Source: Acidobacteriota bacterium (lineage in GTDB: Bacteria; Acidobacteriota; Vicinamibacteria; Vicinamibacterales; UBA2999). From it: DNA of 64,000 nt. The position numbers and the translations under genes are program-made. The stretch is from NCBI GenBank assembly GCA_947482665.1, contig CANKJK010000001.1, positions 124,001-188,000 on the forward strand. The letters run 5' to 3'. Positions 1-64,000 of the stretch are shown here, piece after piece. The first letter of the stretch is position 1; every line of letters begins with the position of its first letter. The notes beneath the pieces are model-generated. The model did not search any database and had not been told where the DNA came from. It saw only the letters and a list, made by a program, of their open reading frames with translations.

Positions 1-2
1 AG

Positions 3-1244
3 GGCGCGTATCTGCACACCGCGGATGGCCGCCGGGTCTTCGACGGGATCTCGTCGTGGTGGGTGAACATCCACGGCCACGCGCACCCGCGGCTGAATGC
101 CGCGCTGGCATCGCAGGCCGCGACGCTGGAGCATGTAATGTTCGCGGGCTGCACGCACCCACCGGCCGTAGAACTGGCCGAACGCCTCGTGGCCGCCACC
201 CCGCGCGGACTCAGTCGCGTGTTCTACTCCGACAACGGCTCGACGGCCGTCGAGGTGGCGCTGAAGATGGTGCACCAGTACTGGCGCAATCGGGGAGAGC
301 CGCAACGCCGGGTCGTCGTCGCGCTCGAACACGCCTACCACGGTGATACGGTCGGCGCGATGTCGGTCAGCGAGCCGTCTGTCTTCACGGCCGCGTTCAC
401 GGACCTGCTGTTCCCGATCGTGCGAGCGGCCTCGCCCTATGCCTACCACTGCGGGCGTTGCCGCGCCGAGGGCGCCTGCACGCTCGCGTGCGCGGCGTCC
501 CTCGAATCCATCCTGGCGGAGCGCGGGCACGAGGTGTCGGCCGTTCTCATCGAGCCGATGCTGCAGGGTGCGGGAGGCATGGTGGTGTGGCCTGTGGCCT
601 TCCTGCGTGATGTTCGGCGGATCTGCGATGCCCACGGCGTCCTGTTGATCGCGGACGAAGTGCTGACAGGATTCGGACGGACGGGCACCCTGTTCGCGTG
701 CGAGCACGCCGACGTGACGCCGGATCTCATGTGCCTCTCGAAGGGGCTGACCGCGGGCTACCTCCCGATGGGTGTCACGCTCGCGACGGACGCCATCTAC
801 GAGGCGTTCCTCAGCAACGATCGCACCCGGACCTTCTTTCACGGGCACTCGTTCACCGCGAATCCTCTCGCGTGCGCGGTGGCGCTGGCCAGCCTGGACA
901 TCTTCCGCGAGGAGCCCGTTCTTGAGCGCGTCGGGGTGATTGGTGCGCGGTTGGCGGCTGGACTGGCCGGGCTGGGTGGGCTGCCCTGTGTGGGCGAGAC
1001 CAGGCAGATCGGGGCCGTCGGCGTCGTGGAACTCGTCTCCGATCGGTCGAGCCGCGAGGCGGGTGGGTATCTGGATGGGATTGGTCCGCGGCTGGCCGCG
1101 GCGTTTCTGGCGCGGGGCCTCTTGCTGCGGCCCCTCGGGAATATTCTCTACGTCATGCCGCCGTATGTGACGACACCGGCGGAGGTGGACTGGGTGATGG
1201 GGGAGGTGCGGGACGTGCTCGCTGAACTGGGCCCGCCGTCATGA
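3..1244 (+). CDS. bioA: Adenosylmethionine-8-amino-7-oxononanoate aminotransferase, 5' end outside window
   Basis: PLP-dependent transaminase of biotin synthesis, making 7,8-diaminopelargonate from KAPA with SAM as amino donor; cytoplasmic. The open frame runs in from the window edge, so the N-terminus is missing. Family signatures are clear: DGISSWWVNIHGHAHP at the start, DNGSTAVEVALKM for phosphate binding, LIADEVLTGFGRTG with the PLP-pairing Asp, LSKGLTAGYLP with the Schiff-base Lys, and FFHGHSFTANPLACA. The SSWW and GHSFTANP blocks favour BioA over other class III transaminases. The stop overlaps an upstream in-frame ATG of the next frame, but the downstream gene more likely starts at 1259. 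Confidence 0.93.
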   Translation, partial: GAYLHTADGRRVFDGISSWWVNIHGHAHPRLNAALASQAATLEHVMFAGCTHPPAVELAERLVAATPRGLSRVFYSDNGSTAVEVALKMVHQYWRNRGEPQRRVVVALEHAYHGDTVGAMSVSEPSVFTAAFTDLLFPIVRAASPYAYHCGRCRAEGACTLACAASLESILAERGHEVSAVLIEPMLQGAGGMVVWPVAFLRDVRRICDAHGVLLIADEVLTGFGRTGTLFACEHADVTPDLMCLSKGLTAGYLPMGVTLATDAIYEAFLSNDRTRTFFHGHSFTANPLACAVALASLDIFREEPVLERVGVIGARLAAGLAGLGGLPCVGETRQIGAVGVVELVSDRSSREAGGYLDGIGPRLAAAFLARGLLLRPLGNILYVMPPYVTTPAEVDWVMGEVRDVLAELGPPS

Positions 1245-1258
1245 GGAGGAACGCCGAG

Positions 1259-1861
1259 ATGACGCGGAAGTGGACCGTGGCGATGAGTGGCATTCTGGCC
1301 GTCGTGGTGCCGGTGTGGATGGCGGCCCAGGGCGCCCCCACGCGGATCACGGTGGAGAGTCCGTCGATGCAGGACGGACAGCCCATGCCCGCGGAGTTCA
1401 CGGCCGACGGCCGGAACACCTCGCCGGGACTGCGATGGAGCGGCGTGCCAGCAGCCACGCGGGAGTTGGCCGTTGTGGTGACGGACGACGACTACGTCTG
1501 GTCAGTGCCGTCTCCTGTGCCGCTGCTCCACTGGGTGATGTTCGGGATCAAACCCTCGGTGCGGGAGCTTGCCGAGGGTATGCCGACGCAGGAAATCATT
1601 CCGGCGCCTCCGGAACTGGCCGGCGCGTTTCAGGCGCACACGACGTTTGACGTCAACGGATACCGGGGGCCCCAGCCGCCGGTAGGCCAGACGCATCACT
1701 ACCGCTTCCGCGTGTTGGCCCTCGACACGGTCATCGACCTTCCGCCCGGGTCTCCGGCGAGTCAGGTCTGGCAGGCCTTCCAGGGCCACATCATCGGCGA
1801 GGGGAGCCTCGTCGTGTCGTATGCGCGGACGCCGAAGCCGGTCAAGAAGCCGGTGGTCTAG
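1259..1861 (+). CDS. Secreted PEBP family protein (YbhB/YbcL, Raf-kinase-inhibitor-like)
   Basis: About 200 residues. A hydrophobic N-terminal segment ending near AQG reads as a signal peptide, followed by a phosphatidylethanolamine-binding-protein fold: GRNTSPGLRWSGVP, LAVVVTDDD, LLHWVMFGI and the GPQPPVGQTHHYRFRVLAL block that carries the anion-site residues. I chose ATG 1259 because AGGAGG at 1244-1249 is 9 nt upstream; the ATG at 1241 lacks this spacing. The ligand is unknown for bacterial members. It follows bioA with almost no gap, but no functional link to biotin is evident. Confidence 0.85.
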   Translation: MTRKWTVAMSGILAVVVPVWMAAQGAPTRITVESPSMQDGQPMPAEFTADGRNTSPGLRWSGVPAATRELAVVVTDDDYVWSVPSPVPLLHWVMFGIKPSVRELAEGMPTQEIIPAPPELAGAFQAHTTFDVNGYRGPQPPVGQTHHYRFRVLALDTVIDLPPGSPASQVWQAFQGHIIGEGSLVVSYARTPKPVKKPVV

Positions 1862-1914
1862 CCTTCCCGACCGGGAGTGGCGCGCCAGCACAAAAGTGCC
1901 GATACTGTAGACGT

Positions 1915-3291
1915 ATGCGAACGCTATTTGTCCGAACCCTCTTCCTGCTGGCGCTTGTCGCGCTGGCTCGGCCTGTTGTGGCGCAGACGACGCCGGTGTC
2001 CTCTGAGACTCCGGGTACGCCCGTTGGCCCGCCACCGAACGGCACGCCTGCAGCCGGGACTCCCGCCTCGCCGGGCACCCATGCCCCGGCCAGTTCGGCC
2101 GCGTCGGCCGTGGGGGTGTGCACCATCTCCGGTCCCGTCCTCACGCCCTCTGACTTTGGCGTCCCGGCCGGTCAGCCTGTCGCGGATGTCTCCACGACGT
2201 TGCTGGCCGACGGACGAATCCGCATGTACGCGTTTGCGCAGGGCCAGGGGATCCGGAGCGCCGTCTCCGTGAGCCAGGACGGTTTGAGTCTCCTGCCCGA
2301 AGTGGGGGCCCGGCTGGCAGATGGCGCGGGTATGCCCCGCATCGTGGGAGGCCCGGTTGGTGGGTACCGCCTGTTCTTTACTTCGGGCAACGGCATCAAG
2401 TCGGCCACCAGTGCAGACGGCCTGACATTTGGCATTGAGGCAGGATTTCGGATCAGTGCGGAGCAGGCTGGCTTCACCGACGCGGCCGGTGCGCTACAGG
2501 CCCTCAGCGGCGGGTCGATGGTGAACCTGCCCGATGGTCGGTATCGGTTGTATTTTTCGGACCTGCCCCGTCCCGGTGACACGCCAGGGGGGCACCGCGT
2601 GAAGAGCGCGGTCTCTTCGGACATGTTGACCTGGGAGGTCGAGCCGGGAGTTCGTATCGGGCCTGGCGCGGCCACGCTAATGGAGTCTGCCGAGCATCCC
2701 TTCGCCCTGCCGCATCCCGATGGCAGCGTCACCCTCTACTACGGCAAGTTCAGCACGGCGACGCCGGGGCTCGTAGAGGGGTTGTACTTCTCCACCTCCA
2801 CGGACGGTCTCACCTTCGGGACCGAGACGCTCGGCGTTTTCAACGGGAACGACCCCGACGGGATTCGCCGGCAGGATGGCACGCTGCTGATGTACTACGG
2901 TGGGTTCGACCCTGCGATCGGCGGCATCGTCAGTGTTGCGACATGTCCCGATCCGGCCGTGTCGGCCGAGGCGTCAGTCGCGACCACTCCGTCGCCGGCG
3001 CCGAGCAGCACCGCCACCATCACGATCACGAGCGCTGGCGCGTCCCCGCGAACAGTGACGATCGCGGCGGGCGGGCGGGTGACCTTCGTCAACGAGGATG
3101 GCCGCCCGCACGACATGTCGTCGGACCCGCATCCGGTACATACCGATTGTCAGGCGGTCAATCAAGTCGGGTTTCTGTCCCCCGGGCAGTCGCGTACGTC
3201 AGGCAATCTGACGACCGTGCGCACGTGCGGATTCCACGACCACGACCAGCCCACGAACACGAATCTTCAGGGCCAGATCATCATTCAGTAA
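1915..3291 (+). CDS. Secreted beta-propeller-like protein with C-terminal cupredoxin domain
   Basis: 458 residues. Signal peptide (hydrophobic stretch ending VVAQ near residue 24), then a Pro/Ala/Thr/Gly-rich linker. Residues about 75-345 contain repeated units of the form G-x-x-x-K/R-S-A-x-S-x-D-G-L-x-F, as in five-bladed propellers of glycoside-hydrolase-like exoproteins. Residues about 365-458 form a cupredoxin-like domain: TVTIAAGGRVTFVNEDGRPHDM and later TCGFHDHD, giving candidate type-1 copper ligands (His in RPHDM, Cys and His in CGFH). Substrate unknown. The gene stands alone and is followed by the broken tRNA-Leu gene. Confidence 0.72.
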   Translation: MRTLFVRTLFLLALVALARPVVAQTTPVSSETPGTPVGPPPNGTPAAGTPASPGTHAPASSAASAVGVCTISGPVLTPSDFGVPAGQPVADVSTTLLADGRIRMYAFAQGQGIRSAVSVSQDGLSLLPEVGARLADGAGMPRIVGGPVGGYRLFFTSGNGIKSATSADGLTFGIEAGFRISAEQAGFTDAAGALQALSGGSMVNLPDGRYRLYFSDLPRPGDTPGGHRVKSAVSSDMLTWEVEPGVRIGPGAATLMESAEHPFALPHPDGSVTLYYGKFSTATPGLVEGLYFSTSTDGLTFGTETLGVFNGNDPDGIRRQDGTLLMYYGGFDPAIGGIVSVATCPDPAVSAEASVATTPSPAPSSTATITITSAGASPRTVTIAAGGRVTFVNEDGRPHDMSSDPHPVHTDCQAVNQVGFLSPGQSRTSGNLTTVRTCGFHDHDQPTNTNLQGQIIIQ

Positions 3292-3373
3292 GAGACGCGG
3301 CGCGAGGCCGGCCAGAGATGCGACCTGGAGGTCCGGTGGCAGCGCCGGTCACCAGACTGGCGCTCCTGTGAAG

Positions 3374-3418
3374 TGGCCCCGCTGGGAATCGAACCCAGAC
3401 GACCGTGAGGTCAGCGGA
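3374..3418 (-). pseudogene. 3' half of host tRNA-Leu(UAA), severed by element insertion
   Basis: Reading the minus strand from 3418 to 3374: 3' anticodon stem TCCGC, variable arm GACC-TCAC-GGTC, T-arm CTGGG-TTCGATT-CCCAG, 3' acceptor strand CGGGGCC and discriminator A; no encoded CCA. The 5' partner is at 13832-13870. Stem GCGGA there pairs exactly with TCCGC here, and acceptor GGCCCTG pairs with CGGGGCC with one G-U wobble. Immediately 5' of this half (3426 onward) the element sequence begins and offers no usable 5' half, so this copy is dead as a gene. Confidence 0.93.
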
Positions 3419-3428
3419 TTTTAAGTCC
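3419..3428. repeat. Left attachment core (att), TTTTAAGTCC
   Basis: Ten bases identical to 13832-13841. They cover the anticodon loop (CTTAAAA on the minus strand) and the first bases of the 5' anticodon stem. The flanking bases differ on both sides between the two copies, so the 10 bp is the whole shared core. Confidence 0.85.
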
Positions 3429-3465
3429 CCAATTTTACTTTATTCCCTAATTAAAGTGTCACTGA

Positions 3466-3484
3466 TTGTGACAACTTGTGACAA
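3466..3484. repeat. Left pair of TTGTGACAA motifs, probable integrase arm sites
   Basis: TTGTGACAA at 3466-3474 and again at 3476-3484, a 10-bp period (one helical turn), about 40 bp inside the left core. The same 9-mer occurs twice inside the right end at 13755-13763 and 13767-13775. Paired short direct repeats flanking a core are typical of arm-type sites of tyrosine integrases; binding here is inferred. Confidence 0.65.
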
Positions 3485-3496
3485 TATTCGGAATTG

Positions 3497-3814
3497 TGGG
3501 GGCGGTGGGAATCGAACCCACACGAGCTGTGAAGCCCTTCGGATTTTCGTACCGTCCACGACTTTCGTCGCCAGCGTCGGGATGCTGTTTGCGGTCTGGA
3601 ATGACCCTTCACCGTAGCCGCGTCAAGCGACCGTAGGTGCGCCCCGTCCATTCTCTACACCTTCCAGCCCCTCACGCGGCTGGCTTGGCTCGGGATTAGC
3701 ACGACGCACGAGCGCCAGAGCCTTCCCCGACTTTGAGGCGTTCTACTCGTGCTGTTTCCAGCACGGCACTCAGTTCGTCAAGTCCGATGCGTCTGCCAGT
3801 TTCGCCACGCCCCC
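3497..3814 (-). tRNA. tRNA-Leu(UAA) interrupted by a group I intron, carried by the element
   Basis: Exons are 3780-3814 and 3497-3547 (35 + 51 = 86 nt). Acceptor GGGGGCG pairs perfectly with CGCCCCC; D-arm GCG-AAACTGGCAGA-CGC; anticodon stem TCGGA/TCCGA; T-arm GTGGG-TTCGATT-CCCAC; discriminator A. Removing 3548-3779 gives loop CTTAAAA, anticodon UAA. Arms are intact and stems differ in sequence from the severed host copy, so this is a separate functional gene and not a duplication. A TACAAT box lies 8 nt upstream. It lies just inside the left end of the element, so it is cargo and probably replaces the destroyed host gene. Confidence 0.92.
3548..3779 (-). ncRNA. Group I intron (tRNA-Leu UAA type, probably IC3)
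   Basis: 232 nt between U34 and A35 of the tRNA, the site used by the classic cyanobacterial and plastid tRNA-Leu(UAA) intron. The upstream exon ends in U and the intron ends in G (omega-G, 3548). Exon GGACTT can pair with GAGTGCC in the intron as P1, with one bulge and a U-G pair at the splice site. Core blocks resemble the cyanobacterial intron: AATCCCGAGCCAAGCC (minus strand, 3697-3682) for the P4 region and GGTGTAGAGAATGG (from 3661 downward) for the P7 region; GGAAAC and AAAGTC blocks also match. No endonuclease ORF. Self-splicing is inferred. Confidence 0.9.
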
Positions 3815-3822
3815 GTGGGGAG

Positions 3823-3828
3823 ATTGTA
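3823..3828 (-). promoter_or_regulatory. Minus 10 box of the cargo tRNA-Leu gene
   Basis: TACAAT on the minus strand, 8 nt upstream of the mature tRNA 5' end. The corresponding -35 region (around 3846-3851) is weak by eye. It suggests the cargo tRNA is transcribed from its own promoter and does not depend on the host tRNA promoter, which is at the other end of the element. Confidence 0.5.
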
Positions 3829-3966
3829 GGTCCACTCGCCCGCGGGACGCACCAGCGTTCCCTGAAGCGGCGTCAACTCCCAGACGAGCCAAGGACACCA
3901 AGCCCCATCCGTTCGCGCGTTACACGCGCTGCCAGCGTCCTTGGTGAGCGCGTCTGGGGACACCCG

Positions 3967-4116
3967 CTAACCCGAGCGGACCATTCCCCTAGCCTTTCCC
4001 ACGTCGGGGTTCGGTGGGGGAGGTGCCAACGCAGATGTCTCTCTGCACGCCACGCCGCTCATCAGCAGCACCACCAGCACGTCGCCCAGACGTCTGCGCG
4101 TCAGGGATGTCCTCAT
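3967..4116 (-). CDS. Small lipoprotein-like ORF coupled to the Sel1 gene
   Basis: 49 residues starting at ATG 4116, directly after the stop of the Sel1 gene (TAGATG). The N-terminus TRRRLGDVLVVLLMSGVAC is almost a copy of the Sel1 protein's signal sequence (TRRRLGGVLVVLLVSGVAG), but ends in Cys, so it may be a lipoprotein signal. The rest (RETSALAPPPNPDVG onward) is short and Pro-rich. It is either a real small lipoprotein made by translational coupling or the head of a second Sel1 gene whose body was lost by deletion. Function unknown. Confidence 0.45.
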   Translation of the reverse strand: MRTSLTRRRLGDVLVVLLMSGVACRETSALAPPPPNPDVGKARGMVRSG

Positions 4117-5493
4117 CTACTTCTCGCCACGCTTCTCAAACGCTGCCAGCCACTCCCTCGCTAGCTTCTGAGCCTCTGCCAGTTGAGCAGGCGTCATCAG
4201 CGTTGCCAGGAGATCACGCGCCTCTGAGGATTTCTTCTGGTCCTCTGCGGACGCAGGAGACGCCCCGAGGGTGCACCATTTATGCGCTTCAACGTAATCC
4301 TGCGGCACACCGCGTCCGTAGGCATACATCAACCCAAGGTTGCTTTGGGCAGCTGCATACCCTTGATCCGCCGCCCTGCGAAACCCCTCTGCCGCCTGGG
4401 CGTCGTCCTTCGGCACGCCACGCCCGTTGAGATACGCAAGCCCAAGGTTGTTGTGGGCATCAGCGAAGCCTTGATCTGCTGCCCTGCGGTACCACGCCAC
4501 CGCTTGCGTGTCGTCATGCGACACACCACGCCCGCTTGCGTACATCAACCCAAGGTTGTATTGGGCGTTCGCGATGCCTCGGTCCGCCGACTTGCGATAC
4601 CACGCCACCGCTTGGGCATCTTCCTGCGGCACGCCACGCCCGTTGTCATACATGACCCCAAGGTTGTACTCAGCAGCCGCGTCCCCTTGGTCTGCTGCCT
4701 TGCGGTACCACGCCACGGCTTGCATGTTGTCCTGGGGAACGCCTTGCCCGTTCGCATACATCAACCCAAGGTTGTACTGGGCAGCTGCAAACCCTTGGTA
4801 CGCCGCCTCGCGATACCACGCCACCGATTGGGCGTCGTCCTGTGGCACGCCCTGCCCGTTGTCATACATGACCCCAAGGGCGTGTTGGGCAGCCGCATGT
4901 CCTTGGTCTGCCGCCTTGCGATACCACCCCGCTGCTTGTGCGTCGTCCTGCGGTACGCCTTGCCCGCCTGTGTACATCAAGCCGAGGTTGTACTGGGCAG
5001 CCGCATGTCCTTGGTCTGCCGCCTTGCGATACCACTCGACAGCTTGGACTCCGTCCTCGGGGACAGCGAGACCATTCTCATGCATCCCCCCGAGAATGAA
5101 CTGCGCGGGAGCGTATCCTCTCTCCGCCGACTTGCGATACCACGCTACCGCTTGGGCATCTTCCTGCGGCACGCCCCGCCCCTCCCGATACGCATACCCA
5201 AGGTTGCTCTGGGCGAGTGAGTATCCCTGCTCAGCCGCTTTGCGATACCACGCCACCGCTTGCGCATCGTCCTGCGGGACGCCCCGCCCGAACCGATACG
5301 CAAACCCAAGGATGTTCTGGGCAACTGCGTTTCCTGCGTTCGCTTTGACACGGAGGGCTGCGATGTCAGTAGGCGCTGTCTGTGCCGTCTCGGTCTGCGC
5401 ACGAGGACGGACGGAGGGGGTCTGCGCACCCGCTACGCCACTCACCAGTAGCACCACCAGCACGCCGCCCAGACGTCTGCGCGTATTCAGCAT
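4117..5493 (-). CDS. Secreted Sel1-like repeat (SLR) protein
   Basis: 458 residues. Signal peptide (LGGVLVVLLVSGVAGAQ), then ten consecutive 36-residue Sel1 repeats of pattern G-x-A-x-A-Q-x-N-L-G-x-M-Y-x-x-G-x-G-V-P-Q-D-x-x-Q-A-V-A-W-Y-R-K-A-A, then a C-terminal cap (EDQKKSSEARDLL onward). Sel1 solenoids are protein-binding scaffolds in the envelope; no catalytic residues are expected. First of three Sel1-type genes or remnants in the element. Repeats are very similar to each other, implying recent internal amplification. Confidence 0.85.
   Translation of the reverse strand: MLNTRRRLGGVLVVLLVSGVAGAQTPSVRPRAQTETAQTAPTDIAALRVKANAGNAVAQNILGFAYRFGRGVPQDDAQAVAWYRKAAEQGYSLAQSNLGYAYREGRGVPQEDAQAVAWYRKSAERGYAPAQFILGGMHENGLAVPEDGVQAVEWYRKAADQGHAAAQYNLGLMYTGGQGVPQDDAQAAGWYRKAADQGHAAAQHALGVMYDNGQGVPQDDAQSVAWYREAAYQGFAAAQYNLGLMYANGQGVPQDNMQAVAWYRKAADQGDAAAEYNLGVMYDNGRGVPQEDAQAVAWYRKSADRGIANAQYNLGLMYASGRGVSHDDTQAVAWYRRAADQGFADAHNNLGLAYLNGRGVPKDDAQAAEGFRRAADQGYAAAQSNLGLMYAYGRGVPQDYVEAHKWCTLGASPASAEDQKKSSEARDLLATLMTPAQLAEAQKLAREWLAAFEKRGEK
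4272..5345. repeat. Ten tandem 108-bp units encoding Sel1 repeats
   Basis: The 36-codon Sel1 unit recurs head to tail through this stretch with high identity at DNA level; for example CCAAGGTTG and GCGATACCACGCCACCG recur at 108-bp spacing. Boundaries are approximate. The array could change copy number by slippage or recombination. Confidence 0.8.
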
Positions 5494-5785
5494 TCGCCGA
5501 GTGTAGCCGAGCCACAGGGGGGAGATGCGGAGTCCCAGACCCCACCCTCACGGCTCGCTGGAAGAAGCACCAGAACCGTCACCAGCGCGTCCTGCCAGTC
5601 CGTGGCGACACGACCCCAAGGACACCCGCACACTCGCTTCGTCGGGGCTGTCGGCGCTCCTGAGTCAGTGTTCGATTAGCGAGCGATGTAGCCCCACTTG
5701 CCCGTCTGGTCGTCACCGATGCGGACTGGGGCGAGCCCCTCGCTGAAAGGGCACACCCCGTTCGCAGGGTGTAGGATTCTTCCCG
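5494..5785. other. Intergenic region before the HNH gene
   Basis: No gene recognised. Between the divergent Sel1 and HNH genes, so both promoters should lie here. An inverted repeat ACACCC-N8-GGGTGT (about 5752-5771) lies roughly 14 bp before the HNH start codon and could be an operator or a hairpin in the leader. Confidence 0.4.
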
Positions 5786-6547
5786 ATGGCACCCCCGAAA
5801 GAGCCACGCAATCCCGACTGGAGTGAGGACGAGATCATTCTCGCCCTCGACGCGTATCTCTCAGCCAAACCGAAGGACCTGCAGAAGGCGAGTCCTGAGG
5901 TCGCGGAACTGAGCGCGTTGCTGCGCCAGCGGTTCCGTCAAATGGGCATTCAGGGTCAGGACACGCTGCGCAATATCGCGGGCGTGTATATGAAGCTCCA
6001 GAACCTCAAAGCACACGACCCCGACTACCTCGCTCGTGGCAAGCGTGGTCTCGCCGCAGGGAATCGCCTCGAACAGCGGGTCTGGGAGCAGTTCGGAACG
6101 CACCCCGCCGAACTTCATGCTCACTCACACCAACTGCGAGCGTTTATCGCCGCGAAGGTGCAAGTCGGCGATGTCGAAGACGACGTCCAGGTGATTGATG
6201 GCGCACTCGCATCGGAAGGGCGTTTGCTCGTGCGCGTCCACAAGACCTACGAACGCAGCAAGAGCAATCGCAATAGAAAGATCCAGCAGTTCCAGGCACA
6301 GCACGAGGGGCGGGTGTTCTGCGAGTGCTGCGGTTTCGACTTCGAGCGCACGTACGGAGAGCGCGGTCATGGCTTCATCGAGTGCCATCACGCGGTTCCA
6401 TTGTCGCGCTTAGCGCCTACTCAGAAGCTGTCGCTGCGCGACCTACGGCTCCTGTGCGCCAACTGCCATCGCATGATTCACATTGCGCAACCGTGGCTAT
6501 CCATCGAAACGCTGGCAGCGGGAATGAAGCTTCCTCGTTCCCGATAG
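5786..6547 (+). CDS. HNH endonuclease, McrA-like (type IV-like restriction)
   Basis: 253 residues. C-terminal HNH domain with a zinc site: C179-x-x-C182, ECHH at 199-202 with the catalytic-type His, DLRLLCANCHRMIH at 219-232 with C224-x-x-C227. The N-terminal region (WSEDEIILALDAYL) and the middle (GLAAGNRLEQRVWEQFG) match the arrangement of bacterial HNH restriction proteins that act on modified or foreign DNA. No methyltransferase is nearby, which favours a modification-dependent (type IV) enzyme over a type II system. The specificity domain is not identified. First gene of the rightward defence block. Confidence 0.8.
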   Translation: MAPPKEPRNPDWSEDEIILALDAYLSAKPKDLQKASPEVAELSALLRQRFRQMGIQGQDTLRNIAGVYMKLQNLKAHDPDYLARGKRGLAAGNRLEQRVWEQFGTHPAELHAHSHQLRAFIAAKVQVGDVEDDVQVIDGALASEGRLLVRVHKTYERSKSNRNRKIQQFQAQHEGRVFCECCGFDFERTYGERGHGFIECHHAVPLSRLAPTQKLSLRDLRLLCANCHRMIHIAQPWLSIETLAAGMKLPRSR

Positions 6548-6740
6548 CGAAGGACCCACTGACTCACCGATACACGATCGGGTTCGCGTCAGCGCTGCTC
6601 ATGGTTGGCGGATTGGCGTCCGCACACACACCACCTCCGTCCAGTTGTGGGACGTCTTCTGTCTCAGGCGTCTGTCGGTGGATATCGCGGTAGAGCAACT
6701 ACTCTGAGGTTTCGGCTACCCTGTGCGCGGAGTGTCCTAA

Positions 6741-7670
6741 ATGGCTGTCCCGACCTACGACCTGACTATTCGTCCCGTGCTGGAACTGGCAGCTCGCCAA
6801 GACATCACCCGTCGCAGCGCAGTGCTTGCGATGCGCGACCATTTCCACCTCACCGAGGAGGAGATGGCGCTTCGCATTCCCAGCGGATCAGATGGGGTTG
6901 CGAGCAACCGCACAGGGTGGGCAATGACCTACCTTACAAAGGCGGGTCTGCTCGCAAAGATCGCACCGAAGACCTACCGCGCAACCGAGGCAGGGCGCGC
7001 GTTCCTCCTCGACCACAAGGGCGACATCAACAAGGAGGACCTTCTCACGATCGACACATTTCGAGAGTTCGCGGTTGGATCGCGGCACACGAAGCACGGC
7101 GACGCTACACCGCAGACCATAGGCGAGGTAGCAGACAGCACCCGCACTCCCATCGAAGTCATCGATGGTGCGGTTGAGACTCTCCATTCGGATGTTCGAC
7201 AGCGACTCCTTGAGGCGATCCTCGCGCAAGACCCTGAGTTCTTCGAGCATCTGGTGCTCGATGTGCTGTCCAAGATGGGCTACGGCGACATTCATCAGGA
7301 CGCGGTGCTTCATACGGGAAGGAGCGGCGACGAAGGTATCGACGGACGCATCAATCAGGACGCACTAGGACTGGATCAAGTGCTGGTTCAGGCAAAGCGG
7401 TTTAGTCCTGAACAGGTCGTGCCTAGAAAAGATATTCAGGCGTTCATAGGTTCCCTTGCAGGGCAGGGCGTGACGAAAGGTGTCTTCATTACAACCAGTT
7501 CATTCGCTGCATCCGCGCAGGAGTTCGTCCAACGTGGGAGTTCGACCAAGGTGGTGCTCATCGATGGGCGCACCCTCATCGACCTAATGATGCGCTACAA
7601 GGTCGGTGTGCGAGTTGAGCGGACGGTCGAGGTGCTCGACATCGATCAGAACTACTTCAGTGAGGAGTAA
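6741..7670 (+). CDS. mrr: Mrr-family restriction endonuclease
   Basis: 309 residues. N-terminal Mrr_N-type winged helix (residues about 5-90, including TGWAMTYLTKAGLL) and C-terminal PD-(D/E)xK domain: FFEHLVLDVLSKMGYG, GRSGDEGIDG with D201, VLVQAKR with Q217-x-K219, then IQAFIGSLAGQGVTKGVFITTS. Mrr enzymes cut methylated DNA without a partner methyltransferase (type IV). The stop is 5 nt before the next gene, so it is probably co-transcribed with the membrane Sel1 protein. A gap of about 190 bp separates it from the HNH gene. Confidence 0.9.
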   Translation: MAVPTYDLTIRPVLELAARQDITRRSAVLAMRDHFHLTEEEMALRIPSGSDGVASNRTGWAMTYLTKAGLLAKIAPKTYRATEAGRAFLLDHKGDINKEDLLTIDTFREFAVGSRHTKHGDATPQTIGEVADSTRTPIEVIDGAVETLHSDVRQRLLEAILAQDPEFFEHLVLDVLSKMGYGDIHQDAVLHTGRSGDEGIDGRINQDALGLDQVLVQAKRFSPEQVVPRKDIQAFIGSLAGQGVTKGVFITTSSFAASAQEFVQRGSSTKVVLIDGRTLIDLMMRYKVGVRVERTVEVLDIDQNYFSEE

Positions 7671-7675
7671 ATAAG

Positions 7676-8260
7676 ATGATGACCGCGCTTGTGGCGGCGT
7701 TGCTCCTGTGTGGAGCAATGGCTTTTTGGTATGTACGGCGAGAGCGGCGCGATCCAATCGTCGAGAAGACCAGACTGTCCGTTCTCTTCAAACGGTCTAG
7801 GGAGGGGTCTGATGTCCAAGCCATGCTGGAGCTGGCGCATGCGTATTCCGAGGGAATAGGCGTCCGCAAAAACAAAGATCTCGCTGAGCATTGGCTAGGG
7901 AGGTCACGTGATGTGTTCCTCGAGGCGATCTTTCAGCAAAGCATCCACAGTCTCAGGAGCGAACCCAGGCATCCCGAACTAGCTCTTGAAGGACTGAGGC
8001 TGGCATCAGGGCAAGGGTACGCGAAGGCACAACTGATTCTGGCGGGTCTGCTGGTTGTGGGAGACGACGTCCCGCAGGATCTGGTCGAAGGGTATCGGAT
8101 GGCGAACGTGGTGGCGGAGTCTGCAATCGACGAATCTGTCAGGGTAAGCGCAGAGGAGCTGCTGGTTATAGCGGAGGCTCAGATGTCGGCGGAACAGGTC
8201 GAGGAAGCGAAGAAGTCCTCGTCGGGCGGCGGGCTCGGGGTGTCGCATTCGGAAGGCTGA
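7676..8260 (+). CDS. Membrane-anchored Sel1-repeat protein in the mrr operon
   Basis: 194 residues. N-terminal membrane segment (ALVAALLLCGAMAFWYV, residues about 4-20) followed by RRERR, so the body is likely cytoplasmic. Sel1-like units at about 48-80 (AMLELAHAYSEGIGVRKNKDLAEHWLGR) and 108-145 (GYAKAQLILAGLLVVGDDVPQDLVEGYRMA), then the same type of C-terminal cap as the secreted Sel1 protein (SAEELL then QMSAEQVEEAKK). GAGGAG upstream supports the start (7676 or 7679). Directly downstream of mrr, suggesting a partner or membrane tether for the nuclease. Confidence 0.7.
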   Translation: MMTALVAALLLCGAMAFWYVRRERRDPIVEKTRLSVLFKRSREGSDVQAMLELAHAYSEGIGVRKNKDLAEHWLGRSRDVFLEAIFQQSIHSLRSEPRHPELALEGLRLASGQGYAKAQLILAGLLVVGDDVPQDLVEGYRMANVVAESAIDESVRVSAEELLVIAEAQMSAEQVEEAKKSSSGGGLGVSHSEG

Positions 8261-8302
8261 GACTCTTCGATACGGGTCGCTGATGTTCTGGTGGTGCTAC
8301 TG

Positions 8303-8512
8303 ATGGAATTCCAAGGCGTGTTCCCGTGGCTTGTGGTGGGCGGTCTTCTCTGGTCTGTGCGAGCGCGTCTGGTGAGCATGGAGAGCCGCGTCGCGTCTCT
8401 TCGAGTCGAGGCGCAACAGCGGCACGACGCGCGAGCGAGAGCCGAGCAGATCATTCGACAGTGTCCCAACCTCAGCTTTGGTCGACACCTGCGCGCGCTG
8501 CTAGCTGTGTGA
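8303..8512 (+). CDS. Small membrane protein with charged coiled-coil tail
   Basis: 69 residues from ATG 8303 (GTG 8291 is an alternative). A hydrophobic stretch GVFPWLVVGGLLWSV is followed by an Arg/Glu/Gln-rich helix (SMESRVASLRVEAQQRHDARARAEQIIRQ). Forty-odd bases after the membrane Sel1 gene, same strand. No family recognised; existence supported by composition and operon position only. Confidence 0.45.
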   Translation: MEFQGVFPWLVVGGLLWSVRARLVSMESRVASLRVEAQQRHDARARAEQIIRQCPNLSFGRHLRALLAV

Positions 8513-8879
8513 GGCGGCGCAATGGGAATGTCTGCGATCTGTATCCACGCACTAATCCTCTGCGCGTCGTGTCCGAAAGAAGGATGCGTGTAGTCGTCAC
8601 TGGTTACGCTGCGTGCGTCAAGCAACAGACACTCTGCGTGCAGTCCCGCGAACGCGAGCACGATCTCGTCGGCGGGTACCGAGGACGGGGTGTTCATGGC
8701 AGGGCTCATTTCCGTTCATCAATGCACACTCGGTGGACTACTGGTCTGGTACCAGTTCTGCGGTGGATCCGACCGAAGCATGGTCAGCCAACCTCTTCGC
8801 TGGTTACACGCGCCTAGCCCCCAAGATTTTGTTGGAGGGGTTCGCTCAAGTGTGGACAGTACGCGCGCCAGTTCCGACC
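8513..8879. other. Region without recognisable gene
   Basis: Several short open frames exist (for example ATG 8697, 71 codons) but none shows a family motif, a convincing ribosome site or sensible composition. It lies where the rightward mrr operon meets the leftward small-gene operon, so terminators or decayed sequence are likely. Confidence 0.4.
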
Positions 8880-9041
8880 CTACCTTAGCGAGGACGCGAC
8901 GCACTCCCTGATCAGGTCCGAGCGAGTGACCCCTCGGTCTTTCGCTCGGTCCGTCAGCGTCTTCAGCAATCGCACTGTCCCTCGGAACGTGATCACCACG
9001 TCGAGGTAGTCGGTGGTCGTCGTGATCGTCGTGTTCGTCAT
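8880..9041 (-). CDS. Small ribbon-helix-helix DNA-binding protein
   Basis: 53 residues starting at ATG 9041. DYLDVVITFRGTVRLLKTLTDRAKDRG fits an RHH strand plus helix 1, and VTRSDLIRECVASSLR fits helix 2 with the usual S-x-x-I/L-x-x-x pattern. Such proteins repress plasmid copy, mobilization or toxin operons. Last gene of a five-gene leftward operon; no toxin is adjacent, so a copy-control or autorepressor role is as likely as an antitoxin role. Confidence 0.68.
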   Translation of the reverse strand: MTNTTITTTTDYLDVVITFRGTVRLLKTLTDRAKDRGVTRSDLIRECVASSLR

Positions 9042-9053
9042 TCGCGCTCCCAT

Positions 9054-9251
9054 TCAGCGAGCTACCACCAGCACCGCAACCGCATAGGGTCGACTGGTGT
9101 TGTTCAGTTTCTTCAGCAGGTCGGCGTGGTCTGTGGCATCCGTCACGTTGAACACGACTGTCTTGAACAGGGGGTTCTTCATCGCGGTGGCAACGTGCTG
9201 CGGCGTCGTCATCTCAACGGTCTTGGTCGTGCCTCCTACATGCAGTTTCAT
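9054..9251 (-). CDS. Small protein of unknown function
   Basis: 65 residues: begins MKLHVGGTTKTVEMTTPQHV and ends YAVAVLVVAR. AAGGAG lies about 9 nt upstream of ATG 9251. No known family. The alternating polar/hydrophobic strands suggest a small beta-rich fold. It follows the 59-residue ORF and precedes the small RHH gene, so it is part of the replication-like operon. Confidence 0.6.
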   Translation of the reverse strand: MKLHVGGTTKTVEMTTPQHVATAMKNPLFKTVVFNVTDATDHADLLKKLNNTSRPYAVAVLVVAR

Positions 9252-9252
9252 G

Positions 9253-9432
9253 TCATCGCTCCTTGTCTGGGGTTGGCTTCACGTGCGAGACAGGCGGCAC
9301 CCGTTGTCTCGGTCGTGGCACGCGCTGCTGGGTCGCGAGTCGTTGCGGGTGATTCCATGTCCAGTGCGAGACGAACACCCGATCCCGCTGGCTGGTGATG
9401 GCTTCGCAGTATTCCGCAAACGTCGGCAGCAC
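9253..9432 (-). CDS. Small basic protein coupled to the upstream RHH gene
   Basis: 59 residues from GTG 9432. The start overlaps the stop of the upstream RHH gene (TAGTG), and GAGGAGGA just before it serves as ribosome site. Sequence: LPTFAEYCEAITSQRDRVFVSHW at the front, then an Arg/Pro/Gln-rich tail (QRVPRPRQRVPPVSH) ending PTPDKER. No family recognised; the basic tail would suit nucleic-acid binding. The tight coupling is the main evidence that it is real. Confidence 0.55.
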   Translation of the reverse strand: MLPTFAEYCEAITSQRDRVFVSHWTWNHPQRLATQQRVPRPRQRVPPVSHVKPTPDKER

Positions 9433-9776
9433 TAGTCCTCCTCCTCGGCGCGTGTTGGTGTCCGTCGCGTGTAGAGTCCGTGTTCGAGGCACCACAGGAC
9501 CGACTCCCTGATTAAGGCTGACGCGGTGGTGTCGTACTCGGTGGCGAGACGGTCTAGCGTGGCAATCGTCGCGCGTGGCAACCGCGTGCATGCGGCGGTG
9601 CTGTTGTCCGTCGCTTCTCCGTGCTTCACCATCACCGCGGTGAGTTCTTGCTTGATGACATAGCGGTCGATCTTCGTGGCGCGCTGGAACCGTTCCCGCA
9701 ATCGTCTGATGTCGTGGCGGTCCAGTGTCATGGCTGGTGCTGGTTCGGTGGTGCTGTGTGGGTCGAATAGGTTCAT
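9432..9776 (-). CDS. Ribbon-helix-helix transcriptional regulator-like protein
   Basis: 114 residues. A helical N-terminal part (DIRRLRERFQRATKIDRYVI) is followed by an RHH domain at residues 63-102: CTRLPRATIATLDRLATEYDTTASALIRESVLWCLEHG. GGAGG 9 nt upstream of ATG 9776 is a strong ribosome site. It follows the HUH-like gene by 21 nt. Likely a regulator or accessory DNA-binding protein of the replication or mobilization module. Confidence 0.65.
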   Translation of the reverse strand: MNLFDPHSTTEPAPAMTLDRHDIRRLRERFQRATKIDRYVIKQELTAVMVKHGEATDNSTAACTRLPRATIATLDRLATEYDTTASALIRESVLWCLEHGLYTRRTPTRAEEED

Positions 9777-9797
9777 CTGTCTTGTCCTCCGTATTAC

Positions 9798-10469
9798 TTA
9801 TGCGACAGCGGCGAGGGCGGCTTTCCAGTACCACCCTGGCTGGGCGATCGGCTGGGAGACACACCGCGCTTCCACGGCTGGTGCGGGGCGCAGATAGTCG
9901 GCGTGCTCGCTCAGCAGCGCTGGCGTCTCAGGCACGACGAGGCACGGTCGTTCTGCGTGGCGGTCGTTCTCAAGGTGGATATTCGTGCCGAATGCGTCGA
10001 TCAGGTGTCGCAGAAGGACAGCACACGGGCGTGGACACAGGGCACGTCGTGGTGCTCGGTCTTGTCGGATCACCACCTCATCCAGCTCACTCGGTGACGG
10101 CAGAACGCACCTGATCCAGCCGTGGTAGTGAATACGACGTCCCCCCGTCGTCACCGCTGGCACCAGGAAGGCAGCGACCTTCGCCGATGCTCGCGTACGT
10201 TCTGGGTGGTTCCGCGAGAACGCTGGATCGAGTTCGATCAGGGTCTGGTGAATGGCTGTCTTCACCCGCATGGCAGTTGTGCGTGAGGTTCGATCCACCA
10301 GTTCTTGCGGTTCCAGTGTGTCCGCTTGTGATCGGGTCATGACGTCTTTGAATACATCGGTCCGTGGTTTGATCGTGATCCAGAACCAATGGGCATCCTG
10401 ATCGTTCTCGTGGAGGGTCTTGATCCAGTTCATCCATTCGTTGTGTTGATCCTGTTGTGTCTGATTCAT
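9798..10469 (-). CDS. Possible HUH-type replication initiator or relaxase-like protein
   Basis: 223 residues from ATG 10469 (GGAG upstream). HWFWITIKP at 27-35 resembles rolling-circle motif 1, and RRIHYHGWIRC at 111-121 (H114-Y-H116) resembles the HUH metal site of motif 2. The nicking Tyr is uncertain: Y192 or Y214 (WYWK) are candidates, and no clean YxxK motif is seen. First gene of a leftward operon with two RHH proteins, an arrangement common in small replicons. A longer N-terminal extension is open but lacks a better start. Could instead be an unrelated protein with a chance HYH. Confidence 0.5.
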   Translation of the reverse strand: MNQTQQDQHNEWMNWIKTLHENDQDAHWFWITIKPRTDVFKDVMTRSQADTLEPQELVDRTSRTTAMRVKTAIHQTLIELDPAFSRNHPERTRASAKVAAFLVPAVTTGGRRIHYHGWIRCVLPSPSELDEVVIRQDRAPRRALCPRPCAVLLRHLIDAFGTNIHLENDRHAERPCLVVPETPALLSEHADYLRPAPAVEARCVSQPIAQPGWYWKAALAAVA

Positions 10470-11097
10470 CGTGATTAGCTCCGTTGACTCTGTGTATGTG
10501 AGGGTTCTTAGCTGTTCTTGGACATAGCTGCGGCATAAGCACCTGTCGTTGCGTGCTCGCGTGGGCGTATTCACCGCAATGTCTGTCCACTGGGGACAAG
10601 ACATCGCGTCACGCAGGGCAGGCGACTGCTGCGTGTTGTGTATTACTTAGGGAGCGGGGTGTTCCACCGCTCACGCACACGGTGCACCACCCAGAACGAG
10701 CTGCTCTGTTGTAGCGGGAACCCCTGCGTGTCCTCGGGACCCCCAGCGCCCCAAGGTTGAACTGGGCGTCTGCGAATCCCTGCTCGGCGGCATTACGAAT
10801 AGTCGTGTGGGTCACATTGCTCTCTTTGTGTCCCTGCATGAACCCGCACGAGTCGGGATCCATCCAGAGTGGTGACACGTAGCAGTCGCAGATCCTCGTC
10901 ATTGAGGAACACGCTGCTCCGTGGTGTTGCTGTGTTGTCGTGCTGAGGTGGGAGACGAGAGGCAGGAAACCGCAGATAGAACGTGCGAGCGACTGACAGA
11001 CGGATCGATCCACCCGTGTTCCCCGAGCTGCTGGTGATGCGTCCCTGAAGGACGATCCCGCTGCGGTGCTGGGTGACGGTGTTGTGCGTTCGGTTCT
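10470..11097. other. Mostly non-coding region with decayed sequence
   Basis: No intact gene recognised. It should contain the promoter of the leftward replication-like operon. It holds a Sel1 remnant (10740-10800). A leftward open frame here (10609-11013) is out of frame with any protein except for that remnant. GTATTACTTA occurs here (10639-10648) and again just downstream of the HUH-like gene (9791-9800). Confidence 0.45.
10740..10800 (-). pseudogene. Fragment of a Sel1-repeat gene
   Basis: The translation reads RNAAEQGFADAQFNLGALGVP, clearly one Sel1 unit like those of the secreted SLR protein, then runs into unrelated residues. No signal peptide or further repeats are in frame. It is the remnant of a third Sel1 gene or of a recombination between copies. 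Confidence 0.7.
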
Positions 11098-11715
11098 CTA
11101 CATCAACTTCACCAACTTCCTCTGTGCTTCCGCATCCTGATCTACGTATCGCTGTGTCATTGCGAGGGATGCGTGTCCCGCAAGTGCTTGAACGTCCCGC
11201 ATGGAACCCCCGACGGACGAGACCATTCGTGCGGCTTTCGTCAAAAACGTCCGACGTCCACTGTGACTTGACGCACCGACGAACCCGAGTTCCTTGAACC
11301 AGTCCTTGTTGAACAGAAACGACACGCTCGCAGCTCGGGATGGAAGGTCCAGGTTTCCTTTTGCGAGCGTCACCACATACCCGTCAGGCGTCACCCGTCC
11401 GCGCTCTTGCTCGTCCTCCATCAACTCACCCAGCGCGGCTTTCAGCTCTGGGTGCAGCGGCAGGACGCGTCCCCCGCGCTTTCCCTTGCTCGCGGTGTTC
11501 GTGAGCGCAAGCGAGTCGGCGAGGTTCCCTTCGGCATCAGTGAGCATTCCCCACGTGACACCCGCGATCTCTCGTGCTCGCAAGCCCGCACGGAACGACA
11601 AGAGGACGATGACGCGGTTCCGCTTAGGAAACCGTGTTTCGGTCTCTACGTAGCGGAGCAGCGCACGCACCTGCACCTCCGTGAGCGTCTTGGCTTGCTT
11701 CCCGAGCCCTGTCAT
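11098..11715 (-). CDS. Minimal tyrosine recombinase (catalytic domain only)
   Basis: 205 residues, lacking the arm-binding and most of the core-binding domain. Catalytic residues are all present: R46 (GLRAREIAG), Lys in the beta-hairpin near 77-79 (SKGKR), H151-x-x-R154 (SSHSGRRTFLT), H181 (LAGHASLAMTQRYV) and Y190. AGGAGA upstream supports the start. Resembles plasmid or phage resolvases of the XerC/D type. It may resolve element multimers or act as a second recombinase; it is separate from the main integrase at the right end. Confidence 0.85.
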   Translation of the reverse strand: MTGLGKQAKTLTEVQVRALLRYVETETRFPKRNRVIVLLSFRAGLRAREIAGVTWGMLTDAEGNLADSLALTNTASKGKRGGRVLPLHPELKAALGELMEDEQERGRVTPDGYVVTLAKGNLDLPSRAASVSFLFNKDWFKELGFVGASSHSGRRTFLTKAARMVSSVGGSMRDVQALAGHASLAMTQRYVDQDAEAQRKLVKLM

Positions 11716-11741
11716 CGCGCAATCTCCTGCCTTTCATGTGT

Positions 11742-11902
11742 ACTACCAACTTACATTAGAATTATATACTATTTGGTAGTTCTTGTCAAGCGCTATTGTC
11801 GGCTCAGCACCCACTATTGTCTTGTAAGTCATTGAAAATAAAGCAGTTGTGCTATTTCATACACCCCTAGAAACACTACCGATAACTAGTATTGTTGGTA
11901 GT
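11742..11902. promoter_or_regulatory. AT-rich divergent control region with repeated ACTACC/GGTAGT operators
   Basis: Between the leftward recombinase and the rightward helix-turn-helix gene. Two inverted pairs occur: ACTACCAA (11742-11749) with TTGGTAGT (11773-11780), and ACTACC (11875-11880) with GGTAGT (11897-11902). Each pair sits nearer one of the divergent genes. The whole stretch 11740-11965 is strikingly AT-rich against its surroundings, as expected for promoters or a replication origin. The binding protein is unknown; an RHH protein of the element is a natural candidate. Confidence 0.5.
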
Positions 11903-11971
11903 AACGTATTTGCTTAATATGTCTGTGTTGTTTGATTGTGTGTATTAATGTTGCAATTTGTTGCGTGTTAG

Positions 11972-12595
11972 ATGGATACTGCCGTCATGACGTCAGCCAA
12001 GAAGTCAGCCGCCGAACTCCTCGAAGACGCCAAGCGCGTAGCACCGCGTGAGTCGCTCCAGGAACATCGACAGACCATCGCGACCCTCCGAGCCAAGAAC
12101 TACACGTGGCGGGAGATCGCGCAGTTCTTGGTGGAGCGGGGAGTCGATACCGACCATACGAAGGTCTTTCGTTTCATGCAGCCAAAAGGAGATAAGAAGA
12201 TGACCTTGCCCGAAACGCTCACTGTTCCCACCTCCGATGACTACGTCAATGCGTTGACTGCGGTCTCCAGCGACATTAGCGAGAACCAGCGCAAGATGCT
12301 GGAGCATCACTACAGAGCGCACAACCGAACCGTCACCTTCGGGGAACTTGCCAGTGCCGCTGGCTATGCGGACTACCGCGCCGCGAACCTGCACTACGGC
12401 AAACTCGGCAGTCTCATCGGAGACAAGGTTGGAATGCAGTACGCACTGCTGGACGAGACGAACCCTGAAAGCGACGCGTTCTACAGCAGCGCCATCGGCT
12501 CGGGCAGTCATTACCGAAACGCCGCAGGGGAATTTCAGCTGATCATGCACCATGAGATCGCCAAGGCGATCGCACGTCTAGGCTGGTTCAAGTAA
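11972..12595 (+). CDS. Two-domain DNA-binding protein (helix-turn-helix plus uncharacterised C-terminal domain)
   Basis: 207 residues; ATG 11972, or ATG 11987 as alternative. Residues about 28-68 (EHRQTIATLRAKNYTWREIAQFLVERGVDTDHTKVFRFM) form a resolvase/TraK-type helix-turn-helix. Residues about 105-207 (VTFGELASAAGYADYRAANLHYGKLG to HHEIAKAIARLGWF) form a separate domain. From memory it resembles modules found next to nuclease domains in restriction proteins, but I cannot name the family. It lies between the divergent control region and the integrase and may be the element's regulator or a DNA-modification sensor. Confidence 0.6.
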   Translation: MDTAVMTSAKKSAAELLEDAKRVAPRESLQEHRQTIATLRAKNYTWREIAQFLVERGVDTDHTKVFRFMQPKGDKKMTLPETLTVPTSDDYVNALTAVSSDISENQRKMLEHHYRAHNRTVTFGELASAAGYADYRAANLHYGKLGSLIGDKVGMQYALLDETNPESDAFYSSAIGSGSHYRNAAGEFQLIMHHEIAKAIARLGWFK

Positions 12596-12631
12596 TCCAG
12601 CGCGCTGAATTTAGGGTGTGGGCGATCGCGC

Positions 12632-13744
12632 TCACACCAATTCTTCTACGTTCAGGTCAACCGACAGTCGCTTGAGGTAGAACGTATCCAGCATTGCCAC
12701 GCTGGTTCCCGCGTTGTCAGCAAGCAGCTTCAGGTTGATACGTGGGTTCGCCTTGATTCGCATCATCAGTCCCGTGCTACGTAGCGACTTGAGGTTGCGA
12801 ACGTTCCCGAATCCATCCTTCCGCAGTCCTGCGGCGTCCAGCAGTTCCCTGAACCCGTCGCGGTGGTGTTCCCGAAAGAGCAGATCGTCTGGCTGGAGGC
12901 TCCGACGCTTAACCAACCGCTCATACGCGGACGCTGCACCCGACCAGCCAATGCTCTTGCGGTTCCCTGTCTTTCCCTGAATTCGCATCTCCAGGTAGGG
13001 ACGCCCTTTGTCCTTGAGTCGCTTGACAGCGCAATCACGGACGCGCAATCGGCGCACCTCGTCCACCCGAGCGCAGGAATGCACCATCAGCAGGCAGAAG
13101 TCGTAGAGTTCCTCCCGCTGCTGCTTGGTGCGTGGGTTCAGGTTGTCTTCGCCAATGCGCGCCTTCGCGACTCGCTGGAGCGTCGTCCATTCGTCGGGAT
13201 CGAGCCACGGACGCGGATTTGCCGCGATCTTTCCGACAGGTGGAAAGGGAGCGGGCAGCGTTGCTAGCCAGCCTTCAAGGACGGCGTGTTTCAGCGCCTG
13301 GCGAATCGTCACCAAGTCCTTGTGCAAGGTGGACGGGGTGAGCGTCTTGCCGTCCTTGGCAGCGGATTCCCGTCGCCACTTGAGAAAGTCGTTCAGAACT
13401 TTCGGGGAGACATCCACCACGTCCCAGGGCTTGAAGAACTCGCGGGCGATGTTCCATTTCGCTTGGTGCGAAATGCGCTTTTGCGGGGACTGGATGGACG
13501 CGAGGAATGCTTCGGCAGCGGCTCCCATCGAGCGGGACGGTCCGATCCCCTGCTGGACGTTCAGCAGTCCACGAAACCACGACAGCGCGATTCGTTCCGC
13601 GCGTTTGAAATCGGTCGTCTCGGTATTCGTGAAATGGATCTGTCCCTTGATGCACGCGCGCGCCTTCAGGAACGCAGCACCCTTGCGCTCGTCGAGGTAG
13701 AGCCCTTTTTGAATCTTGAATGAGTGATTTGCCGCGTAGCCCAT
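12632..13744 (-). CDS. int: Tyrosine integrase of the tRNA-Leu element
   Basis: 370 residues from ATG 13744; a TTG start at 13780 would translate the arm-site repeats and is unlikely. N-terminal part (AANHSFKIQKGLYLDERKGAAFLKAR) suits an arm-binding domain, residues about 70-160 a SAM-like core-binding domain, and the C-terminal part the catalytic domain. Catalytic set: R226 (SCARVDEV), K258 (QGKTG), K319-x-x-R322 (NLKSLRST, Lys where His is usual), N344 (LADNAGTS, Asn where His is usual) and nucleophile Y356 (DTFYLKR). Placed 90 bp from the right att core, reading inward, as normal for tRNA-targeting integrases. Confidence 0.88.
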   Translation of the reverse strand: MGYAANHSFKIQKGLYLDERKGAAFLKARACIKGQIHFTNTETTDFKRAERIALSWFRGLLNVQQGIGPSRSMGAAAEAFLASIQSPQKRISHQAKWNIAREFFKPWDVVDVSPKVLNDFLKWRRESAAKDGKTLTPSTLHKDLVTIRQALKHAVLEGWLATLPAPFPPVGKIAANPRPWLDPDEWTTLQRVAKARIGEDNLNPRTKQQREELYDFCLLMVHSCARVDEVRRLRVRDCAVKRLKDKGRPYLEMRIQGKTGNRKSIGWSGAASAYERLVKRRSLQPDDLLFREHHRDGFRELLDAAGLRKDGFGNVRNLKSLRSTGLMMRIKANPRINLKLLADNAGTSVAMLDTFYLKRLSVDLNVEELV

Positions 13745-13754
13745 ACGCGGTATA

Positions 13755-13775
13755 TTGTGACAAAAGTTGTGACAA
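13755..13775. repeat. Right pair of TTGTGACAA motifs, probable integrase arm sites
   Basis: TTGTGACAA at 13755-13763 and 13767-13775, same 9-mer and same orientation as the left pair. They lie just upstream of the integrase start codon, so integrase binding could also repress its own gene. Confidence 0.65.
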
Positions 13776-13831
13776 CTCAATAGTCACATTAAGTCATTTG
13801 TTTACAATAACTTAAGTGTAATTGTTGGTGC

Positions 13832-13841
13832 TTTTAAGTCC
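13832..13841. repeat. Right attachment core (att), TTTTAAGTCC
   Basis: Identical to 3419-3428; covers the anticodon loop and the beginning of the 5' anticodon stem of the severed host tRNA. On its element side (13831 and lower) no tRNA 3' half follows. Confidence 0.85.
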
Positions 13842-13870
13842 GCAGCGTCTACCAGTTCCGCCACAGGGCC
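13832..13870 (-). pseudogene. 5' half of host tRNA-Leu(UAA), severed by element insertion
   Basis: Minus strand from 13870: acceptor GGCCCTG, TG, D-arm GCG-GAACTGGTAGA-CGC, T, anticodon stem GCGGA and loop CTTAAAA (39 nt), after which element sequence begins. It completes the 3' half at 3374-3418 to an 84-nt tRNA. Its promoter is still in place, so a half-tRNA leader followed by element sequence should be transcribed, leading into the integrase gene. Confidence 0.93.
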
Positions 13871-13878
13871 GCACGGGG

Positions 13879-13884
13879 ACTCTA
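13879..13884 (-). promoter_or_regulatory. Minus 10 box of the severed host tRNA-Leu, now facing the integrase
   Basis: TAGAGT on the minus strand, 8 nt before the former tRNA 5' end, the same geometry as TACAAT before the cargo tRNA. The -35 is not obvious. The integrase start codon lies about 135 bp downstream on the same strand with no gene between. Confidence 0.45.
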
Positions 13885-13898
13885 CACCCGGAATCGTA

Positions 13899-16523
13899 TC
13901 AACGTAACCTCGGCTGGGCGTCGAGCCAGCGCGAGAGCACGGCCTGTTGACGCTGCTGCACGGCCACACACCCCTGGATGCGCTCCAATGCGCGCGCCAG
14001 CGCCCGGGCCGCGGTGGGGAGTGGGTGTGCGTCGAAGAAGCTCTTCAGCTGGTCCGCTTCTTCCGTCGAGCAGAACGACCCGAGTGACCCGACGGTACCG
14101 GGTTGGCCTTGGTACGGGTCCAGCTTCGCCACGAAGCGATCCCAGTGCGCCGTGAAGTACGACCAGGCCGTGGGTCTCGTATCGGCGCGTCCCAGCACGC
14201 CTGCCACCAACGTGGTGACGTCCTGGGAGCGAATCTCCGGGGAGAGCGCCAGGGCGAGCGTGCGCTCGGCCAGGGCCGGACCCGGGAAGGATGGGAGGGC
14301 CATGAGGTACCGGAGGTTCTCCTCGGGCTCAGCGGCTGTCGTCGTGAGCCGCTGGAGATATTGCTCGTAGAGGTGGGCATCTCCTCCGAGCGCGGCCACG
14401 CGCAGCACGGTGAAGACCAGCGTGCCGGGCACGGCTGATCGGTCGGCGAAATAGCGCTCCGCGAGCGCGCGGGCTTCCGCCTGTACCTGGGGGTCACCGC
14501 CTGTGACCCCCACGAGATTGATCAAGGTGTTCCGGCGGCCGAGGGTCTCCTCCGAATCGTTCGGGCGCGGCGTCACGCCGAGCTCACGGAGCGCGTCTCC
14601 GAAGGTGGCGCGGATCCAGGCCGCGAAGCGGGCGCGGTCGCCTGGAGCGGCGATATTGCCCAGCACGAATCCGAGACGTCCGGCCACCTCCGCCAGGACC
14701 GCCGAGGACGACTCCCGATTGAAGGTGGCGGCCATATCCAGATAGGCGCCGACATCGTGGCGACCCGAGCGGGCCATCCACCAGGCGTCTCCCGCAAGAC
14801 GGAGTCGTTCTACCGGAGACAGCGAGGCCGTGGCGACCTCTGCGAGTGCGCGCTGATCGGCCGGCGAGTACTCGGTCAGGAAGTAGCCCGACGCGGTGGG
14901 ATTCACCAGCATAGGTCCACACCCAGGTACTGAGAGCTGTCCGGTGTCTGTTGTGAGGACCTGGCATACGGCAGGGCCGCCCTTGGCCGCGCGGGCACAG
15001 ACCGGGAGTATCCACGTGTGCGGTGTCGCCACTGACTGCCCTGGGGCACCGAGGAATCGTGATTGCCGCAGGGCGAGCGTGGATGTCCCGCCCTTGCAGG
15101 TGCTGGTCACCGAGATGACTGGGGCTCCGGGCTGCGTCACGAAACTCGAGAGAATCCGATCGACGGGCTTGCCAGTGACGCGCGTCACCTCACGCCAGAA
15201 ATCCTCCCCGGTCGCATTCTTGTAGGAGAAGCGGTTCAGATAGCTGGTGACCCCCTGTCGGAAAGGTTCCGGGCCGACATAGTGCTCAAGCATGCGGAGC
15301 ACGGCGGCGGTCTTTTCGTAGGCGATACCGTCAAAGACCTCGTTGATCTCCTCCGGTGTGCTGACCGGCATTCGAATGGGCCTCGTGGCCTGCTGAGAGT
15401 CGGTCGCGAGAGCGCCCTGTGTCTCGCGCGCCTCGTCGAGCTCCACGGCCCACTCTGGCTTCCAGCGAGACGAGGGCTTCTTCTCAAGCCAGGTGGCAAA
15501 GCCTTCATTCAGCCAGAGGTCGTCCCACCACTGCATGGTGACCAGGTCGCCGAACCACTGGTGTGCCAGTTCGTGGCCAATATCTGCGGCAATGCCCTTG
15601 CGGGTATCAAGCGACGCCCGGGCGGGATCCATCAGCAGCCGTGACTCGCGAAATGTGATGGCGCCGGCGTTCTCCATGGCGCCGGCGGAGAAGTCGGGAA
15701 TGCCGATGATGTCCATCTTTCCGAACGGGTAGCGGATGCCGAAGTACTCGGCCAGCATGGTGAGCTGCACGGTGGTGGCTTCGAGCGCGAAGCCCGTCTG
15801 CGACAGCTTGTCTGGCGTCGAGCACACGCGCACGGGAATGGCGCCGGCAATGCCCGACCGGCATGCGAAGTCCCCAACCAGAAGCGCGACGAGATACGCG
15901 CTCATGCGCGGTGTGCGTGCGAAGGTGACGGTGTGCGTGCCTGGCTGCGGACCCGCGGCGTCCCGGGTCGCCACCCCGTTGGAGATGGCCATCGCCCCGT
16001 CAGGAGCGGTGACCGAGATGTCGAAGGTGGCCTTGAACGCCGGCTCGTCGAAGCCGGGAAACATCCGGCGCGCGTCGGTCGCCTCGAGCTGGGTCACGGC
16101 GTACTTCCGGCCGTTGGCCGTGCTCAGGTAAAAGCCCCGAAGCTGGTCATTCAGGATGCCGGAGAATTGGAGGTCGAGCGTGGCCAATCCTGGGGGAATG
16201 GGCTGGGCGAGCGTGAGCGTCGCCGTTTCCGTGGCCGCGTCCAGCGACACACGAACCTGCTGCGTCCGCCCCGCGACGGTGACTGATGCAGTCTGAATCG
16301 TCAGTTCTGCGGCATGGAGCGTCACCGTCGCCGTACGAGTCGAACTGCGGACGTCGATTCGGGCCGTGCCGGTAAAGGTATTCGTCGTGAAGTCCGGGGC
16401 GAACCAGAGCGTGTAGTGCTCGGGCCGGATGGTGGTGGGGAGTCGCTGGGCGTGGGCCGGACCTGGGAACAGGACCGCACCAAGGACACAGCACAGGAGC
16501 AGGTATCGCCGTGTGACGGGCAT
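13899..16523 (-). CDS. Secreted M1 family zinc aminopeptidase
   Basis: 874 residues. Signal peptide (YLLLCCVLGAVLFPGPAHAQ, residues 7-26). M1 hallmarks: GAMENAGAITF at 281-291 (peptide N-terminus recognition), HELAH at 317-321 with the third zinc ligand E340 in NEGFATWLE, and a C-terminal helical ERAP1-like domain. It removes N-terminal residues from peptides, presumably in the periplasm or outside. Monocistronic on the minus strand; the host tRNA-Leu gene was its downstream neighbour before the insertion. Confidence 0.93.
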   Translation of the reverse strand: MPVTRRYLLLCCVLGAVLFPGPAHAQRLPTTIRPEHYTLWFAPDFTTNTFTGTARIDVRSSTRTATVTLHAAELTIQTASVTVAGRTQQVRVSLDAATETATLTLAQPIPPGLATLDLQFSGILNDQLRGFYLSTANGRKYAVTQLEATDARRMFPGFDEPAFKATFDISVTAPDGAMAISNGVATRDAAGPQPGTHTVTFARTPRMSAYLVALLVGDFACRSGIAGAIPVRVCSTPDKLSQTGFALEATTVQLTMLAEYFGIRYPFGKMDIIGIPDFSAGAMENAGAITFRESRLLMDPARASLDTRKGIAADIGHELAHQWFGDLVTMQWWDDLWLNEGFATWLEKKPSSRWKPEWAVELDEARETQGALATDSQQATRPIRMPVSTPEEINEVFDGIAYEKTAAVLRMLEHYVGPEPFRQGVTSYLNRFSYKNATGEDFWREVTRVTGKPVDRILSSFVTQPGAPVISVTSTCKGGTSTLALRQSRFLGAPGQSVATPHTWILPVCARAAKGGPAVCQVLTTDTGQLSVPGCGPMLVNPTASGYFLTEYSPADQRALAEVATASLSPVERLRLAGDAWWMARSGRHDVGAYLDMAATFNRESSSAVLAEVAGRLGFVLGNIAAPGDRARFAAWIRATFGDALRELGVTPRPNDSEETLGRRNTLINLVGVTGGDPQVQAEARALAERYFADRSAVPGTLVFTVLRVAALGGDAHLYEQYLQRLTTTAAEPEENLRYLMALPSFPGPALAERTLALALSPEIRSQDVTTLVAGVLGRADTRPTAWSYFTAHWDRFVAKLDPYQGQPGTVGSLGSFCSTEEADQLKSFFDAHPLPTAARALARALERIQGCVAVQQRQQAVLSRWLDAQPRLR

Positions 16524-16639
16524 GGGACAAAGTTATCAGACCAGTGCCCGCAAGGCGTCATGGCCGAATCAGCCACCCGGCAGCTCGATGTGCGTGCTGT
16601 GCAGCGGTGGTGGGGGTCACCGCAGAGGGGAACGGTGCG

Positions 16640-17502
16640 TCAGTGGCGGGCCGGATCGCGGGCGTCGATGACCGCACGGAGAAACGTATCCGAATCCGCG
16701 TTCGCGGCGGGGAATGTGCCAGGGCGGTGTGTGGCCGTGGTCACGGCGATGACACGAAGGCCGGGGTCGAGGGGGGCGGCCTCGACCAGCCCTGCCGTCT
16801 GTCGCCACTGGCTGACTTCGCGGGCCGCGCGTGCGAGATGGTCGGGGCGCAGCAGGAAGGCACGTGTCGCTCCCCGCGCAGCCGGAGGCAGTCCGTCGGT
16901 GGAGGCGACCGTCGGACCGGTCAGGCGCAGCACGCCCGTGCGCGCGAGCCAGGGCGCCCAGCGGAGTCTCCGCACCAGGGCGACAGTCTCCAGTGAGTCG
17001 GTGTGCGTGTCGGGCCGGTCGGCCAGGATCAGGGCCGACACGTCACCCGGAAAACGGCTGGCATAGAGCTGTGCGTACCACGCGCCGAGAGACTGTCCCA
17101 CGAGAATGACGGGTCGCTGGACCGCCGCCTCACTGAGGAGGGCATGGAGCTCGTCCGCGGCGCGAGTCGCGTCGAATCCGAGTCCGCTCGCTTCACTCCA
17201 GCCCAGGCCGGAACGGTCGTAGGCGCAGACACGCGTCTGTCTGGCCAGGGCGGGTTGCACGGCTCCCCAGGCTGATGAGAGGCCCGCCTCGGGCGCCTCA
17301 AGCACCACCACGGGAGAACCATCGCCCACGCAGTAGAGATGCAGTTGGTGGTCGCCGATACTGATCCGTGCGCCCGGCGGTGGATAGTCACGTCGTTCCA
17401 GAGCCGTCGCGACGCCCTGGTAGGTCATGCCCGCCGCCAGCGCGGTGCCGATGAGGGCCACGCCGACTTTGACAGCGCGGCGAATGATCGTAGCCGGCGT
17501 GT

Positions 17503-17506
<4 letters not shown>
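16640..17506 (-). CDS. Alpha/beta hydrolase, membrane-anchored, C-terminus unusual
   Basis: 288 residues. N-terminal hydrophobic anchor ([19 protein letters not shown]), oxyanion region [15 protein letters not shown], nucleophile elbow GQSLGAW with Ser, and [10 protein letters not shown] after it. The final His-containing strand typical of the fold (G-H plus hydrophobic run) is not obvious in the last 40 residues, which are low in family character. Either the end has been altered by a frameshift or the His is atypically placed. GTG start overlaps the stop of the upstream sigma-54 activator gene (GTGA), so it is translated with it. Confidence 0.75.
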
Positions 17507-19494
<1,988 letters not shown>

Positions 19495-19587
19495 AGAGGG
19501 GCGGGCAGCACCCGCAGGCTCAGTGTGACCTGAACCCCCTGCCCAGGCAAGCCACTGACGAGGGAGCGGCCGCCGCTGCGTGGTGGC

Positions 19588-20007
19588 TCAGTTGCTGGCG
19601 ACGGCCGGGAGCGGAACCGGCCGTCCGATCCGGCATGGCTCGACCAGCAGCCGCAGTGCGTACTCTCTCGGCGTTCCCGTCGTGCGAGAGGGGGACGACA
19701 TCCGGTAGACGGCGGCGAGCACGCGGCCCTGCCGCAGCGAGGCGGGAACGGGGTCCAGCAGCGGCGGTCCCAGCAACTCCAGTTCGATGTGGACGAGGCG
19801 ATAGAGCGGAATGCGCGCTGGGGTCAGGCATTCGACGAGCACGTCGTGCTCGCTGGCGTTCCTGGTGAGGACGGAGATCGATCGGAGGGTCCCGGAGGAG
19901 TCCCGCCAGGAGAGGCGGCCCTGGACTCGGAGGGGGCGTCGTTCGCCCACGCGGGCCCTCAGGACGGGTGGCTTTGGGGGAATGGTCAGGAGTCTGGCTC
20001 TGCTCAC
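19588..20007 (-). CDS. PilZ-like domain protein
   Basis: 139 residues from GTG 20007 (GAGGTG upstream). GERRPLRVQGRLSWRDSSGT resembles the R-x3-R start of PilZ domains, and SVLTRNASEHDVLVEC the following N-x-S-x-x-G strand, with the Gly missing. The substitution could mean weak or no cyclic-di-GMP binding. Sits alone between two sigma-54 activator genes with an inverted repeat upstream. Confidence 0.55.
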   Translation of the reverse strand: MSRARLLTIPPKPPVLRARVGERRPLRVQGRLSWRDSSGTLRSISVLTRNASEHDVLVECLTPARIPLYRLVHIELELLGPPLLDPVPASLRQGRVLAAVYRMSSPSRTTGTPREYALRLLVEPCRIGRPVPLPAVASN

Positions 20008-20057
20008 GGATGCACCTCACTGCACACTCCTTCAAGAGCCGGTCCGGCTGAACGTTC

Positions 20058-20084
20058 CCAGAGTCCTTGGCGACTAAACTCTGG
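20058..20084. promoter_or_regulatory. Inverted repeat upstream of the PilZ-like gene
   Basis: CCAGAGT (20058-20064) and ACTCTGG (20078-20084), 13-bp spacer, about 50 bp before the GTG start. Suitable for a dimeric regulator. No clear sigma-54 promoter (TGGCAC-N5-TTGCA) was seen in this gap. Confidence 0.35.
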
Positions 20085-20179
20085 AAGTGACTGGTAACAG
20101 GTCGTTTATACGGCATGGCTCGCACGGTTCCCGAGGATGACCTGGATACTGAAGACTCACCAACGGACGAAAATGGAAA

Positions 20180-23116
20180 CTAGGTATCCATTGCCGGTCC
20201 TGAAATCTCCAGGCGACGCAGCTTGAGATAGAGCCCCCGGCGCGTCAGGCCGAGCTGGCGCGCTGTCACGGAGATGTTGCCCCCGGCGGCCGCCAGGGCC
20301 GCCTGGATCGCCTCTCGCTCAAGGTCCGCGACGAGCGTGGCGAGCGGTCGAGTGAACAGGGCCGAGGCTGCTGTCGGAGGGGGCCCGGACAGGCCCGTCG
20401 CCTCGGTCCTCGGTTGAGGCGCTGCCAGGAGCTCGCCAGAGAGGTCGCCCGGTTCGACCGTGCCGCCCGGCGCCGACATGGCCACCGCGCGCTGCACCTC
20501 GTTTCGCAGTTGGCGTACGTTGCCGGGCCACCAGTAGCGTGCGAAGAGATCCAGCGTCGCTGATGACAGCTGGACGTCCGGCCGGCGCAGGCGTTCACAG
20601 GCGTCGCGCAGGAAGAACGTGCTGAGGTGCGGAATCTCGTCTCGCCGTTCACGCAAGGGCGGCACGTGAATCCGGAACACGCTCAGCCGGTAGAACAGGT
20701 CCTCGCGAAAGCGACCGGTGGCCACCCGTTGTTCCAGATCGGCGTTGGTGGCGGCAAGGACCCGGACGTTCACGTGCTGCGGCCGTGCATCGCCAACCGG
20801 CAGGATTTCTCCCTGCTCCAGAAACCGGAGCAGCTTTGGCTGCACATCTCCCGGGAGGTCGCCAACCTCGTCGAGAAACAGGGTGCCACCGTCGGCCTCG
20901 CGGATCAGTCCGCGTTGATCGCTCACGGCGCCGGTGAAGCTGCCGCGGCGATGGCCGAACAGCTGGCTATCCGCGAGCTCGCGCGTGGCGCTCGTGCAGT
21001 TGTACGGCAGGAAGCTCTGCGCGCCTCTGGGAGAACCCTGATGAATCGCGCGCGCCACCAGGTCCTTGCCCGTGCCGCTCTCGCCGGTGATGAGCACGGT
21101 GAGGTCGTGGTCCTTGAGGCGCTGAATCTGTTCCACGACGCGGGCCATGGCGGCGCTGGCACAGATGAAGCCCGGAAGCAGGGGTTCGAGCGGTGCCGCA
21201 CTCTCGCCGACAGGCGAGTGCGAGCGTTCTCGGGCCGCACACAGGTCGAAGCCTTGCCGGGCGACCGCCACGAGGAGTCGGAGGCGTCGTCGAATGGTCT
21301 CAGGCAGGGGGAGAGGCGCCCGCACGAAGGCCGTGCGCTCTCCGCGCGCGTCGCGGCCGAGGGGGGCGATCCAGCAGGCACCGGCGTTTTCGGGGGAGGC
21401 GATGACGTCGGCGGCCTCGGGTGAGCAGCCCGAACTGGCTAGCACGGCACACTCGCCGCGCGGGCCGCGGACGCCAATGACGACGGCGTCGGCGTGAGCC
21501 GTTTCCCGCAAGGCCGCGGCGACTTCGCGCGGGAGGAGTCCTGTCACCTGCGCCGCATCGACCAGCCGACGCACAATGGCGTCATCGGCATCCACCGTGA
21601 GGCTGAGGCTTTCGCCGCTGCCGATGGAGGAGACCACACGCGCGGCAGCGGCCGTCGTATCCCGAAGGTCGCGTGAGGCCCCCAGCTCGCGAAAGACGCG
21701 GGATGCGGCATCCAGATGCGCCACGGCGAGCGAGCGGTCTCCCGAATGCCCCGCCAACTGCCCAAGTGCCAGGTGGCCGAGGCCAGCCTGGTAGCGCTCG
21801 GAGAGCAGCTCGCAGACCTGGATGCTCTGTGCGAGGTCGTGGTGGGCCTCGGCCAGGCGTGCTTCGTCCCGGTGCACTGCCGCCCTCACTCTGAGCAGTT
21901 CCGCCCAGAGGCCGGGGGTGGCATCCGGACTGACGGTCTGTTCGCAGGCACGCACGTGAGCCGCGGCTGCCGCCGTGCGCCCAAGCGAGAGAGCGGCTCC
22001 CGCGGCCACGAGCCGAGCCTGCATGCCCTCCGCTGGAGGAATACCGGGTTCCTCGAGCATTCGTTCAGCCTGTGCGATGGCGTCAGCTGGCGCGCCGCGT
22101 CGCAGCGCGAGTCGCGCGGCCAGGACCTTCAACGACCATTCATACCAGCGACTGGTACGCGTGCCTGAGTCGCGGAAGGCATCACGCGCATGGCCAAGGC
22201 AGACCTCCGCGTCCTCGTAGGCGCCGGTCAGCAGGTGGACCTGCGCCAAGGAGTCGTAGACCGCGCCCGTCGTTTCCCGATACTGGACGCTGCTGCGCAG
22301 ATCGAGGGCCCGCCGCAAGACTGACTCGGCGCGCGAGAGGTGTCCGACGCGCACGCAGATCTGGCCCAGTGACGCCAGGGCCACGGCGAGGCCGTGAGTC
22401 GAGCCGGCCGACTCATGCAGCCGCACGGCCTGTTCGGCGAGCGCCAGCGCGTCCTCGTGGCGATGACGCACCAGCGCGACGTTCGCCTGGTTGTGGAGCA
22501 CGGCTCCGAGGACGTCGCTGGCGCTGGCGGCCGTGGCCAGGCGCTCGGCGTGGCGAAGCGCCGCGAGCGCTTCATCGTACCGGCCCGCTTGTCCGAGTTG
22601 GACTGCCGAGAGCGAGTGGACCAGGGCGAGATGGCGACGGTCGCCCGCCGCGTGCAACGCGGACGAGGCGAGCGCGAGGTGCTCCTGCACGGTGGCGTCG
22701 TCGCCCATCTTCTCGTAGCAATGGGCGAGTTCGTAGTGGGCCAGCCCGATGGCGCGCGAATCATGCGCCATCTCGGCATGACGGAGCGCACGCTGATGGA
22801 GGGCGATCGCGCGGGAGGGCTCGCCCCGTTCGAAGGCCACGCGGCCATGCAGCCGCCAGAGACCCGAGTAGGGCAGCGAGCTCGGTGTGTCGGACAGGGC
22901 GGTCGGCACCCGGCCGAGGGCGCGTACCGCCCGCGGCAATGCATCCTGGAGGAGCCACGCCTCGGCGAGCGCGATTCGGAGGTTCAGTCCGGTGGGTGTA
23001 TGCGCGTCACTGGCGATGGCGAGCGGTTCGAGCAGGCGCGAGGCGTCCTGTCCCCGCCCTTGCTCAAGCGCCCTGAGCGCGGTCTGATAGACCTCCTGTT
23101 GCTCGGGGTTCAGCAC
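20180..23116 (-). CDS. Sigma-54-dependent activator with TPR sensor region
   Basis: 978 residues from GTG 23116; longer starts would run into pgi. Residues about 1-450 are tetratricopeptide-type repeats (ALRHAEMAHDSRAIGLAHYELAH and similar), then a degenerate GAF-like region, then AAA+ with GESGTGKD, GSFTGA in place of GAFTGA, and LFLDEVGD, and a C-terminal Fis-type helix-turn-helix (ISVTARQLGLTRRGLYLKLRRL). The TPR front end suggests control by protein partners. The Ala-to-Ser change lies in the loop that touches sigma-54. Confidence 0.88.
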   Translation of the reverse strand: MLNPEQQEVYQTALRALEQGRGQDASRLLEPLAIASDAHTPTGLNLRIALAEAWLLQDALPRAVRALGRVPTALSDTPSSLPYSGLWRLHGRVAFERGEPSRAIALHQRALRHAEMAHDSRAIGLAHYELAHCYEKMGDDATVQEHLALASSALHAAGDRRHLALVHSLSAVQLGQAGRYDEALAALRHAERLATAASASDVLGAVLHNQANVALVRHRHEDALALAEQAVRLHESAGSTHGLAVALASLGQICVRVGHLSRAESVLRRALDLRSSVQYRETTGAVYDSLAQVHLLTGAYEDAEVCLGHARDAFRDSGTRTSRWYEWSLKVLAARLALRRGAPADAIAQAERMLEEPGIPPAEGMQARLVAAGAALSLGRTAAAAAHVRACEQTVSPDATPGLWAELLRVRAAVHRDEARLAEAHHDLAQSIQVCELLSERYQAGLGHLALGQLAGHSGDRSLAVAHLDAASRVFRELGASRDLRDTTAAAARVVSSIGSGESLSLTVDADDAIVRRLVDAAQVTGLLPREVAAALRETAHADAVVIGVRGPRGECAVLASSGCSPEAADVIASPENAGACWIAPLGRDARGERTAFVRAPLPLPETIRRRLRLLVAVARQGFDLCAARERSHSPVGESAAPLEPLLPGFICASAAMARVVEQIQRLKDHDLTVLITGESGTGKDLVARAIHQGSPRGAQSFLPYNCTSATRELADSQLFGHRRGSFTGAVSDQRGLIREADGGTLFLDEVGDLPGDVQPKLLRFLEQGEILPVGDARPQHVNVRVLAATNADLEQRVATGRFREDLFYRLSVFRIHVPPLRERRDEIPHLSTFFLRDACERLRRPDVQLSSATLDLFARYWWPGNVRQLRNEVQRAVAMSAPGGTVEPGDLSGELLAAPQPRTEATGLSGPPPTAASALFTRPLATLVADLEREAIQAALAAAGGNISVTARQLGLTRRGLYLKLRRLEISGPAMDT

Positions 23117-23168
23117 CGGCGGAGTATACCGAGTATCCAGTGCCGGCCAGGGGCGGTCGGACTGGTGG

Positions 23169-24833
23169 TTACGGAATGAGCGTCCTGAGTGCCACGTCGA
23201 GGTCGACTGCACCGCCGGTGACCTCGGCCAGGACGGCGTGGCGGCCTGCCGCCCCCAGCGCCGCCAGATCCGCGCGGGCCTGGGCCAGCTGGAGTGTGCC
23301 GAAGGAGTAGACCTGCTCTGGGATGGCCAGATCGTCGACTGGCTGTAACGAGGCGATGAGATACCGGGCCCCCGGGGAGCCGCCTTTGTGCAGCTGGCCC
23401 GTGGAGTGTAAATACCGCGGCCCGAATCCGAGTGTCACGGGCGCACCCGTTCGCGAGCCGAGACGCTCCACAACCGCTTGAAGGACGGCCCGGATCTCCG
23501 GGTCATCGGGATCGGCGTAGGCCAGCACCGCGACGTAAGGGGCCTCGGGCGCGGTGAGCTGAGCGGCGAGATCCGCCGCGATGTCGACAGCGGTCGTGCA
23601 GCCGATCCGCAGTCCGCCGACGGTGGCATGCACGGGAGGCTCCGGCAATACTCGGTCCGAGGCGAATCGCACGAGGAGCGCCTCCGTCGCGGACTTGGTG
23701 CTCTGGACGTCGGGCTGGTCGAAAGGGTTGACGCCCATGAGCCATCCGCAGACGGTCGTCGCGAACTCCCAGCGGAAGAACTCGCCGCCGAGGCCGGCAG
23801 GCGTGGCGAGCGTGATGCGGGCGACGGGCGTGCCGCTCGCGGTGAGGGCATCGATGACACCCGCGTCGGCCGGCTCCTGAATCAGCTCGACGATGACGGC
23901 GGCCCGGTGGCCCCGCGAGGCCCGGAGGGGCGCTTCCATGACCGGCAGGACCCCGAGTCCCTCCTTGCCGGTGCTTTCCGCGACCAGTTGCTCGACCCAG
24001 AGTCCGAAGCGCTCCAGCCGCGGCGAGAGAATCAGTGACACGGCCGGGCGACCGACCGCGGCGCACGCCGCCAGATAGGCCCCCAGCACGGCTCCCGGAT
24101 TGGTGGCCGCGTTGTCGGTTCGGCAGTGTTCCGCCATGTTGCGTCCGCTCGCGAGGAGATCGCCAACCTGCAGCCCGGCCAGGGCGGGCGGCACAAGGCC
24201 GAAGAGCGACAGTGCGGAGAAGCGGCCACCGATGTCGGGCGGATTCAGCCAGAGGTCGCCGAAGCCATCAGCCATGGCGGCCTCTGCCAGGCGCGTGCCC
24301 GGGTCGGTGACGGCCACGAAACGGTGTGCCCAGGGGGAGATACCCGCGGCCTCGATCTGGCGGCGCGCCTCGAGCGCGAGCATGTGGGGTTCCACCGTTG
24401 AGCCTGACTTGCTCGCCACGATGACCAGAGCCCGGCCGATGCCGGCGAAGGTCCGGCGGATGGCTGCGGGCGACAGTGAGTCGAGCATGCGCAACGCGCC
24501 ACCGCCTCCGCCAGGTGTCAGCGCATGCGCGATGACGGCGGGTGCGAGGCTGGAGCCTCCCATGCCGAGCAGCACCACGTGCGACACCCCGTCTGCCACG
24601 GCGTGTGCCCGCGCATCGGTCATGCGGTCTGTGTGTGCGGCGGAGATCTCCGGTGCGTCGAGCCAGCCGAGGCGGTCCCTGACTGACTCGCGCGTGCCTG
24701 CGGTGTCCGGCCAGAGCGTGAGGTCGCGCTCCCAGAGGCGGGATACGGCTCGGGCAGCCGTGAGGCGAGCCAGCGCTGTCTCGCAGGCGTGGCGGACGTC
24801 CGGGGGCGTGAGGAACTGCAGGTGAGCGGGCAT
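23169..24833 (-). CDS. pgi: Glucose-6-phosphate isomerase (SIS-domain type)
   Basis: 554 residues. SIS domains with VVLLGMGGSSLAP (sugar binding), IVASKSGSTVEPHML (phosphate loop), FVAVTDPGTRLAE and PDIGGRFSALSLFGLVP. The C-terminal half (LVAESTGKEGLGVLPV; LHKGGSPGARYL) matches the isomerase half of bifunctional transaldolase-isomerase proteins; no transaldolase domain is present. Interconverts glucose-6-phosphate and fructose-6-phosphate. Divergent from tesA with start codons about 30 bp apart. Confidence 0.88.
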   Translation of the reverse strand: MPAHLQFLTPPDVRHACETALARLTAARAVSRLWERDLTLWPDTAGTRESVRDRLGWLDAPEISAAHTDRMTDARAHAVADGVSHVVLLGMGGSSLAPAVIAHALTPGGGGGALRMLDSLSPAAIRRTFAGIGRALVIVASKSGSTVEPHMLALEARRQIEAAGISPWAHRFVAVTDPGTRLAEAAMADGFGDLWLNPPDIGGRFSALSLFGLVPPALAGLQVGDLLASGRNMAEHCRTDNAATNPGAVLGAYLAACAAVGRPAVSLILSPRLERFGLWVEQLVAESTGKEGLGVLPVMEAPLRASRGHRAAVIVELIQEPADAGVIDALTASGTPVARITLATPAGLGGEFFRWEFATTVCGWLMGVNPFDQPDVQSTKSATEALLVRFASDRVLPEPPVHATVGGLRIGCTTAVDIAADLAAQLTAPEAPYVAVLAYADPDDPEIRAVLQAVVERLGSRTGAPVTLGFGPRYLHSTGQLHKGGSPGARYLIASLQPVDDLAIPEQVYSFGTLQLAQARADLAALGAAGRHAVLAEVTGGAVDLDVALRTLIP

Positions 24834-24861
24834 GGTTGGGTCCGAGGCCTATGATAGTGGC

Positions 24862-25530
24862 GTGCGACTCTTTCTCGCGCTGGCATGTGTGTGCGCTCTC
24901 GGGGCGTGCGCGTCTCCGGAGCCCTCCACGGCGGGGGCCGTTCCGGCGCCCGCGGCGCCCGTCACGCGTTCGGCGCGGCCGAAGATCGTGGTGCTGGGGG
25001 ATAGCCTGGCCGCTGGGTACGGTCTCAACGACGGTGAGTCGTTTCCTGCCCGGCTGCAGGAGCGTCTGGACCAGCGGGAACTGGGTTTCGAGATCGCCAA
25101 CGTGAGCGTCTCCGGCGATACGTCCGCCGGAGGACTGCGTCGGCTCGACTGGGCGCTCGATGGCGACGTCAGGATCCTGCTGGTGGAACTGGGTGGGAAT
25201 GATGGCCTTCGAGGTCTGCCGCTGACGGAACTTCGCGCCAATCTCGCTGCGATCATCGAAAGAGGGCAGGCGCGTGGTGCGACGGTCGTGCTGGCAGGGA
25301 TGGAGGCACCGCCGAACTTCGGACCCGATTACACGGCCGGATTTCGCCGCATCTACCGCGAACTCGCGACGCAGTACCGCGTGCGGCTCGTGCCGTTTCT
25401 GCTGGAGGGGGTGGCGGGGAATCCCGCCTTGAACATCGCCGACGGCATCCATCCCAACCCCTCGGGCGCTCGCATTGTGGCGGACAATGTGTGGCGCGTA
25501 CTCGAACCCCTTGTGAAGCGGCCTGCCTGA
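24862..25530 (+). CDS. tesA: Lipoprotein SGNH esterase/lysophospholipase (TesA family)
   Basis: 222 residues from GTG 24862, which places a lipobox (ALGAC) near residue 16. SGNH blocks: VVLGDSLAAGYGL (Ser), SGDTSAGG (Gly), LVELGGNDGLRG (Asn), ADGIHPNPSGARIVAD (Asp and His). Hydrolyses thioesters, esters and lysophospholipids in the periplasm. Stop overlaps the ATG of ybbA (TGATG). The tesA-ybbA-ybbP neighbourhood is widely conserved. Confidence 0.9.
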   Translation: MRLFLALACVCALGACASPEPSTAGAVPAPAAPVTRSARPKIVVLGDSLAAGYGLNDGESFPARLQERLDQRELGFEIANVSVSGDTSAGGLRRLDWALDGDVRILLVELGGNDGLRGLPLTELRANLAAIIERGQARGATVVLAGMEAPPNFGPDYTAGFRRIYRELATQYRVRLVPFLLEGVAGNPALNIADGIHPNPSGARIVADNVWRVLEPLVKRPA

Positions 25531-26216
25531 TGATTGAACTGCGCGCGGTCTCCAAGTCGGTCATGAGCGGCGACCGGCCTCTCACGATCCTTCATCCTCT
25601 GACGCTGTCCATCCCGAAGGGCGAGTTCCTGGCCATCGTGGGACCGTCGGGCAGCGGCAAGTCCACGCTGTTGGGCCTCTTGGCGGGCCTGGACGCGCCA
25701 TCCTCCGGCGAGGTCATCATCGATGGCACCTCGATCACCGGCCTCGGCGAGGACGCGCTGGCGCGCCTGCGCGGACGATCCATCGGATTCGTGTTTCAGT
25801 TCTTCCATCTCGTGCCGTCGCTGACCGCGCTCGAGAACGTCATGGTGCCGTTGGAGCTGGCGAACCACCTGGACCCCGAGGCGCGGGCGACCGCGCTGCT
25901 GGCCGAGGTTGGTCTGGCCGAGCGCGGACATCACTATCCCTCGCAGCTGTCGGGCGGTGAGCAGCAGCGCGTGGCGATTGCGCGCGCCCTGGCCAATGAC
26001 CCGCCGCTGGTGCTCGCTGACGAGCCGACGGGAAATCTGGACTCGGTGACCGGGCGTCACATCATGGACCTGCTCCTGGGTGTGCACCAGGCCAGGCGCA
26101 CGACGCTGATTCTGGTGACCCACGATGCCGAACTGGCTGCCCGCGCCGACCGGCAGCTGGTGCTGCGCGATGGCCGCTCTGTGGACGTGCCCACGTCGGA
26201 GTCCGTTCGTTCGTGA
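25530..26216 (+). CDS. ybbA: ABC transporter ATP-binding protein, YbbA type
   Basis: 228 residues. Walker [11 protein letters not shown]-loop VFQFFHLVP, signature [15 protein letters not shown], Walker [14 protein letters not shown] and switch His in LVTHDAE. LolD/MacB-like ATPase that powers the YbbP permease; such pairs extract or export substances at the outer face of the inner membrane rather than import. Overlaps both neighbours. Confidence 0.92.
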
Positions 26217-28774
26217 GTTCGCCGCATCCCGGCGTGTCGTGGCGGTTCGTCGTGCGGATGGCTGGGCGCGAGCTGCGGTCATCCTGGCGCCGTCTGGCGT
26301 TCTTCTTCGTCTGTATCGCCGTCGGCGTCGCGGCGATCGTGGCGCTGCGATCGGTGATCCAGAGCGTGCGGGGCACGCTGGCCGGACAGGCGCGGAGCAT
26401 GCTGGGTGCCGACGTCGCCGTGTCGAGCAACCGTGGATTGCCGGAAGCCGTCCGCACTCGCGTCGCGGGAGCGCAGGCCGCTGGCCGCATCCGCGAGTGG
26501 AGCGAGTCCACGGAACTGCTGACGATGGCCCGGCCCGGGGACCCCTCGCGAACCGAGACGCGCATGGTGGAGCTCAAGGCCGTTGACCGCCTGTTCCCGC
26601 TCTATGGCGAGATGGTGCTCGACGAGGGCGCCTACACCCACGGACTCCTGCGGGATCACGGCGCGCTGGTCAGACCTGAACTCCTGACGCAGATGAACGT
26701 CCGCGTGGGCGATACGCTGCTGTTCGGCACAGAGCGTTTCACCATCCGCGGCGTCGTGCGCAGTGAACCGGGCCGCACGGCTGGCGCCTTCAGTGCGGGT
26801 CCACGTGTGTTCATCGACCAGGCCGAACTGGCGGGCACCGGACTCCTGACCCTCGGAGCGCGGGCGTCGCATCAACTCATGCTCCGCGTGCCAGACTCCG
26901 ACGTGGACGGTCTTGCCGAGTCATTGAAGGCCGAGTTCGCCGAGTCCTTCGTGGGCGTGCGCTCGTATCGACGCAGCGAAGACCAGATGGGGGAGACCTT
27001 CGCCCGGGCCGAGAACTACCTCAGTCTCGTCGGGTTGGTGGTCCTGATCCTGGGCGGCATCGGTGTCTCCAGCGTGACCCGTGTATTCGTGCAGGAGCGC
27101 ATGAAGGCCATCGCCGTCCTCAAGTGCCTAGGGGCATCAGGGGCGGATGTCCTGGCTCTCTACCTCGCGCAAACCGTCCTGCTCACGTTGGCCGGGGCGG
27201 CCTTCGGTGTCGCCGTGGCCGCGGTTGGTGTCCTGTCGATGCCCGTGCTGGTCACTGGGGTGCCCGGGGTCCCGGACGTGCAGGTCCATGTGACGGCGTC
27301 CGCGATTGGGCATGGCGTGCTGGCCGGCCTCATTGTCTCGATCGCCTTTGCCCTGGTACCGCTTCTGGAGACGCGGGCGGTGAAGCCGGCCTTGTTGCTC
27401 CGCGCGGACGCCGTGCTGACCCAGTCCCGCCTCGCGCAAGTGCTCGTGGGCGGCGTCGTGGGCGCGCTCTTGATTGGCGTGGCGGTCTGGCAGGCGGGTT
27501 CGGTCCGCGTCGCATTCATTCTCGCCGCCGGCCTGGCCGGACTGGCGCTGGCGCTGCTGGGCGCGGGCCGGGTGCTGATCCGGCTGTTGCGGCCCCTGGC
27601 AAAGTCCCGGAATTTCGCCGTCCGGCATGCGGCACTGCACGTTGTGCGACCGGGACCGCAGACCAACGTGATCCTGCTCGCTGTCGGCCTGGGCGCGTTC
27701 TTCATCCTGGGCGTGCGGGCACTCGAAGCGAATCTGGTCCGCGATTTCTCACTGCAACTTGGGGACGACGCCCCGGACATGTTTCTGCTGGACGTGCAGC
27801 AGGACCAGCGTGTCCGGCTGACGCGAGTGCTGGATGACGGGAACGGCGCCCTGCCGCCGCCCCGGATGATGCCGGTGCTCCGTGCACGGGTGACGGGCGT
27901 GCGCGGCGTGGAGGTCCAGATCGACGGCGTGCAGGACGTTCGGGGACGCGGGTCCCTGGCCCGTGAGTACACGGTGACCTATCGGGATGGCCTTGAGGCG
28001 AACGAGACGATGATCGCCGGCCGGTGGTGGAGTCAGCCGGTGCCTGGCGGGTTGCCAGAGGTTTCGATCGAGGAGAGCGTGGGCGATCGGTTCCGGATCC
28101 GGGTAGGCGACGTGATGCGCTTCGACATCCTTGGCAGGGTTGTCGAGGCGCGGGTGTCGAGCGTCCGCCGGGTGGACTTCCGCCAATTCCAGGCTGGTGG
28201 GTTCATGTTTGTCTTCCGGCCGGACGCCTTCACCGGCGCGCCGCACAGCTATATGGCCACGGCATACGGACCAGGAGCGGCGGAGGACCGGAACCGGCTC
28301 GTCGCACGAGTGGTTGGAGATAGCCCGAACGTGACCATCGTGGATTTGCGCGATGTGCTGCAGACCATCCGCGGCGTCGCGGGCGCGGTGACCACCGGAG
28401 TCACCGCCGTCGGGGGCCTGGTGCTGTTCAGTGGCCTGCTGATTCTGGTCGGCGCTGTGTCGGCTACGAAGTTCCGCCGGGTGTACGAGGTCGCGATTTT
28501 GCGGACCCTGGGCGCGGGATCGGGGGCCATTGGGCTCATGCTGCTGCTCGAGCACGCGCTGCTGGGTGCGGTGGCCGGCACGATGGGGGCGCTCGGGTCA
28601 CTGGTGCTGAGCTGGGCGGTGGCGACCCGCGTGCTGGATTTGCCGTGGGACCCGGCGCTTGGCCTCGTGTTCGGTGGCATTGGGGTGTCGACCGTGCTGG
28701 TGGGGGTCGTGGGCCTGGTGGCCAGCGCGGACGTCCTGCGCCGGAAGCCCCTGGCAACGCTGCGCTCCGAGTAG
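26213..28774 (+). CDS. ybbP: ABC transporter permease, YbbP/FtsX-like
   Basis: 853 residues from GTG 26213. N-terminal membrane segment (LAFFFVCIAVGVAAIVALRS), large periplasmic domain, then FtsX-type four-helix units: LVGLVVLILGGIGVSSVTRVFVQERMKAIAVLKCLGAS and, near the C-terminus, a second set (VGGLVLFSGLLILVGAVSA, FRRVYEVAILRTLGAGSG). This is the ten-helix YbbP layout. Works with YbbA, possibly on lipids or lipoproteins with TesA; the substrate is not established. Confidence 0.9.
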   Translation: MSSPHPGVSWRFVVRMAGRELRSSWRRLAFFFVCIAVGVAAIVALRSVIQSVRGTLAGQARSMLGADVAVSSNRGLPEAVRTRVAGAQAAGRIREWSESTELLTMARPGDPSRTETRMVELKAVDRLFPLYGEMVLDEGAYTHGLLRDHGALVRPELLTQMNVRVGDTLLFGTERFTIRGVVRSEPGRTAGAFSAGPRVFIDQAELAGTGLLTLGARASHQLMLRVPDSDVDGLAESLKAEFAESFVGVRSYRRSEDQMGETFARAENYLSLVGLVVLILGGIGVSSVTRVFVQERMKAIAVLKCLGASGADVLALYLAQTVLLTLAGAAFGVAVAAVGVLSMPVLVTGVPGVPDVQVHVTASAIGHGVLAGLIVSIAFALVPLLETRAVKPALLLRADAVLTQSRLAQVLVGGVVGALLIGVAVWQAGSVRVAFILAAGLAGLALALLGAGRVLIRLLRPLAKSRNFAVRHAALHVVRPGPQTNVILLAVGLGAFFILGVRALEANLVRDFSLQLGDDAPDMFLLDVQQDQRVRLTRVLDDGNGALPPPRMMPVLRARVTGVRGVEVQIDGVQDVRGRGSLAREYTVTYRDGLEANETMIAGRWWSQPVPGGLPEVSIEESVGDRFRIRVGDVMRFDILGRVVEARVSSVRRVDFRQFQAGGFMFVFRPDAFTGAPHSYMATAYGPGAAEDRNRLVARVVGDSPNVTIVDLRDVLQTIRGVAGAVTTGVTAVGGLVLFSGLLILVGAVSATKFRRVYEVAILRTLGAGSGAIGLMLLLEHALLGAVAGTMGALGSLVLSWAVATRVLDLPWDPALGLVFGGIGVSTVLVGVVGLVASADVLRRKPLATLRSE

Positions 28775-28824
28775 ATGATAAAATCCAGGCTTTGCCGGAC
28801 ACGTGGCGTCCGGCGTCGGAGTTG

Positions 28825-29166
28825 ATGCGGATGGATGCAACTGGCTACCGAGAAGCGCTCCTCATGAAGCAGGCCGAACTCCTCGGCGGCACAGCGGCCA
28901 AGCCGTTGCAGTGGACGATGGAGAACAACTCCGGTCGCCAGGGCGACCTGGCCGATCAGGCGGACGGCACCAATGAGGTGCACATCCGGCTGAAGCTGAA
29001 GCAGACGGATGCCAAGATCCTCCAGGCCATTGAAGACGCGATGGGCCGCCTGGACGACGGCAGCTACGGCCAGTGCCGCGATTGTGGCGAACCGATCGCC
29101 CCCGCGCGCCTGGCGGCGATTCCCTGGACACGCGTGTGCATCACCTGCAAGGAAAAGCAATCCTGA
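28825..29166 (+). CDS. DksA/TraR family zinc-finger protein
   Basis: 113 residues from ATG 28825 (GGAG upstream). Helical coiled-coil front (YREALLMKQAELL; IRLKLKQTDAKILQAIEDAMGRLDDGSYGQC) and C4 zinc finger CRDCG...CITCK at the end. Members bind the RNA polymerase secondary channel. The coiled-coil tip lacks an obvious DxxDxA motif, so activity may differ from DksA. Stop overlaps the next start (TGATG). Confidence 0.82.
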   Translation: MRMDATGYREALLMKQAELLGGTAAKPLQWTMENNSGRQGDLADQADGTNEVHIRLKLKQTDAKILQAIEDAMGRLDDGSYGQCRDCGEPIAPARLAAIPWTRVCITCKEKQS

Positions 29167-29669
29167 TGGCTGGTACCTCTGAATCACTTCCGGCACTGCT
29201 CGGGGCACTGACGGCTGATCGACTGGCGATTCTGGCCCGCCACGAAGCGTCGGCCCGCGTGGTGGCCCACTACGATTTCAACAACACCTACCAGTACGTC
29301 ATCAGTCGCGAGGAGACGCACCTGCGGTGGCTGCTCGACGCGCTGACTGACGTGGGCGCGTCAGTCCCCGCGCCGGCCTCGTCCCTGGGCGAACCGGTGG
29401 CACCGAAGGGTACGGACGCCGCCGCGTTTCAGGAGATCCTCTCGGCGGATGCGACCAGCCTCGGTGGATTCGTGGATCGATGGCAGCCTCGAGTGGCGGC
29501 CATGACGCATGCCCGCCATCGCCGGATGCTGGATGTGATCCTGGATGAGTCGCGCGAGCACCAGCGTCTCTTCGCGCAGGCCGCCACGGGCTTCGAGGAC
29601 GTGCTGGGCCGGCGGACCAAAGGGTCCCCGCGCATCGGCGGCGTGCTCCCGAAGCGCTGGCAGGCGTGA
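29166..29669 (+). CDS. Ferritin-like helical protein of unknown function
   Basis: 167 residues, all-helical. E-x-x-H type motifs occur in two places, REETHLRWLLDAL and DESREHQRLFAQA, in the spacing of a four-helix ferritin-like or bacterioferritin-like bundle, suggesting a metal-binding protein. TGATG coupling to the DksA-like gene and GTGA-type overlap with folK place it in one operon. No specific family recognised. Confidence 0.5.
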   Translation: MAGTSESLPALLGALTADRLAILARHEASARVVAHYDFNNTYQYVISREETHLRWLLDALTDVGASVPAPASSLGEPVAPKGTDAAAFQEILSADATSLGGFVDRWQPRVAAMTHARHRRMLDVILDESREHQRLFAQAATGFEDVLGRRTKGSPRIGGVLPKRWQA

Positions 29670-30127
29670 ACCGTACACCGGTTGCGGTGGCCCTTGGGAG
29701 CAATCTCGGGGACCGCAGCCGGACCCTCGACGCCGCCGTGGAGCATCTCCGGCGGTTCCTGACGGATGTTCAGGTCTCGTCCTACCACGACACGGCTCCG
29801 GTCGGTGTCGAGCCACAACCGCGTTTTCTGAATGCCGCCGCAGTCGGGCACGCGACGTCGACCGCCGCCGAACTCCTCGCCGAACTCCTGCGCATCGAGA
29901 CCCTGTACGGACGTCAGCGCCCTGGACCGGGAGCACCGCGGACCCTTGATCTCGATCTGATTCTGTTCGGGGATGCCGTGATGCGGGAGGACGGGCTGGA
30001 GGTGCCGCACCCGCGCTTTCGAGAGCGGGCCTTCGTGCTGGCGCCGCTCAGCGAGATCGCGCCGAATTGGCGCGACCCCGTGAGCGGGATGACGGTGCTG
30101 GAGCTATTGAGCCGCCTCGGGCGTTGA
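29666..30127 (+). CDS. folK: 2-amino-4-hydroxy-6-hydroxymethyldihydropteridine pyrophosphokinase
   Basis: 153 residues from GTG 29666. ALGSNLGDRSRTLDAAV at the N-terminus, the pterin-binding middle (PQPRFLNAAAVG), and the signature RTLDLDLILFGD with catalytic Asp pair, then VPHPRFRERAFVLAPLSEIAP. Transfers pyrophosphate to the pterin in folate synthesis. Its last 24 bp overlap the 3' end of the convergent RND pump gene. Confidence 0.94.
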   Translation: MNRTPVAVALGSNLGDRSRTLDAAVEHLRRFLTDVQVSSYHDTAPVGVEPQPRFLNAAAVGHATSTAAELLAELLRIETLYGRQRPGPGAPRTLDLDLILFGDAVMREDGLEVPHPRFRERAFVLAPLSEIAPNWRDPVSGMTVLELLSRLGR

Positions 30128-33100
30128 CCCGCTGTGCTTCTTCCAGAGACCTGACCACCCTTCTTCGAAGAGGGTGTAGACGGCGGGGACCAACACCAGC
30201 GTGACCAGCGTCGAGGCCGTGAGGCCGCCGATTACGACCCGGGCGAGCGGCGCCTGCAGTTCCGCGCCATCGCCGATGCCCAGAGCCATCGGGACCAGGC
30301 CGAGGCCGGTCGCCAGTGACGTCATCAGAATCGGGCGCAGACGCGTCCGGCCCGCCAGTGCCACGGCTTCACGCAGCGGCAGCTTGTCGCGGGTCCGCAG
30401 GGTATTGGTGTAGTCAACCAGCAGGATGGCGTTGCTGACGACGATGCCCGCCAGCATGATGACGCCGATATAGGCCTGCAAGCTGAAGCTCGTGCCGGTG
30501 GCGAGGAGCATCACGACCACGCCGAACGCCGCGACCGGGATGGAGAACATGATGATGAATGGATCGCGCAGTGACTCGTACTGCGAGGCCATGACGGCGT
30601 AGACCAGCAGGATGGCCAAGGCCAGCATGAGCTGGAGTTCGCTGAACGACTTGGCCTGCTGTTCCACCTCGGCGCCGAAGCCGACGGAAAAGTCCTGTGG
30701 AATCCTCAGCTGCGGCAACCGCTCCTGGACTGCCTTGACCGCGTCGCTCAACGCCACTTCCGTCTCGGCGTTCACGCGCTGAATCCGTTCCTGGTTCTTT
30801 CGGTCGATGGAGACTGGACCGGTGCCGCGATCCATGGACATGAGGTTGCGAGCCGGCACGACCTGTCCTCCGGGACCGGAGACGAGTACGTCGGCGACGT
30901 CCGGCACGCTGCTGCGATCCTCCTGGCGGAGCCGCACGACAATCGGGTACTCATTGCCGCGCTCGTGGAAGTAGGCGGCCTGTGTGCCGGCGACGTTCGT
31001 GCGGATCGTGTTGGCCACGCCGGTGACACTGAGGCCGAGCAGGGCGGCCTTGGCGCGGTCGATGCGCAGACCCACTTCAGGGCGACCATCGTTCTGTCCG
31101 AGGCGCGCATCGGCGATGCCGGGGGTGTTGCGCAGGAGTTGGAACGCGTTCTGGGCTACCTGACGCGCGTCCTTCAGATCGTGACCGCGGATTTCAAGTG
31201 AGAGCCGACCATCGCCACCGCCGCCGAACATGCGGCTCAACTGGAAGTTGCCCCCAGAGGGGTTGGCCCGGACGATGACGCCGGGAATGCCAGAGAGCTG
31301 CCGCCGGAGGTCCTGCGCGATGCGATCGCTTGAGCGCAGGCGCTGTTCCCGTGGCACAAGGCGGACCTGGAAGCTGCCACGATGGGACTGTGTATTGCCG
31401 AAGGGTCCGAAGCCGCCTCCCCCGACATTGGTGATGATGGTCTCGGCTTCAGGCACGGCGTCCTTCACCATGGCCTCGAGCCGGATGATCATCGGCTCGG
31501 TGCGCTCGAAGCGGGTGCCGATGGGCAGCTCCGCATTGACGGAGACCTCGCCTTCATCAGCCGTCGGGACGAGCTCGGATCCGATTCGGGGCAGCAGCAC
31601 GACGGCGACCACCAGCATGGCGGCGCTCAGACCGATGACGGTCGGCCGGTGGCGCAGGGCCACCTCGATGATCTGGCGATAGCGGTCGTCCATGCCATTC
31701 AGGAAGCGCTCGCTTGTGCGGTACAGGCCGCCCAGGAGCCCGCGGCGGTGTGCGCCCTCCTCAGGCAGGTGGAGGACACGGGAGCAGAGCACCGGGACGA
31801 TGGTGACGGCCACGAACAGCGACATCGCCAGCGAGAAGATCACGACGACCGACAGCTGCTTGAACATGACACTGGAGATGCCGGTGAGGAACAGCAGCGG
31901 GATGAAGACGGCAATGTGGGTGAGCGTGGACGCCAGAATGGCCGACCACACCTCCTCGCTGGCGTCGATCGAGGCCGTCATGCGGTCCTTGCCCTTCTCC
32001 ATATGCCTATAGGTGTTCTCCAGCACCACGATGGCCGCGTCCACGATCATGCCGATGCCAAGAGCGAGGCCACCGAAGGTCATGGTGTTGAGGGTGAAGC
32101 CCGCGAAGTAGAGCAGGGCGAAGGTGCCGATGACGGAGACCGGAATCGAGGTGGAGACGATGAGGGTCGAGCGGATGTCGCGCAGGAACAGGAAGATGAT
32201 CAGAATGACGAGGATGCCGCCGACCATGGCGTGTTCTTCGACGTTGTTGATCGCGCGCTCGATGAACTTGCTGCTGTCGTCAAGCAGCGTCAGATTGATG
32301 CCGGGGACCTCGCGATTGATCCGGTCGATCTCGGCGCGGACCCCCGTCGCGATCGCCACCGTGTTGCCGCCAGACTGTTTCTGAATCCGGAGACGCACGC
32401 CAGGGGTTCCATTGATGCGCATCGACGAACGGCGGTCTTCCGTGGCGTCCGTCACGTCGGCGATGTCGCGCAGGTAGACGGGCACGGTACCGCCCTTGGT
32501 CAGCACGACCAGATTGCGGATGTCGTCAAGGTTATTGAACTGGCCCTGGCTGCGTACGAGGTAGGTGGAGTCGCCCTCGCTGACCTCGCCCGCTGGGATG
32601 TTCTGATTCTCCGTGCGAAGCAGATTGATGACCCGGTCTACGGAGAGATTGAGCGCGGTGATCTTCTCCTTGGACAGGTTGATGTGAATCTGGCGGCGGA
32701 GGCCGCCCTCCACGGTGACGGCCGCGACGCCTGGAACTCGCTCCAGGCGAGGGGAGAGGTCGTGCTCGGCAATTTCCCGGAGGGCGACGGGGTCGAAGTC
32801 ACCCTTGACGCCGACGCCCATGATCGGCATGGAGGTGGAGTCGAATTTGAAGACCACCGGCGCTTCGGCGTCTTCCGGGAGCCGGCCGCGCACGCGGTCG
32901 ATGCGGTTCCGGACGTCGTCCACGGCCTCGTTGATGTCGGTGCCCCAGGTGAACCCGAGACGGACGTTCGCATTGCCCTCAGAGGACGTCGATTCAAGCG
33001 TCTCGAGGCCCGCGACGGCGCTGACTGCCTGCTCGATGGGGCGCGTAATCAGCTCCTCCATCTCGAGCGGGCCGACTCCGGTGTAGCCGACACGCACCGT

Positions 33101-33235
33101 CACCGACGGCAGGTTGGTGTCGGGCATCAGATCGACGGGGAGTTTGGAGAGCGAGATCAGTCCGATCAGGACGATGACGGCCGAGATCATGAACATCGTG
33201 ACCGGCCGCTGGATCGCAATACGCGGAATGCTCAT
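30104..33235 (-). CDS. RND efflux pump, HAE1/AcrB-like inner-membrane transporter
   Basis: 1043 residues. Starts [23 protein letters not shown], typical of HAE1 pumps, with twelve membrane segments, two large periplasmic loops (porter and docking domains), [23 protein letters not shown] carrying a proton-relay Asp, and [15 protein letters not shown]. Proton-driven export of drugs, lipids or other amphiphiles through the downstream-encoded trio. Last gene of a seven-gene minus-strand run beginning with an ECF sigma factor. Confidence 0.94.
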
Positions 33236-33238
33236 CGC

Positions 33239-34651
33239 CTAGGCTCCTCTGTTGGGTCGCCCGCCACCGGCGGGTGCCTGCCGCGTGGGCGGTGCCGCCC
33301 CATCTCCGCTCGGGGGCGCTGACTTGGGCGGACCACCTGGGCTGCCATCGGGTGCGCCTGCGCCCGGTCCGCCAGGTCCGCCCGCGCCTCTCCGGCCACC
33401 GCCAGGTCCCCCTCCGGGCTTGCCGGTGGAGACGAGGATACGGTCCCCGTCTCGCAGTGCGGCGGCGCCCGTGGTCACGAACTTGTCCTGGTCGGTGATG
33501 CCCGACACGACTTCCAGGCGCCCGGTATCTTCAATGCCGATCGTGATCTCCCGGAAAGCAGCCACCTGCTCCTGGGCGACGAAGACGCCGCGCTTCCCGT
33601 CAAGATCCACGACGGCGTTGCGGGGCACCAGCAGGGCCGACGGCTTCTCATTGGTGGTGACGCTGACGCGGGCATACATCCCGGGCTTCAGGCGGTAGCC
33701 CGGGTTGGGAATCTCGACCTCGATCTGCGCGGTGCGGGTCGTCGGGTCCAGGACGGGGGCGACCCGTGCAATGCGACCGCGGAAGGTCTCGCCGGGAAAG
33801 GCGTCCACTTCGACACGCGCGGGCTGACCGTCACGCACACGGCGCAGATCTTTTTCGATGATGTTCGCGACGAGGCGAACCAGGTCGATGTCGACCACAT
33901 CCGCAAGGGGGGCATTCGGCGAGACGTAGGCGCCGGCATCCGCGGCGCGCCTGGCGACGAACCCATTGACGGGAGAGACGATGAGGGTATTGGCGAGGAT
34001 CACCCGAAGTTCCTCGAGCCGCGCCTTGCTCTGATTGACCTGGGCTCGCGCGAGGTCCAGCTGCGCGACTGAGGCCTGGCTCCGGGCTTCCGCGTCATCC
34101 AGCGTCTGTCGCGGCAGCAGCTGCCGGTCGAAAAGGCTCTTGGAGCGATCGAGATTGGTCTGGGCAAACTTGAGGTCGGCCTCGCGTTGCCTGATCGTGG
34201 CGTTGCCGACTTCAAAGGCGGCTTCGGCCTGCTTCACCTGCTCCAGAAACTCGCGGTCCTCGACTTTGCCGATCTTCTGGCCCCTGCTGACCCGGTCGCC
34301 GAGCCGGACGTACACGGCGTCAAGCCGGCCGGCGGTCTTGGGGACCACAGCCACCGTGGCGTCTCCTACCAGATTCCCCACGACGGTGAGCTGCTCGGCG
34401 ATCGGTCCCCGCTGGGCCGCACTGAGTTCGACCGTCATCGGTGGCCGGCCGAAGCCGCGGCCACCAGGTCGCCCTCCAGCACCACTCGCGCCTCCCGGCG
34501 CACCGGGCCCTCGCTGGCCCCCAGGCCCGGGCTGTGAGGAGCCGGCCTGCGCGCCTCCTGGGGCGTCCTTCTTGCCGATGCCGAGCTTGCTGCACGCCGG
34601 CCCTGCCGAGACGAGGGCGACCGCTACGAGGAATGTCCCAACACGTGTCAT
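33239..34651 (-). CDS. Efflux periplasmic adaptor (membrane fusion protein)
   Basis: 470 residues. N-terminal signal ending in Cys (ALVSAGPACSKLG, lipoprotein-like), Gly/Pro-rich linker, lipoyl halves (VVPKTAGRLDAVYVRLGDRVSRGQKIG and LIVSPVNGFVARRAADAGAYV) around a coiled-coil hairpin, beta-barrel, and a Gly/Pro-rich C-terminal tail unusually long for the family. Bridges the pump and the TolC-like channel. Four bases separate it from the pump gene. Confidence 0.93.
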   Translation of the reverse strand: MTRVGTFLVAVALVSAGPACSKLGIGKKDAPGGAQAGSSQPGPGGQRGPGAPGGASGAGGRPGGRGFGRPPMTVELSAAQRGPIAEQLTVVGNLVGDATVAVVPKTAGRLDAVYVRLGDRVSRGQKIGKVEDREFLEQVKQAEAAFEVGNATIRQREADLKFAQTNLDRSKSLFDRQLLPRQTLDDAEARSQASVAQLDLARAQVNQSKARLEELRVILANTLIVSPVNGFVARRAADAGAYVSPNAPLADVVDIDLVRLVANIIEKDLRRVRDGQPARVEVDAFPGETFRGRIARVAPVLDPTTRTAQIEVEIPNPGYRLKPGMYARVSVTTNEKPSALLVPRNAVVDLDGKRGVFVAQEQVAAFREITIGIEDTGRLEVVSGITDQDKFVTTGAAALRDGDRILVSTGKPGGGPGGGRRGAGGPGGPGAGAPDGSPGGPPKSAPPSGDGAAPPTRQAPAGGGRPNRGA

Positions 34652-34664
34652 GAACGCTCAGTTC

Positions 34665-36392
34665 CTAGTTGATGGAGAGCCCGTTGGCCCCTGCCGCCCG
34701 GATCGTGGTGCCGCCTCCGGTCGCGCCGATTGCGGTAACCCCGCCGGAGGACCGGCCGGCCACCGGGGCCTCCTGGGCCCGCTGGAAGTCAACGAGTGCC
34801 TTGCGGTAGTCCAGCAGGGCCCGGAGTTCGGCGTTCTGTGCGTCCGCCAGATCCCGCTGGGCCTGCACGACGAAGAAGTTCGTCGACATGCCGACCTCAA
34901 ACTTGCTCGTTTCGGCATCGAGCCGCCGCTGCTGGAGTTCGCGGGACACGGACGCGGCCTGATAGCGGGTCAGGCTGCTGTCAACCTGGAGTGCCGCGTT
35001 GGTGACCTCGGTGGCCACCTGGAGTTCGAGCTGCTTCTGCTGGGCGGCGGTCTGCTGCTTCTGGATCCGGGCGCGCGCGATGTTGGCGTCGGCGACGGTC
35101 GAGCCCAGCGGGTAGCTGAAGTTCACCGAGACGTTCCACTGCGGGGCGGTGAACTTGCTCAACGTACTCAGCGCGTCGACAAAGCCGCTGGGGATGATCT
35201 GGGTCACGGTCCCGCCAAGGCCAGTGCGGACAAACTGCGGCCCGCCGATGCCGCTGGAGCCGTAGCTGGCGTTCAGATCCAGAGCGGGCAGCCGCTGATC
35301 GGTCAGGCTGCGGATGGAGATCTCATTGGACGCTATCTGCTGTCTGGCCTGTTGCAGGTCCGTCCGGTTTTCCAACGCGCGCTTGACGGCGGTTTGCACG
35401 TCGAGCGGCTCGGCCGAAAAGGACGGGCGGTCGATGGGGTTCAGCGCGGAGGTCCAGAGGGGGTCGTCGGTGCCATTGACCAGCAGTCGCTTGAGCGCGA
35501 GCTCGGCGGTCCGGTGGGTCGCCTCGGCCTGCACGAGTGTCTGCCGGCGGAGGGCCTCTTCGGACTGCGCCTGGACCACGTCGATAGGCGCGAGCGTGCC
35601 GACCTCGACGCGGGACTTGTTGTCTTCAACCAGCTTCGAGGCCAGTGCGAGAGACCGCTTGGCCGCGTCGACCGCCTGGATGGCATAGACGAGGTCCCAG
35701 TAGCCATTGCGCACGTTCGCCAGGGTCGTGACGACCAGGCCCCGGACCGCAAGTTCCGACATGTCCTGATTGATCCGCGTGATGAGCAGCTGCGAGCGCG
35801 TCGTATCGATCCGCAGGCCGCGCATGAGCGGCTGCACCATGACGGCGTTGATGCTGGTGCTGAGCGTGGGATTTCTCAGGGCAAACTGGTCGGTCTGTTT
35901 CAGGCGGTTGTTGTTGAAGGTGACCGAGAAGCTCCCGCCGCCCTTGCGGAGATTCTGAGCCAGGCCACCATTCCCGGTGAGCGTGCCGGTCTCCAGGATC
36001 GCGGCGCCGGCGGTCTGGCTGCGGCTGAAGGTCGTGGCACTTCTGAGGCCCGTGGTTGAGGTGAGGGTCGGCCGGTAGTTCGCGTTCAGCGCCGCCAGCG
36101 AAAAGTCGAAGGTCTGAGGGTTGAGCCGCTCGACGGCGATGTCGAGGTTGCGCTCCAGCGCACGCTGCGTCGCGTCATCGAGCGTCAGGTTCACCGTCGT
36201 GACGGCGGCCGGGGCCTGAGCCGTGGCGGCCGCCTGCAGCGAGGCGGTGCGCTCTGCGGCAAAACGGGCTGCCGCCTCCCGCGCCAGCGTCGCAACGCGT
36301 TCGGCGTCCTGAGCGGACGATGGCATCGTGACGAGCAACAAGCCCCCCGTCAGCAGGCAGGTTGTGAGCAGGCGAAGTCTGGAGTCGGTCAT
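34665..36392 (-). CDS. TolC-like outer membrane efflux protein
   Basis: 575 residues. Signal peptide (LRLLTTCLLTGGLLLVTMPSSAQ), then two repeated helical/beta units of the OEP family: NLDIAVERLNPQTFDFSLAALNANYRPTL in the first and QTAVKRALENRTDLQQARQQI with ALDLNASYGSSG in the second, and long coiled coils (RIQKQQTAAQQKQLELQVATEV). Forms the exit duct for the pump. Start overlaps the stop of the Spy-like gene (ATGA). Confidence 0.93.
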   Translation of the reverse strand: MTDSRLRLLTTCLLTGGLLLVTMPSSAQDAERVATLAREAAARFAAERTASLQAAATAQAPAAVTTVNLTLDDATQRALERNLDIAVERLNPQTFDFSLAALNANYRPTLTSTTGLRSATTFSRSQTAGAAILETGTLTGNGGLAQNLRKGGGSFSVTFNNNRLKQTDQFALRNPTLSTSINAVMVQPLMRGLRIDTTRSQLLITRINQDMSELAVRGLVVTTLANVRNGYWDLVYAIQAVDAAKRSLALASKLVEDNKSRVEVGTLAPIDVVQAQSEEALRRQTLVQAEATHRTAELALKRLLVNGTDDPLWTSALNPIDRPSFSAEPLDVQTAVKRALENRTDLQQARQQIASNEISIRSLTDQRLPALDLNASYGSSGIGGPQFVRTGLGGTVTQIIPSGFVDALSTLSKFTAPQWNVSVNFSYPLGSTVADANIARARIQKQQTAAQQKQLELQVATEVTNAALQVDSSLTRYQAASVSRELQQRRLDAETSKFEVGMSTNFFVVQAQRDLADAQNAELRALLDYRKALVDFQRAQEAPVAGRSSGGVTAIGATGGGTTIRAAGANGLSIN

Positions 36393-36838
36393 GGTCGATT
36401 GGATGGGCGTCCGGGCGGGTTGCGGAGGTCGCGACCCCGTTCATGGTGAAGCTCGTCGAGTCGTACTCGCTGGTCTGGCGATAGGAGGCGCCGCATCTGC
36501 AGCAGCATCAGCGTGCGTGATTTGTTCAGTTCGGAGCGTGCGGCCTCGACCCGCTCAAGCTGCCGCACGACCGGACCGTCATCCGCGGAGTGCTCGATGA
36601 GGGCGGAGAGTTCCTGCTCGGCCGCGTCGAATCGCTGCTTGCCGGTACGCAGGGCTGGAAGTGCCTGCTGGAAGATGTCTTCGATCTTGCGGCTCTGGTC
36701 CGCGGAGAGCGAGAGGCGTTTCTGCGTGCCCTCGTCGCTCCACCACTTGAATCCTTGCGCGGACACCGGAACGGCGACCCCGAGACACGCCGCGACAAGC
36801 AGGGCGTACCTGAGCCATCCGGTGCGGCTGACAGTCAT
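36389..36838 (-). CDS. Spy/CpxP-like periplasmic protein
   Basis: 149 residues from ATG 36838. Signal peptide ending PVSAQ. Helical body: LSLSADQSRKIEDIFQQALPALRTGKQRFDAAEQELSALIE, then MLLQMRRLLSPDQRVRLDELHHERGRD, the LTPxQ-type pair of Spy, CpxP, ZraP and CnrX. These are periplasmic chaperones or metal and stress sensors. Its place between an ECF sigma/anti-sigma pair and an RND trio matches the logic of the Cupriavidus cnr locus, where CnrX senses for the anti-sigma; that role here is inferred. Confidence 0.8.
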   Translation of the reverse strand: MTVSRTGWLRYALLVAACLGVAVPVSAQGFKWWSDEGTQKRLSLSADQSRKIEDIFQQALPALRTGKQRFDAAEQELSALIEHSADDGPVVRQLERVEAARSELNKSRTLMLLQMRRLLSPDQRVRLDELHHERGRDLRNPPGRPSNRP

Positions 36839-36888
36839 CACACGGATTACGCCCGCCCGGCTGGAGTCGTTTACCTGCGGCAGAGGGG

Positions 36889-38076
36889 TCACCCCAACGG
36901 CTCCGCCGTCAGGGCCGAGAGCCGATGGATCGTGCGCTCGACGACGCTGTCCGGCGTGGAGGCGCCCGAGGTCAGACCGATGGACACGGGTCCAGCGAGG
37001 GGCAGCCAGTCGGCGGCCACCCGCTCGGAGGCCTGGCCAACCGGCTTGTGCCGGAGAGCGGCGGGGGACTCCAGGCAGGAGGGGTCCGCCACGTGATAGG
37101 TCGGCACGAAGTCGGCCGACATCCGCGCGAGGTTGCAGGTGTTGCTGCTGTTGTAGCCGCCGATGACGATCATCAGGTCCAGGGAACGGGTCGACAACAG
37201 GTGTTCGACGGCGTCCTGACGATCCTGGGTGGCGCTGCAGATGGTGTCGAAGGACCGGAAGCGAAACGTGCTCTCCTCGGGCCCGAACCGCGCAGCGATG
37301 GCGGCACGGAACATTTCTCCGATGGCCAGCGATTCCGTGCTGAGCATCGTGGTCTGGTTCGCGCAGCCGATGTGCTGGAGATCCCTGTCCGGATCGAACC
37401 CGGGCGAGGTTGCGGCGGCGAACCGTTCGAGAAACGCGGTGCGGCTCCCGCCATCGCGGATGTAGTCGCAGGCCACGCCCGCCTCATCCTCGTTCAGGAC
37501 GATGAGGTAGTGGCCGACTCCGGCGTTCAGGGCCTGCGAGGCCGTGGCCTGAGTCTCCTCGTGCCAGTGCTTGCCGTGGATGACCGAAGTGAAGCCTTCC
37601 TCGGCATAGCGGCGTACGTTCTTCCAGACGTTGAGCACGGACCCGCATGTCGTGTCGACCAGCGTGCATCCGCGCTCGTCGAGCCGCTGGAGGATTTCAA
37701 GGGTGACGCCGAAGGCCGGCAGGATGACCACCTGGTCCGGCGTCAGCTGTTCGATGGACTCGCCCGGGTCGCTGAGGAAGCGGATGCCCTGGCGCCGAAG
37801 CTCGTCATTGACGTGCGGGTTATGGATGATCTCGCCGGTGAGAAACACCTCGCGGTCGGGAAACCGGTGCCGGGTCTGGTAGGCATAATCGACCGCGCGG
37901 TCAACGCCGTAGCAGAACCCGAACTCCCGCGCCATGTGAATGACCAGTCGCCCGGAGCGATATTCGTAGTCCTCGGCCTTGATCCGGCGGACGAGGTCGC
38001 TGTGGTAACTGCCGATGAGCAGGGGCTGGACCTCATGCTTGAGATCCAGACCTTTCCGGAAGATTTGGGCGCTCAC
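36889..38076 (-). CDS. ispH: 4-hydroxy-3-methylbut-2-enyl diphosphate reductase
   Basis: 395 residues from GTG 38076; the long form also found in cyanobacteria and plastids, with the extension RKGLDLKHEVQPLLIGSYHSDLVRRI before the core. [4Fe-4S] ligands: Cys in EFGFCYGVDRAV, in DTTCGSVLNVWK, and in NSSNTCNLARM. Substrate residues in GEIIHNPHVNDELR and GKHWHEET. Last step of the MEP pathway to IPP and DMAPP. Only 8 bp after the anti-sigma gene and 50 bp before the Spy-like gene, an unexpected place for this housekeeping gene. Confidence 0.94.
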   Translation of the reverse strand: MSAQIFRKGLDLKHEVQPLLIGSYHSDLVRRIKAEDYEYRSGRLVIHMAREFGFCYGVDRAVDYAYQTRHRFPDREVFLTGEIIHNPHVNDELRRQGIRFLSDPGESIEQLTPDQVVILPAFGVTLEILQRLDERGCTLVDTTCGSVLNVWKNVRRYAEEGFTSVIHGKHWHEETQATASQALNAGVGHYLIVLNEDEAGVACDYIRDGGSRTAFLERFAAATSPGFDPDRDLQHIGCANQTTMLSTESLAIGEMFRAAIAARFGPEESTFRFRSFDTICSATQDRQDAVEHLLSTRSLDLMIVIGGYNSSNTCNLARMSADFVPTYHVADPSCLESPAALRHKPVGQASERVAADWLPLAGPVSIGLTSGASTPDSVVERTIHRLSALTAEPLG

Positions 38077-38083
38077 CTGGGCG

Positions 38084-38641
38084 TTACCACGTCGTGTCGT
38101 GCTGCTCGGACAGTGGTGTCAGCTCATGAATGGCGCGCAGCATCCCGACAGGGCCCGAGTGCACGGATTCGAGTGCGGTCAGGAGTTCATCGTCCCCAGC
38201 CACCGACACGGCATACACCGCCGGTTGGGCGGTGACGTGCGGGGGGATGCCGCGCGCGAGGGGCTGAACTGGCCTGTCGGATTGGGTCCAGCGGCCAAGC
38301 GCCAGTCCGACGATGAGGCCAGCGGCAGCGGCGACCATCCAGCGCGGGCGGGCGCGCAGGGACGGAACGCGCGGTGTGCCGGCGCCGGGAAAGCGAAGGA
38401 GCTGTCCGGCCGGTTGTGCCTCGATCGCGGCCAGGATGCGCCGTTTCGACGCATCGATCCGGGTCTCGGTGAACACCTGAGCGAAGGACCCGTCCGCCCC
38501 GGACCTGATCTCTTCAGTGAACGTCCGGAGTTCCGCAAGCCGCGCCTGGCAATGCGGGCAGGAGGCCAGGTGCGGATCCGCGGGAGCGGTCTCGAGCAGG
38601 GCATACAGCCGGGTGTCGTTCAGGTGGCGCTCGATGGACAT
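38084..38641 (-). CDS. Anti-sigma factor, membrane-bound
   Basis: 185 residues from ATG 38641. HLASCPHCQARLAELRTF in the cytoplasmic N-terminus resembles a reduced zinc-binding anti-sigma (ZAS-like) module. One membrane segment (WMVAAAAGLIVGLALG, about 110-125) and a short periplasmic domain follow. Directly downstream of the ECF sigma gene (4-bp gap), so it most likely sequesters that sigma factor until an envelope signal. Confidence 0.82.
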   Translation of the reverse strand: MSIERHLNDTRLYALLETAPADPHLASCPHCQARLAELRTFTEEIRSGADGSFAQVFTETRIDASKRRILAAIEAQPAGQLLRFPGAGTPRVPSLRARPRWMVAAAAGLIVGLALGRWTQSDRPVQPLARGIPPHVTAQPAVYAVSVAGDDELLTALESVHSGPVGMLRAIHELTPLSEQHDTTW

Positions 38642-38645
38642 CGTG

Positions 38646-39287
38646 TCAGCGCTCCAGGAGGCCGCGCAGCCGGCGAAGGGCGCGGAACAGGTGCACGCGG
38701 ACCGTGGCTTCTGTGAGGCCGAGCGCCTCACCGACAAAGGCCGGTGACTGTCCATCGAGATACCGAAGGACGAAGACCTGACGCTGCCGGGCTGGCAGTT
38801 CGGCTAGCGCGCCAGCGATCTCGCCTGCCCGGGCCTTTGACAGGAGGCGTGCCTCCGGAGACGGTGCGGTCGAGGCCGGTTCCGGGGGCCACACCGGTGA
38901 GGCGTCACCTGCGGGAATCGTCCACTTGAGGCGCCGTGACCGCGACTTCTGGCGGTCGAGGCAGCCGTTCACGAGAATCTTCGTGAACCAGACTTCAAAT
39001 GGACGAGTTTCTGAGTACGCCGGCATGTGCAGGAACACCTTTAAGAAAGCGTCCTGGGCCGCTTCGGCGGCATCGTCGGCATCGCGCAGGTAATAGTAGG
39101 CAATCCGCAAAGCCCTCCGGTGGAGCAGGTCGACGAGCGCCGAGAAGCGTTCCCGCGCCTCGTCCCTGGCCCCGCTCGCCAGCATGGCCTTGATCTCGCT
39201 GGCCACCACCGATGCGGGACTGGGCGGAGTCCCCTCCGGCGTGACCGGGGCGGCGATGGGCGCAGGTGCGTGGGAGCGTCTTGGCAT
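38646..39287 (-). CDS. ECF RNA polymerase sigma factor (RpoE-like)
   Basis: 213 residues. Region 2: YYYLRDADDAAEAAQDAFLKVFLHMPAYSETRPFEVWFTKILVNGCLDRQK. Region 4: ALAELPARQRQVFVLRYLDGQSPAFVGEALGLTEATVRVHLFRALRRLR. First gene of the minus-strand run through anti-sigma, ispH, Spy-like and the RND trio, which it probably controls along with itself. Confidence 0.93.
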   Translation of the reverse strand: MPRRSHAPAPIAAPVTPEGTPPSPASVVASEIKAMLASGARDEARERFSALVDLLHRRALRIAYYYLRDADDAAEAAQDAFLKVFLHMPAYSETRPFEVWFTKILVNGCLDRQKSRSRRLKWTIPAGDASPVWPPEPASTAPSPEARLLSKARAGEIAGALAELPARQRQVFVLRYLDGQSPAFVGEALGLTEATVRVHLFRALRRLRGLLER

Positions 39288-39423
39288 GTAATACCGCCGG
39301 GCTGGCGGATGTGTTTACGTGCCCTCAACTATAGCCGCAAAGCCTACTGTTAACTTGTGTTACGCTGGCGTCCTTCGGGGCAGTTTAGCCCTGTTTTCCT
39401 TGCAGAAAGGTCAAGAGCGGCAC

Positions 39424-41022
39424 ATGAGTGAGCAGGCAGGCAAGAACACGGGCCTTCAGGCCATTGGCTTTCCCTCGACCGGTCCGTTGCACTGGAATCT
39501 CAGTGAGGCCGCACTGTACGAGGAGGCCGTCCGCCGCGCCGAAGGCGTGATGACCGCCGACGGCACGCTCGCCTGCCGCACGGGAACCCACACGGGCCGC
39601 TCGCCGAACGACAAGTTCTTCGTGAAGGAACCGAGCAGCGAGCAGCACATTCACTGGGGCAGCACAAATCGCCCGATTGACGAAGCGCAATTTGACCTGC
39701 TCCACCGGGACATGGCCGCGTTCGCCCAGGGCAAAGAACTCTTTGTCCTTGACGCCTGGGCCGGGGCAGCGCAGGACTACCGGATGCCGGTGCGCGTGGT
39801 CACCGAGTTCGCGTGGCACAACCTGTTTGCCCGGAATATGTTCATCCCCGAGAACGATCAGGCGGCCCGGGACCGCCACCAGCCCGAGTTCTGCATCATC
39901 GACATGCCGAACTTCAAGGCTGACCCCGCCAAGCATGGGACACGGTCAGAGACGTTCATCGTGGTCCACATGGGCAAGCGCCTCGTGCTGATTGGCGGGA
40001 CCAACTACGCCGGCGAGATCAAGAAGTCCGTCTTCACCATCCTGAACTACACGCTGCCGCTCAAGGGCGTGCTCTCGATGCACTGCTCGGCGAATATCGG
40101 CGCGAAGGGGGACACGGCGCTCTTCTTCGGCCTGTCCGGCACCGGCAAGACCACCCTGTCGAGCGACCCGGCGCGTCAGCTGATCGGTGATGACGAGCAC
40201 GGGTGGAGCGATACCGGCACGTTCAACTTCGAGGGCGGCTGCTACGCGAAGGTCATCAAGCTGTCGAAGGAGGCCGAGCCACAGATCTACGCGGCATCGC
40301 GCCGCTTCGGCACGATCCTCGAGAACGTCGTGACGGACCCGGTGACCCGTGCCATCAATTTCGATGATGGGTCGCTGACCGAGAACACCCGGAGTTCGTA
40401 TCCGCTGCGCTTCATCGACAACGCCGTGCCCTCCGGACAGGGTGGCAACCCGGCCAATGTCGTCATGCTGTGCGCGGACGCCTATGGCGTCCTGCCGCCG
40501 ATTGCGCGGCTGTCTCCGGACGCAGCGGCCTATCACTTCCTCTCGGGCTACACCGCCCGCGTCGCCGGCACCGAGAAGGGCGTCACGGAGCCCAAGGCCA
40601 CGTTCAGCACCTGCTTCGGGGCACCGTTCCTGCCGCTGGCGCCCGGTGTCTACGCGAAGATGCTCACGGAGAAGATTGCGCGGCACAGCGCCCGCGTGTG
40701 GCTCGTGAACACCGGGTGGACGGGTGGACCCTACGGCGTCGGTTCGCGGATGAAGATCGCCTACACGCGCGCGATGATCAACGCGGCGCTGAACGGCGAA
40801 CTGGACGCGGTGGAGTACACGCGGCATCCGCAGCTCAACGTGGACATGCCCACGTCGTGCCCGGGTGTGCCGAACGATGTGCTGGACCCCCGGACGACCT
40901 GGAGCGACAAGGCGGCGTACGATGCGCAGGCCGGGAAGCTCGCGGCGATGTTTGTGGAGAATTTCAAGACGTTCGAGACAGGCGTCACCGCCGCTGTCAA
41001 GGACGCCGGTCCGCGGGCCTAG
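39424..41022 (+). CDS. pckA: Phosphoenolpyruvate carboxykinase (ATP)
   Basis: 532 residues from ATG 39424, the usual family length; the upstream in-frame ATG 39319 would add 35 unlikely residues. Kinase-1a loop GLSGTGKTTLSSDP, kinase-2 LIGDDEHGWSDTGTFNFEGGCYAK, substrate RTGTHTGRSPNDKF, metal-site GGTNYAGEIKKSVF. Converts oxaloacetate and ATP to PEP and CO2; the gateway to gluconeogenesis. Divergent from the ECF sigma gene. gatB starts 27 bp after it. Confidence 0.96.
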   Translation: MSEQAGKNTGLQAIGFPSTGPLHWNLSEAALYEEAVRRAEGVMTADGTLACRTGTHTGRSPNDKFFVKEPSSEQHIHWGSTNRPIDEAQFDLLHRDMAAFAQGKELFVLDAWAGAAQDYRMPVRVVTEFAWHNLFARNMFIPENDQAARDRHQPEFCIIDMPNFKADPAKHGTRSETFIVVHMGKRLVLIGGTNYAGEIKKSVFTILNYTLPLKGVLSMHCSANIGAKGDTALFFGLSGTGKTTLSSDPARQLIGDDEHGWSDTGTFNFEGGCYAKVIKLSKEAEPQIYAASRRFGTILENVVTDPVTRAINFDDGSLTENTRSSYPLRFIDNAVPSGQGGNPANVVMLCADAYGVLPPIARLSPDAAAYHFLSGYTARVAGTEKGVTEPKATFSTCFGAPFLPLAPGVYAKMLTEKIARHSARVWLVNTGWTGGPYGVGSRMKIAYTRAMINAALNGELDAVEYTRHPQLNVDMPTSCPGVPNDVLDPRTTWSDKAAYDAQAGKLAAMFVENFKTFETGVTAAVKDAGPRA

Positions 41023-41049
41023 GCCGCGCGGATCTCAGGCGGCAGCACC

Positions 41050-42497
<1,448 letters not shown>

Positions 42498-42501
<4 letters not shown>

Positions 42502-43172
42502 GCGGCCGCCCCATCATCGATATCAGCGGCCTCTCGAAGCTGTACGCCCGGGGCCTTCCGGCCCTTCGGGAACTGACGCTCGCCGTGGAGCGGGGTGAGT
42601 TCATCTTCATCACCGGACCCAGCGGTGCGGGCAAGTCGACGTTGCTGCGGTTGCTGCTGCTCCAGGACCGTCCATCGAACGGTCGTATTGTCGTCAACGG
42701 GTACGACCTGTCCACGTTGTCGAAGGCACAGATTCAGGAGTATCGCCGCGGAATCGGTTTTGTCTTTCAGGACTTCCGGCTGATTCCTGCGAAGACTGTG
42801 CTGGAGAATGTCTGCTTTGTCGCCGAGGTACTCGGCATGACGGAGTCCCAGCAGAAGCGCCGGGCGTTCCAGGTCCTGAAATCCGTTGGGCTTCAGCATC
42901 GGATGAATGCCTATCCGGCCGAACTGTCGGGTGGGGAGCAGCAGCGCGTCGCGATCGCGAGAGCGCTGACATCGGACCCGAGTCTGCTGCTGGCGGATGA
43001 GCCGACGGGCAATCTCGATCCGGATCTGGCACTTGAAATCATGAACCTGTTTCGCGAGATCAACGCCGGTGGTACGACGGTGATTGTGGCGACCCATGAC
43101 CGGGAGCTGATTCGGCTGGTCGGTTGCCGGACGCTGATGCTGGACCAGGGCACCATCGTGGAGGTGGCGTGA
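42498..43172 (+). CDS. ftsE: Cell division ATP-binding protein FtsE
   Basis: 224 residues. Walker A GPSGAGKST, FtsE-type FVFQDFRLIPAKTVLENV, signature [15 protein letters not shown], Walker [13 protein letters not shown]-loop VATHDRE. With FtsX regulates septal peptidoglycan hydrolases. Overlaps gatB upstream and ftsX downstream. Confidence 0.95.
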
Positions 43173-44056
43173 GCGGGATCCGCTTCGCGCTCCGGGAGGG
43201 GTTTGCCAGCATCTGGCGGCGCCGGACCTCGAGCGCGCTTGCGATGACCGCTATTGCGCTGGCGGCGCTGGTCTTGTCGTCGCTGCTGTTGGTGACGTCG
43301 AACCTGGAGCGGCTGCTGAGCGGTTGGTCGACGGCCGCGGAGTTCTCCGTGTATCTGGTCGACACCGCGACGTCGGATCAGCGGGGAGCGGTTGAGGCGG
43401 CAGTGGACGGGTCAGGCGTGGCCGCGCGGCGCGAGTATGTGTCGAAGGTGGACGCGCTCGCGCGATTCAAGCGCGACAACGCGGAACTGGAGGCGTTGGC
43501 AGCGGCGCTGCAGTCGAATCCCTTTCCCGCTTCAGTCGAGGTGCAGGTCCAGTCCGAGAAGCAGGGCAGCGCAGAGGTCGAAGTGCTCGTGGCCGTGCTG
43601 GCGAAGCTTCCAGGCGTCGCCGACGTGCGCTACGACCGCGAGTGGATCCGGCGGGTGACGGGAGGCCTCAGCATGGTCCGCCGGCTTGGGCTCATCATCG
43701 GTCTGGTGATGATGGCGGCGGCGGCGCTGACGGTGGCCGCGGTCATTCGCCTGGCCTTTGATGCGCGGCGCGAGGAAATCCGCCTGATGTACCTGGTGGG
43801 CGCACCGTACCGATTCATCCGGGGACCGTTCATTGTCGAGGGCCTCGTCCTCGGTGGTCTCGGGGCGGGTGTGGCTGTCCTGGTTCTGTGGCTGGGATTC
43901 CGTGCGGCCTTTGCCTGGTGGACCCCAACGCTGTCGTCGCTGGGCGCGTTGGAGGTGCTGCGATTCCTGCCCGTGTACACGGCGAGTCTGGTCGTCGTGG
44001 GCGGGGCTGTCGTGGGGGCGGCCTGCGGGTTTGCGGTCTCGAGGCGAACCTCTTAG
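43169..44056 (+). CDS. ftsX: Cell division protein FtsX
   Basis: 295 residues from GTG 43169 (GTGA overlap with ftsE). Four membrane segments: one at about 25-45 (MTAIALAALVLSSLLLVT), an extracytoplasmic loop of about 115 residues, then LGLIIGLVMMAAAALTVAAVIRL with RREEIRLMYLVGAP, and two near the C-terminus. Permease partner of FtsE. Confidence 0.93.
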   Translation: MSGIRFALREGFASIWRRRTSSALAMTAIALAALVLSSLLLVTSNLERLLSGWSTAAEFSVYLVDTATSDQRGAVEAAVDGSGVAARREYVSKVDALARFKRDNAELEALAAALQSNPFPASVEVQVQSEKQGSAEVEVLVAVLAKLPGVADVRYDREWIRRVTGGLSMVRRLGLIIGLVMMAAAALTVAAVIRLAFDARREEIRLMYLVGAPYRFIRGPFIVEGLVLGGLGAGVAVLVLWLGFRAAFAWWTPTLSSLGALEVLRFLPVYTASLVVVGGAVVGAACGFAVSRRTS

Positions 44057-44082
44057 TGCCCATCGAACGGGGTGTAAATCGG

Positions 44083-44112
44083 TTGACACGTCTCGCACTG
44101 GATCGGTAGACT
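44083..44112 (+). promoter_or_regulatory. Sigma-70 promoter downstream of ftsX
   Basis: TTGACA (44083-44088), 18-bp spacer, TAGACT (44107-44112): close to the vegetative consensus. It would start transcripts just before the 44130 ORF and on toward the RNase R gene. Confidence 0.7.
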
Positions 44113-44129
44113 GTTTTCAATTCTTGCAG

Positions 44130-44441
44130 ATGCCCGCGTCGAGGATTCGTCTCTCGCGCTTCGTCACAGAGTCACCCAGGGGTTGCCGGCCATGCCTGCA
44201 TTCCTTGAGCGACTTCTACCGTGAGGAAGTCGCACGGTGTCAGCGCTGTCTGGATGACCGTCGCGACATGTATTCGCCGCAGGCCATCCGGGACGTGGAA
44301 CTGGCGCTCTCGCGGGTCATGGCGAGTCTCGATCGCCTGAGCACCTCACCGGACGCGGATGTCGTTGTGGGCAGGCTCTTGCGGCAGTTCGACGCAGCGG
44401 CGGGTTTGATGAGCTGGTCAGACCCCACGCAGGTTCACTGA
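44130..44441 (+). CDS. Hypothetical protein
   Basis: 103 residues; ATG 44130 lies about 18 bp after a strong promoter, so the transcript leader is very short. The second half is helical and protein-like (DFYREEVARCQRCLDDRRDMYSPQAIRDVELALSRVMASL), the first half less so, and an internal start is possible. Two CxxC-like pairs (CRPC, CQRC) suggest a metal site but are not a known finger. No family recognised. Confidence 0.5.
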   Translation: MPASRIRLSRFVTESPRGCRPCLHSLSDFYREEVARCQRCLDDRRDMYSPQAIRDVELALSRVMASLDRLSTSPDADVVVGRLLRQFDAAAGLMSWSDPTQVH

Positions 44442-44535
44442 TTGTCCCTCTGCCGGCCAGGCCGGCGTTCTCCCTTCCGGTTCTCTCTGCCCACCGCTGT
44501 GCCAGCGCACGCGGCCACTCGATCGTTTCTTCCTC

Positions 44536-46815
44536 ATGCTCACACCTGAAGCGCTTCTCTCCCGTCTGCGAGAGTCCGGCATCCTGCCGGCGACTCCCCG
44601 CGAGATTCTCCGCCGGCTGAAGACGCCGAAGGAACACCGCGTGTCGCTGAAGCGCCACCTCCGCTCCCTTGCGCAGGCCGGACACCTCGTCGAACTTCGG
44701 GGCCAGCGCCTGGGACTTCCTGACGGTGATGATGCGGCCAGGGGGCGGTTCACGATGCACCCGTCGGGGTTCGGATTCGTGACGCCCGATGCGTCCAGGG
44801 GCCGCGAAGACGACATCTTCATTCCTCCGCACGCCATTGGCGAGGCGATGCACGGCGATCGGGTACTGGCCGTGGCCGACAGGCAGACGCCACGTGGACT
44901 GGAGGGCCGGATTGTGCGCGTGCTGGCGCGCGGGCAACAGGCGCTGGTCGGCCGCTACGAAGAGGACGGCCGTGGCCGCGGCCATGTCGTCCCGTTCGAT
45001 CCACGCGTCAAGGACCCCATTGAGGTGGCGCCAGGCCGTGCGATGGAGGCCGAACCCGGGGAGATGGTCGTCGCCACCATTACGCGGTGGCCGACACCCC
45101 TGACGGGGGCGGCGGGGGAGGTCACCAAGGTGCTGGGACCGGTCGATGCACCGGGCGTCGACACGGAGGTGATCATCCACAAGTACGGCCTGCCCGACGC
45201 GCACAGCGACGAGGCCGTCGCGGAGGCGCTCCGCTGTGGAGATGCGGTGCGCGAAGAGGATCTGGCCGGCCGGACAGACTTCCGCGGCGTGCCCACGGTG
45301 ACCATTGATGGTGAGCATGCGCGTGACTTCGACGACGCGATCACACTCGAGAGGCTCCCGAATGGCCACTACTGGCTCGGCGTGCATATCGCCGATGTGG
45401 CGCACTATGTGGTGGAGGGCAGTGCGCTCGATGACGAGGCGTACGAGCGGGGCACGTCGGTCTACTTCCCGGAACGTGCGATTCACATGTTTCCGTCGGA
45501 ACTCTCGACCGGTCTCTGCAGCCTCAGGCCGCGCGTGGATCGGCTCGTCCAATCCTGCCTGATGGAGATTGACGTCAACGGTGCCGTGGTGCGCCATGAA
45601 CTCCATGACGGCGTCATTCACAGCACGGCGCGGATGACCTATACCGCCGTCAACGCGATCCTGACCGACCGGGACCCTGCGCAGCGCGCGGCGCACGCCG
45701 ATCTCGTCCCGCTCTTCGAGTTGATGCAGGCACTCTTCGAAGTGCTGAACGCGAGACGTCGCCGCCGCGGGGCGATCGACTTCGACCTCCCTGAATCCGA
45801 GGTGGTGCTGGATGCGAACGGCGCCATCGAGGCGATCGTGGCCAGTGAGCGCAACGTCGCCCACCGCCTGATCGAGGAGTTCATGCTCCTGGCCAACGAG
45901 ACCGTCGCTGCGCACCTTGAGGCGCAGTCAGTGCCCGCGCTCTACCGTGTGCACGAGGCGCCGGATACGAAGAAGGTGCTGGACTTTGAAACCTTCATCA
46001 CGACGCTGGGCTATAGCCTGGCGGCCGGCGGTGAGCAGGTGCGCCCCGGGCATTTTCAGGCGCTGGTCGACCGGATGCGTGGGACGCCAGAGGAGCGCCC
46101 CATTGCGGCGCTGATGCTGCGGACGATGCAGAAGGCGCGCTATGACGCGGTGCCGCTCGGCCACTTCGGTCTTGCCACCGAGCACTACACGCACTTCACG
46201 TCACCCATCCGGCGGTATCCGGATCTGGTTGTGCATCGAATGGTCCGCGCCAGCCGCCATCGTGGACTCGATGCCGAACGGACCGAGGAACTGCAGGCGG
46301 AGTTGCCGGAGTCGGCGCGTCACCTCTCGGAGCGGGAGCGCAGGGCCGATGAGGCCGAGCGTGAACTGCTCCAGTGGAAGAAGGTCCGTTTCATGGCGGA
46401 CAAGGTCGGTGAGGCGTTCACCGGGTTCATCACGGGTGTGACCGCGTTCGGCCTGTTCGTCGGCCTCGTCGAGCACTACGTGGAAGGCATGGTGCATGTC
46501 TCCACCTTGGCGGACGACTACTACCGGTTCCTGGATGACCATCACGTGCTGCGAGGAGAGCGCACGGGCCGGATGTTCAGGCTTGGCGATCAGGTGACGG
46601 TGCAGGTGATCCGCGTGGACCAGGAGCGCCGGCAGGTCGACCTGGGGATCAGCGACGTGCTGGAATCCGTGCGGCGTTCGGCCCGGCCTCGAACCGGGCG
46701 GGGAGAGCAGCGAACGAAGGCCGAGAAGAGGCGGGCCCAGCGGCCCGGGCGCAGAGAGCGTGAGCGGAAGGCCGCGCACGGAGCCGGCGGCCGCCCACAG
46801 AAACGGCGGCGCTAG
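44536..46815 (+). CDS. rnr: Ribonuclease R
   Basis: 759 residues. Helix-turn-helix front, cold-shock domains ([16 protein letters not shown]), RNB catalytic domain with [32 protein letters not shown] (metal Asp residues), [20 protein letters not shown]1 domain ([15 protein letters not shown]) and a basic tail rich in Arg/Lys. 3' to 5' exoribonuclease that degrades structured RNA. Its stop shares CTAG with the stop of the convergent tatA gene. Confidence 0.96.
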
Positions 46816-46976
46816 GCGCCGGCCGACTTGTCGTCGGAGTCTTCCTTTGAGGCGTCCTTGAAGTTGCGGATGCCCTTGCCGATGCCACGGCCCAGCTCTG
46901 GCAGCCGATTGGCGCCGAAGATGATGATGACGATCACCAAGATGATGACGAGTTCGGGAATGCCGAGACGGCTCAT
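46812..46976 (-). CDS. tatA: Twin-arginine translocase subunit TatA/TatE
   Basis: 54 residues from ATG 46976. Starts [19 protein letters not shown], the membrane helix with the conserved Glu-like polar position, then the hinge [21 protein letters not shown] of the amphipathic helix and an acidic tail (KEDSDDKS). Forms the size-variable channel for folded Tat substrates. tatB and tatC are not in the window. Convergent with rnr, sharing its last bases. Confidence 0.93.
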
Positions 46977-47113
46977 GACAACCTTCCTCTTCAGTCCGAC
47001 CCTCGCGCGGGTCGGGTGCGCTCACGGGGTCACCGTCAGACGCTCGAGGAATTGTACCACCCGCGTTGCACTTTCCCGAGTGGCTGTCTAGAGTACGGAT
47101 ACGCGCGTGACGC

Positions 47114-47587
47114 ATGGATGTGACTGAGAGACAGCTCTACACGGTGGCGGTATTCCAGGACGCGGCGTCAGCCGCGCGTGGCGTGAACGCGCTGCTCGCC
47201 GAGGGATTCCCGGCCGGTGCGGTGAGCACCGTCGCCGTGGAAGCGGTCCAGGTGAGTGGCGCCGAGGATCGGGTGTTCGGCCCTGACACGGCCGTTCTCG
47301 AGGTGCGAGGACTCGGACGCGTTAGCGCCGGAGGCTCCGCGGTGGCGGTGCTTCAGGGGCAGGATGCCGCATTCGAGGCGAAGGGCCTGGCCGCCGCAGC
47401 GTCGCGTCTCGGCTTCCAGCCGCACGACGGCCGCATCTTTGAGCTGCTGGTCGCGCGTGGCGGAACGCTGGTCGCTGTTGCCGGAGCCGACAGGGCGGCA
47501 GATGCGCTGGCGGTTCTGCACGCCTACGGAGGCGGCAACGCCGCCATCGGGGCCTGGGCGGATCGCGTCCACGTTTTCGTGTCCTGA
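47114..47587 (+). CDS. Hypothetical protein, possible YflT/DUF1269-like stress domain
   Basis: 157 residues, no membrane segment or signal. YTVAVFQDAASAARGVNALLAEGFPAGAVSTV recalls the N-terminal strand-helix-strand of general-stress proteins of the YflT or DUF1269 type, and a second similar unit follows near 105-157 (LVAVAGADRAADALAVLHAYGGG). So it may be a duplicated alpha/beta fold. Monocistronic. Function unknown. Confidence 0.45.
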   Translation: MDVTERQLYTVAVFQDAASAARGVNALLAEGFPAGAVSTVAVEAVQVSGAEDRVFGPDTAVLEVRGLGRVSAGGSAVAVLQGQDAAFEAKGLAAAASRLGFQPHDGRIFELLVARGGTLVAVAGADRAADALAVLHAYGGGNAAIGAWADRVHVFVS

Positions 47588-47685
47588 CCCTGGCGCAGGG
47601 CAGCGCATCAGACACGGTCAATGCCAGATCGAATTCGCTCAAGGCATCCCACTTGCAATTGCGGGGTGGCAGTGGCTCTGCCAGA

Positions 47686-48612
47686 ATGAGCCGATCGAGC
47701 GAAACCATGCTGCCCCCCTTGGACGAGGACTCCGTTCCCAACCCGCCGGGATATCTGTCCGTGCAGCTGTCCGCGCGCGGTGGGGGACCGTTTCAGTCCT
47801 ATCAGAAGCGCGGGCGCATGGGCGGAGCTCTGAGCGCGTCGGTCCTGGCCCATGTGGGTGCGATTCTCGGGATGCTGCTCATCTCTCGCCTTGCGCCTGA
47901 GCCGTCGCCTGATGCCGAGTTGCCCGAGCGTGCGCCGCGGCAAATCGTCTGGCTTGCGGAGCCGGGGCCAGGGGGCGGCGGAGGGGGCGGCGGCAATCAG
48001 ATGAAGGAGCCACCCCGCCGGATGGAACTGCCCGGGCGCGACAAAATCAGTCTGCCGGTCGCGAAGCCCTCTGTCCCGGTGCCGGTCGAAACACCTCCGA
48101 AGGCCGAGGAGCCGAAGGAGGAGCCGCAGTTGGTCATCCCCGCAAAATCCATGGCGGCAGGTGCGACGACAGCGGTCGGCGCCATCGAGTCGAACGGTGC
48201 GACCAGCGGATTCTCACAGGGCAGCGGGAGTGGCGGAGGAGTGGGCACGGGGACCGGGACCGGAATTGGGTCTGGTCAGGGAAGTGGTCTCGGTGCCGGA
48301 TTCGGCGGGGGCACCGGTGGCGGCGCCTATCAGCCCGGTAACGGCGTGTCGGCGCCGAAGCTCCTGAAGATCGTGCAGCCGCAGTACACCGCCGACGCCA
48401 TGCGCGCGAAAGTGCAGGGTGTGGTCGTCCTTGAGTGCATCGTCATGCCGGATGGCACGGTCGGGGAGGCGCGGGTGAAGCGGTCGCTACCCTTCGGCCT
48501 CGATGAGGAGGCCATCAAGGCGGCCAGGCAGTGGCGGTTCTCACCGGGAACCCGGCAAGGGGAGGCCGTGCCGGTCATCGTCAGCATCGAGCTGTCGTTT
48601 TCGCTGCGGTAG
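47686..48612 (+). CDS. TonB family energy transducer
   Basis: 308 residues from ATG 47686 (ATG 47707 also possible). Cytoplasmic N-terminus, one membrane helix (ALSASVLAHVGAILGMLLIS), Pro/Glu-rich and very Gly-rich periplasmic linker, and C-terminal TonB domain: LLKIVQPQYTADAMRAKVQGVVVLECIVMPDGTVGEARVKRS and EEAIKAARQWRFSP. Transmits proton-motive force to outer-membrane receptors. No exbB or exbD adjacent. Confidence 0.88.
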   Translation: MSRSSETMLPPLDEDSVPNPPGYLSVQLSARGGGPFQSYQKRGRMGGALSASVLAHVGAILGMLLISRLAPEPSPDAELPERAPRQIVWLAEPGPGGGGGGGGNQMKEPPRRMELPGRDKISLPVAKPSVPVPVETPPKAEEPKEEPQLVIPAKSMAAGATTAVGAIESNGATSGFSQGSGSGGGVGTGTGTGIGSGQGSGLGAGFGGGTGGGAYQPGNGVSAPKLLKIVQPQYTADAMRAKVQGVVVLECIVMPDGTVGEARVKRSLPFGLDEEAIKAARQWRFSPGTRQGEAVPVIVSIELSFSLR

Positions 48613-48621
48613 CGTGCAATG

Positions 48622-48656
48622 AAAAAGGGCCGGCGGGGAGTCCCCACCGGCCCTTT
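48622..48656. terminator. Bidirectional rho-independent terminator
   Basis: Stem GGGCCGGTGGGGA-type: GGGCCGG-C-GGGGA (from 48627) pairs with TCCCC-A-CCGGCCC (to 48653), preceded by AAAAA and followed by TTT. Serves tonB from the left and groEL from the right. Confidence 0.85.
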
Positions 48657-48697
48657 CGACTTCAGCGCGCCACGCCACGAAGGCGCGGGTGCGGGAT

Positions 48698-50353
<1,656 letters not shown>

Positions 50354-50659
50354 TTACTTCTTGCTCTTGCTGTCGATGACCGCGAGCACTTCGTCCTCGC
50401 GCATGATCAGGTACTCCTCGCCGTCCATCTTGATTTCCTGGCCGGAGTACTTACCGAAGAGGATCGTGTCCCCTTCCTTGACGTCGAGCGGCTGGCGGGT
50501 GCCGTCTTCCTTCACCTTGCCGGCGCCGGCGGCGATGACTTTGCCCTGCTGGGGCTTTTCCTTGGCGGCGTCGGGGATGATGATCCCCCCGATCTTCTGC
50601 TCGCCCTCTTCTTCAAGGCGCAGGACGATGATGCGGTCGTGTAGCGGTCTGACGTTCAT
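50354..50659 (-). CDS. groES: Co-chaperonin GroES
   Basis: 101 residues from ATG 50659. [17 protein letters not shown], mobile loop [44 protein letters not shown]. Lid of the GroEL chamber. First gene of the operon, about 100 bp after CIRCE. Confidence 0.97.
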
Positions 50660-50757
50660 TTCGGTCGACTCCACTGACTGAGAGGTTGCTGTTCGGGCCG
50701 CGAGGCCCTGGGCACGGTGCTGGACCGCGTAGGAACCTACGGGTCCGGACGGCAACA

Positions 50758-50784
50758 TTAGCAGTCGCCGCCAACGAGTGCTAA
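50758..50784. promoter_or_regulatory. CIRCE operator (HrcA binding site)
   Basis: TTAGCAGTC-N9-GAGTGCTAA, one base from the consensus TTAGCACTC-N9-GAGTGCTAA (mismatch in the left arm). Site of heat-shock repression of groESL by HrcA; hrcA itself is not in the window. Confidence 0.93.
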
Positions 50785-50809
50785 TTGTAGGGGCCCCCCA
50801 CCGGGGGTG

Positions 50810-51031
50810 TCAAGATTGGCTGACGAAGCGGCGCGGAATCCGGTAGGTCTGCAGCTTCCTGCGGAGCGTATTCCGGTGCATTCCGAGACGTTCGGCCGCC
50901 CGGCCGAGACTGCCCTCGACGGCGGTCAGCGCTTCGATGATGAAGCGCTTCTCAAACTCTGCCAGGGCATCCTCATACCGGATGCCGCGGGCGACCATCT
51001 CCGCGACGAGGCGGTCGAGTTGCTCCTTCAT
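50810..51031 (-). CDS. Small Fis-type DNA-binding protein
   Basis: 73 residues from ATG 51031. C-terminal helix-turn-helix FIIEALTAVEGSLGRAAERLGMHRNTLRRKLQTYRI is the Fis/NtrC output module without any AAA+ domain. May be a nucleoid protein or regulator. ATGA overlap with purC makes it the second gene of that operon. Longer N-terminal starts would lie inside purC. Confidence 0.8.
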   Translation of the reverse strand: MKEQLDRLVAEMVARGIRYEDALAEFEKRFIIEALTAVEGSLGRAAERLGMHRNTLRRKLQTYRIPRRFVSQS

Positions 51032-51936
51032 GCCGGCACGGGGAGGTCGGCGCCGGTCAATCGCCGATAGGCCTCGAGGTACTTCTCGCGGGTGCGCACG
51101 ACGACGTCGGCCGGGAGCGTGGGCACCGGCGGCTGCTTGTTCCACCGGATGGATTCGAGAAAATCCCGCACGAACTGCTTGTCGAAGCTGGGCTGCGGAC
51201 CGCCTGGGGCGTACGCATCCGCAGGCCAGTATCTGGACGAATCCGGCGTCATGACTTCGTCAATCAGCAGCAGGGTCCCGTCGGCTCGCAGTCCAAACTC
51301 GAACTTCGTGTCGGCGAGGATAATGCCGCGAGCGGCCGCGTGCGCCACGCCGTAGGCGTAGAGCTCCAGCGTGAGCCGGCGGAGGCGGGCCACAAGGTCC
51401 TCGCCGATGAGCCGGCTGGCCTCCGCCTCGCTGATATTGATGTCGTGGCCGCTCTCGGCTTTGGTCGCTGGCGTGAAGATGGGCGCCGGCAGCTGGTCCG
51501 ATTCCCGCAGGCCCGCAGGCAACGGGATGCCGCAGACCTGCCCGGTGGCAAGGTATTCCTTCCAGCCTGAGCCGGACAGATATCCGCGCGCGACGCATTC
51601 GATGGGAATCGGGGCAGTCCGAGTCACCAGCATCGAGCGCCCCTGGAGTTGGGCAGCATACGGGGCGAGCTCATCCGGATACTGGGCCGTGTCCGTCGCC
51701 AGCAAGTGGTTCGGTACGATGTCTCCCGTCCGGTCGAACCAGAAGCGGGACAACTGGGTCAGGATGCGGCCTTTGTCCGGGATGCCAGAGCCGAGGATGT
51801 AGTCGAAGGCCGAGATGCGGTCCGTGGCCACCATCAGCAGCGCATCGCCGACTTCATAGACTTCGCGCACCTTGCCGCGACGGAAGACGGAGAGGCCTGG
51901 GAGTAATGACTGGAGAAGGGGTTCGGATAGGGTCAC
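51028..51936 (-). CDS. purC: Phosphoribosylaminoimidazole-succinocarboxamide synthase
   Basis: 302 residues. FRRGKVREVYEVGDALLMVATDRISAFDY, PIECVARGYLSGSGWKEY, DTKFEFGLRADGTLLLIDEVMTPDSSRYWPAD: SAICAR synthetase of the longer, yeast-like type. Joins aspartate to CAIR in purine synthesis. The divergent promoter region of about 125 bp is shared with the flippase-like gene. Confidence 0.95.
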   Translation of the reverse strand: MTLSEPLLQSLLPGLSVFRRGKVREVYEVGDALLMVATDRISAFDYILGSGIPDKGRILTQLSRFWFDRTGDIVPNHLLATDTAQYPDELAPYAAQLQGRSMLVTRTAPIPIECVARGYLSGSGWKEYLATGQVCGIPLPAGLRESDQLPAPIFTPATKAESGHDINISEAEASRLIGEDLVARLRRLTLELYAYGVAHAAARGIILADTKFEFGLRADGTLLLIDEVMTPDSSRYWPADAYAPGGPQPSFDKQFVRDFLESIRWNKQPPVPTLPADVVVRTREKYLEAYRRLTGADLPVPA

Positions 51937-52062
51937 GTATTGTCCGGGAGGGCAGCCAGTTTAGGCGGGCTCCGGCGGCGCTGCAACCGTACGCAAGGAG
52001 AACGGTGTGCCGGAGAGATCACCCTGATATATTGTGGACGCCTTCCTGAGGATCTGTTTCCG

Positions 52063-53079
52063 TTGAAGCCCATTCGCACTCTCGCCGTGTCCCTGCTTGC
52101 CGTGGCGCTCGTGGGGTGGTTTCTCCGCCACGCCAACCTGTCCGAGGTATGGCAGGAGATGCGCGCGGCCGACCGGCCGTTGCTCATATGGGGCACCCTC
52201 CTGTTCGTACCCATGATGGCGATGCGGGCCATCCGCTGGAAGTATCTGATGGCGCCGATTGGCCCGGTGCGGATCCGCAATGCCTGGCGGACGACGATGA
52301 TCGGGTTCGCGGCGTCGAACGTGCTGCCGGCGCGGCTTGGCGAGGTGCTGCGACCGTACCTGCTGGCCAAGGCTGAAGGACTCAGCGCCACATCCACGTT
52401 TGCGACCATTGTGGTTGAGCGGTTACTGGATGGGTTGGCGGTTCTGGCCCTGCTGGCCCTCTACCTGGCAGGTGTGACGGGGCCGCGTCCTCAGACCGCG
52501 GTGATGGCCACCGTCGCGGTGTCCTCGGGTGTGACGGCCGTTGCGATTCTCCTGCTGCTGGTCGGGATGGCGGCACTGTCCGCCCGGCCCGAGCGTGTGG
52601 GCCAGTTCGTCCACAGCACGGAGCGGGTGCTGCCCCCGCGCTTCGCGAAATCTCTGGCGCGGCTGGCCGAGACGTTTTCCCATGGCCTCGGCGTCGCCCG
52701 CGCCCCCAGGCTCCTGTTGGTGTCCATGGCGTGGACGCTGGCCCTCTGGGTGACCATCGCCCTCCAGACGTGGATGGTGTCTCAGGCATTCGGTATTGCG
52801 ATGACGGTCGGAGGAAGCTTCCTCCAGCAGGCACTGCTGGTCATTGGAATTGCCATGCCGACGCCCGGCGGCGTGGGCGGCTTTCACGAGGCCTATCGGA
52901 TTGGCGCGACGACGTTTTTCGGTGCCTCGAACGACGCGGCGATTGGCGCCGCCCTGACACTGCACGCGATCTCATTCATCCCGACCACGCTGCTTGGCGG
53001 GATCTTCATGCTGCAGGACGGTCTGAATATGGGCCGGCTGCGGCGGTTGGCTGACGAAGGGGCAACGGTGGAGCCATGA
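52063..53079 (+). CDS. Flippase-like membrane protein (UPF0104/LPG synthase transmembrane family)
   Basis: 338 residues from TTG 52063, chosen because GAGGA ends 9 nt upstream and the hydrophobic part begins directly after ([18 protein letters not shown]). About eight membrane helices. Family blocks [54 protein letters not shown] and [18 protein letters not shown]. Probably a lipid-linked transporter or MprF-like module without the synthase domain. Overlaps nrdR (ATGA). Confidence 0.82.
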
Positions 53080-53534
53080 AGTGTCCGTTCTGCAATCACC
53101 TTCGCGACAAGGTCGTCGATTCCCGCGAGAGCAAGGAAGGCGAAGTCATCCGCCGCAGGCGGGAATGCCTCGAGTGCGGTAAGCGGTTCACCAGCTATGA
53201 GCGGATCGATGAGATCCCTTACATGGTCGTGAAGAAGGATGGCAGCCGCGAACGGTTCGAGCGGCAGAAGCTGGTGTCCGGTCTCCTGAAGGCCTGCGAG
53301 AAGCGCCCCGTCAGTGTGGCGGCGCTCGAGGCGGTGGCCGACCGGATCGAAGGGGTGCTGCAGGACCGCCCAGACAAGGAGATGACGACCAACGAAGTGG
53401 GCGCCATCGTGATGGATGAACTCAGAAAACTCGACAAGGTCGCGTATGTCCGATTCGCATCGGTCTATCGCCACTTCCGAGACATCGGCGAGTTCATGAG
53501 CGAGTTGAAGGACCTTCTCAGTACGAAGGAGTAG
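53076..53534 (+). CDS. nrdR: Transcriptional repressor NrdR
   Basis: 152 residues. Zinc ribbon MKCPFCNH...[19 protein letters not shown], then ATP-cone ([30 protein letters not shown]...). Represses ribonucleotide reductase genes in response to dATP/ATP. Confidence 0.96.
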
Positions 53535-53544
53535 GGACCGCGGT

Positions 53545-55821
53545 ATGGCCGTTCCCTCACGGTCCGCTCCGTCCGCGCACTCGTCGGGACCCACCCCGCC
53601 GCCGCTCCGGCGTGCCGACGTGCCCCCGGCAGGGCCCCGGCCATTCCGCGACAACACGCGCCTGATCGTGTTCGGCATCATCGGGCTCCTCGCTGTGCTG
53701 GGCGGCCTGTTGGTGCTCGCAGGGCGCTCCAGCAGCCTCGCCCCGGACTTTCTGACGGAGTTCGTCCTCTACGCGCTGCTGGTGACCGACGTCGCCATGC
53801 TGGCAGCGCTGACCTTCGTGCTTGCGCGCAACATCGTGAAGCTGGTGGTGGAGCACCGTCGCGCCCTGCCATTCGCGCGATTCCGGGTGAAGCTCGTGGC
53901 TGTGCTGCTGGGCATGACGCTCATTCCGGCAGTGCTGGTGCTGATCGTGGGCAGCGAACTCATTCGCACCAGCGTGGTTCGCTGGTTCAACGCGCCGATG
54001 GAAGAGGTGCTCGCGTCCGCGACCGCAATGGCCGGCGACCTCTATCAGGAGCGGCAGGCGCGGGTGCGTGATGTGGCCCGGCGGGTGGCATCCGCGGTCT
54101 CGCATCGGGACCTGCCGGCACTCGACCCCGGAACGGTGGCGGGCCTGCTCTTGCCGGATGAGCAGGGTGCGCGTCCGAGCGTGGATGTGTTCAGACAGAC
54201 GCCAGCGGGCCTCGTGCGGGTTGGGCCCGGTGGCGCGCGTGATCCGGCCGTGGCGACCGCGGCGGCGCGGCTCGCGGCTGTGGCCGTCGAGCGGCGGGCC
54301 GAAGCCAGTGCCAATGATCGACTGGACGAGGCGCGTGATCTGCTGGGCCTGGCCGTGCCGATTGAGGGGCCGGGGGGCGTGCCGTCCGGGGCGGTGGTTG
54401 CGATGGACGTGCTGCAGGGCGAAATCGCACGGCAGGCGCAGCGGGTGACTCGGGCCTATGAGGCCTACCAGCAGGCGCGCGTGCTGCGTCGGCCGCTGAC
54501 GGCCGTCTATCTCTCGTTCTTCGTGATGCTGACGTTGCTGATTCTCGTCGCGGCGACGTGGATGGGGCTCTACTTAGCGAAGCGGATCACCCGGCCTGTG
54601 CAGATGCTTGCGGCGGCGGCACGGGAAATCGGAGCCGGACATCTGGACCACCGGCTGGTGCGCGAGACGGCGGACGAGTTTGGGTCGCTCATCGACGCGT
54701 TCAATTCAATGGCCACGGAATTGGCCGCAAGCCGGCGGCGACTGGAGCGCACAGCACTCGATGTCGAGCGAAAGCACCAGGACGTGGAGGCGCGCCGACG
54801 TTACATCGAGACAATCCTGGAGCGTGTGGCGACGGGCGTCATTTCGGCGGATGAGTCTGGCGCGATCCGGACCGTGAATCCAGCGGCGGCACGGCTCCTG
54901 GGCGTGGCGGGCGACCTGTCGGGCCGACCCGTATCCACGATTCTGGGTGCAGCAGAGTTGCGCCCTCTGGCGAACCTGATCGAGGAGGCCGCCCGGAGCA
55001 GGAAGGAAGTGCGCCCGCGCGAGATCGCGATGACGCTAGACGGTCGCGAGCTCCACCTCTCGGTGGTGACCACGCCTTTGCTGGGTGCCGATGGCACGCC
55101 CGAGGGGGTGGTACTCGTGTTCGATGATGTCACGCCGCTGATTCGGGCTCAGAAAGTCGCGGCGTGGCGAGAGGTCGCCCGCCGGCTTGCCCACGAAATC
55201 AAGAACCCATTGACGCCGATTCAATTGTCGGCGGAGCGGTTGAGCCGGCACTTCGGCGGCGCGCCGGAAGCCACGCGGGCGCTGGTGGAGGAGTGCACGT
55301 CGACGATTGTCGGGGAAGTCGACTCACTCAAGGGGCTCGTCGATGAATTTTCCCAGTTTGCCCGGATGCCTGCGCCTCGCGCCGTGCCGACCGAACTGCA
55401 TCGACTTGTCAATGACGTGCTCTCGTTGAACGACGGCCTGCTGGCTGACGTGCAGGTGACGCGCCGGTTCGCTGCGGGGCTGCCCCTGGTATCCGTGGAT
55501 CCGGAACAGATTCGCCGCGTGGTTCAGAATGTCGTGGACAATGCCATTGAAGCCATGGATAGAAAGGGCGAGATCGCCATCGAGACCGAGCATGACGCCG
55601 GCCACAGCCTCGTGCGGTTGGTGATTGCCGATCAGGGCCCGGGGATTCCCGCCTCGGAGCGGGAGAAGCTCTTTCTGCCGTACTACTCGACCAAGCGCCG
55701 AGGGAGCGGGCTGGGTCTGGCCATTGTTCGTCGCATCGTTGCCGAGCACGGCGGCAGCATTGAGGTGACCGACAATCGGCCGATCGGGACGCGGTTCGTC
55801 ATCGAACTGCCGTGCGCGTGA
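53545..55821 (+). CDS. ntrY: NtrY-like membrane sensor histidine kinase
   Basis: 758 residues. N-terminal membrane helices (LIVFGIIGLLAVLGGLLVLAG and others), periplasmic domain, HAMP (YLAKRITRPVQMLAAAAREIGAG), PAS (YIETILERVATGVISADESGAIRTVN), HisKA with phospho-His in RRLAHEIKNPLTPIQLSAERLSRHF, and HATPase (VVQNVVDNAIEAM; DQGPGIPASEREKLFLPYYSTKRRGSGLGLAIV). Partner of the NtrX-like regulator 16 bp downstream. Senses nitrogen or redox state in known cases. Confidence 0.92.
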   Translation: MAVPSRSAPSAHSSGPTPPPLRRADVPPAGPRPFRDNTRLIVFGIIGLLAVLGGLLVLAGRSSSLAPDFLTEFVLYALLVTDVAMLAALTFVLARNIVKLVVEHRRALPFARFRVKLVAVLLGMTLIPAVLVLIVGSELIRTSVVRWFNAPMEEVLASATAMAGDLYQERQARVRDVARRVASAVSHRDLPALDPGTVAGLLLPDEQGARPSVDVFRQTPAGLVRVGPGGARDPAVATAAARLAAVAVERRAEASANDRLDEARDLLGLAVPIEGPGGVPSGAVVAMDVLQGEIARQAQRVTRAYEAYQQARVLRRPLTAVYLSFFVMLTLLILVAATWMGLYLAKRITRPVQMLAAAAREIGAGHLDHRLVRETADEFGSLIDAFNSMATELAASRRRLERTALDVERKHQDVEARRRYIETILERVATGVISADESGAIRTVNPAAARLLGVAGDLSGRPVSTILGAAELRPLANLIEEAARSRKEVRPREIAMTLDGRELHLSVVTTPLLGADGTPEGVVLVFDDVTPLIRAQKVAAWREVARRLAHEIKNPLTPIQLSAERLSRHFGGAPEATRALVEECTSTIVGEVDSLKGLVDEFSQFARMPAPRAVPTELHRLVNDVLSLNDGLLADVQVTRRFAAGLPLVSVDPEQIRRVVQNVVDNAIEAMDRKGEIAIETEHDAGHSLVRLVIADQGPGIPASEREKLFLPYYSTKRRGSGLGLAIVRRIVAEHGGSIEVTDNRPIGTRFVIELPCA

Positions 55822-55837
55822 AGGACGGGCACCGCTG

Positions 55838-57211
55838 ATGGCCTCCATTCTCATTGTTGATGACGAGCCGGGTGTGCGCTCCTCTCTCTCGGGTGTCCTG
55901 CGCGATGAGGGCTACGACGTATCGTCAGTGGACAGTGGCGAGGCGTGCCTGGCACGACTGGGAGAGGACACGTTCGATGTCGTGGTGCTGGACGTATGGC
56001 TACCCGGGATGGACGGGCTGGCGACACTGGCCCGCATGCGAGAGCGGCAATGTGATGCGCAGGTCGTCATGATTTCCGGACACGGCAGCATCGAGTCAGC
56101 CGTGCGCTCAATTAAGCTCGGCGCGTTCGACTTCGTCGAGAAGCCGCTGTCCCTGGACAAGACGGTGCTGGTGGTCCGCAACGCGATTCGCCAGCGGCGC
56201 CTGGAGGTCGAGAATCAGGCACTCCGGGCGCGCATCGAGCATCAGCAGACGCTGGTCGGTGAGAGTCCGGCCATGATGCTGCTCCGGGAACAGATCAGCA
56301 CGGCGGCGCCGACCAATGGCCGCGTCCTGGTGCTGGGCGAGAACGGAACCGGAAAGGAACTGGTCGCCCGCAATATCCACGCCCTCAGTCATCGGCGCCA
56401 GGGACCATTCATTGAGGTGAACTGTGCGGCCATTCCCGAGGAGCTGATCGAAAGCGAGCTGTTTGGCCACGTGCGCGGGGCCTTCACAGGGGCCATCGCG
56501 GATCGTCGCGGTCGTTTCGAGGCCGCGCATGGCGGGACCATCTTCCTCGACGAGATTGGCGACATGAGCCTGAAGACGCAGGCGAAGGTCCTGCGTGTCC
56601 TGCAGGAGCAGGTGATGGAGCCCGTCGGGGGCACGCGCCGGATTCGGGTCGATGTCCGCGTGGTCGCGGCGACAAACAAGGATCTGCTGTCGGAGATCCA
56701 GGCGGGCCGCTTCCGTGAGGACCTCTATTTCCGGCTGAACGTCGTGCCCATCACGGTCGCACCCTTGCGTGACCGGGTCCCCGACATTCCACTCCTGGCC
56801 AGTCACTTCATGGCCACCTTGGCCCGCGAGTATGGACGTAAGGAAAAGGTGTTCGACGCGGACGCGCTCGCGGCGCTGCAGAGCTACAGCTGGCCGGGCA
56901 ATGTGCGGGAGCTGCGCAATGTCATCGAGCGGTTGATGATCATGGTGCCGGGCGGCCGCGTGACGGTGGCCGATCTGCCGCTGGTGCCGGTCGTCGCTCG
57001 TGCACTACCTGACGCGCAGCTGGCGCCGTTGACACCCCTGCACGAGGCGCGCGACGCATTCGAGCGGAGCTACATTCTGCAGACGCTGGCCAAACAGCGG
57101 GGGCACATCTCCCGGACCGCTGACGTGCTCGGCGTCGAACGCAGCAATCTCTATCGGAAGATGCGTGCGTTAGGCATCCCGGTGGGTCGCAGGGACGAGG
57201 AGCTGGGTTAG
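55838..57211 (+). CDS. ntrX: NtrX-like sigma-54 response regulator
   Basis: 457 residues. Receiver domain with acidic pair DDEPGVRSS and phospho-Asp in VVVLDVWLPGMDGL; AAA+ with GENGTGKE, GAFTGA, GGTIFLDEIGDM, AATNKDL; C-terminal Fis helix-turn-helix (ISRTADVLGVERSNLYRKMRALGI). Phosphorylated by the upstream kinase to open sigma-54 promoters. Its last 4 bp overlap the convergent formiminotransferase gene. Confidence 0.93.
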   Translation: MASILIVDDEPGVRSSLSGVLRDEGYDVSSVDSGEACLARLGEDTFDVVVLDVWLPGMDGLATLARMRERQCDAQVVMISGHGSIESAVRSIKLGAFDFVEKPLSLDKTVLVVRNAIRQRRLEVENQALRARIEHQQTLVGESPAMMLLREQISTAAPTNGRVLVLGENGTGKELVARNIHALSHRRQGPFIEVNCAAIPEELIESELFGHVRGAFTGAIADRRGRFEAAHGGTIFLDEIGDMSLKTQAKVLRVLQEQVMEPVGGTRRIRVDVRVVAATNKDLLSEIQAGRFREDLYFRLNVVPITVAPLRDRVPDIPLLASHFMATLAREYGRKEKVFDADALAALQSYSWPGNVRELRNVIERLMIMVPGGRVTVADLPLVPVVARALPDAQLAPLTPLHEARDAFERSYILQTLAKQRGHISRTADVLGVERSNLYRKMRALGIPVGRRDEELG

Positions 57212-58119
57212 GAGGCCAGCCCTGCGCGCCGGAGCTGCTCCTCGAGCAGGAGGTCCGGTGACCAACCCGCGATGCGGAGTGCCTCCGGGGCGCACCCGCC
57301 CAGGGCGGCCTCGGGAATCAATCCAACGACTTCGCTTTCTGCGACCGCGACCCCCGCGGCCAGGGCCGCTGACTCAACGGCCCGGAACGCTTGTGCCGCG
57401 TTGGTCTGCTCGAGATCGGTGAGATTCATCGAGACCTGCACACGGCCGCGGTGTGCCAGCCAGAGTGGCAGCGCCTTGACGCCTGGCAGCCCCCCGTCGC
57501 GGGCGCGGACCTGCTTTGCAATGGCGGTGGCGATGGCGATGTCGGTGGTGTCGAGGTCGACATTGAAGGCGACGAGCGGCCGCCGCGCACCGGCGACGAG
57601 CACGCCGGCCGTGGGGTGCGGGGTCCGCGGGCCCGCATCGGGCGTCCAATCGGACCGCTGCATGCGGGAGGCGAGGGCGTCGAGCCCGCCGGCCCGAATC
57701 TGGTCCAGCCTGCGTCGGTGGGGCGCGGCGGCGGCCTCCTCGTACAGAAAGACAGGCACGCCGAGGGTCGCGGCGATCTCCTCCGCCAGTTGTTTCGCGA
57801 GTGCGACCGCGTCCGACATGGCCGCACCGGCCAGCGGCACCAGTGGCAAGACATCCACCGCTCCGACACGAGGGTGGACGCCTGCGTGCTCGCGCAGATC
57901 GATCAGGCGCACGGCATTGGCGACCAGGGCGAGCATGGCATCGTGTACCGCGCCTCGTGCGCCAGCGACGGTGAGGACGGTACGGTGATGCGACGGGTCG
58001 CTCGAGGTGTGGAGCAGGTGGGCGCCGCCGCCGGTGCAGGCCTGTTCCAGCGTGCGAATGGTCGCCGGCCGGCGGCCTTCGCTGACGTTTGGAATCGCTT
58101 CAAGCAGCATCCGGGGCAT
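57208..58119 (-). CDS. Glutamate formimidoyltransferase (FtcD N-terminal type)
   Basis: 303 residues. EAIPNVSEGRRPATI, SSDPSHHRTVLTVAG with the catalytic-type His, HAGVHPRVGAVDVLPLVPL, VFLYEEAA, VAFNVDLDTTDIAIA, RGRVQVSMNLTDLEQT. Transfers the formimino group between glutamate and tetrahydrofolate in His degradation. No cyclodeaminase domain is attached and no hut genes are nearby. Convergent with ntrX. Confidence 0.9.
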   Translation of the reverse strand: MPRMLLEAIPNVSEGRRPATIRTLEQACTGGGAHLLHTSSDPSHHRTVLTVAGARGAVHDAMLALVANAVRLIDLREHAGVHPRVGAVDVLPLVPLAGAAMSDAVALAKQLAEEIAATLGVPVFLYEEAAAAPHRRRLDQIRAGGLDALASRMQRSDWTPDAGPRTPHPTAGVLVAGARRPLVAFNVDLDTTDIAIATAIAKQVRARDGGLPGVKALPLWLAHRGRVQVSMNLTDLEQTNAAQAFRAVESAALAAGVAVAESEVVGLIPEAALGGCAPEALRIAGWSPDLLLEEQLRRAGLAS

Positions 58120-58201
58120 TGTCCGCCAGGTCGTCGTTCCTGTGTGATTGACCCCCTGCGGGAACTGCCTGATAATTCGAGCATTCCACTGCGATCAGGC
58201 C

Positions 58202-58999
58202 ATGCCATCCACCCCACAGCCCCACGATCGCAGCTCCCAGGAATCCGAATCACGTGATGCGCGGATCGAGCAGCTGCTGCTCACCGGGCTCGACCTGTAT
58301 TTCGCCGGGCAATTTGAGCAGGCGATCAACGTCTGGACCCGTGTGTCATTCCTCGAGCGTGGCCACGGGCGTGCCCGCGCGTATATCGAGCGGGCGCGCA
58401 GCGCGATTGCAGAGCAGCAGCGGGAAGGCGATGAGCTCCTGCAACTCGGGGTGGACGCGTTTAACCGTGGCGACACCGACCGTGCCCGGGACCTGTTGAC
58501 ACAGGCCGTGGAACGGTCTGGGCCGGATGACCTGGCTGCGACCGTGCTTGAGCGAGTGCACCGGCTGGGGCGTTCATCGGGTGGCGCAGGAGTAGGGCTT
58601 GCCGATGCGGGCGCGTTGAGATCGGGTGGAGAGCGTGTGATGGCCGGCGACATCCAGCGAAGGATGAGTCTGCCACTCGTGGTGGTGGCGGCCGCTGTGG
58701 TGGGCGCCCTGACGGCGGGGATCGCCATTGAAGCGTGGTTCGGAGCGCCGGGCAGTCTGGCGCCGGCGGGGCAGAGTCGCGCTGAGGATCTGCCGGTGCC
58801 GCGCGGCAGCGACCTGTCGCTGGCGCGCGCGCGGACGCTGGCGGCCGGCGGCCATCTGCCCGACGCGTTGCGCGCGCTGGACAGCATCGGGCTCTATGAC
58901 AGCCGCCGTGCGGAGTCCGATCACCTGCGAGCGGAGTTGCAGGCTCGCTTGCTGGCGTTGAGCGGTGTCGAGGCGTCGGATGCTGGCGGGGGGCGGTGA
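58202..58999 (+). CDS. Membrane protein with TPR-like N-terminus
   Basis: 265 residues from ATG 58202. Helical repeats in the first 110 residues (GLDLYFAGQFEQAINVWTRVSFLERGHGRARAYIERARSAI; LGVDAFNRGDTDRARDLLTQAVE), one membrane helix (LPLVVVAAAVVGALTAGIAI, about 158-178), then a short outer domain with a TPR-like pair (ARTLAAGGHLPDALRALDSIGLYDSRRAESDHLRAEL). Probable protein-interaction role. The next gene starts 1 bp after its stop. Confidence 0.6.
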   Translation: MPSTPQPHDRSSQESESRDARIEQLLLTGLDLYFAGQFEQAINVWTRVSFLERGHGRARAYIERARSAIAEQQREGDELLQLGVDAFNRGDTDRARDLLTQAVERSGPDDLAATVLERVHRLGRSSGGAGVGLADAGALRSGGERVMAGDIQRRMSLPLVVVAAAVVGALTAGIAIEAWFGAPGSLAPAGQSRAEDLPVPRGSDLSLARARTLAAGGHLPDALRALDSIGLYDSRRAESDHLRAELQARLLALSGVEASDAGGGR

Positions 59000-59000
59000 C

Positions 59001-60176
59001 ATGGAGTGTCCCAAGTGCGGGTATCTCGGTTTTGAGGACACGCCGCGGTGCCGTAACTGTTCCTATGATTTTGCGCTCGCCGCGGCCGCGTCCGACGTTG
59101 GCCTGGAGGATATCGACCGAGCCATCAGCCAGGATCTCGACAGCGGTGCGGTGGCACAGGACCCACGAGCCTGGCCGGATCTGGGTCGCCTCGATGCGAT
59201 CGAGCAGCCAGCAGGGGTCCCAGCTGTCTTTGACGTCAGCGACCTGGATGCCCTGCTCACGAAGGCGGAATCCGCGGGCCTGACGGCGCTGAACCTTCCG
59301 ACGGTGGCGTTACCGGAGGAGGCTCCGCCGGCCGTGAGGATCGATCCCCAGCGGGATGCGTTCGCGCAGGAGGCATCGGCGGAGCAGCCGCCGGTGCTGT
59401 TCAATCCGGAGATGTTGTCCTGGCCGACGTCCCCGGCAGCGGTCTCGCGATCCGTGTCTGCGCCATCAGAGTGGGACGTGGCGCCCGTTGAGGAAACGTC
59501 CCCACGCGCTCGTCAGGAGCGTCCGGCGCTTGAGATCTCTGCGCTCGATGATGACGCGCCGCTTGTCCGGCTCCAGCGGCCGAGGGCGCCCGTGTCCGTG
59601 CGCAAGACACCGATGAGCCCGAAGCTGCGGGCGGTCTCGCGGACAACGCCTCAGGAGCCGGGTTTTGACTTTCTCGAGGCCGCGTTGTCCGGATCGTCCG
59701 CGTCGTCGATGGAGACCGAGGACGCCGTGGACCGGGATCCTCTTCAGGCGGAAGTCCTTGAGGCGAGCCCGGCTCTTCGTCGGCTCGCGGCGGCGGCGAT
59801 TGACGGCGTGCTGTTTGCGGGCATCGACCTCGCGGTCGTGTACTTCACGTTCCGGATCGTTGGAGTGGCGATTGCGGAGTGGCGGATCATTCCCCTGTGG
59901 CCGCTGTTGGCGTTTCTATGCGCGATGAAGCTGGTCTACGCCTCGGTCTTTACCGCGATGGGAGGCCAGACGATCGGCAAGATGGCCGCAGGGATTCGGG
60001 TGGTCTCCATGGAGGACCGCGCCGTGACCGGTGCGGCGGCCTTTCGGCGGACGCTGGCGACGATCGTGGCGCTGGCCACGGCCGGCGTGGGCTATCTCCC
60101 CGCGCTGATCGGTGACCGTCGGGCGGTGCATGACCGCCTCTCGGGCACGCGTGTCGTGTTGTCCCCGGCGGCCTGA
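59001..60176 (+). CDS. Zinc-ribbon plus RDD-domain membrane protein
   Basis: 391 residues from ATG 59001. N-terminal zinc ribbon CPKCGYLGFEDTPRCRNCSYDF, a long disordered acidic/Pro-rich middle, and C-terminal RDD domain with three membrane helices: RRLAAAAIDGVLFAGIDLAVVY carrying the R and D signature, GGQTIGKMAAGIRVV, RRAVHDRLSGTRVV. RDD proteins are linked to ion or solute transport. Follows the TPR-like protein, and pgpA follows it by 3 bp. Confidence 0.78.
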   Translation: MECPKCGYLGFEDTPRCRNCSYDFALAAAASDVGLEDIDRAISQDLDSGAVAQDPRAWPDLGRLDAIEQPAGVPAVFDVSDLDALLTKAESAGLTALNLPTVALPEEAPPAVRIDPQRDAFAQEASAEQPPVLFNPEMLSWPTSPAAVSRSVSAPSEWDVAPVEETSPRARQERPALEISALDDDAPLVRLQRPRAPVSVRKTPMSPKLRAVSRTTPQEPGFDFLEAALSGSSASSMETEDAVDRDPLQAEVLEASPALRRLAAAAIDGVLFAGIDLAVVYFTFRIVGVAIAEWRIIPLWPLLAFLCAMKLVYASVFTAMGGQTIGKMAAGIRVVSMEDRAVTGAAAFRRTLATIVALATAGVGYLPALIGDRRAVHDRLSGTRVVLSPAA

Positions 60177-60179
60177 GAC

Positions 60180-60644
60180 ATGGTGCCTCTCGCGCGGTTT
60201 CTCTCAACAGTTGGCTATATCGGGTTTGCGCCGATCGCGCCCGGAACCTGGGGATCGGCCGCGGGCCTTCTGCTGCTGGTAGCGCTTCGGTGGACGGGTT
60301 CGGCATCTCTTGAACTGGCCGCGGTGGTCGTGTTGCTTGCCGTCGGGATCTGGAGCGCCGACGTCACGGGGCGCGCCATGGGCGACGAGGACCCTGGGCC
60401 CGTCGTCATCGATGAAGTTGTGGGGATGCTGATTACGCTCCTCTGGATTCCCGTGGGCCTGACAGGCGCGCTGCTCGGTTTTCTGCTGTTCCGGATCTTC
60501 GACATCGTCAAGCCGTTCCCGGCACGGCAGTGTGAGCAGTTGCCGGGTGGCTGGGGCGTCATGCTCGACGATGTCATGGCCGGGGTCTACGGACAACTGG
60601 TCATGCGTGCCGCGGTCGCATTCCTGCCCGCCTGGTTTTCCTGA
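60180..60644 (+). CDS. pgpA: Phosphatidylglycerophosphatase A
   Basis: 154 residues. GFAPIAPGTWGSAAGLLL, MGDEDPGPVVIDEVVGMLITL with the acidic metal site, FRIFDIVKPFPARQCEQLPGGWGVMLDDVMAGVYGQLV. Four membrane segments. Dephosphorylates PGP to phosphatidylglycerol in the inner membrane. Stop/start TGATG overlap with cinA. Confidence 0.94.
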   Translation: MVPLARFLSTVGYIGFAPIAPGTWGSAAGLLLLVALRWTGSASLELAAVVVLLAVGIWSADVTGRAMGDEDPGPVVIDEVVGMLITLLWIPVGLTGALLGFLLFRIFDIVKPFPARQCEQLPGGWGVMLDDVMAGVYGQLVMRAAVAFLPAWFS

Positions 60645-61918
60645 TGCCGGGCAGTCCGCCCGTCCGCCCGTTCGAGCGCGCGGTGATCCTGGCGGTCGGC
60701 AGCGAACTGCTGGGGCCGCAGCGGCTCGATACGAACTCCCTCGCGATGACGGCTGCGCTCAACGAGCGCGGCATCGACGTGCTGTGGAAGGCCGTGGGCG
60801 CCGATGAACCGGAGAGCCTGGCGCGCCTGCTGGCGCGCGCCCTTGCGGATGCGGATCTCGTCCTGATGTGCGGGGGGCTGGGGCCGACCGACGACGATCT
60901 GACGCGGGATGTGGTGGCGCGCGTGCTCCATCGGTCGCTGCGCGAGGACCGCGCCATTATCGAGGCCATCGCGCAGCGCTTCGCGGCCCGCGGGTGGGAG
61001 ATGCCCGCGAACAACCGCAGGCAGGCCCAGGTTCCTGCTGGGGCCGTCGTGCTGCCGAATGCCCGAGGGACTGCGCCGGGCCTCTGGCTGGAACACGGGG
61101 AACAGGGCGTGTTGCTGCTGCCTGGTCCACCCAGGGAGATGGTGCCGCTGTTGGCGCAGGCCATGACGGCGTTCGTGGAACCTCGCGCCGGGGGCCGCCG
61201 GATGGTGCGGCGCGTGCTCCGGATGACCGGGCGTGGCGAGTCGCTCATCGATGAAGTCCTGCAGCCGCTCTATCGTGCATGGGCTGCGGCGGCGTTGCCT
61301 GTGCGGGCGACCATCCTGGCCGCGATGGGACAGATCGAACTGCATCTCTCTGCGGTGGATGTCGACGCCGGCCGTGCCGAGGCGGCCGTAGACGCGGCTC
61401 TTGCCGAGGCGCGCGCGGCCATCGGCCGAGACGTCTTCAGCACGGGGGAATCGCTGGAGGCGGTGGTTGGCGAGTTATTGGCGTCGCGCGAGTGGCGGGT
61501 GGCCGTGGCGGAGTCCTGCACCGGGGGGCTGGTCGCGGAGCGGCTGACCGCGGTGCCGGGCGCGTCCCGATACTTCGAGCAGGGCGTGGTGACGTACAGC
61601 AATGCCGCCAAGACTCAGTGGCTTGGCGTCGAGCCTGCGCTTCTGGCGGAACACGGCGCCGTCAGCGACCCGGTGGCGCGGGCGATGGCCGCCGGCGTTC
61701 GCGCGCGAGCCGGCTCCGAGGTTGGACTCGCCGTGACGGGCATCGCCGGACCCGACGGGGGGACGTCCGCCAAGCCCGTGGGCACGGTCGTCATTGCCGT
61801 GGCGCTGCCGGAGGGGATGAGCAGCCGGACTCTGCAGTTGACGGGAGATCGGGAGCAGGTCCGTTTTCAGTCGTCCCAGGCCGTGCTCGACCTGCTGCGC
61901 CGGACTCTGGGCGGGTAG
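60644..61918 (+). CDS. cinA: CinA-like protein, nicotinamide-nucleotide amidase
   Basis: 424 residues. N-terminal molybdopterin-binding-like domain (VGSELLGPQRLDTNSLAMTAAL; VLMCGGLGPTDDDLTRDVVA) and C-terminal CinA amidase domain (VAVAESCTGGLVAERLTAVPGASRYFEQGVVTYSN; AVTGIAGPDGGTSAKPVGTV). Deamidates NMN in pyridine-nucleotide salvage; may also hydrolyse ADP-ribose. Confidence 0.94.
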   Translation: MPGSPPVRPFERAVILAVGSELLGPQRLDTNSLAMTAALNERGIDVLWKAVGADEPESLARLLARALADADLVLMCGGLGPTDDDLTRDVVARVLHRSLREDRAIIEAIAQRFAARGWEMPANNRRQAQVPAGAVVLPNARGTAPGLWLEHGEQGVLLLPGPPREMVPLLAQAMTAFVEPRAGGRRMVRRVLRMTGRGESLIDEVLQPLYRAWAAAALPVRATILAAMGQIELHLSAVDVDAGRAEAAVDAALAEARAAIGRDVFSTGESLEAVVGELLASREWRVAVAESCTGGLVAERLTAVPGASRYFEQGVVTYSNAAKTQWLGVEPALLAEHGAVSDPVARAMAAGVRARAGSEVGLAVTGIAGPDGGTSAKPVGTVVIAVALPEGMSSRTLQLTGDREQVRFQSSQAVLDLLRRTLGG

Positions 61919-61984
61919 CCCGGGTACACTGGTTCGGCGTGATGCTTTCTGTCTTGTCGGCGCCGGCCGCCGGCCCTATTCCGT

Positions 61985-62014
61985 CTGCGCACGGGCTTCG
62001 GTCCGTGTGCGCAT
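61985..62014. other. Strong imperfect hairpin before gpsA
   Basis: TGCGCAC-GG ... CC-GTGTGCGCA around a GCTTCGGT loop, about 20-50 bp before the gpsA start, in the gap after cinA. It lacks a T tract, so it is more likely a leader structure than an intrinsic terminator. Confidence 0.35.
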
Positions 62015-62033
62015 GTCTGTTGCCGGGGGCTCG

Positions 62034-63038
62034 ATGAGTCGCCCGCAGGTCGCGGTGCTCGGGAGCGGGGGATGGGGCACGGCTCTGGCCACCCATCTCG
62101 CACGCGTGGGTCACGACGTCCGACTCTGGGGACGCGACCGTGAGCTCATCGCCCTGCTCGCTCGGAGCCGGGTCAATGAGGTCTACCTGCCCGGAGTCGA
62201 GTTGCCGGCGGCCGTGACGCCGATGGCGGATCTGTCCGCCGCCGTGGCCGGGGCATCGATGGTGGTGGCCGCCGTGCCGTCGCACGGGTTGCGTCAGGTG
62301 GCCCGGGCCATGGCGACCTCGCTCGCACCGGGTGCCACGCTCGTATCGGCGACCAAAGGCATCGAGGTTGAATCGCTGTACCGCATGTCCGAGGTGCTGA
62401 GCCAGGAGTGCGGCGCGGGCCATCCGGTGGTTGTGGTGTCGGGGCCAAGCTTTGCCGCCGAGTTGGCACGGTCGCTCCCCACGGCTGTGGTGGCCGCATC
62501 GACTGATGCCGCGGCGGTGGCTCGCGTCCTCGAGGAGTGCCGCAGCAGTTACTTCCGGCTGTATGAGAGCGATGACGTCGTGGGCGTGGAGATCGGAGGC
62601 GCCCTGAAGAATGTCATTGCCATTGCCGCGGGTGCCGCGGAGGGGCTGGGTCTCGGGTTCAATGCAAAGGCCGGCTTGATCACCCGAGGTCTCGCGGAGA
62701 TCGCCAGGCTTGCCGTGGCCGCCGGTGGCCGCCGCGAGACCCTGGCGGGACTGGCCGGTCTCGGGGACCTCGTGCTGACGTGTCATGGTTCTCTCAGCCG
62801 GAACCGCCAGTTTGGCGTTGAACTGGGGCGTGGCCGCTCGGCGGCGGAAATTGTCGCCGGTATGAAGGCCGTCGCGGAAGGCGTGAGGACGGCTGGCGCC
62901 GCACGGATTCTGGGACGCCGGTACCAGCTGGAACTGCCAATTACCGAACAGGTCGTCGCGGTGATCGAGGGACGGACCTCACCAGCTGTGGCCGTGACGG
63001 AGTTGATGGATCGACCGCAGCGGCCGGAGGCGGAATAG
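62034..63038 (+). CDS. gpsA: Glycerol-3-phosphate dehydrogenase [NAD(P)+]
   Basis: 334 residues from ATG 62034. Rossmann loop VAVLGSGGWGTALATHLAR, LVSATKGIE, VVSGPSFAAELA, catalytic Lys region GGALKNVIAIAAGAAEGLGLG, and GLAGLGDLVLTCHGSLSRNRQFG. Makes sn-glycerol-3-phosphate for phospholipids, in keeping with pgpA nearby. ftsY starts on the base after its stop. Confidence 0.96.
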   Translation: MSRPQVAVLGSGGWGTALATHLARVGHDVRLWGRDRELIALLARSRVNEVYLPGVELPAAVTPMADLSAAVAGASMVVAAVPSHGLRQVARAMATSLAPGATLVSATKGIEVESLYRMSEVLSQECGAGHPVVVVSGPSFAAELARSLPTAVVAASTDAAAVARVLEECRSSYFRLYESDDVVGVEIGGALKNVIAIAAGAAEGLGLGFNAKAGLITRGLAEIARLAVAAGGRRETLAGLAGLGDLVLTCHGSLSRNRQFGVELGRGRSAAEIVAGMKAVAEGVRTAGAARILGRRYQLELPITEQVVAVIEGRTSPAVAVTELMDRPQRPEAE

Positions 63039-63953
63039 ATGGGACTGTTCGATCGACTCAAGCAGGGGCTGAGCCGGACGACCCAGACCCTGGTGTCGCG
63101 GTTTGGGGATCTGGTGCGGCGGGCGGACGATGCCGCCGATGGCGCGCTCGATACCGACACGGCGGAATCGCTTGAAGAGATGCTCATTGCCGCGGACGTC
63201 GGCGTCGCGGCGTCGCGCGTCGTGGTCGATGCCGTCAGGCACGGTGGCGCGGGCGGGCTCCGCGATCGCGTGAAGCGCGAGCTGCTGCGGATGTTCGAGG
63301 TGGCCGCTGCGGCGCATCCGCCGGTGACGGGACCGTCGCCGCGCGTGGTGCTGGTCGTCGGCGTCAATGGTGTAGGGAAGACCACCACGCTGGGGAAGCT
63401 GGCCGCCACGCTCAAGGCGTCTGGGCACGCGCCGATGGTCTGTGCGGCGGACACCTTTCGCGCGGCGGCCGTGGAGCAGTTGGAGATCTGGGCCCATCGC
63501 GCCGGCGTGGAGATCGTGCGCGCCGCCCACGGCGCTGATCCCGCCTCAGTCGTCTTTGATGCGATCACGTCCGGCCGCGCCAAGGGGTGTGACCCGATCC
63601 TCGTGGACACAGCCGGTCGCCTGCATACGCGGGTGAACCTGATGCACGAACTGGAGAAGATGCGCCGGGTGGCGGGCCGCGCCATGGCCGGGGCACCACA
63701 TGAGGTGCTGCTCGTCCTGGATGCCACTGTGGGGCAGAACGGCCTTGTGCAGGCGCGGGAGTTCCTCGGCGTTGCCGGCGTCACTGGCATCGTGCTGACA
63801 AAGCTGGACGGCACCGCCAAGGGCGGCATTGCCGTGGCGATTGCACACGACTTGAAGCTGCCGATTCGCTACGTGGGCATCGGTGAGGGGATTGACGATC
63901 TGATTCCCTTTGATCCGGCTGCGTACGTGGATGCACTGTTCGAGGCGGCGTGA
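63039..63953 (+). CDS. ftsY: Signal recognition particle receptor FtsY
   Basis: 304 residues, short form without the long acidic A domain. N domain (GLFDRLKQGLSRTTQTLVSRF), G domain with GVNGVGKTTTLGKLA, DTFRAAAVEQLEIW, DTAGRLHTRVNLMHEL, TKLDGTAKGG and GIGEGIDDLIPFD. GTPase that docks SRP-ribosome complexes at the membrane. Confidence 0.96.
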   Translation: MGLFDRLKQGLSRTTQTLVSRFGDLVRRADDAADGALDTDTAESLEEMLIAADVGVAASRVVVDAVRHGGAGGLRDRVKRELLRMFEVAAAAHPPVTGPSPRVVLVVGVNGVGKTTTLGKLAATLKASGHAPMVCAADTFRAAAVEQLEIWAHRAGVEIVRAAHGADPASVVFDAITSGRAKGCDPILVDTAGRLHTRVNLMHELEKMRRVAGRAMAGAPHEVLLVLDATVGQNGLVQAREFLGVAGVTGIVLTKLDGTAKGGIAVAIAHDLKLPIRYVGIGEGIDDLIPFDPAAYVDALFEAA

Positions 63954-64000
63954 CGACGAGTCAGGCCGACCACGAGTTCATGGCGCGCGCGCTCGCGCTG
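63950..64000 (+). CDS. ribD: Start of riboflavin deaminase/reductase RibD, cut by window end
   Basis: GTG 63950 overlaps the ftsY stop (GTGA). The 17 visible residues VTTSQADHEFMARALAL match the N-terminus of RibD (D-x-x-F/Y-M-x-R-A-L-x-L-A), which deaminates and then reduces the pyrimidine precursor of riboflavin. The call rests on this short stretch only. Confidence 0.65.
   Translation, partial: MTTSQADHEFMARALAL

Follow-up and report, generated by a model that had tools for sequence, protein, structure and literature searches.

An acidobacterial integrative element that carries a replacement for the tRNA-Leu(UAA) gene it splits, with a group I intron that probably masks the attachment core

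Integration into a host tRNA gene that is not rebuilt, with rescue by a carried tRNA, is known from actinobacteriophages as tRNA-dependent lysogeny (Guerrero-Bustamante and Hatfull, 2024; PMC10865867), an account in which introns and the masking of the carried gene are not discussed. A related idea, namely that a tRNA intron at the attachment site blocks integration, was raised for a mobile element disrupting tRNA-Thr in Caldiarchaeum, where it was suggested that adding an intron could benefit the integrated element, and the Randau-Soll hypothesis was cited for tRNA introns at attachment sites blocking integration (PMC3293823). Tycheposons, likened here by their description, are also tyrosine recombinase elements with a tRNA gene at the border, and no intron is described for them as far as that account goes (PMC10872708). 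The element reported here lies in a 64-kb stretch of acidobacterial DNA (hereafter the window) and shares with the actinophage systems a common core within a host tRNA, the lack of rebuilding, a cargo tRNA of the same isotype and a tyrosine integrase beside the attachment site. It differs from them in its host, an acidobacterium, in showing no phage structural or lysis genes when nine of its proteins were searched against PHROGs, and in the carried tRNA, which is split within the core by a group I intron. Unlike the Caldiarchaeum case, where an archaeal tRNA intron lies in the rebuilt tRNA, a ribozyme intron here occupies a separate replacement gene, and sibling elements reach the same end through base-pair changes. 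The first-pass annotation, made from the sequence by a reader to whom the whole combination was new, holds in this respect only for the intron: rescue by a carried tRNA is already known from tRNA-dependent lysogeny, while a replacement split within the attachment core appears new. Nor is the combination peculiar to this element: roughly a dozen further elements in acidobacteria share it, as does one phage already published. tRNA-dependent integration thereby reaches beyond actinophages, to integrative elements in a second phylum.

The window belongs to a draft genome (38 contigs, 97.5% complete) whose class-level relatives include named Acidobacteriota and Vicinamibacterales MAGs. The integrase-bearing element spans 3419-13841 (10.4 kb), has a lower GC content than its flanks and interrupts the host's tRNA-Leu(UAA) gene at the anticodon loop. 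The flanks are the two halves of a single minus-strand gene, the 3' half at 3374-3428 and the 5' half at 13832-13870, each including a core copy, and when joined in silico they gave an intact, intronless tRNA-Leu(taa). The 10-bp core TTTTAAGTCC (minus strand GGACTTAAAA) is present twice in the window, at 3419-3428 on the left and 13832-13841 on the right, against 0 in 100 shuffles, and no rebuilt host tRNA-Leu(UAA) was found at either junction; the earlier reading of an insertion in the anticodon loop, rebuilt nowhere, agrees with both halves being broken. The arm-type repeat TTGTGACAA occurs in exactly two copies per element end, as a pair at 3466-3484 (3466-3474 and 3476-3484) and another at 13755-13775 (13755-13763 and 13767-13775), and nowhere else in the 64 kb. 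The integrase (12632-13744, minus strand), whose start adjoins the host tRNA 5' half, is a tyrosine recombinase matching PHROG phrog_1 (E 3e-18), and its relatives are annotated as tyrosine-type recombinases. A PDB search with the integrase profile returned no match, no relatives were found in the viral contigs or phages searched, and plasmid relatives were only 25-27% identical. The remaining cargo includes a Sel1-repeat protein (4117-5493, minus strand), an HNH endonuclease (5786-6547, plus strand) and a Mrr-type restriction endonuclease (6741-7670, plus strand), the two nucleases standing side by side at 5786-7670 as possible defence cargo; besides its integrase the element also holds a second tyrosine recombinase, XerC-like and limited to the catalytic domain (11098-11715, minus strand).

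Just inside the left end lies the replacement tRNA-Leu(UAA) (3497-3814, minus strand; exon 1 at 3780-3814, exon 2 at 3497-3547), a gene missed, together with its intron, by default ARAGORN and by Rfam. Once introns were allowed, ARAGORN placed a tRNA-Leu(taa) on the minus strand at 3496-3814, interrupted by a 232-nt intron. The intron (3548-3779, minus strand) sits between U34 and A35, and its splice point CTT^AAAA falls within the 10-bp core, as the first-pass annotation had also seen. It is 71-73% identical to tRNA introns elsewhere and aligns with the tRNA-Arg(CCU) intron of a genome of the same class (G152), the conserved core being present, and likewise with plasmid introns and one from a phage. 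P7 was fully paired in 83 of 88 related introns, in five pair combinations, and the window intron shows a compensated pairing that no other has, ATG/CAT. By homology and P7 covariation it is a group I intron; the lack of any match to the Rfam group I model, at the gathering threshold or at a permissive one (E up to 10), probably reflects insensitivity of the model, given that covariation and those homologues. A candidate P1, read directly from the sequence, pairs ACUU of the 5' exon with GAGU of the intron and leaves a U.G at the splice site; self-splicing is predicted. The group I intron of cyanobacterial tRNA-Leu(UAA) occupies the same U34/A35 position. In these described bacterial introns the gene is the same and the ribozyme core related (PMC3984707), but they reside in chromosomal or plastid tRNAs, whereas the window intron is cargo of an element.

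The tRNA scan of the genome returned 42 hits, with the leucine isoacceptors UAG, CAG, GAG and CAA intact and no second tRNA-Leu(UAA) among them; the contiguous anticodon arm GGACTTAAAATCC, searched with at most one mismatch, was present in the genome at the left junction only. UUA, which only the UAA anticodon reads, is rare but used by the host (8 UUA codons in 20 host ORFs). Judged from the anatomy, it is close to certain that the element's copy replaces the host tRNA-Leu(UAA) and, with no further such gene found and UUA in use by the host, the cargo gene probably supplies the lost tRNA after predicted splicing. In two element-free relatives (G135 and G143) the site is empty, an M1 peptidase orthologue being followed by an intronless tRNA-Leu(UAA), which identifies the intron-bearing copy as cargo. 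The intron motif occurred in 2 of the 193 genomes of the class, the window's own and that of G152, where it lies in tRNA-Arg, and in no native tRNA-Leu(UAA) across those 193 genomes. A sibling element of 5.5 kb (G089), with an integrase 62% identical to that of the window, splits tRNA-Leu(UAG) at an 11-bp core and carries, inside the end distant from the integrase, a complete intronless tRNA-Leu(UAG) whose stem reads AGA..TCT in place of GGA..TCC, the core being thereby broken. As this element also brings a replacement, the cargo tRNA is not incidental. The suppositions of the first-pass annotation that the host has no second copy, that the intron-bearing tRNA is cargo and that its presence is not incidental are thus borne out. 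The relatives in G091 and G095 appear to rebuild the gene classically with a 3' half.

The arrangement is repeated in a second acidobacterial integrase family (f26), whose members are 26-30% identical to the window integrase and adjoin broken tRNA-Leu 5' halves. At loci where target and downstream sequence could both be read, an intron-split tRNA-Leu(UAA) followed the integrase by approximately 134 bp in all ten UAA-targeting elements (G506, G843, G726, G493, G824, G857, G676, G733, G736 and G327:C31), and stood beside the integrase in 1 of 18 CAA-targeting ones (Fisher test by hand, approximately 1e-6, the loci being related to one another). The notion that a replacement is dispensable for CAA-targeting elements was ruled out by intronless tRNA-Leu(CAA) genes located far from the integrase. 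In G506 (9 contigs, 100% complete) and G493 both host halves are non-functional, and a motif search found no other intact tRNA-Leu(UAA) in either genome; G327 departs from this, its genome holding an intact tRNA-Leu(UAA) without intron elsewhere, besides the intron-bearing one. A further locus, G369:C72, has a broken UAA half and an intron-bearing tRNA, with no integrase detected. In the intron tree the f26 introns cluster (0.95), G736 groups with G451 and G199 (0.95), and the window intron is placed outside those groups with weak support, so that independent intron placements are perhaps few, three or four groups; as the elements within each family share ancestry, the counts are not independent. 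In G451 an intron-split tRNA-Leu(UAA) comes immediately after a broken tRNA-Leu(UAA) 5' half, and another intron-split copy lies at a distance of 3 kb; this may be what remains of an insertion that decayed, or the result of one that was repeated.

Wherever both element ends are known, the contiguous core occurs at the two ends only. All ten intronless replacements examined (that of G089 and the tRNA-Leu(CAA) of G402, G512, G500, G369:C30, G742, G720, G869, G881 and G654) differ at the base pair next to the loop, a change that disrupts the core; it is AGA..TCT in seven and GGT..ACC in three, with the anticodon loop itself unchanged. All twelve intron-split replacements, the window's and eleven others, keep GGACTT^AAAATCC. 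The GGA..TCC stem is found in 18 of 22 distinct tRNA-Leu(CAA) and 19 of 20 tRNA-Leu(UAA) sampled from the phylum, and viral intron-bearing tRNA-Leu(UAA) have AGA 34 times and GGA 29 times; with AGA about as frequent as GGA in those copies, the stem does not seem to be dictated by the intron. Since the stem change is confined to intronless replacements and absent from intron-split ones, the intron and the altered pair appear to be alternative means of abolishing the core. Isotype is confounded with the intron in this comparison, as the acidobacterial intron-split replacements are all UAA and the intronless ones all CAA or UAG. The intron probably masks the core, and the replacement would thus be no target for integration, an immunity to which the pattern points. 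Core masking is, on the same pattern, well supported as the best reason for the arrangement. The old idea of tRNA introns shielding genes from integration gains a comparative footing, with an intron or a compensating pair in 22 of 22 replacements.

The published phage with this design is Gordonia phage Daredevil (NC_048021.1), in which a tRNA-Lys(UUU) absent from the annotation and interrupted by a 238-nt group I intron lies at 2786-3265, 166 bp from an attP-like anticodon arm, CGGACTTTTAATCCGC, whose core its exons match over 16 bp. Daredevil was reported to integrate at tRNA-Lys-TTT without rebuilding it, to encode no tRNA and to form clear plaques (PMC10865867). The hidden split gene alters the view of this phage as tRNA-less: default tRNA annotation misses intron-split genes, and the published exception is such a hidden case. 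The clear plaques indicate that rescue is not guaranteed and that the split tRNA may fail in that host. Group I introns in tRNA genes proved common on phage contigs (Leu UAA, Arg, Lys, Met/Ile, Thr); the intron motif lay in a tRNA gene at 84 of 120 viral loci, mostly Leu(UAA), in contradiction to a 2014 review that places phage introns only in protein genes (PMC3984707). Among those 84 loci, the Daredevil record was the only one with an att core match of at least 12 bp, which rules out that phage tRNA introns generally mark att sites.

The foremost alternative is that the replacement tRNA works while its intron is a passenger, inherited from an intron-bearing source, and core masking an unselected by-product. 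The U34/A35 position of tRNA-Leu(UAA) is the classic home of group I introns, and within the second family the elements that target UAA come from closely related ancestors; viral tRNA introns, moreover, are nearly always found without an att core, so that the intron by itself is no marker of such systems, and this and the confounding of isotype with intron both favour a passenger. However, outside elements of this kind intron-bearing tRNA-Leu(UAA) is nearly absent in Acidobacteriota, being found in 7 of 396 sampled genomes, six times beside a broken tRNA-Leu half. A passenger intron would also leave unexplained why the stem is changed in every intronless replacement and in no intron-split one, GGA not being forced by the intron in view of the viral copies, and Daredevil repeats the pattern with another isotype and another integrase. 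We therefore regard a passenger intron as unlikely, though worth keeping in mind. That the intron or changed stem instead serves to fend off nucleases of the anticodon loop or to tune tRNA expression appears very improbable: anticodon nucleases and their evasion by phages through anticodon-loop mutation are indeed discussed (PMC10865867 and its references), but the spliced intron-split copies share loop and closing stem with the host tRNA and would gain no resistance, and the loop is unaltered in the intronless copies. An assembly or binning error, with an intact tRNA-Leu(UAA) in the missing 2.5% of a draft genome in 38 contigs or with the element misassembled, is hardly credible when all expected leucine isoacceptors except UAA are intact and the same architecture recurs in the complete G506, in G493 and in others.

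We thus favour, with fair though not full confidence, the reading of the locus as a tRNA-dependent integrative element with an intron-masked replacement tRNA. In this mechanism the tyrosine integrase recombines a short anticodon-loop core of the one tRNA-Leu(UAA) gene that the host has, an event that, as the anatomy shows, destroys the gene, and the element's complete tRNA-Leu(UAA) would take its place after self-splicing. If its anticodon loop were intact, the replacement would be one more attachment core, and hence it must be masked at the DNA level, which the group I intron in the loop may accomplish here and the changed base pair beside the loop in the sibling elements, as the pattern of replacements suggests. 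It counts against masking that some actinophage integrases may need a 3-bp overlap only (PMC10865867), and that both intron and stem change leave this overlap in place. Whether every tRNA-destroying element must carry a replacement invisible to its integrase, the group I intron being one of two recurrent solutions, we judge to be evenly balanced. Such an intron would hide the attachment site in DNA and vanish in RNA, which could explain why a self-splicing intron is retained, and if the general rule is true, a ribozyme intron has a selected function at the DNA level.

Introns of this kind extend beyond the elements considered above. In three further Acidobacteriota (G290, G350 and G439), tRNA genes of uncertain isotype, with no link to an integrase here, contain group I introns of 280-600 nt. 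The window intron is also matched, at approximately 71% identity, by 1273 plasmid records (e.g., pCTX-M3), and each of the three plasmids opened carries an intron-bearing tRNA-Leu(UAA) near aac(3)-IId.
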